A DNA stretch of 24,586 nucleotides, from the IMG/VR virus record IMGVR_UViG_3300050821_002751, positions 1 to 24,586 of that record. One strand, 5' to 3'. Of the stretch, positions 1 to 24,586 are shown in pieces. Origin of the DNA: a virus. Position numbers and translations under genes: made by a program. The first letter of the stretch is position 1. Each line of letters begins with the position of its first letter. The notes below the pieces were generated by a model. That model was not told the DNA's origin, did no database searches, and saw nothing but the letters and a program-made list of their open reading frames with translations.

Positions 1-156
1 TACTCGGCTCACGTCGTCGGAGCATAGTGGACCGCTCGGGCAACTGTACCAGTTCATAAAGGGCGGGTGAGGATTGGCTAGGGCTGGGGTCATGGAGAGC
101 ATAGATAGAATCATGACCAAAACGATTGGGTTGGATAGAGACCAGTGTAGCTTCAT
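1..156 (-). CDS. Small exported protein, partial (cut by left edge)
   Basis: I do not recognise a family. The minus-strand frame starts at ATG 156 and is open for 52 codons to the window edge. The N-terminus looks like a Sec signal peptide: MKLHWS, a hydrophobic core (IVLVMILSMLSM) and a likely cut after ALA at about residue 27. The mature start is Pro-rich with two Cys (residues 39 and 45). The ATG overlaps the TGA of the upstream ribbon-helix-helix gene (ATGA), so the two are probably translated together from one promoter. Exported products encoded against the structural operon are often host-altering moron genes in phages; that role is inference. Confidence 0.5.
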   Translation of the reverse strand, partial: MKLHWSLSNPIVLVMILSMLSMTPALANPHPPFMNWYSCPSGPLCSDDVSRV

Positions 157-317
157 TTTATCTCCTTTTCTTTTTCTCTCATCTGCTCTAACCGCTCCCG
201 AAGCATCCGCAGCGCCATGTTCGACAGCGAGCGATTTTCGGCTTTCGCTAGCCTCCGTATTTCTTCTAGCATCTTCGGCGTAACCCGGATTCTTAGGAAA
301 ACGGAAAGTGTGTCCAT
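153..317 (-). CDS. Ribbon-helix-helix (Arc/CopG-like) DNA-binding protein
   Basis: 54-aa protein, too short for usual ORF cut-offs. Residues 4-11 (LSVFLRIR) look like the DNA-contacting beta strand. Helix A (PKMLEEIRRLAKAEN) and helix B (SLSNMALRMLRERLEQM), separated by a polar turn, follow the ribbon-helix-helix pattern, and the C-terminus is a charged tail. Such proteins bind operators as dimers and usually repress their own promoter. A good promoter lies just upstream (326-354), so close that the transcript would have almost no 5' leader. The stop overlaps the start of the exported-protein gene. Family assignment rests on pattern and length only. Confidence 0.65.
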   Translation of the reverse strand: MDTLSVFLRIRVTPKMLEEIRRLAKAENRSLSNMALRMLRERLEQMREKEKEIK

Positions 318-325
318 GCGTGGTC

Positions 326-354
326 AACTTATCCCCAATGTGGATTCTTGTCAA
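326..354 (-). promoter_or_regulatory. Sigma70-like promoter for the minus-strand pair
   Basis: On the minus strand a perfect TTGACA (-35, 349-354) is followed after 17 nt by TAAGTT (-10, 326-331). The predicted transcription start falls within a few bases of the ATG at 317, implying a leaderless or nearly leaderless mRNA; no Shine-Dalgarno sequence is present. The position fits transcription of the ribbon-helix-helix gene against the phage structural genes. Confidence 0.5.
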
Positions 355-418
355 GCTTTATTTTTTAGGGTTGCGTAAATTCCTGCAACTTCTTGATTCT
401 TTGAGTCACGGCTAATTA

Positions 419-1567
419 ATGGCAACCCCAGCACCGCCTATTCCTACAGAATTACAAATTTCCGATCCAACCCTCGATACCTTGTATGGCACTCCGCCCG
501 TGGAACCACGGCAGGGCAAACTGCCGATTTCCCGGTCTTATCAATTGACCGACGATTTCGCCGTACCTTCGCCTCCTGTGCCCACAGAGCTAGCGCCTGA
601 GCCGATTGCAGCCCCGCCAGCGCCCGTTCCCGCAGTTGCACCACCCGAAGCCCCACCAACCCCTCCGCCCGCGCCTATAACCGCTCCTATCCCCCCTCCG
701 CTAGAGTTCACGGCGAAGGTGGACTTAGGAGACGGCAGCGGCCCCCAGGTATTTAAGGCCGACAGCCAGCAAGGGCTAATTGATAAGTTGGTCGATGCCC
801 AAAAGAATGCTACCCTGCGGATCAGGCAATTAAAGGAGAAGGCCAAGGCCAAGCCGGATAACTCGCGGCCCCAAGAGCCGCTCGCCTTTCAGCCACGTAC
901 ATTAAATGAACAAGAACTAACGCAGATTAACGAACTTTGGAAGACGAACCCCGCCGAAGCTTGGCGGCAGATGTACATTGCCTCGACCGGGACGGCTCCC
1001 GATTCTGTGGCTAAGGCGGTTTACGAATCACAGATTTCTTCGCAAAAGGAAGCCGCGCAACGCGCCGAAGCCGAATTTATAGCCGATCACGTCGAAGACT
1101 TCGACTGTACCCCGAAATCCGGCAATGCGATCTATGCCTTCTTGGCAGGCTGCAACCGCACCGTCACCGATGGCGGGTACAACTGCAAGCGCTGTGGCAA
1201 GATTCACGACCTACCGCTTCAGACCACCAAAAACAACCTGGAGTACGCTTTTGAGACCTTAACCGAGCAGGGGGCTACCTTTATGGACAAGCCCGCCCCG
1301 GTTCCTGAACCGCCCGCTCCCGTCATTGTTCCTGTTCCTGCGCCGCCTGCGCCTGTACTCGTCGCGCCCCCGGCCCCCCCGATTGTTGCTCCTGTTCCAC
1401 CCGCACCGCCTCCCCCGGTGATGCTCAGCGACCGCTCTGGTCAGCGGCCTCCTGTAGCAGAACCCGAGGGTGGGGTCGATGTCACCGGATGGCAAAACCT
1501 TCCGCTTCACGAGATGCGGCAGCGCATTGCTGCCCAGTTGAAGCGTGGTCCTGCTGCCGGTCGGTAA
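419..1567 (+). CDS. Pro-rich scaffold-like protein upstream of MCP
   Basis: 382 aa. Residues about 1-100 and 290-340 are Pro/Ala/Val-rich and of low complexity. Between them a conserved-looking core (about 97-145, VDLGDGSGPQVFKADSQQG then LIDKLVDAQKNATLRIRQLK) resembles the segment seen in proteins encoded directly before N4-gp56-type capsid genes. A later segment (NNLEYAFETLTEQGATF, about 270-286) matches the NLE-AF-L-QG pattern of phage scaffold-like proteins. It is interrupted by a short Cys cluster (GYNCKRCGKIHD, about 255-265), possibly metal-binding. The C-terminus (LPLHEMRQRIAAQLKRG) is a basic helix. Position just before the MCP supports an assembly or scaffolding role. No protease motif was seen. 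The start ATG has only a weak ribosome-binding site. Confidence 0.55.
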   Translation: MATPAPPIPTELQISDPTLDTLYGTPPVEPRQGKLPISRSYQLTDDFAVPSPPVPTELAPEPIAAPPAPVPAVAPPEAPPTPPPAPITAPIPPPLEFTAKVDLGDGSGPQVFKADSQQGLIDKLVDAQKNATLRIRQLKEKAKAKPDNSRPQEPLAFQPRTLNEQELTQINELWKTNPAEAWRQMYIASTGTAPDSVAKAVYESQISSQKEAAQRAEAEFIADHVEDFDCTPKSGNAIYAFLAGCNRTVTDGGYNCKRCGKIHDLPLQTTKNNLEYAFETLTEQGATFMDKPAPVPEPPAPVIVPVPAPPAPVLVAPPAPPIVAPVPPAPPPPVMLSDRSGQRPPVAEPEGGVDVTGWQNLPLHEMRQRIAAQLKRGPAAGR

Positions 1568-1771
1568 CTCCAGAACCGAGCTAGGCCGATAAGGTTCATA
1601 AAAGTGAACGCTACGACCAATTGCGAACATAATTCTGAACGTAAAGTCGGCAACCTCGTGGGAGTGTTAGTGCAAGCACGTTAGCCAATCTTCCTGTGCG
1701 CGGCGATCCCGCAAATACCAGATAGCGCGGCCCGGGGCTTGTCAATCTTATCAGCAAAATAGGTGAACTAA
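1568..1771 (+). other. Intergenic region before MCP
   Basis: About 200 nt without a convincing ORF on either strand. It ends in a ribosome-binding site for the capsid gene (AGGTGA, about 10 nt before ATG 1772). No clear sigma70 promoter or terminator is visible. A phage- or host-specific promoter for the highly expressed capsid gene could lie here, but I cannot show it. Confidence 0.3.
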
Positions 1772-3601
1772 ATGTCTTATCAACCAGCGTCAGTCTTAAC
1801 GACTACCGCAGGATTAAGTCATCTAGCTAGCATTTATTATGACCGCGTAGCCGTAGAAAACCTAAAAGCTAATCTACCCTTCGTGGCCGTCACCAGCCGT
1901 CGTAAATTGCCCGACCGTAACGGTCGTGTAATTCAACTTTACGGTTACGACCTTTTCGCGGCAAACACTACGCCCGGAACGGAAGGAACTGTAGGTACCG
2001 GTATTAACCCAACTACTTCGGTTAGAAACGTCGCTGTAAATCAATATTTCGATTTCGCGTCGTTTTCTGACATCTTAGTTGAAACAGCAATCGACCCGAT
2101 TGTTGAAAATACTGCTGCCGAGATGGGCTACCGCGCCGCATTAACCGCGAACACGTTAGCTCGTACCGAGTTTGAAGCTGAGGCTACCGCCGATTCCACC
2201 ATCGTTATTTCCTGTACTGACAACGAATTTTTATCTGCATCGTTGACCCGTCAGGCTGTAATGAGTCTTCGTGGAGCAGACGTGAGACCCCAGACGGATG
2301 GCTTGTTTGCCGGGATCATTCACCCGTTCGCAGCGTTCGACCTTTCACGGGGTCGTAATCTCCCTAATTCGGTTAACCACTCATCGAGTAAAAACCGAGC
2401 TAAGCCAACGCAAGTTGGAATGTGTAGAGACTATATAGGAGAGGCCAAAAGCCAAGAGATAGTCCGAACTGCATGGCGACATGCAGAGCTACGTGGAAAC
2501 ACCGTAGCCACGCAGAAATGCGGGGTAACAGATTGTTTGAACGATAATACTGCGGGTGGCGTGATTGACATCCTGAAGTACCACAAAGAAGGAAGCGAAG
2601 AATTAATGCGCGGTGTCCAAGGATACCGTGTCATTGATGTTGCTGGAGCGCGTTTCATCGAAACGACTACCGCAAGCACTTTCGCTAGCTTCCCAAGCGG
2701 TACCAAGACCGGCTATGGCACCTACGTTGTTGGACAGGACGCAGTGTTCTCGGTATCACTAGGAGCAACCGAAATTCCCGAACAACGGAATTCAATAATG
2801 ATGGATTCCTAATCGAGCTATATCCGTTAATCTGTTGCTGTGGTAGTATCAGTAGTTAGGAACTATCAACCCCAACACAAGACGGAGGTAAGACGCCGTG
2901 GATAAAATAAAATTTGCGCAATTAGCGATGGCTATTGATTGCGAGGGCAGTATAGGGATCAGGCGTAGCGTCCAAAAGCATTACGCTAAAACTGGTCTTC
3001 CAATTTATAGTTATACAGCAAGTTTTAGGATTCACAATACAGATAATCGTCTTCTGGACTGGCTTCAGCATAATTTTGGTGGCAATATTTATGCTGGCCG
3101 TACATGGGCCGACAAACATAACAAGCCATGGAAAACATCGCGTGAATGGATGCTATGTCTCGGCAGTGAGCGCGGAGAACAACTAATACTGGCAGTGATG
3201 CCATATTTGTTGATAAAAGATAAGCAAGCGCAACTAGCCCTAGATTTTATTCGGATAGGGCGAGTTAACAAGCCAGAAGAACGTGAGCGAATGTGGTTGC
3301 AGATGAAGCAACTTAACAAACGCGGCGTTACCCCAACGACTAATACGCTCGACGCCGCATAGGCGAAGATAGAGTCTGGACTGCATGGCGACATGCAGAA
3401 TGGTTTAAGGGTGACCTTAAATGCTAATAACTAAACGATCAACTCATAGTCAGGAACTGGGAACCTAGCGTGGCCGATCCAGCAAGAGTAGTGGGCGCTT
3501 CATGCGCGTACAATTTCAAGTATGCGGCAATGAGAGTACCCCAGAGTGCGGCACTCCACCCCAGATTCCGGCTTATCAAAGCGGAAGCGTCCATCTCATA
3601 G
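1772..3601 (+). CDS. Major capsid protein, N4-gp56 type, split by two group I introns
   Basis: HK97-fold major capsid protein building the icosahedral head. Proposed join: 1772-2343, 2536-2792 and 3450-3601, giving 981 nt and 326 aa. Exon 1 has the N4-gp56-type N-terminus (YYDRVAVENLKANLPFV, LPDRNGRVIQLYGYDLF, TTPGTEGT, SDILVETAIDPIVE, GLFAGIIHPFAAFDL). Exon 2 continues directly with LNDNTAGGVIDILKYH and YVVGQDAVFSVSLGATEIPEQRN. Exon 3 supplies WEPSVADPARVVGA...YNFKYAAMRVP...RLIKAEASIS, a typical family C-terminus, ending at TAG 3599-3601. Junction codons are CT|T (Leu191) and T|TC (Phe277), so the frame is kept across both. Without splicing the ORF reads 64 intron-encoded residues, stops at 2812 and loses the C-terminus. 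A terminator follows at 3616-3648. The first junction could also be 2344/2540, losing one residue. Confidence 0.85.
2344..2535 (+). ncRNA. Group I intron 1 (IA2/td-like), ORF-less, in the MCP gene
   Basis: Self-splicing ribozyme candidate of 192 nt. P1: exon 2338-2343 (CGACCT) pairs with internal guide 2350-2355 (GGGTCG), ending in the required U.G pair at the 5' splice site. P6-like hairpin: CCAAC-GCAA-GTTGG, 2405-2418. P7: 2429-2434 (GACTAT) with 2459-2464 (ATAGTC), inside R- and S-like elements GTAGAGACTA and AAGAGATAGTCC. P8: GGC/GCC, 2443-2453. P9: 2469-2486, CTGCATG-GCGA-CATGCAG, matching the P9 hairpin I recall for the T4 td intron. P9.1 (2488-2508) and P9.2 (2511-2522) both end in GAAA loops. 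The omega G is 2535. Removal restores the capsid motif across the junction. The P3-P5 pairings were not resolved. Confidence 0.8.
2793..3449 (+). ncRNA. Group I intron 2 (IA2/td-like) with endonuclease ORF
   Basis: 657-nt ribozyme candidate. P1: exon 2787-2792 (GGAATT) pairs with guide 2804-2809 (GATTCC), ending in U.G. A possible P10 pairs exon 3 TCA (3450-3452) with TGA 2799-2801. The S-like element GAAGATAGAGTC (3365-3376) follows a P8-like CGCC/GGCG hairpin at about 3352-3364. P7 5' is probably GACT near 3340. P9 (3381-3398) is identical to P9 of intron 1, and P9.1 (3404-3421) is TTTAAGG-GTGA-CCTTAAA. The omega G is 3449. Splicing at these points joins EQRN to F-RNWEPSVADPAR in frame. The endonuclease gene (2898-3362) sits where the td ORF does, upstream of P7, and its last codons overlap the P7/P8 region. 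Confidence 0.78.
2898..3362 (+). CDS. LAGLIDADG homing endonuclease encoded in intron 2
   Basis: 154 aa. It has a single LAGLIDADG-type motif at residues 7-18 (AQLAMAIDCEGS), so it would act as a homodimer. The acidic residues D14 and/or E16 would bind the catalytic metal. The rest fits the fold: a beta segment FRIHNTDNRLLDWL, then a C-terminal helix region AVMPYLLIKDKQAQLALDFI typical of the family. It would cut intronless MCP alleles at the insertion site and so spread intron 2. The start is GTG 2898, supported by GGAGG at 2884-2888, nine nt upstream. The stop at 3360-3362 lies in the P8 loop, so the C-terminal tail is read from ribozyme core sequence. Free-standing activity is assumed, not shown. 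Confidence 0.82.
   Translation: MDKIKFAQLAMAIDCEGSIGIRRSVQKHYAKTGLPIYSYTASFRIHNTDNRLLDWLQHNFGGNIYAGRTWADKHNKPWKTSREWMLCLGSERGEQLILAVMPYLLIKDKQAQLALDFIRIGRVNKPEERERMWLQMKQLNKRGVTPTTNTLDAA
3450..3601 (+). other. Exon 3 of the MCP gene (C-terminal 50 residues)
   Basis: This stretch has no start codon of its own and would look non-coding to a gene caller. In the frame set by splicing it reads RNWEPSVADPARVVGA, then SCAYNFKYAAMRVPQS, then a basic end RLIKAEASIS and TAG. This is the expected C-terminal beta strand and tail of N4-gp56-type capsid proteins. It is the strongest evidence that the capsid gene continues beyond the stop at 2812. Confidence 0.8.
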
Positions 3602-3615
3602 ATAACAAACAACTT

Positions 3616-3648
3616 ACACCCCGTAGAAATATGGGGTGTTTTTCTTTT
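3616..3648 (+). terminator. Rho-independent terminator after MCP
   Basis: A 7-bp stem ACACCCC (3616-3622) / GGGGTGT (3633-3639) with a 10-nt loop is followed by TTTTCTTTT. It begins 15 nt after the capsid stop codon at 3601, so it separates the abundant capsid transcript from the modification cassette. Its position also supports 3601, not 2812, as the true end of the capsid gene. Confidence 0.75.
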
Positions 3649-3670
3649 GGATGTGATACAAAATAAGGTC

Positions 3671-3934
3671 ATGAAAGATGACACTCAGCAGGCGCTTTTC
3701 GATAAAGGCGAATGGTGGGATGAACATTGGCAGGGAATGCCAGAATTTGACCAACCGCCAAAAGAACCATTCGCCATAATAGTAGTCAGATTTCGCAACC
3801 AAGAAGATTTGGACGATTTCGCACAAAAAATAGGCCAAAAACTCAACCGAAACTCACAATCTACGTGGCACCCTGAACTCAAAAATGGTGAACTCGGGAA
3901 TTCTCTGTCACGACGATACGTGGATGAATCCTAG
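3671..3934 (+). CDS. Small conserved phage protein paired with TAGT glycosyltransferase
   Basis: 87 aa from ATG 3671 (AAGG just upstream); an in-frame ATG at 3647 lies in the terminator tail and is less likely. The core is WQGMPEFDQPPKEPFAIIVV, then RFRNQEDLDDFAQKIGQKL and a final STWHPE. I know this pattern (MPEF, a beta strand, F-x5-D-x2-F, IGQ, S-x-W-x-P) from small proteins next to phage DNA-modification genes, sometimes described as ParB-like. No catalytic motif is evident. It overlaps the next gene by 11 nt, suggesting co-translation and a partner role for the glycosyltransferase. Confidence 0.6.
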   Translation: MKDDTQQALFDKGEWWDEHWQGMPEFDQPPKEPFAIIVVRFRNQEDLDDFAQKIGQKLNRNSQSTWHPELKNGELGNSLSRRYVDES

Positions 3935-4799
3935 CTTCCCAATCTACGTGGTCTCGAAGGGCCGATGGAATAGCCGCCTAACGATCAAAGCCCTAGAAAG
4001 AATGCGTGTTCCATATCGGGTAGTGGTTGAAGAACAAGAGTATGCCCAATACGCTTGGGAAATAAGCCCCGACAACATTCTTATCCTTCCCATTCGCTAC
4101 AAAGATGATTACGACACATTTTGGCCTAGGGGTGAAGATAACAAGACAGGCTCAGGGGCGGCGCGTAATTTCTGTTGGGACCACAGTATTGAATCGGGAG
4201 CTAATTGGCATTGGGTAATAGATGACAACATTGATGGCTTCTTTCGGCTGAATCGCAACACGAAATTGATTGTCGATACGGGCGCAATTTTTGCAGCGGC
4301 GGAAGATTTCGTTACTCGGTATGAAAACGTACCGCTAGCGGGCTTTAATTACTGTAAGTTTTGCAAGTCGGAAGATGCCGCTCCGCCGTTTATTCGCAAT
4401 ACCAGGGTTTATTCTTGTCTGTTGATTAGGAATGACTTACCGCTGAGATGGCGGGGACTATACAACGAAGACGTGGATTTATCATTGCGCGTTCTTAAAA
4501 GTGGATATTGCACGATTCAATTCAACGCTTTCTTGTGTGAGAAGCTGACGACGCAGAAGATGTCCGGGGGGAATACGGATGAACTGTATACCGAAGGAAC
4601 CCTCAAGAAATCTCAGATGTTGGCCGAGATGCATCCCGACGTGGCCCGTGTAGTATGGAAGTTTGATCGCTGGCATCATCAAGTGGACTACGGCCAGTTC
4701 AAGCGGAATCAGCTACGGTTTCGCCCTGGTGTGGTTATCAAAGAAGGGATCGACAACTACGGTATGGTGCTGAAAGAACTAGCATCCAAACCCGCCTAG
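3924..4799 (+). CDS. TET-associated-type glycosyltransferase (TAGT), GT-A fold
   Basis: 291 aa. The N-terminus FPIYVVSKGRWNSRLTIKAL, then VVVEEQEYAQYAW and NILILP, is the signature of the TAGT family. TAGT enzymes were proposed from comparative genomics to glycosylate hydroxymethylated bases in phage DNA. The acidic metal/nucleotide-sugar site is probably HWVIDDNIDGFFR (about residues 95-107), preceded by AARNFCWD; a second acidic site is GLYNEDVDLSLRVLKSG (about 175-191), usual in GT-A enzymes. I chose ATG 3924, overlapping the end of the upstream gene, because homology-like sequence begins there; ATG 3885 would add 13 residues. No TET/JBP dioxygenase or thymidylate-synthase-like base hydroxymethylase lies in the window, so the acceptor is unknown. 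Confidence 0.7.
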   Translation: MNPSFPIYVVSKGRWNSRLTIKALERMRVPYRVVVEEQEYAQYAWEISPDNILILPIRYKDDYDTFWPRGEDNKTGSGAARNFCWDHSIESGANWHWVIDDNIDGFFRLNRNTKLIVDTGAIFAAAEDFVTRYENVPLAGFNYCKFCKSEDAAPPFIRNTRVYSCLLIRNDLPLRWRGLYNEDVDLSLRVLKSGYCTIQFNAFLCEKLTTQKMSGGNTDELYTEGTLKKSQMLAEMHPDVARVVWKFDRWHHQVDYGQFKRNQLRFRPGVVIKEGIDNYGMVLKELASKPA

Positions 4800-4828
4800 C
4801 CGCCATCCAATACGAAGGACTGAAGTGC

Positions 4829-5026
4829 ATGAAAAACACAACCCTACTCCGCCTGAACATCCGCGAAGTCCTAGCTCTACACTGTACGGCTGTGGCCGAG
4901 CATAATCTTTCCGGGCGCTTGTGTGACGAAGCCTGCGACAAATGCGAAGAAATGGAAGACGCGCTACTCCAAGCCGTGGAGAACTGGCGACTCCGCGCCT
5001 ATAAGACAACTAAAGGCAAAATCTAA
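4829..5026 (+). CDS. Small Cys-containing hypothetical protein
   Basis: 65 aa, starting at ATG 4829 with GAAG/GGA-rich sequence upstream. It is mostly helical and has a C-x3-C-x2-C cluster (LCDEACDKCEEMED, about residues 31-44) that could bind a metal. No family recognised. It lies between two glycosyltransferase genes in the same direction. Confidence 0.45.
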   Translation: MKNTTLLRLNIREVLALHCTAVAEHNLSGRLCDEACDKCEEMEDALLQAVENWRLRAYKTTKGKI

Positions 5027-5056
5027 GCATTCCCGCAACTCCCTTAAACTTGGGGA

Positions 5057-6034
5057 ATGCGCGTCCTCTTTGTCCTGAAACTTGGGAATTATGGCTTCAG
5101 TCCTACCGTGATTTCTAGCGGCCTCTTCAATTCTGCACAATTTATCGTAGACATGCTCAATGCCAATGGGCAAATAGCCAAGCTCGTTCAAGTCGTAGAT
5201 AACAACTCCATCGACAAAGAAGTCACAAAGTTTCAACCCGACTTGGTAGTGATTGAAGCGCTGTGGGTGGTACCGACTAAGTTCGCCGTTCTTACCAAGC
5301 TTCACCCCAAAGTACAATGGGTAGTTCGGGTTCACAGTGATTTGCCGTTTCTATCCCATGAAGGCGTAGCCATGGACTGGCTATTCGCCTATCCCCAGTA
5401 TCCAAATGTTTCCATCGCTTTTAATGACAAACTCACTGCCAGCGAATTTAGCTTCCTAATTCCCGGGAGCGTAAGCTATCTCCCTAATTACTATCCGCCG
5501 ATTTTTAAGAAACCTATGGGAACGATGTTAAATCCCATAAAAATCGGATGCTTCGGAGCCATCCGCCCACTGAAGAATCAGTTAGTGCAAGCCATGGCAG
5601 CGATTCTATATGCCAAGAAATCCATGCGAGCCATGGAATTCCATATCAACTCGACTCGCATTGAAGGCGGGGAATCTATCCTGAAAAATGTGCGGGAGTT
5701 ATTTGTAGCGACTCATAGCACACTGATTGAACATCCCTGGTTAGACCATGTAGATTTCTTGAAGTTGGTTTCGACCATGGGTATCGTCATGGCGGTTTCG
5801 CTTTCGGAAACCTTTTGTATTACCGCCGCTGATGCCGTAGCCAGTGGCATCCGCTTAATTTGTTCCGATCAAGTTCCCTGGGCCGATGCTAGTTCAATCG
5901 TGTGCGCAACCAACGTCGATGCCATCGTTTCCAAATTGGATGATTTATCTGGCATTTCTACTAAGGCGAATCAGAAGAAACTGCGGCAATATTCCAATCA
6001 ATCGGAGCAGATTTGGCTGAACTATTTAGGATAG
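5057..6034 (+). CDS. GT-B fold glycosyltransferase (GT4-like)
   Basis: 325 aa. The N-terminus MRVLFVLKLGNYG is the first strand of a GT-B Rossmann domain. The C-terminal half carries the donor-binding domain: IKIGCFGAIRPLKNQ (about 156-170), VDFLKLVSTMGIVMAVSLSETFCITAADAVASG (about 230-262) and LICSDQVPW. The S-E-T-F-x3-AADAVASG stretch corresponds to the E-x7-E nucleotide-sugar motif of GT4 enzymes, with the second Glu replaced (ETFCITAAD). The substrate is unknown. A GGGGA ribosome-binding site directly precedes ATG 5057. It would transfer a sugar within the cassette, either to DNA or to a virion or surface acceptor. Confidence 0.7.
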   Translation: MRVLFVLKLGNYGFSPTVISSGLFNSAQFIVDMLNANGQIAKLVQVVDNNSIDKEVTKFQPDLVVIEALWVVPTKFAVLTKLHPKVQWVVRVHSDLPFLSHEGVAMDWLFAYPQYPNVSIAFNDKLTASEFSFLIPGSVSYLPNYYPPIFKKPMGTMLNPIKIGCFGAIRPLKNQLVQAMAAILYAKKSMRAMEFHINSTRIEGGESILKNVRELFVATHSTLIEHPWLDHVDFLKLVSTMGIVMAVSLSETFCITAADAVASGIRLICSDQVPWADASSIVCATNVDAIVSKLDDLSGISTKANQKKLRQYSNQSEQIWLNYLG

Positions 6035-6043
6035 AATGCTGCC

Positions 6044-6199
6044 ATGACCCAGGAAGAAGCTGAACTTGAGCAAATTGTAATCAATGCCCAAATTGATCGT
6101 CTCATGGTGGATTTCAGGTTTCCCTACAGTTGTTCGAGCGGTTGCGGCTATCCTGTACCCACCCCCGGTCCCTGCGGAGAATGTTTTGGGAGCACGTAA
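6044..6199 (+). CDS. 51-aa Cys-rich mini-protein
   Basis: ORF of 51 codons starting 9 nt after the glycosyltransferase stop. An acidic helix (EEAELEQIVINAQIDRLMVD) is followed by CSSGCGYPVPTPGPCGECFG, with four Cys as C-x3-C and C-x2-C, a plausible zinc knuckle. The tidy Cys spacing and the junction position argue for a real gene, although it overlaps a longer frame. Function unknown. Confidence 0.45.
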   Translation: MTQEEAELEQIVINAQIDRLMVDFRFPYSCSSGCGYPVPTPGPCGECFGST

Positions 6200-6434
6200 C
6201 GCCATTCCGAACTGGCCACGCGGCAAATCGACAACCACCGCTTGGAGTAATACCCGCTGGCAAGATGCAGAAAACATCTGCGCGTGGCCCTATTATCTCA
6301 GCCCTGACTTCCAAATGGATCTGTTTTATGACAAGCTACAGCACAAAGACCAGCAGGCCATGATCGACCACTGGTTTGCCAACTACCGCGAAGGTCATTA
6401 CAAACAACACACCGTCTTTGTTAATCTCAGGTAG
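6186..6434 (+). CDS. Small hypothetical protein
   Basis: The frame is open from ATG 6084, but the first third overlaps the Cys-rich mini-gene and looks like shadow. From TTG 6186, with GGAG a few bases upstream, it gives 82 aa: GARNAIPNWPRGKST, WQDAENICAWPYYLSPDF, then a helical end. Trp/Tyr-rich composition and residues such as FYDKLQHKDQQAMIDHWF suggest a folded product. No family recognised. The start is uncertain. Confidence 0.4.
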   Translation: MGARNAIPNWPRGKSTTTAWSNTRWQDAENICAWPYYLSPDFQMDLFYDKLQHKDQQAMIDHWFANYREGHYKQHTVFVNLR

Positions 6435-6532
6435 TGCCCCTGCCCTGGTATCAGCGAAGGCCGTGGAAATGGGGCGCGGAACTAGTTTTCTGGGGTGCGG
6501 GAATTGTAATCAATCTATTTCGAAAGAACTAA
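6434..6532 (+). CDS. 32-aa putative membrane micro-protein
   Basis: A GTG start overlaps the preceding stop (TAGTG), implying translational coupling. The product has a basic N-terminus (WYQRRPWKW), one hydrophobic span (GAELVFWGAGIVINLF) and a basic end RKN. It lies in a gap otherwise left empty. It could be a small membrane effector or just a chance frame. Confidence 0.35.
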   Translation: MPLPWYQRRPWKWGAELVFWGAGIVINLFRKN

Positions 6533-6533
6533 A

Positions 6534-6752
6534 ATGACCTATGGCTCAGGAACTCGAAGTTATAACCGCTCTGCCGAGAAACGGGAAGCAGATAAGAAGC
6601 GTAAGCTAGCGACTGAACAGTTCCAAGCGAAACCTGATTCGGTGATCGTCGGTCCAATCTGTAACTGCCGAAGTTTCCGCTTTCCCCATTTTCTTCCCAG
6701 CCATAACTCGCTCAGATCAAAGCACGATTGGCGAAGTTGGAAAGATAGATAA
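6534..6752 (+). CDS. Small protein with CxC/His C-terminal motif
   Basis: 72 aa from ATG 6534, two nt after the previous stop. The N-terminus is basic and helical (SAEKREADKKRKLATEQF). The C-terminus ICNCRSFRFPHFLPSHNSLR then DWRSWKDR combines C-x-C with two His. I associate this arrangement with small phage proteins of unknown role, and it could bind zinc. No function proposed. Confidence 0.5.
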   Translation: MTYGSGTRSYNRSAEKREADKKRKLATEQFQAKPDSVIVGPICNCRSFRFPHFLPSHNSLRSKHDWRSWKDR

Positions 6753-6753
6753 C

Positions 6754-7452
6754 ATGGCCTACTACCCAGCATCCATGCTCATGCCTGACATGGCTCCTAC
6801 CACGGACGGCATCCTAAATTCTTACTCGCCTACGTCTGTACTGTCGAAACTAGGAACTACCGTGATGTACATTGTCAGGCATGGGGAAGTAGACAACGAC
6901 AAGCAACACGTAGTCCGTGGACTAATCAACCAATCCCTAAATGACAAAGGGAAAAAAGATGCCAAAAAGATTGCAGATTATTTTAAGGATATTGATGTGG
7001 GGGGCGTGGCTACGGATGATCTTAACCGTACCCGCGAAACGGCTCTACCGATTGCCATAGAAAAAGACGAAGAACTAGAAATGAACCCCTACTTACGTTC
7101 CTGGCATTTGGGCACTGAAATTGAGGACCATCCCATCGAAGAAGTAGATGCCGACATCCTTGATTTTAAGAACCATCCTGATAAACTCCCGGTCGGAGGG
7201 GAATCCTACGGCGAGTTTTATGATGAATGCATCGAGGCATTCAATAAATACCTCGAACGCTCCATGAGTGGAAAGCCGTGGGTGGTAGTGACGCATGGGA
7301 GTTTTATTCAGGCCATCTTTGCACATCTCGGGGAGAAGATCGACCAGAGCTACGCGGCTATACCCATTGGTCCCGCAGGGATCATCGCCATTGTCTTAGG
7401 CCGAGACGGCTTCAAGCCGAAAATCCTAGAAGGCTCGAACGTAGGCGAATGA
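6754..7452 (+). CDS. Histidine phosphatase family protein (phosphoglycerate mutase-like)
   Basis: 232 aa. After a 36-residue N-terminal extension comes MYIVRHGEVDND (about 38-49), the RHG signature whose His is phosphorylated during catalysis. TDDLNRTRETA (about 87-97) holds the conserved Arg, and VVTHGSFIQAI (about 177-187) the second catalytic His. A conserved-looking Glu/His region (SWHLGTEIEDHP) lies between. The fold dephosphorylates small phosphoesters such as sugar phosphates, nucleotides or phosphoglycerate; the substrate here is unknown. Within a sugar-transfer cassette it may act on a phosphorylated sugar or nucleotide. An ATG at about 6865 just before YIVRHG could be an alternative start. 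Confidence 0.75.
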   Translation: MAYYPASMLMPDMAPTTDGILNSYSPTSVLSKLGTTVMYIVRHGEVDNDKQHVVRGLINQSLNDKGKKDAKKIADYFKDIDVGGVATDDLNRTRETALPIAIEKDEELEMNPYLRSWHLGTEIEDHPIEEVDADILDFKNHPDKLPVGGESYGEFYDECIEAFNKYLERSMSGKPWVVVTHGSFIQAIFAHLGEKIDQSYAAIPIGPAGIIAIVLGRDGFKPKILEGSNVGE

Positions 7453-7467
7453 CGGGGCACATCCCAA

Positions 7468-7497
7468 GTACATTAAATGTACCCCATCAAACGGGGT
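7468..7497. repeat. Palindrome and overlapping hairpin between convergent genes
   Basis: GTACATT-A-AATGTAC (7468-7482) is a perfect 7-bp inverted repeat with one central base. It overlaps a second hairpin ACCCC (7481-7485) / GGGGT (7493-7497). No strong T-tract follows on either side, so it is a weak bidirectional terminator candidate for the histidine phosphatase gene and the convergent minus-strand gene, or an operator. Confidence 0.4.
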
Positions 7498-7536
7498 TCC
7501 GCATCCGAACCTAGTTTACACAGCCTAAAGATTCTG

Positions 7537-7884
7537 TCAAGCTTTTTTCTTCATGAATCCCGGCAACTCCCCCCGATCCATGCGTGCCTTGGCCACGGCT
7601 TTACTCGCGATGCTGCGGCTGCGGGCCGTGAGTGCATCCTTCTGCCGCTGTATCGCTTGGGATACTTTCGGCGGAAGAATTAATCTTTTGACGCCATCTT
7701 TATCCACGAACTTGATGACAATGTTGTCACCCTTCTCATCGCGAATGGTTTGGATGATGAAGGTTTCAGTCTCGCCTGTCATGGCTGCGTTCTCTATGGT
7801 TGTAGGTTTGGTTTCGAGGTTGTTCCCTCCCTGTAGTCCACTGTACTGCTTGTCGAACTTTGAGATAGTGTGATCGTTTTCCAT
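7537..7884 (-). CDS. Minus-strand conserved-looking phage protein
   Basis: 115 aa from ATG 7884, chosen because GGAGGAG lies just upstream; an earlier ATG at 7899 is possible. The middle reads FIIQTIRDEKGDNIVIKFVD then GVKRLILPPKVSQAIQRQKD, a beta-rich part followed by a long basic helix (ALTARSRSIASKAVAKARM) and the end GELPGFMKKKA. The pattern suggests a small nucleic-acid-binding protein, but I know no named family. It runs against all neighbours, like a moron gene with its own expression. The plus-strand frame opposite is its shadow. Confidence 0.6.
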   Translation of the reverse strand: MENDHTISKFDKQYSGLQGGNNLETKPTTIENAAMTGETETFIIQTIRDEKGDNIVIKFVDKDGVKRLILPPKVSQAIQRQKDALTARSRSIASKAVAKARMDRGELPGFMKKKA

Positions 7885-7940
7885 AACTCCTCCATACACC
7901 TATTTTCTCATGTCAGTTTTTGGTAGACTCAGTTTTCGGG

Positions 7941-7946
7941 TATAAA
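7941..7946 (+). promoter_or_regulatory. Possible -10 element in divergent gap
   Basis: GGGTATAAAT in the gap between the minus-strand gene and the next plus-strand gene resembles an extended -10. The matching -35 (TTTGGT, 16 nt upstream) is poor. It would restart transcription after the minus-strand insertion. Confidence 0.25.
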
Positions 7947-7997
7947 TGGCGATTAGTGGACAACTAAGCCTACTGCTATGAATGCGAAATATTTTTC

Positions 7998-8594
7998 TTG
8001 ACAAAAATAAAAGAGGCCAGCGACTACACCCCACTTCCGCCCCTAGATGAGCGCTTTAGCCCCAATTGTTTCGCATGGCTAACTCCCAACAAAGTAGAAC
8101 CACTCCACGTCAAAGAACAACTCCCCGCAGGCGACCGCGAGCACCTAATGCAACTGTGGGAAAAGACCGACAAGCAGATTCAGGATCAGCGCTACGAAGA
8201 TCAGGATGACTTCAAAAACAAAGAGCGCCAGATGGGCAAGATCATACACTCCGGCGAACTAGTGCGGCGCATTCAAAAACTGAATCGGGATTTGATTGTG
8301 GAAGATAGCAATGCCGTCAAGGGGTGTGCTGGTTTCTACTTGATGCGCAATGGGGAAAAGACGTGGACCAATGCGAGTTTTAAAAAGGGTTGGGTCAGTG
8401 AATTTAGCATCATTCACACCGACGCTGCCGACCTTCCCGTGCGAGTGGATTACGGTTGGAGAACAGTCCTAGTTCGACTGCTAAAGTTTGGGGCAATCAC
8501 TTGGCAGCAGGTTCTTGATACCTTTGGCGATGTGCATTTTTCCGATACCCGGGGCCGCCATTGGAATTTGAATGTGGCAGGTTTCCGCGTATAA
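7998..8594 (+). CDS. Hypothetical phage protein
   Basis: 198 aa from TTG 7998; no ATG is available near the frame's upstream end and no clear ribosome-binding site is seen. The N-terminal half is charged (LMQLWEKTDKQIQDQR). The C-terminal half has VRVDYGWRTVLVRLLKFGAI then TWQQVLDTFGDVH, which I recall from uncharacterised phage proteins. No catalytic motif visible. It lies directly upstream of the fused glycosyltransferase gene, with a short gap. Confidence 0.5.
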   Translation: MTKIKEASDYTPLPPLDERFSPNCFAWLTPNKVEPLHVKEQLPAGDREHLMQLWEKTDKQIQDQRYEDQDDFKNKERQMGKIIHSGELVRRIQKLNRDLIVEDSNAVKGCAGFYLMRNGEKTWTNASFKKGWVSEFSIIHTDAADLPVRVDYGWRTVLVRLLKFGAITWQQVLDTFGDVHFSDTRGRHWNLNVAGFRV

Positions 8595-8601
8595 TTCCCG
8601 C

Positions 8602-9954
8602 ATGAAATATTCACTCGTAACAATCAGACCACAGGGCTTTGCTCATTCCAACGGTTTTCGTGAACTACAAGAATCGGTGGGTTGGGCCTTGGCTGCACTC
8701 GGCCATGAATCGAACATCACCGAGAACGCATTTGCAAATGAAGGCCAGAACATTGTGTTCGGAGCAGAACTTGTATCTCCCGATTCAACGCTCCCGCCGA
8801 ATACGATCATTTATAATATCGAGCAAGACAGCCACCCCGCGTTTCATCATGTACTACGACTAGGCAGGAAAGCAGCGAGTGTGTGGGAATATTCCGCCGC
8901 CAACTTGCCACACTGGAAAGAATGCGACGTAGAAGCGGTTCACGTCCCGTTCGGATACACTCCAAATCTTACGAGGATTCCCAAGGCCGACAATCAAGGT
9001 ATCGACGTGTTCTTCTCGGGCTGGTTAACTGATCGACGTAAGAAGATTCTCGATGAACTGCGTAGTCATGGATTAAATGTCGTAGCCGTGGATAATGTTT
9101 ATGCAGGAAGCCGGGACAACTTGATTTCCCGTGCTAAGGTATGTCTCAACATCATGCACGACGGACGCACCCATACCAACATTCAGCGCCTATCGTTCTG
9201 GATGGCGAACTCCAAGTGCATCGTAAGCGAGATTGCCTCCGATCAAAAAGATTACCCATGGCTAGAGGGTTCAATTATAAATTGTGCTTACGGTTATATC
9301 GTGGAAATGGTTAGGCATTGCGTAAAGGACATACTGTTTTGCTCAGTTCTAGAAGGAGGCGCTTTCAATGTCATACGGAAACAAGATTATGTCGCTACCA
9401 TCGCCCGTGCCCTCGAATTCTCACCTAAACCCAACCCCATCCTTGAACGCTATGAGCGGGGCTGCCGCGAAGGTGACATGAAAGAATACCTTCCATGGCT
9501 GCGGGCCAATGCTCGCGGTATGTGTTTAGAGATAGGCACTAGGGATGGTGCAAGCACTTCGGCAATCCTACTAGGACTAGAGCGTAACTGCGGTGTTCTA
9601 ACCTCGGTAGACATTAAGCCATGCGTATTATGGAAGCACGATTTGTGGGAGTTCGTGCTGTCGGATAGTAAGCAACTCCAGTTTTTTAACGAGTTTGATT
9701 TCATTTTGATCGACGGCGATCATACCCGTGAAGGATTCCTAACCGACCTACACAACTGTTACCGCTGGGCCAAGAACGGGGCCATGATAGCCGTTCACGA
9801 CGTTTCGCCGCCGATGACCTACGAACAATATGGCGGAGATTTCCCGTCCTTCGCGGTAGGCCAAGAATTTGATAAGTTCTGCGGGGAAAAATCCCTGACA
9901 TCTTTTTATCTCCCGGGGGTGCAAGGCATGGGCGTGTTGGTGGTGAAAAAATGA
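8602..9954 (+). CDS. Glycosyltransferase (GT-B, CgeB-like) fused to class I SAM methyltransferase
   Basis: 450 aa from ATG 8602; the frame is open 30 nt further up, but that part overlaps the previous gene. Residues about 1-285 resemble CgeB-like GT-B enzymes: VHVPFGYTPN, GIDVFFSGWLTDRRKKIL, LISRAKVCLNIMHDGRTHTN and RLSFWMANSKCIVSE. Residues about 300-450 are a methyltransferase of the Methyltransf_24 type: CLEIGTRDGASTSAILLGLE (SAM-binding loop), LTSVDIKP (acidic end of strand 2), FDFILIDGDHTREGF and GAMIAVHDVSPP. One protein could therefore add a sugar and methylate it, making an O-methylated glycan. The acceptor is unknown. Confidence 0.7.
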   Translation: MKYSLVTIRPQGFAHSNGFRELQESVGWALAALGHESNITENAFANEGQNIVFGAELVSPDSTLPPNTIIYNIEQDSHPAFHHVLRLGRKAASVWEYSAANLPHWKECDVEAVHVPFGYTPNLTRIPKADNQGIDVFFSGWLTDRRKKILDELRSHGLNVVAVDNVYAGSRDNLISRAKVCLNIMHDGRTHTNIQRLSFWMANSKCIVSEIASDQKDYPWLEGSIINCAYGYIVEMVRHCVKDILFCSVLEGGAFNVIRKQDYVATIARALEFSPKPNPILERYERGCREGDMKEYLPWLRANARGMCLEIGTRDGASTSAILLGLERNCGVLTSVDIKPCVLWKHDLWEFVLSDSKQLQFFNEFDFILIDGDHTREGFLTDLHNCYRWAKNGAMIAVHDVSPPMTYEQYGGDFPSFAVGQEFDKFCGEKSLTSFYLPGVQGMGVLVVKK

Positions 9955-10160
9955 ATGCAGCCGAAGAATTTTGGTACCAAGGACACTACGAAGAATATAG
10001 GCACTTGCCGTGGCTACACGACCGCAATACCATTGCCCTAATGCCATGGAAGGTGATTGAGATTGTGCCATTTGGCTACATCGTTTTTCTTTCTGCGGGA
10101 GGAACCGAGTTTAAGATGCTGAACAAACCAGCCGTTTGTATAGGGGACATCATATCGTGA
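9951..10160 (+). CDS. Small hypothetical protein
   Basis: 69 aa, starting at an ATG that overlaps the preceding TGA (ATGA) and ending on a TGA that overlaps the GTG of the epimerase gene. The N-terminus is aromatic and acidic (EEFWYQGHYEEYRHLPWL); the C-terminal part has beta-like sequence (VIEIVPFGYIVFLSAGG). No family recognised. Both overlaps make it a genuine member of the transcription unit. Confidence 0.5.
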   Translation: MNAAEEFWYQGHYEEYRHLPWLHDRNTIALMPWKVIEIVPFGYIVFLSAGGTEFKMLNKPAVCIGDIIS

Positions 10161-11194
10161 TTCGTTCACTGGTAACCGGGGGCGCGGGCTTCCTTGGCTC
10201 ACACATCGTCGATACCCTAGTCGAATTGGGCCACGACGTTCTAGTGCTCGATGACCTATCGGGCGGATACGCAGACAACGTGAACCCAGCCGCGACCCTG
10301 TTGCGTGGTTCTATTACTGACCTATCCGTACTAGGCGAGATATTCGTATCCCACCAGATCGACTACATATACCACATAGCTGCTTACGCATCGGAGGGCT
10401 TAAGCCACTTCATTCGTCGTTTCAACTATACGAATAACGTTATAGGCTCGATCAACCTGATTAATGCAGCCGTAAATCATGGCGGGGTGAAGTGTTTCGT
10501 GTACACATCTTCGATGGCCGTTTATGGTACTAACCAAGTTCCGTTCCTAGAATCTGAAACACCACGCCCCGAGGATTCATATGGTATAGCTAAACTTGCC
10601 GTAGAAATGGATCTAAAGGCCGCGCATCGCATGTTTGGGTTGGATTACATTGTTTTCCGTCCGCATAATGTATATGGAGAACGCCAGAACTTGAGCGATC
10701 CGTACCGCAACGTGATCGGCATTTTCATGAATCAATGCATGAAAGGCGAGCCGCTCACCATCTTTGGGGACGGCACGCAAACTCGGGCATTTAGCTATAT
10801 CTCCGACGTAGCGCCATTAATCGCTAACTCCGTGAACGTTCACGGAGATTACGAAGGTCAAGTCTACCAAAATACATTTAATGTAGGTGCGGATATACCG
10901 TACTCGATCAATAGGCTTGCCGAGGCCGTGCAAAAAGCTATGGGAACAAAGTTGCCCGTGACGCATCTAGACAAGCGAGAAGAGGTCATGCACGCCTTTA
11001 GCGATCACAGGAAGGCCCAGAAAATATTTAATTGCAAGCCAAAGGTCACACTGGAAGACGGTCTAGCCCGCATGGCCGCCTGGGCCAAGAAGCGGGGGCC
11101 GCAAAAAGGTAAGCCGTTTGCTAGTATTGAAATCGAGAGGAACATGCCACCTTCCTGGAGGCAGCTTAGCTGGCATGGGTGCCCGCTGCCCTAA
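10157..11194 (+). CDS. NAD-dependent epimerase/dehydratase (extended SDR, NDP-sugar)
   Basis: 345 aa from GTG 10157, with AGGGGA nine nt upstream and overlap with the previous stop. The NAD(P)-binding motif is VTGGAGFLGSHIVD (about 5-18) and D33-D34 in VLVLDDLSGG would bind the adenine ribose. IAAYAS follows, then the catalytic SSMAVYG (Ser) and SYGIAKLAVE (Tyr-x3-Lys). RPHNVYGERQN and GDGTQTRAFSYISDV are the sugar-nucleotide signatures of the UDP-glucose 4-epimerase/dehydratase group. It would supply or convert an activated sugar for the neighbouring glycosyltransferases. The exact substrate cannot be assigned. Confidence 0.8.
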   Translation: MIRSLVTGGAGFLGSHIVDTLVELGHDVLVLDDLSGGYADNVNPAATLLRGSITDLSVLGEIFVSHQIDYIYHIAAYASEGLSHFIRRFNYTNNVIGSINLINAAVNHGGVKCFVYTSSMAVYGTNQVPFLESETPRPEDSYGIAKLAVEMDLKAAHRMFGLDYIVFRPHNVYGERQNLSDPYRNVIGIFMNQCMKGEPLTIFGDGTQTRAFSYISDVAPLIANSVNVHGDYEGQVYQNTFNVGADIPYSINRLAEAVQKAMGTKLPVTHLDKREEVMHAFSDHRKAQKIFNCKPKVTLEDGLARMAAWAKKRGPQKGKPFASIEIERNMPPSWRQLSWHGCPLP

Positions 11195-11829
11195 TGGCCA
11201 TCGCAGGCAACGTAACCGCCGAATCGTCAGTCTACGACCAAGAAACCACTGCCAAAATCGCTGATTGGATTATTGAGTCTATGCATGGAACCTCCTACGA
11301 AAACGCTAGGTTTTTCTTCAACAAGTTCGCCAATGAAATTTCCCCCGAAGACGCGACCGTAGTCGAGTTTGGTTCGCAAGACATCAACGGCTCGGTGCGC
11401 GAAGTCATCCCACCCTACGTCAAATTTGTCGGCATCGACTGCTTCCCGGGAAAGCATGTAGACCTTGTAACTAGTGATCCCTACAAGGTGGATCTACCCA
11501 ACGAATATGCCGACATCGTAGTCTCTTCTTCTACCATGGAGCATGTGGAATTCTTCTGGCTGCTATTCATGGAGATGATTCGGGTAGTCAAGAAGGGCGG
11601 CCTGATCTACATCCAAGCTCCAAGTTCAGGGCCATACCATCCCTGTCCGGTAGACTGCTGGCGGTTCTACCCTGGGTCTGGACTAGCTCTAGAGAAGTGG
11701 TCGGCACGCATGGGAGACCCGGTGAAGCTGATCTACAGCCATATCAGCGAATATGAGTTCAAGGTAGGAGAAGAAGTTATCAGCGGTGATCAGTGGAAGG
11801 ATTGGATTGTAGTGTTCAAGAAGATATGA
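11194..11829 (+). CDS. Class I SAM-dependent methyltransferase
   Basis: 211 aa. ATG 11194 overlaps the epimerase stop (TAATG). The SAM site is VVEFGSQDINGSVRE (about 49-63), a degenerate motif I with one Gly replaced, followed by VGIDCFPGKHVDLV. YADIVVSSSTMEHVEFFW (about 104-121) is motif IV/post-IV of the Methyltransf_11 group, and VVKKGGLIYIQAPS is motif VI. Such enzymes in glycan clusters methylate sugars or small acceptors. The next gene starts inside its stop codon (ATGA). Confidence 0.7.
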   Translation: MAIAGNVTAESSVYDQETTAKIADWIIESMHGTSYENARFFFNKFANEISPEDATVVEFGSQDINGSVREVIPPYVKFVGIDCFPGKHVDLVTSDPYKVDLPNEYADIVVSSSTMEHVEFFWLLFMEMIRVVKKGGLIYIQAPSSGPYHPCPVDCWRFYPGSGLALEKWSARMGDPVKLIYSHISEYEFKVGEEVISGDQWKDWIVVFKKI

Positions 11830-12710
11830 AGATTCTTTTTCTCTCTAATGGAGATAAGCCCGATTACCAGCAAGATACGGTGCTCCATGGCCTTAAAATG
11901 CTCATGGGCGACGATATTATCGACTACCGTAGATCGTGGTATATGTACGCCGATTCCTTTGGTGAGGGCAAGGCCAATCTAAAAGAGTTGTACGGTCGTG
12001 GTTTTACGCTCTATGGGTTATTGCCATCCGACGCGGGAGTTGATCGTACCGACATCGTAGAAAAAATCAAAGCGAAATTTTTTGATTACATCATATATGG
12101 TGGAATCCAACGGAATCAAGCTTTTTATGGCGGCGTGATAGAAACCTATCCCCCTTCGCGTGTCATTTTTATCGACGGAGAAGACTGCCCCCAGGCGCTT
12201 AATATCTACAAGTTTGGGACGTATTTCAAGCGCGAATTGCTTGGTGATGCCTACGACTTCTTGCCTATCCACTTTGGGATACCAAAAGAGAAGATCGTTA
12301 CAGGAATACCGGCCAAGACTAGGTTTATGGCAGAATACGATCCACTTGTCAATCGCACCTATTTATATGATGACGAAGAGGCGTACTACAAGTCATATCG
12401 GGACAGCTTTTTTGGTTGCACCATGAAAAAGTCTGGCTGGGAGTGTATGCGTCATGCGGAGATATTAAGCCAAGCCTGCCTGCCGTACTTCAGAGTTCTC
12501 GATGGTGCCCCCTATACCGTGATGCATCGCCTGCCGCGAAAGGAACTGCTGTTGGTCATGAACTTAATCGAGTACGGTGCTGCGGGATGCGAGACCGCCA
12601 AAGATTTCTACTACAGGGTTATCGAATCGGTAATGCGGCACGTTCGGGAAAATCTCACCACGGAATCTGTGGCGAAATATGTTCTTGATACCGTTGCGGC
12701 CATCAAATAG
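11826..12710 (+). CDS. Putative GT-B-like protein of unknown specificity
   Basis: 294 aa, starting ATG 11826 overlapping the methyltransferase stop. MKILFLSNGDKPDYQQDTV is a first GT-B-type strand and loop. RVIFIDGEDCPQALN and YFKRELL-x8-LPIHFGIP resemble spacer regions of CgeB-like sugar transferases. The C-terminal part SYRDSFFGCTMKKSGWECMR then HAEILSQACLPYFRVLDGAPY fits the donor-side helix/loop of these enzymes (conserved HAE-IL-x-GC-P-F pattern). Assignment is by pattern only; it could be a non-catalytic relative. The operon context supports a sugar-transfer role. Confidence 0.5.
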   Translation: MKILFLSNGDKPDYQQDTVLHGLKMLMGDDIIDYRRSWYMYADSFGEGKANLKELYGRGFTLYGLLPSDAGVDRTDIVEKIKAKFFDYIIYGGIQRNQAFYGGVIETYPPSRVIFIDGEDCPQALNIYKFGTYFKRELLGDAYDFLPIHFGIPKEKIVTGIPAKTRFMAEYDPLVNRTYLYDDEEAYYKSYRDSFFGCTMKKSGWECMRHAEILSQACLPYFRVLDGAPYTVMHRLPRKELLLVMNLIEYGAAGCETAKDFYYRVIESVMRHVRENLTTESVAKYVLDTVAAIK

Positions 12711-12720
12711 AATCGGGCCA

Positions 12721-13329
12721 ATGAAACGCGGAAATATCAGATTTATCTGCAAACATTGTGGCAAAGAATCGCTTGTATTCCCGGCAGACGTTCGCAAGGG
12801 CGGCGGTGTTTTCTGTAGTTTTGCTTGCCGAGTTGCCTACAAAAAAGAGCATGGGGTTCCGTTCGATAGAAAGAAATGGCATGATGCTTGGTACCAAGAG
12901 CACAAGGAGCACGTCAAGGCACGAGATGCGACTAGAAAGGCTGCCGACCCCGAGGCGTGGAAGGCAAAGAAAAATGCATCGCAGCGACGTAGGCGTGCGG
13001 CTAATCCAGAACCCTTTAGGGAAGCAGCTAGGAGACATAAAATGAAAAACCCAGCCTATCATCGTCCAGGCCATTACAAGAGAAAATACGGAGTTACGGT
13101 TGAATTTGTGAAGGCGGAAGTTGCGGCTCAAGGAAACCGTTGCAAGATTTGCAATGAAGAATTTGTTAAAACTCCACATGTAGACCATGACCACGTTACC
13201 GGAAAGTATCGCTCCATGTTAGATTTTGGCTGCAATCGTGGGCTTGGCTGCTTTAAGGACGATCCTGCGCTTATATTCAAATCCCTACTCTACTTAGTCA
13301 ACCACAAAACTATCCCGACCATCAGCTAG
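12721..13329 (+). CDS. Endonuclease VII-like HNH endonuclease with N-terminal zinc finger
   Basis: 202 aa from ATG 12721. N-terminal zinc finger: FICKHCGKESL-x10-GGVFCSFACRVAYK. A basic linker follows with repeats of the type AADPEAWKAKKN and AANPEPFREAAR. The C-terminal endonuclease VII-type domain holds CKICNEEF, then VDHDHVTGKYR (about 152-162, catalytic His/Asp) and GCNRGLGCFKDDP. The family normally has a second C-x2-C before the Asn (LLC-x2-CN); here it reads MLDFGCN, so one zinc ligand is an Asp. These genes are usually free-standing homing nucleases or junction resolvases. It sits just upstream of a virion gene, typical for a mobile nuclease. Confidence 0.72.
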   Translation: MKRGNIRFICKHCGKESLVFPADVRKGGGVFCSFACRVAYKKEHGVPFDRKKWHDAWYQEHKEHVKARDATRKAADPEAWKAKKNASQRRRRAANPEPFREAARRHKMKNPAYHRPGHYKRKYGVTVEFVKAEVAAQGNRCKICNEEFVKTPHVDHDHVTGKYRSMLDFGCNRGLGCFKDDPALIFKSLLYLVNHKTIPTIS

Positions 13330-13366
13330 GTTGTATTCACTCCTGCTACTTACCTAACATTCAAGT

Positions 13367-13382
13367 TGTCCATTTGTGGACA
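13367..13382 (+). promoter_or_regulatory. Hairpin in the leader of the first virion-protein gene
   Basis: TGTCCA (13367-13372) / TGGACA (13377-13382) form a perfect 6-bp stem with a TTTG loop, five bases before the GGAGG ribosome-binding site of the gene at 13398. It could protect the 5' end of the mRNA or affect translation. No T-tract follows. Confidence 0.35.
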
Positions 13383-13397
13383 TGCAGGAGGCACTAA

Positions 13398-13787
13398 GTG
13401 TCGTCAAACGTTGGAGTTTTAAGTTCTGCGCAATCGTCTACAGTTGGAATTTGGTGCGAAGCAACACTGAATCAAAATATTGCTTTAAGCGCTAATACGG
13501 CGACCACTGTTACTTTCGTAGCCCCCGCTACTGGTAGCGGATCATTTTTCTCTTCGAACACCTACCAGTTGCCCATCGCGGTAACTCTGCTTTCTAACAC
13601 GAACTACAACTCCCCAGCCCCAAACATTCAGCAGTCCAACATCAACTTCTTGAACACGACCAACGTAGCTATTTCTAGCGTGTTCCAAAATAGTTCGGGA
13701 ATCAATGTAACGTTCTATGGCATGGGAAGCGCGAACAACGTCAATACTAACTCGCGGCTACTGTTCGTGTTCAACAACGGGATCTAA
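13398..13787 (+). CDS. Small virion-like protein
   Basis: 129 aa from GTG 13398 with GGAGG about 6 nt upstream. The product is rich in Ser, Thr, Asn and Val and almost free of charge. It has beta-strand-like stretches (ATTVTFVAPATGSGSFF, YQLPIAVTLLSN, SRLLFVFNNGI), the composition of small capsid decoration or tail-associated proteins. It is followed by a similar gene after 16 nt. No family recognised. Confidence 0.5.
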   Translation: MSSNVGVLSSAQSSTVGIWCEATLNQNIALSANTATTVTFVAPATGSGSFFSSNTYQLPIAVTLLSNTNYNSPAPNIQQSNINFLNTTNVAISSVFQNSSGINVTFYGMGSANNVNTNSRLLFVFNNGI

Positions 13788-13803
13788 GTAAAGGAGTTCA
13801 CTT

Positions 13804-14163
13804 ATGGGTACATTTCAGAAATCTAACTGGACTCGCACGACTAGCTCGGAACACTCTCGTTGCTATGCACCGAATGCTGTGGCCGCAGGAAACGTAGCCG
13901 GAAACGGCGTAGCTACCGTAGTCACCGTAACCGTGCCTTGGCAGTTTCAGGGCAACGGTCAAGTAGAAGCGACCTTCCCCGCGACGTTTACGAACGGTAA
14001 CGTAAATAGCGGAATTACTTTGGGGAGCACGCAGTTGCTTCCTACCTCAAGCGGTTCCTATGCGGCTGGAAACCACCCTCGCGTACAGGTGCCGGTAATT
14101 AACTCGACTAACGCAAACTTGAACCTCCAGCAAACCTGTGATTTGGTCATCGTTCAATACTAA
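13804..14163 (+). CDS. Second small virion-like protein
   Basis: 119 aa from ATG 13804 with AAAGGAG about 8 nt upstream. Like its neighbour it is Thr/Asn/Val-rich and nearly uncharged, with predicted beta strands (NGVATVVTVTVPWQF, NGQVEATFPATFTNG, TCDLVIVQY). The strong ribosome-binding site suggests abundant production, as for a decoration or structural protein. Function inferred from composition and place only. Confidence 0.5.
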   Translation: MGTFQKSNWTRTTSSEHSRCYAPNAVAAGNVAGNGVATVVTVTVPWQFQGNGQVEATFPATFTNGNVNSGITLGSTQLLPTSSGSYAAGNHPRVQVPVINSTNANLNLQQTCDLVIVQY

Positions 14164-14164
14164 A

Positions 14165-14199
14165 TCGTTTGTTTTCAATAACTTACAGACAGCAAACGA
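14165..14199. repeat. Inverted repeat after the virion-like genes
   Basis: TCGTTTG (14165-14171) and CAAACGA (14193-14199) are perfect inverted copies around a 21-nt loop, directly after the stop at 14163. No T-tract follows, so it may be an RNA-stabilising stem or a protein site rather than a terminator. Confidence 0.35.
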
Positions 14200-14250
14200 G
14201 AGATTTAACAATCTATTTATGAACCAAAATAATAGGATTGAACCCCTCCC

Positions 14251-14577
14251 TTGAGAATCGTTTGGAATAGTTTTGAATCTGCCATCCCCCTTGATATCGG
14301 GAATGATCCCACTGATTTCATCGTCGAATTAAGCCGTCCCGACGGTGCCCAAGCTACCATCAAAAGTACCCAGATTAATGGTTCAGGCGAGGTATGGCTA
14401 TTCGTGAATGGCCGCCCCGGAGGATCGGGAGTTAAGCCCGAAGCGGTGCTAGTTCCAAATTATGCCGTGAGATGTTACTCTTATGAAAATGACACGACTC
14501 CGCGCCACGAAATACCAATTCTTAACTGGATTTTAAAGGGGAAAACTTTGCGATTGACGGTGGATATATCACTGTAG
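14251..14577 (+). CDS. Hypothetical protein, possible -1 frameshift partner of next gene
   Basis: 108 aa from TTG 14251; AGGA lies about 13 nt upstream, so the start is uncertain. The sequence is beta-like: MRIVWNSFESAIPLDIG, DFIVELSRPDGAQATI, GEVWLFVNGRPGG, ending KTLRLTVDISL. No family recognised. Near the end, TTTAAAG at 14532-14538 is positioned as a -1 slippery heptamer (T TTA AAG). A shift there leads into the upstream extension of the methyltransferase frame and would give a 301-aa fusion. Confidence 0.5.
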   Translation: MRIVWNSFESAIPLDIGNDPTDFIVELSRPDGAQATIKSTQINGSGEVWLFVNGRPGGSGVKPEAVLVPNYAVRCYSYENDTTPRHEIPILNWILKGKTLRLTVDISL

Positions 14578-14645
14578 AACAGTTCCCGCCCGTACCCTAT
14601 ATTGCTCGCTTCGATACTGCCCCCGCCAAAAACCTAAAAGGTTAC

Positions 14646-15155
14646 ATGGCCAACCAGGAACTAGAATTCCTAGCCGAGCTAGCTTCTACTCACAAGAAGA
14701 TTCTAGAAATCGGTTCCCACTATGGCCGCTCGACTCGGGCCATGGCCGACAACACGGAAGGCGTAGTAGTCGCTTGCGACCATTTCCGGGGACCAACCGA
14801 CGTAATCATGTGTTGGAAAGACCGCGAGGCCATCTATGATGCGTTCCTTAAAAATATGGGCGAACATATCGCCTCAGGCAAAGTTCTGCCCTGGAAAGCC
14901 AATCACAAGTCTTTGGACATTGCTACTTCACCCGTACAACCGAAGTTCGACATGGTATTCGTGGATGGTCAGCATGACTACGACAGTGTGTACCGCGATA
15001 TTCAATTCGGGCTATCGGTCCTAGAAACCGGGGGGCTAATCTGCGGCCACGACTATGACATTACTTCCCCAGGGGTAGTGATGGCGGTAAACGGCCTGAT
15101 CGACGGTTTCACGGTAGGCGAGAACACAAGAATCTGGCTCAAGGAAATACATTAA
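14646..15155 (+). CDS. Class I SAM-dependent methyltransferase (Methyltransf_24-like)
   Basis: 169 aa from ATG 14646 with AAAAGG four nt upstream. KILEIGSHYGRSTRAMADN (about 18-36) is the SAM-binding loop, VVACDHFRG follows strand 2, FDMVFVDGQHDYDSVYRDI (about 101-119) is the acidic site and GGLICGHDYD closes the core. The same frame is open from 14526, and the extra sequence reads sensibly (FDTAPAKNLKGYM). KGYMANQELEFLAELA resembles the GWM-x4-EL motif that lies inside, not at the start of, related proteins. So the true N-terminus may come from a rare start or from -1 frameshifting in the previous gene. The substrate is unknown; sugar or glycan methylation is plausible from neighbours. Confidence 0.7.
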   Translation: MANQELEFLAELASTHKKILEIGSHYGRSTRAMADNTEGVVVACDHFRGPTDVIMCWKDREAIYDAFLKNMGEHIASGKVLPWKANHKSLDIATSPVQPKFDMVFVDGQHDYDSVYRDIQFGLSVLETGGLICGHDYDITSPGVVMAVNGLIDGFTVGENTRIWLKEIH

Positions 15156-15159
15156 ACGT

Positions 15160-16119
15160 ATGCGAGTCGATGAACTAGCAGGCAAAAGCCTATTTGTCAC
15201 CACCCCGGTCTATAATCTGCAATGCCATACCAACTACGTGAATGGCTTGCTGAACCTTGCGAGCCTGTGCAGGGCATACGAAGTCCAGCTACAAATTAAC
15301 TTCGTCCACGACAGCCTAGTAACCCGCGCCCGCAATCGCCAATCCGACCTATTTCTATCGTCAAACTGCACCCATCAGATGTTTATCGACAGCGATATCG
15401 AGTTCGAGGGGGCAGATGTACTAAAGTTACTCTGTATGGACCAAGAATTTATCTGCGCAGCCTACCCCAAGAAGCAGACCAATTGGGCGAGGGCCAAGCG
15501 AGCCATCAAACTGAATCCCGAAATCGAGCCGAGAGACTTAGAGGTTCTCTGCGGAGACTTCGTTTTCAATATCGTCGGAACTCGAACTAGCCCCGAAATT
15601 ACTACCATTAAACTAGACGAATTGAACGAAATCACCGATGCTGGGACGGGTTTTATGCTTCTAAACCGCACGGTCTACGAGAAGCTAATCGCAGCTAACG
15701 CAGTGAAGTCCTATACCCCAATGTCGGACGAGCAATCCTTTTATGGGCCGAAAATCTATGACTTCTTCCGCGCCGACGTTGACCCCGTATCGGATTACTA
15801 TCTTTCGGAAGACTACTACTTTAGTCGGCTTTGGAAGTCGATTGGTGGGAAAGTTTGGATGGCCCCGTTTGTGAAGTTGAAGCATTGGGGAACCTACTGC
15901 TATGCAGGCAACCTCGTAGCTATCGCAGAATCAGGAATTGGGCAAGCGGAGATAGACGAAAAGCTAGCTGCTGATCCAACCATTAAAGTTTCGGAAGCCG
16001 CTAGCCGACCACAATCGGTTCGTGAGGAACTCGCCGCTTCTGAAGCCCGCGCCCAAAAGGCGAGCGGTAAGAACGAAATAGACTTGCTTCCACCACCTTC
16101 TTTAGTATTTAACACTTAG
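15160..16119 (+). CDS. GT-A fold glycosyltransferase (GT2-like)
   Basis: 319 aa from ATG 15160. LFVTTPVYNLQCHTNYVNGL is the N-terminal strand and donor loop. DSLVTRARNRQSDLFL then THQMFIDSDIEF (about 71-82) contains the D-x-D metal/nucleotide-sugar site. ITDAGTGFMLLNR and YYLSEDYYFSRLWKSIGGKVWMAP (about 208-231) match the GTG-F and acceptor-side ED motifs of GT2-like enzymes. The C-terminal 60 residues are charged and helical with a Pro-rich end. It would transfer a sugar to an unknown acceptor, separately from the main cassette but beside another methyltransferase. Confidence 0.72.
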   Translation: MRVDELAGKSLFVTTPVYNLQCHTNYVNGLLNLASLCRAYEVQLQINFVHDSLVTRARNRQSDLFLSSNCTHQMFIDSDIEFEGADVLKLLCMDQEFICAAYPKKQTNWARAKRAIKLNPEIEPRDLEVLCGDFVFNIVGTRTSPEITTIKLDELNEITDAGTGFMLLNRTVYEKLIAANAVKSYTPMSDEQSFYGPKIYDFFRADVDPVSDYYLSEDYYFSRLWKSIGGKVWMAPFVKLKHWGTYCYAGNLVAIAESGIGQAEIDEKLAADPTIKVSEAASRPQSVREELAASEARAQKASGKNEIDLLPPPSLVFNT

Positions 16120-16123
16120 GAGC

Positions 16124-16648
16124 GTGAACCGTTTGCCGCGTGGTAAGAATCCGTTTAACCAAGAAGCCGTGGATAGCTTCACCGAATTTCCCCTCGATCC
16201 AACCAACACCGAAAAGCCCATCGAACTAGCTACGAATCCTACCCAGGCAGCCGTGCCCGTAGAATTCTTCTCGCAGATGCTTGCCATGTTTGCGGAAAAA
16301 ATGAATGAGGGAATTAGGGAAAGCATTAAAGCCGCCCGCGAAGTACCTATTGATCCAATCAAAGAAGCACAGAAAGCTAGGGCAGCGAAGACTAAGAAGG
16401 ATGCCGAAGAAGCGCATTGGAGCCAGTTACAGGCTAGATTTTTACAGTGCAGCCATTTAAGAGACGATGGCAGTTCGTGTATTTGCTGGGCTATGCAATC
16501 AGATAATGTGCAGCGCGGATATTGTCCTCATTGCTATTGTGTATTCTCCCCACTGCGCCAGGAATGCTCTAGCCAGGAAGTGTTCGAGAAGTACAAGGAC
16601 GTGGTAAGGCTTCCCACTAGAACCGGGAACTCTGTGCTATATATATAG
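16124..16648 (+). CDS. Hypothetical protein with C-terminal zinc ribbon
   Basis: 174 aa from GTG 16124 with AGGAG four nt upstream. The first half is charged and helical (FFSQMLAMFAEKMNEGIRES, then KAQKARAAKTKKDAEEA), probably coiled. The C-terminal part has C-S-H, CICWAM, YCPHCYCVFSP and QEC: several Cys/His arranged as a likely zinc ribbon. No family recognised. It precedes a mobile HNH endonuclease by one base. Confidence 0.5.
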   Translation: MNRLPRGKNPFNQEAVDSFTEFPLDPTNTEKPIELATNPTQAAVPVEFFSQMLAMFAEKMNEGIRESIKAAREVPIDPIKEAQKARAAKTKKDAEEAHWSQLQARFLQCSHLRDDGSSCICWAMQSDNVQRGYCPHCYCVFSPLRQECSSQEVFEKYKDVVRLPTRTGNSVLYI

Positions 16649-16649
16649 A

Positions 16650-17330
16650 ATGCCATTTGAAAAAGGGTATACGCCATGGAACAAGGGCAGGAAGATGGAC
16701 GAGGCATTTTGCGAAACCCTGCGGAACAAGCCATGGAAACCACGCCTAGAAGTGCCAATTGGTAAGGTTTTCGGTTGGCTTACGGTGATTGGTTTTGGTG
16801 AGCCAAGACAAATGAAAGGCTCCGCTTCTTCGCATCGCCAAACATGGCTTGGGGCAACTTGGCAATGTAGGTGTGAATGCGGCGCTATTATTGAGTGTAT
16901 CCCCGACAGGCTTCGAAGTGGAGCGAACAAGAGTTGCGGGTGTAAGCGAGCGAAGTATAGCAGTGCAGATGCGGCTGCGCGTGATCTATACACGATGTAC
17001 AGGGCGAGCGCCATAAAGCGCGGCCTAGAGTTTTCTATTTCGTTGGAACAATTTTTGACCATTACTTCTGAAGAGTGTTTTTTCTGCCCCGCGTTACCCT
17101 CAAACCCACATTATGCTAGACATAAACGCAAGCGCGTTGAAAACATGCCATACATATCGAATGGCATAGACAGACTAGACAATAACCTGGGATATACAAC
17201 TCGTAATTGTGTACCTTGTTGCGCTACCTGCAATGCAATGAAAAGCGACCACACCTACGACGCTTTCATTTCCAAATGCAGAGAAATAGTGACAAAACAC
17301 GATACCCGCCAAGCGCAATCAGCCGCTTAA
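16650..17330 (+). CDS. HNH homing endonuclease with NUMOD3-like N-terminus
   Basis: 226 aa from ATG 16650. GYTPWNKGRK (residues 6-15) is a NUMOD3-type DNA-binding motif. A central Cys module WQCRCECGAIIECIPDRLRSG...KSCGCK (about 71-99) is frequent in phage HNH enzymes. The HNH core is CFFCPALP, then SNGIDRLDNNLGYTTRNCVP and CCATCNAMKSDHTYDAFISK, with the catalytic site in GIDRLDN and zinc held by the C-x2-C pairs. It probably acts as a free-standing homing nuclease; no group I intron signature flanks it. Confidence 0.8.
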   Translation: MPFEKGYTPWNKGRKMDEAFCETLRNKPWKPRLEVPIGKVFGWLTVIGFGEPRQMKGSASSHRQTWLGATWQCRCECGAIIECIPDRLRSGANKSCGCKRAKYSSADAAARDLYTMYRASAIKRGLEFSISLEQFLTITSEECFFCPALPSNPHYARHKRKRVENMPYISNGIDRLDNNLGYTTRNCVPCCATCNAMKSDHTYDAFISKCREIVTKHDTRQAQSAA

Positions 17331-17365
17331 GATTATTCTGCCAACTCCCGTATTCTTGCGTTGTG

Positions 17366-17557
17366 ATGCAAGACTTGCGCCCAACCACGAATGCCTACTG
17401 GTTTCTCCGGCAGTGGAAGAATCGGCTGCATAACGAATCCTTTGGCCGCAAGCGCAACCTATTCTGGGAAGAACGCCTCGTTCGCCACACTTACGCCATC
17501 GCCAAAGCCATCATGCAGGTCAGGGCTATTGAACTTACCAAGGAGAAGGCCGCTTGA
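17366..17557 (+). CDS. Small hypothetical protein
   Basis: 63 aa from ATG 17366 (GTG 17363 is adjacent). The frame is open further up, but that part overlaps the HNH gene. It is basic and helical: AYWFLRQWKNRLHNESFGRK, LFWEERLVRHTYAIAKAIMQ and a Lys-rich end. The stop overlaps the TTG of the next gene. No family recognised; perhaps a DNA- or assembly-associated helical protein. Confidence 0.5.
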   Translation: MQDLRPTTNAYWFLRQWKNRLHNESFGRKRNLFWEERLVRHTYAIAKAIMQVRAIELTKEKAA

Positions 17558-18861
17558 AGAAAATGCTGTGGCTGCTACCTCTATTTTTCCTATTCGGAAT
17601 CTGTGCCTCCGCGCAAACCGTTCATACCTATTGCCCGCTAGACGGTACTTGCAACTGGTTAGGAGTTAACAACTTTAACAACAATTTGAACGTGGTGAAT
17701 GCGGGAATTTTCAATGCCGGTACCTACACCTGCTATCTATGTTCTGCGGTGGGTGGTTGGACACCTAGCTCGATTCTTCCTGGTCCGATTACTTTACCAT
17801 CAGAACTAGATGTAATTTCGGCGGGACTGGTTATCCCCGCAGGCTCGAATGTGAATGCCGGGGCTGAATCCATCGGAGCCTATGCCATCAATCAAGCGGA
17901 TACGCGACCCGCCGTAGGAGCTTGCCCACCGGATTGCTCGGGGGCAAAAAACAACGCGGTAGACGTTTTTGGCATTTGTAAAGCAACAGCTAGCAATTCT
18001 AGTTGTTGGGGGGAAAACTACACGGTCGGAGACTACCCGGGAACCTCGGGTAGCTTCTTGATTGGATCAGAAATTGATATGTACCCGCTAGGCAATGGTC
18101 GCATTCTAGCAGGCTTTCAGTTAACCATCAATGGAGGCACGGGTATACTCGCCGGAGGCTCAGCCGGATTTGTTATCAACAACAATCGAACCGATGGCCA
18201 GACCTTATCCATCGGTTACTTCGCGAATCCTACTTGTTGCCTAGTGGCCTTTGAAGCAGGAAGCCTTGCAGGAGCCAATACAGGTTCTCAAAGTATTGTT
18301 TTTGGCCGGAATGTTTCGAGCGTTTATACGGCAGACGCCAACATCGCAGAAGATGCAAGCGGAAATCTAAACCTTACCGTCCCAGCGAATGCCGGGGTAA
18401 ACGTAGCGGGAATCTTATCCTTGACCGGAACTAGCAATACCATAGATTTTTCGGCTACCGCCCATAAAACAATTTTCTTCGTACCCGATCCAGTCGCCAC
18501 CCGATCTATTAATTTGCCGGATTCGGGAGTGGCCAATACCAACGTCGGGTTAAGCTTGAATCTATCCACCGGAACCTATGCCTCGGGGACCGTAGCAGGA
18601 TGCACTACGGGAAGCGCACAAGGAAATACCTGTTTAACGGGGAGCGGGGCCACTGGAAGCGTAGTAACGGTCTCTCTTCCGGCCTCTTTTTTGGATACTG
18701 CCTACGATGCCGGATGTTCTCCACGGGGTGCTCCCACGAACTTCCCAGGCACTCCTTTTGTAGTTACCAAGTCGGTGGGGTCGTTTACGGTTAACTATAT
18801 AGCTGAGACGGCGGCATCAGCTTCTTGGCCGAACTTAGATTGCTGGGCAATTCATCACTAA
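17554..18861 (+). CDS. Exported Cys-rich beta protein, possible tail-fibre-like
   Basis: 435 aa. TTG 17554 is supported by AAGGAG eight nt upstream and overlap with the previous stop. MKKMLWLLPLFFLFGICASA followed by QT is a clear Sec signal peptide (cut likely after residue 20). The remainder is Gly/Ala/Ser/Thr/Asn-rich and repetitive like fibre or beta-helix proteins. It has many paired Cys (TYCPLDGTCNW, TYTCYLCS, ACPPDC, GCTT-x5-NTC, LDCWAIHH), suggesting disulfides in the periplasm or outside. A signal peptide is unusual for a virion protein. It may be an exported phage product or a host-derived fibre domain. The next gene (TAATG) is tail-related. Confidence 0.6.
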   Translation: MKKMLWLLPLFFLFGICASAQTVHTYCPLDGTCNWLGVNNFNNNLNVVNAGIFNAGTYTCYLCSAVGGWTPSSILPGPITLPSELDVISAGLVIPAGSNVNAGAESIGAYAINQADTRPAVGACPPDCSGAKNNAVDVFGICKATASNSSCWGENYTVGDYPGTSGSFLIGSEIDMYPLGNGRILAGFQLTINGGTGILAGGSAGFVINNNRTDGQTLSIGYFANPTCCLVAFEAGSLAGANTGSQSIVFGRNVSSVYTADANIAEDASGNLNLTVPANAGVNVAGILSLTGTSNTIDFSATAHKTIFFVPDPVATRSINLPDSGVANTNVGLSLNLSTGTYASGTVAGCTTGSAQGNTCLTGSGATGSVVTVSLPASFLDTAYDAGCSPRGAPTNFPGTPFVVTKSVGSFTVNYIAETAASASWPNLDCWAIHH

Positions 18862-20210
18862 TGTCATCAACTATTTTACTTAACGATGTTGTGTCATTTT
18901 GTCAGACTCATGTGAGGATGGCTCCTCTTATTAATGCTGGCGGGGTACCGAATGAGCCTGCGCTCTCGATTTGCAATGACACCCTACAGTCTCTACTCTC
19001 CTCTCCCTATGACTGGAAGTTTAATAAGGGAGCCATCCTGCCATTTACGACCATTCCCTACCAGCAAGACTACGTGCTCTCAGGCTGTCGGATGGATGTT
19101 ACGGCAGGCTTTGTCAATGTCTGTTCGGTTCACCTTAATTCGGTTATATCGGCCAACGGCCCAGGGTTAACCCAATCAGGCAACACGGTTACCGCTCTAT
19201 TCTCTGACTTCGCGCCTAATGGTACCTTTGGACTCAATGGCCCTCCTGGGTCTCAACCTGTAACTACAGGGTCTAGTATCCCAACTCCCGGGCAGTTTGT
19301 AACCATTACCGGGGCTTTACAGCAAGCCTACAACGTAACCAAGGCTGTCATTACCGGACAGATTATCGGAGCGAACGGCGGAGTTGAGGGGATCACATTC
19401 AACATCGCGACCACCGGGCTAGCAATTGACGGTGGACAGGGGATAGGCGACTTAAACTGGGTTTCCCACTGTACTCTCCAGGACTACATGAATACGGCCA
19501 CAGTAAGGCCGGTCCACGACATCGAAGTAGTGTCTACACTCTATATCGAGAGCATCATTCAGCCCCCGTTCAAGGTTTGCATGTTGCTCGAAAACGTGCC
19601 TACAGTTACGCCGGTGGTGTTAACTGATTTAAACGGCAGTAATTGGATCTTGGGGGTTACCCCGACCGGGTTTATCACCGCCAGCCAAACCAACCTAATA
19701 GGAACAGCTTTTTATGCGCTAAACGATTCCGTGACGGCTACCACATGGAAACTCAGCATTAACATCTTTGGTGGGTTAGTTACGACTTCGACTACGTTTT
19801 CTCCTAACCCGCCGAAGATACTTTATGTGTCGGCTAACACCCCTATCATCATCTCGAACGGCATCCTAGAAACCATTGGAAGTCCTACCGGGCAGTCCTT
19901 CGGAACTACGCTTGTATTTCGATTCTGGCCCGTACCGTCTACTCAGATTTGGCAGGCTTACATCTTCTATCAGCTAAAAGCCCCGGTCAAAACTTCGCTA
20001 CAAAATACTTGGGCACCGTGGCCAGATAACTTAGCCTATGCGCTCCGAAGTGCTGTACTATATGCAGCTTTTAATTGGTACGAAGATCCTCGTGCGCCCA
20101 CTCAATATGCAAAAGCCCAAGCTGATATTCTAAAAGCTTTAGACATAAAAGATCAGGAAGCTAGAAGCGAATCGTATTTTCCTGATGTAAGTATAATGCG
20201 CGGAGGATAA
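18861..20210 (+). CDS. Tail tubular protein A-like (head-tail adaptor)
   Basis: 449 aa from ATG 18861, overlapping the previous stop (TAATG). The N-terminal helix-rich part (LNDVVSFCQTHV, then ICNDTLQSLLSSPYDWKFNK and ILPFTTIPYQQDYVLSG, about 40-80) matches podovirus tail tubular protein A/gp11-like adaptors. A beta-rich insert occupies the middle (about 100-370). The end LVFRFWPVPS...WQAYIFYQLKAPVKTSLQNTW, then LRSAVLYAAFNW, closes the fold with helices. It would form the ring connecting portal and tail nozzle. The tail tubular B-like gene follows after a mobile endonuclease gene. Assignment is from motifs and position. Confidence 0.62.
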   Translation: MSSTILLNDVVSFCQTHVRMAPLINAGGVPNEPALSICNDTLQSLLSSPYDWKFNKGAILPFTTIPYQQDYVLSGCRMDVTAGFVNVCSVHLNSVISANGPGLTQSGNTVTALFSDFAPNGTFGLNGPPGSQPVTTGSSIPTPGQFVTITGALQQAYNVTKAVITGQIIGANGGVEGITFNIATTGLAIDGGQGIGDLNWVSHCTLQDYMNTATVRPVHDIEVVSTLYIESIIQPPFKVCMLLENVPTVTPVVLTDLNGSNWILGVTPTGFITASQTNLIGTAFYALNDSVTATTWKLSINIFGGLVTTSTTFSPNPPKILYVSANTPIIISNGILETIGSPTGQSFGTTLVFRFWPVPSTQIWQAYIFYQLKAPVKTSLQNTWAPWPDNLAYALRSAVLYAAFNWYEDPRAPTQYAKAQADILKALDIKDQEARSESYFPDVSIMRGG

Positions 20211-20254
20211 TATTCTTTAAGATAACGCCAATCCTGCGATACACTTATGGGATT

Positions 20255-20779
20255 ATGGGGTGCGTATACGCAATCGTGAACGATATAAATGACAAGATTT
20301 ACATTGGGCAGACCAAACGAACGCTGAAGCAACGGTGGAATGAATATCGAACTCACCGCAAAGATGACGGCACAATAAACAGAGCTATTTTTAAATATGG
20401 CCGCGAGCATTTCTATCCAAGCGAAATTATCCAAGCCGATACCCAAGAGAAGTTGGACGAATGGGAAACGATGCTAATCTTACTTATGAAATCTAGCGAC
20501 GGGGAATATGGTTACAATCTTTCTACTGGTGGTGACCATCCCGTATTGACTCCAGAAATCTGCAAACAGCGAGGAGACAGAATGCGAGGAAAACCACGTA
20601 TTCTGCACGTAGAACACACTGCCGCTTTTGGTAGACCATTGTCCGAACACCATAAGCAACGCCTTCGTGAAGGATGGAAAAAAAACCCCGAGTTAGCAGA
20701 GGAACGTAGAGCTAAACTACGCGGAGATTGGTCACGTAAAGGTACTGAAATAAGATGGGGTAAGGAGAAAGGTAGCTAA
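20255..20779 (+). CDS. GIY-YIG homing endonuclease with NUMOD3-like tail
   Basis: 174 aa from ATG 20255, without a good ribosome-binding site. The GIY-YIG module is CVYAIVNDINDKIYIGQT (residues 3-20), followed by LKQRW with the catalytic Arg, then KYGREHFYPSEII and the likely catalytic Glu in KLDEWETMLI. GYNLSTGGDHP ends the nuclease domain. The tail GRPLSEHHKQRLREGWKKN is a NUMOD3-type DNA-binding motif. It splits the tail tubular A-like and B-like genes, which are normally adjacent. No intron core is visible, so it seems free-standing. GGAGG at about 20203, after the upstream gene, may be the former ribosome-binding site of the tubular B gene. Confidence 0.82.
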   Translation: MGCVYAIVNDINDKIYIGQTKRTLKQRWNEYRTHRKDDGTINRAIFKYGREHFYPSEIIQADTQEKLDEWETMLILLMKSSDGEYGYNLSTGGDHPVLTPEICKQRGDRMRGKPRILHVEHTAAFGRPLSEHHKQRLREGWKKNPELAEERRAKLRGDWSRKGTEIRWGKEKGS

Positions 20780-20780
20780 C

Positions 20781-23225
20781 TTGAGTTATCTTTCTGAAGC
20801 TGCGTTAATTTTCTGGCAGAGATGGTATACCGGCTGGATAACTTTAAGAAATCAACTAACGACGCCAATAAGATTAATGGGTCGCCGGGTAATCGAACTT
20901 TACGATTCTCTCTTATCTGGCAATGACTTAGAGATAACCCCTCGCCTAACCCTTCAACGCCGTCCGGGGTACGTTTCCTACGCCTCTGGGAATACCTTCT
21001 CTGAAGTGATTAACATGTATAGCTGGAAGACGGCGAGCCAAGGCGTCTACCAAATCTTCGATACCAGCACCGACATCGAATATGTCCCCCCGGGATCTAC
21101 TTCGCCTACGGTGATCTTTACTAAGCCCGCAGGAACCTTTCTCAATAAATCTTACTTCTACGGGGTGGGTAACTATCTCTTTGTAAGTGGGATTGGGTTT
21201 GCCTTTAAGTGGGATGGCCCCAACGGAAAACAAGGAGTTACCAATTGGGGAATCTCGCTATCTCAAGCTAGCTTTGGACCAACCATTTGTACTACGGGAG
21301 CAAACAGTAACGCCATCTCCCCTGGTGTGGCCTGGACTAACCCGACTAGCGTTACGGGAGCATCTTCCTTTGCTTCGGTGACTCTACCATTAAATACACA
21401 ATCTAGAGCCTTACAGTGTAGCGGTTTTAATTTTTCAGTTACAGCCGGAACGATTATCAGTGGAATCCAAGTCACAGCTACCGTGAGTGTTCCAACTTCA
21501 GGAGTCGAATTTGTCCTGTATGGCCCAGGGGGATTTATTGGTATCCCAAAGCCTGTCCACCAACTAGCGGTTCCTACCGCCATTAGCTTGGGGAATGCAT
21601 CCGATTTATGGGGTGCGTCTTCCATCACTACCGCACAAACCAATAGTAGTGCTTTTAGTATTATTGTGATTGCTAGCGGCTTTCCCCCGGGCGGTGGGCC
21701 AGGAACGGTCAAACTAAACGATGTTGTGGTAACCATTTTTTCAGGCGGCCCAATCACTGGCACACCCACTTCGAGTGGTACGTTCTCTGCAATTAATGGG
21801 TTTTCCTACGTGCAAGCGTATGGCAATTCCGTGTCCGGGGAAATCTCCAACGCAACCGTGCAAGGAATCAACACCGGACCATTTACCAATGCTGCGTATG
21901 TGGCAGTACCCGTAGTGGCTTCTCCCGATACCCAAGTAGATCAAATCCACGTCTATCGAACTACTGACTCGGGGGGAGGCTCGATCTTTTACGAACTACC
22001 CAATTCTCCCTTTGCCAACGCTACGGTATCCCCGGGGATTCACGATGCTGCGGCAGATACCGCCTTAAATCTCAATAGCCAAGCAGCGACCAACTTTCAG
22101 AACACGCCGCCGCCTGCCAATTTAACCGCCCTTGAATGGTTTGCCGGGAGACTGTGGGGTGCGGTTGGCAATCAGTTATTCTTCTCGACTGGCCCAGATT
22201 CCTTGTCAGGCTTACAGCAATCCAACTGGAACCCTGTCTATGTGTTTGTCATCCCAACTTCGGTTACACGGTTGACATCCCTACCTAATGGGATGCTGAT
22301 TCAAGACCTAGACGAAATCTTGGTAGTCCGTGGAACCTCCACTACGTCGTTTACCGTCAATTCCTTCATCCGCGATACCGGGCTATGGAACTACAACGCC
22401 TCCGACAGCGATGGTTCGAACGTCTACATGTTTACTGCGGATCGACAGTTCATTGTCGTAAGTGCCAATGGAGTCGAAGAAGTTGGTCCGAGTGGGGTAT
22501 CCCCCATTGCCGATCAATTACAAAATGTTGATCCAACCCAAGCCTATGTAACCGCCTATCGCTCTGGCCTCGATGCCATGATTTTCCTGTTAGACATCGC
22601 GAATCAGGTCTTATACCCCTACAACAGCCGTCAGCAAGCTTGGTGTCTGCCTGCCCTACTGAAGATGCAACACATTACCGGGGCAGGGGCGATGGAAGTT
22701 CAGCCGGGAGTATGGAAGTATCTGATTGGGTCGAACGGACCTACAGGTCTAACCCCGCTCTTAGGCCAACGCGATCTGAATACCTTTACCGATCTGGGAA
22801 CTCCCTATGCTCCGCAGGTAGTGATTGGAACCATCCAAGAAGCCGACCCTGGGACACTAACGAAGATGGAGAACGTGTTCCTAGAACTGACTAGCGCAGG
22901 CAGTGTACCTACAATATCCATTCTGCCGAACGACCAAGGTGTGACGCTAACCAATCCCGTAGGGTCACAGATCACAGGTAAGTTTATTCCGCTGATTAAC
23001 CCGGTTCCAGATCCTCCGACTTACGGAGCGCAGCCGATTAATTATCGTAGCCTACGCTACTACTGGCTAACCTCTCCCTCGCCCGAAGCAGTAAAGTATG
23101 TGCAGATTTTGATTCAGTTTATAGCGGAAAATGAACAGAACGAAATTTTGGGACTTGGATTATCGGGCAAGCAGTCTGGGGATTCGCCCGCTCCCGGTGC
23201 CCTGCCACAACTTCAAGGCCACTAA
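20781..23225 (+). CDS. Tail tubular protein B-like (stopper/nozzle)
   Basis: 814 aa from TTG 20781; GGAGAAAGG lies about 9 nt upstream, inside the endonuclease 3' end. The N-terminus WYTGWITLRNQLTTP, then ELYDSLLSGNDLEITPRLTL and QRRPGYVSY (about 12-65), is the pattern of large podovirus nozzle/tail tubular B proteins (gp12-like). The long middle is beta-rich and Gly/Thr/Ser-rich, with propeller-like blocks (LEWFAGRLWGAVGNQLFFST, DLDEILVVRGTSTTSFTV, YVTAYRSGLDAMIFLLD). It would form the distal tail tube. The start codon may have changed when the endonuclease inserted just upstream. Confidence 0.65.
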   Translation: MSYLSEAALIFWQRWYTGWITLRNQLTTPIRLMGRRVIELYDSLLSGNDLEITPRLTLQRRPGYVSYASGNTFSEVINMYSWKTASQGVYQIFDTSTDIEYVPPGSTSPTVIFTKPAGTFLNKSYFYGVGNYLFVSGIGFAFKWDGPNGKQGVTNWGISLSQASFGPTICTTGANSNAISPGVAWTNPTSVTGASSFASVTLPLNTQSRALQCSGFNFSVTAGTIISGIQVTATVSVPTSGVEFVLYGPGGFIGIPKPVHQLAVPTAISLGNASDLWGASSITTAQTNSSAFSIIVIASGFPPGGGPGTVKLNDVVVTIFSGGPITGTPTSSGTFSAINGFSYVQAYGNSVSGEISNATVQGINTGPFTNAAYVAVPVVASPDTQVDQIHVYRTTDSGGGSIFYELPNSPFANATVSPGIHDAAADTALNLNSQAATNFQNTPPPANLTALEWFAGRLWGAVGNQLFFSTGPDSLSGLQQSNWNPVYVFVIPTSVTRLTSLPNGMLIQDLDEILVVRGTSTTSFTVNSFIRDTGLWNYNASDSDGSNVYMFTADRQFIVVSANGVEEVGPSGVSPIADQLQNVDPTQAYVTAYRSGLDAMIFLLDIANQVLYPYNSRQQAWCLPALLKMQHITGAGAMEVQPGVWKYLIGSNGPTGLTPLLGQRDLNTFTDLGTPYAPQVVIGTIQEADPGTLTKMENVFLELTSAGSVPTISILPNDQGVTLTNPVGSQITGKFIPLINPVPDPPTYGAQPINYRSLRYYWLTSPSPEAVKYVQILIQFIAENEQNEILGLGLSGKQSGDSPAPGALPQLQGH

Positions 23226-23902
23226 TGACGCGACCTACATTAAATGAACTTCTCGACAAGACTCAAGCCGCCGCCGAACGACAAGCGAATGTGGAGCTAA
23301 ACACCATTAGTCCAAACCGTCCTCCTACTCCAAGTCGTCCGCGCAGTTATGCCTCGCCGCAAGATGTCTACGATACCAGCATAGGCTACGAATCGCCGTT
23401 CATGAATGTCTCCCCGGGAACGCGGCGAGCCATGTGGCAGATACCAGATGTTGCCCTGACCCACACAACGGTAAACACAATTAAGAGCAGTTCCATCCCG
23501 CGTACTACGGGAGCTACCCAAATCCTCAATGGAGCGATTGCGAACGTAGCCGCTTCCAATATTTGGAGTACCGTTCCTAATTTGGAATTATCTCTCGTAG
23601 TGAATGGTCCCGCTAGCATCTCCGCCACGGTTCCGCTTCAATCTAAGAACTCCGCCGACCCAGTACAATTCGCATTCTACCGGGGTGGGCAGTTGATGTC
23701 CCAAATCTTTACCCACGCAACATCGAGTAACGTGAATACCCCGAGTATTGTAACCTTTGCCTATACCGATTCCGCACCACTCAGCCACGGCTTATTGAAT
23801 CTTGAAACCTATAGCCTGTTTTGGAAAGCTACTACGCTCGGCAATGTTACTAGCCCGGGAGTTAGTCGGAGTATGTTCGTGAATAGCTTGATCCCAAGTT
23901 GA
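23225..23902 (+). CDS. Virion-associated protein
   Basis: 225 aa; ATG 23225 overlaps the previous stop (TAATG). N-terminal part: helix (TLNELLDKTQAAAERQ) and a Pro-rich linker. From about residue 120 it has a jelly-roll-like beta pattern: LELSLVVNGPASISATVPLQ, VQFAFYRGGQLMSQIFTH, VTFAYTDSAPLSHGLLNLET and YSLFWKATT. This resembles the single-domain beta sandwiches at the tip of phage tail or head fibres. Its place after the nozzle gene supports a tail role. No named family. Confidence 0.5.
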   Translation: MTRPTLNELLDKTQAAAERQANVELNTISPNRPPTPSRPRSYASPQDVYDTSIGYESPFMNVSPGTRRAMWQIPDVALTHTTVNTIKSSSIPRTTGATQILNGAIANVAASNIWSTVPNLELSLVVNGPASISATVPLQSKNSADPVQFAFYRGGQLMSQIFTHATSSNVNTPSIVTFAYTDSAPLSHGLLNLETYSLFWKATTLGNVTSPGVSRSMFVNSLIPS

Positions 23903-23917
23903 GTGTACAATCAGGCC

Positions 23918-24340
23918 ATGATAACCAACCGGCCCATCGTAGAGTCTGACTTCTCACGCATGGAGAAAGAGATTCGCGAAGACCAGTGCCATGCTTCTTG
24001 GATGACTCCGCAATTCTTTACCGAGAACAGTACGGTGTCGGTGGTTTACGAAGACGAAGAGACACCCATCCTTTACGTGAGATTGAGTTCCTGTCTCCGA
24101 ATCCATATTCAATTTTGCGATGTAAGTAAAGACAAAATCCGGCGCTGTCTCATAACCCAATTTGCCGACATCGTGACACGCGCTCGGGAAAATGGCTACA
24201 AGCAAATCGCTTTTGAGACAGAAAGCCCCACGTTAAAGTGGTTCTGCCATCGCTACCTAGGATTTTCCAATAGCCCCCACGAACAGGTTCTATGGATCAA
24301 ACCACCATCAGGGACCGATGCGCCGCACTCCTTGGGGTAG
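23918..24340 (+). CDS. GNAT-like acyltransferase homologue
   Basis: 140 aa from ATG 23918 (AGG just upstream); a GTG at 23903 would add five residues. ITNRPIVESDFSRMEKEIRED opens as a GNAT first helix. VVYEDEETPILYVRLSSCLRI provides the central strands, FADIVTRARENGYKQIAFET is helix/strand 5, and PTLKWFCHRYLGFSNSP matches the C-terminal FC-x-LGF signature. The acetyl-CoA loop (Q/R-x2-G-x-G/A) is not clear, so activity is uncertain. It ends the structural block and its 3' end overlaps the convergent minus-strand gene by 33 nt. Confidence 0.55.
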   Translation: MITNRPIVESDFSRMEKEIREDQCHASWMTPQFFTENSTVSVVYEDEETPILYVRLSSCLRIHIQFCDVSKDKIRRCLITQFADIVTRARENGYKQIAFETESPTLKWFCHRYLGFSNSPHEQVLWIKPPSGTDAPHSLG

Positions 24341-24586
24341 GTGTCGGGCTTCCCCGCGTGGCTTGCGGTTTCGGTTGGGAGCGACGGGTCCATGCGCTGC
24401 TCCTAGGTTATGCGAGGGCGGACTCAGGGAATAAATCCCTGGGGTGAAGTCCCCGCTTTTGTCGAACTTTACCAATTCTTTACCAGTACGCTCGGTGACC
24501 GAAAAGCGGTAGGCCGTGTTTCCTCGAATGAGGTAGGCCATGCGGCGGGTGACGATGGCATCGGTGAACAACTTGAAACGCTTGAC
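24308..24586 (-). CDS. Hypothetical minus-strand protein, 5' end beyond window
   Basis: The frame is open from the right edge to a stop at 24308, at least 92 residues; a TTG at 24571 is a possible start. KRFKLFTDAIVTRRMAYLIR, NTAYRFSVTERTGKELVKFD and GDFTPGIYSLSP read like a compact beta-rich protein. The last 40 residues are Pro/Arg-rich and may be disordered. No family recognised. It converges with the GNAT-like gene. A CAGGGA/TCCCTG hairpin at about 24425-24441 lies within it. Confidence 0.42.
   Translation of the reverse strand, partial: VKRFKLFTDAIVTRRMAYLIRGNTAYRFSVTERTGKELVKFDKSGDFTPGIYSLSPPSHNLGAAHGPVAPNRNRKPRGEARHLPQGVRRIGP

Follow-up and report, generated by a model that had tools for sequence, protein, structure and literature searches.

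Which protein does the major capsid protein (MCP) gene of this phage specify? In the window, the whole stretch of DNA analysed (24,586 bases, a 24.6-kb fragment from IMG/VR), a gene finder outputs a 346-aa open reading frame (ORF) at 1772-2812. A sequence-only reading had instead proposed a capsid gene split by two group I introns. The comparisons below support a phage MCP gene with two self-splicing group I introns, a 330-aa HK97-fold product and an I-CreI-like endonuclease encoded by intron 2. We put the probability of this reading at roughly 0.96, with splicing and homing inferred from sequence.

Exons and product of the capsid gene

The gene and its immediate surroundings were resolved into the following features.

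1772-2343, + strand: MCP exon 1, codons 1-190 and two bases of codon 191, last base U2343
2344-2535, + strand: group I intron 1, 192 nt, with no ORF of its own
2536-2792, + strand: MCP exon 2, last base U2792
2793-3437, + strand: group I intron 2, 645 nt, with a homing-endonuclease gene
2898-3362, + strand: LAGLIDADG homing-endonuclease gene (HEG), 154 aa, GTG start, inside intron 2
3438-3601, + strand: MCP exon 3, including the stop codon (3599-3601)
3616-3639, + strand: terminator-like hairpin 3' of MCP, followed by TTTTCTTTT

Comparison with intronless relatives establishes this exon structure at the level of sequence: the window MCP gene is interrupted at 2344-2535 and 2793-3437. Exon 1 is collinear with 18 intronless relatives, exon 2 was delimited by join scoring and by a spliced aligner, and exon 3 corresponds to the C-terminal end shared by all intronless relatives. 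The 18 relatives with an uninterrupted gene (79-88% identity) all encode 330 aa and carry neither insert. When all frame-preserving joins were scored against the intronless relatives, 2792/3438 was the unique best (167.8; runner-up 162.2), and it places a U at the exon end and a G at the intron end (G3437). The spliced aligner, purpose-written and supplied only with an MCP profile and the U/G rule, returned 2344-2535 and 2793-3437 for the window unaided and predicted no introns in 25 intronless controls. The predicted spliced junctions join GACCT to TTTGAAC (intron 1) and GGAATT to ATCAACTC (intron 2).

The first join proposed earlier, 2343/2536 (U2343, G2535), is right and yields FAAFDL-LNDNTAGG. 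The second, 2792/3450 with the intron ending at G3449, had to be moved to 3438: it implies a junction of GGAATT with TCAGGAAC and loses four residues (YQLIV replaced by F) present in every intronless relative. All uninterrupted relatives read EQRN[FY]Qx[IT]VRNWEPS at this join, and over the 3450 site and the bases immediately before it the window reads AT CAA CTC ATA GTC AGG AAC TGG. The spliced product is consequently 330 aa (EQRNYQLIVRNWEPS), not the 326 aa first proposed, and matches the length found in 18/18 uninterrupted relatives. The in-frame C-terminal exon that annotation misses was correctly anticipated; it runs to the stop codon just before the terminator-like hairpin.

The exons carry the mark of selection on a joined protein. 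The window gene and those of its four closest relatives (L014, L019, L020 and L025) all yield, once spliced, exactly 330 aa, for L019 with a 41-nt insert also left out. The four spliced products are 96.7-99.1% identical to that of the window in amino acids and 78-84% in nucleotides; change is mainly synonymous, and where dN/dS could be calculated for exons it did not exceed 0.05. In exon 3, synonymous change against the four relatives is near saturation and amino-acid changes are few. The L019 insert (4335-4375 of that record) lies out of frame after YYD, begins with a stop codon and is too short for a group I intron; an assembly error, a bypass element or decay are candidate explanations.

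Could the 346-aa ORF itself encode the true capsid protein, one that carries 64 inserted residues and stops short at the C-terminus, leaving 3438-3601 as debris? Intron 1 is a multiple of three in length and open in the MCP frame, and the ORF is what the gene finder gives. Both the insert and the early end at 2812 are absent from every relative, however, and exon 3 has kept a nearly identical protein despite saturated synonymous sites. Intron 1 read as protein gives a dN/dS of 1.6 between the window and L020 (six differences only), and four of these six amount to compensatory changes in two base pairs, one in P7 (positions 90/117) and one in P9.1 (151/158). We consider this alternative very improbable and regard the ORF as a spurious consequence of an intron that happens to be open in frame.

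The spliced MCP matches the major head protein family phrog_1357 (PHROG, E 1.4e-20), and a predicted model of an intronless relative's MCP has the HK97 fold, matching phage capsids including those of N4 and GP4. The earlier label of an 'N4-gp56-type' protein thus survives in part: the phage N4 capsid is among the top structural matches, but Pfam gave no match for the MCP, the N4-gp56 sequence family included, and its likeness to the N4 capsid is structural only, as judged from the model. No relatives of the MCP were found among bacterial and archaeal genomes. Upstream, a non-coding MCP leader of ~200 nt (1568-1771) is conserved in close relatives (GGGAGTGTTAGTGCAAGCACGTTAGCC, GCGGCGATCCCG, GGGCTTGTCATCT); it has no Rfam match and only a weak consensus secondary structure. 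The gene directly 3' of MCP (3885-4799) encodes a TET-associated glycosyltransferase domain (Pfam TAGT, E 1.6e-43), hinting at modified bases in the phage DNA.

Ribozyme fold and encoded endonuclease

Both introns show the hallmarks of group I that had been noticed earlier: helices including P7, a P1 with U.G and a terminal G.

2338-2355, + strand: P1 of intron 1, exon 2338-2343 (CGACCU) with 2350-2355 (GGGUCG), U.G at the 5' splice site, 6 pairs
2359-2442, + strand: P3 of intron 1 (2359-2364 with 2437-2442), enclosing P4-P6; 6/6 column pairs covary in 12 cores
2429-2464, + strand: P7 of intron 1 (2429-2433 with 2460-2464), pseudoknotted with P3; 95% of cells paired
2469-2486, + strand: P9 hairpin of intron 1, identical to that of intron 2
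2787-2809, + strand: P1 of intron 2, exon 2787-2792 (GGAAUU) with 2804-2809 (GAUUCC), U.G at the splice site, 6 pairs
2799-3441, + strand: possible P10 of intron 2, 2799-2802 (UGAU) with the exon 3 start 3438-3441 (AUCA)
3338-3376, + strand: P7 of intron 2 (GACU 3338-3341 with AGUC 3373-3376) around P8 (3353-3356 with 3362-3365), from alignment A2 and covariance-model alignment
3381-3398, + strand: GCGA-capped P9 hairpin of intron 2 (direct repeat D1); helix 7, 100% paired

Covariation was assessed in 12 intron cores from which the HEG ORFs had been cut out. RNAalifold alone recovered a consensus P3, P4, P5, P6, P8, P9 and P9.1, with 29 of 36 pairs doubly changed. When P7 was added as a pseudoknot, 91.1% of cells across P3-P9 were paired and 32/41 pairs had changed on both sides. 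None of 500 shuffles reached the observed covariation, and support collapsed when the pairing was slid by one to three columns. Pairing in P7 is kept through change: between the window and L020 an A-U pair is swapped for G-C in intron 1, and in L023 GACU/AGUC has become GAGC/GCUC. The P1 of intron 1 was equalled in 3 of 1000 shuffles; that of intron 2 was equalled in 144 of 1000, which makes it weak alone and indistinguishable from chance. The possible P10 comes from inspection of the sequence and is consistent with the 3' splice site as corrected.

A covariance model (R2) built from nine relatives' introns, excluding those of the window and the near-identical L020 copy, detects both window introns: intron 1 at 132.9 bits (E 5.6e-34) and the 3' half of intron 2 at 44 bits (E 1.2e-10). 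A further model, R1, matches both halves of intron 2. The introns behind R1 and R2 were initially found via the MCP gene, so both models are biased towards MCP introns, and their E-values are rough. The Rfam search suggested earlier gave a divided answer: a gathering scan of the window returned nothing, and in E-value scans the window introns reached 20.2 and 22.3 bits with Intron_gpI (overall range 16-22 bits), below the gathering score of 50, whereas two sister introns passed it at 68.3 and 53.6 bits. The cut-off score is not a defining trait of group I introns. Taken with the intronless and intron-bearing relatives and the purifying selection across the joined exons, covariation and an independent model bear out the earlier claim of an MCP split by two group I introns.

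These data also bear on two other explanations. The inserts might be inteins, other in-frame insertions or group II introns, as the in-frame position of intron 1 would allow; we regard this as the least probable of the alternatives, since stop codons interrupt the frame in intron 2, domain searches turned up neither an intein nor a reverse transcriptase, and the P3/P7 pseudoknot, P1 U.G, terminal G and sister Intron_gpI matches are group I features. Alternatively, the introns might be degenerate, splicing lost and the MCP gene dead. The scores below the Rfam cut-off would agree with this, and the record is a 24.6-kb fragment. Against such decay, splicing would yield a full-length product that is 98.5-99.1% identical to those of two relatives and under purifying selection, the helices have been kept through compensatory changes, and the HEG is intact; a dead gene is highly unlikely.

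Under the favoured reading of two functional group I introns, each intron RNA would fold into a P3-P9 ribozyme core, with the 5' splice site held in P1 as a U.G pair. Splicing would be begun by a guanosine bound in P7, and the 3' splice site would be marked by the terminal G (2535, 3437). Joining of 1772-2343, 2536-2792 and 3438-3601 would then give the 330-aa HK97-fold capsid protein.

The sequence-only reading made no mention of the LAGLIDADG gene in intron 2, whose family assignment rests on a profile, a structural model and comparison with other HEGs. Its LAGLIDADG motif is intact (LAMAIDCEG), its profile matches I-MsoI/I-CreI, and its predicted structure matches I-CvuI/I-CreI. The protein has the motif with an acidic catalytic residue and the alpha-beta-beta-alpha-beta-beta-alpha fold of an I-CreI-like enzyme; Pfam LAGLIDADG_1 scores it at 14.5 bits, below the threshold of 23.1. 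Its identity is 35% with the HEG of the L040 MCP intron and 28% with that of L025, and in all three introns the last HEG codons overlap the 5' strand of P7. Back-translated peptides retrieved no HEG relatives from viral_contigs; related HEGs surfaced only through reading of relatives' introns. Three more endonuclease genes lie in the window (12679-13329, 16650-17330 and 20255-20779), two endonuclease VII-like and one GIY-YIG. No intron model matched around them, and they are therefore probably free-standing.

Introns across relatives and their possible movement

The window groups with its four closest relatives in a single supported clade (99/97), every member of which bears introns. Their MCP genes hold 11 introns (window 2, L014 1, L019 3, L020 3, L025 2) at eight sites (codons 33, 191, 204, 277, 281, 301, 308 and 322). 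The codon 191 site is occupied by three different introns (window/L020, L023 and L025), and several MCP introns have their closest kin at other sites, a pattern that repeated gain would produce. A DNA pattern scan blind to gene content added distant phages with two to about six group I introns per MCP, whose exact splice sites are approximate. L083 has six within 3.5 kb (4320-7808, covariance-model matches), and L087, L084, L080, L077, L085, L089 and L091 are further multi-intron cases. The view that two introns in one capsid gene are uncommon accordingly holds for phages at large but not here, where the four closest relatives have one to three each and distant ones up to about six.

Outside MCP, no introns were found in 13 whole records with R1, a model built from MCP introns, or in seven with the Rfam model. 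Related introns outside MCP were seen in distant records, at L087 10308-10802 (where MCP is also split) and L095 1872-2138, the latter flanked by a protein with no PHROG match. R1 matches in phage tRNA-region introns, from a second DNA pattern, were set aside on flanking sequence only. The HEG-bearing MCP intron of L040 (5535-6146) has a P1 with U.G and ends in A, not the usual G, at the only join fitting its relatives. A preference of insertion sites for residues more conserved than random was unsupported (P 0.34-0.70).

Intron 1 differs between the window and L020 at only 6/192 positions, and it lies within a tract where 28/390 exon positions differ (7%), compared with 133/600 (22%) outside (Fisher P 1.1e-10; 0/5000 codon permutations). 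No other relative shows a comparable drop in divergence around intron 1. Such a shared tract is consistent with co-conversion as the intron was transferred, but ordinary recombination is another possible source. As intron 1 lacks an endonuclease, its mobility would require one in trans or ordinary recombination. The intron 2 endonuclease, for its part, would cut intronless MCP alleles of co-infecting phages and so have the intron copied across.

A broader model, to which we give about even odds, is that MCP is a dedicated group I intron hotspot in this lineage: related introns would move between many sites (9 around the window, with up to about six introns per gene in distant relatives) and be absent from everything else in the ~100-kb records, and the driving force would be LAGLIDADG endonucleases directed against the capsid genes of co-infecting rivals.

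Relation to known systems

For the window phage and its relatives, standard annotation gives a wrong MCP, which includes an insert, lacks its C-terminus and leaves the last exon unnoticed, and phage taxonomy and marker searches based on MCP will miss or truncate such genes. Close relatives with differing intron content in one essential, highly expressed gene offer a natural system for the spread of group I introns and their clustering in one gene. They also allow one to ask whether capsid-targeting endonucleases are weapons between co-infecting phages, a role demonstrated for the intron endonuclease of a jumbo phage (PMC11620839).

Phage genes with several introns are already known, as are introns in capsid genes. 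The lineage-wide capsid hotspot appears undescribed; the open-access literature yielded no paper dealing with capsid introns of this lineage, and the report of the related Acidobacteriota phage Tunturi 3, whose MCP is 33% identical to that of the window, does not mention introns (PMC11924767). Jug phages have about 18 introns per genome (PMC12363816). Two or three group I introns in one gene occur in Bastillevirinae and Twort (PMC11878797, which cites Landthaler and Shub 1999 for Twort orf142); the split genes there are DNA polymerase, terminase and orf142, and PMC11878797 mentions no capsid introns. In a zeta-group crAss-like phage (OLRF01000054), the MCP ORF is broken into five parts separated by group I intron domains (PMC7886860). 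MCP is likewise split there, but these gut phages are unrelated and many of their genes carry introns and inteins, whereas the records of the window's close relatives show introns only in MCP.

At the level of the RNA, the window introns share with Rfam RF00028 (Intron_gpI) the P3-P9 core order and the P7/P3 pseudoknot, scoring below its cut-off where sister introns score above. The endonuclease shares with I-CreI, I-MsoI and I-CvuI the single-motif LAGLIDADG fold and an origin in group I introns; those enzymes come from organellar introns and show ~20% identity in the structural match, whereas the window HEG sits in a phage capsid intron. Mycobacteriophage LittleE also has a capsid-gene group I intron with a LAGLIDADG-like ORF, the splicing of which was demonstrated by RT-PCR and N-terminal sequencing (PMC3706429). 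This siphovirus has a single intron, whose ORF lies on the opposite strand; the window gene, for which splicing is predicted from sequence, has two, and its HEG lies within the core on the sense strand.
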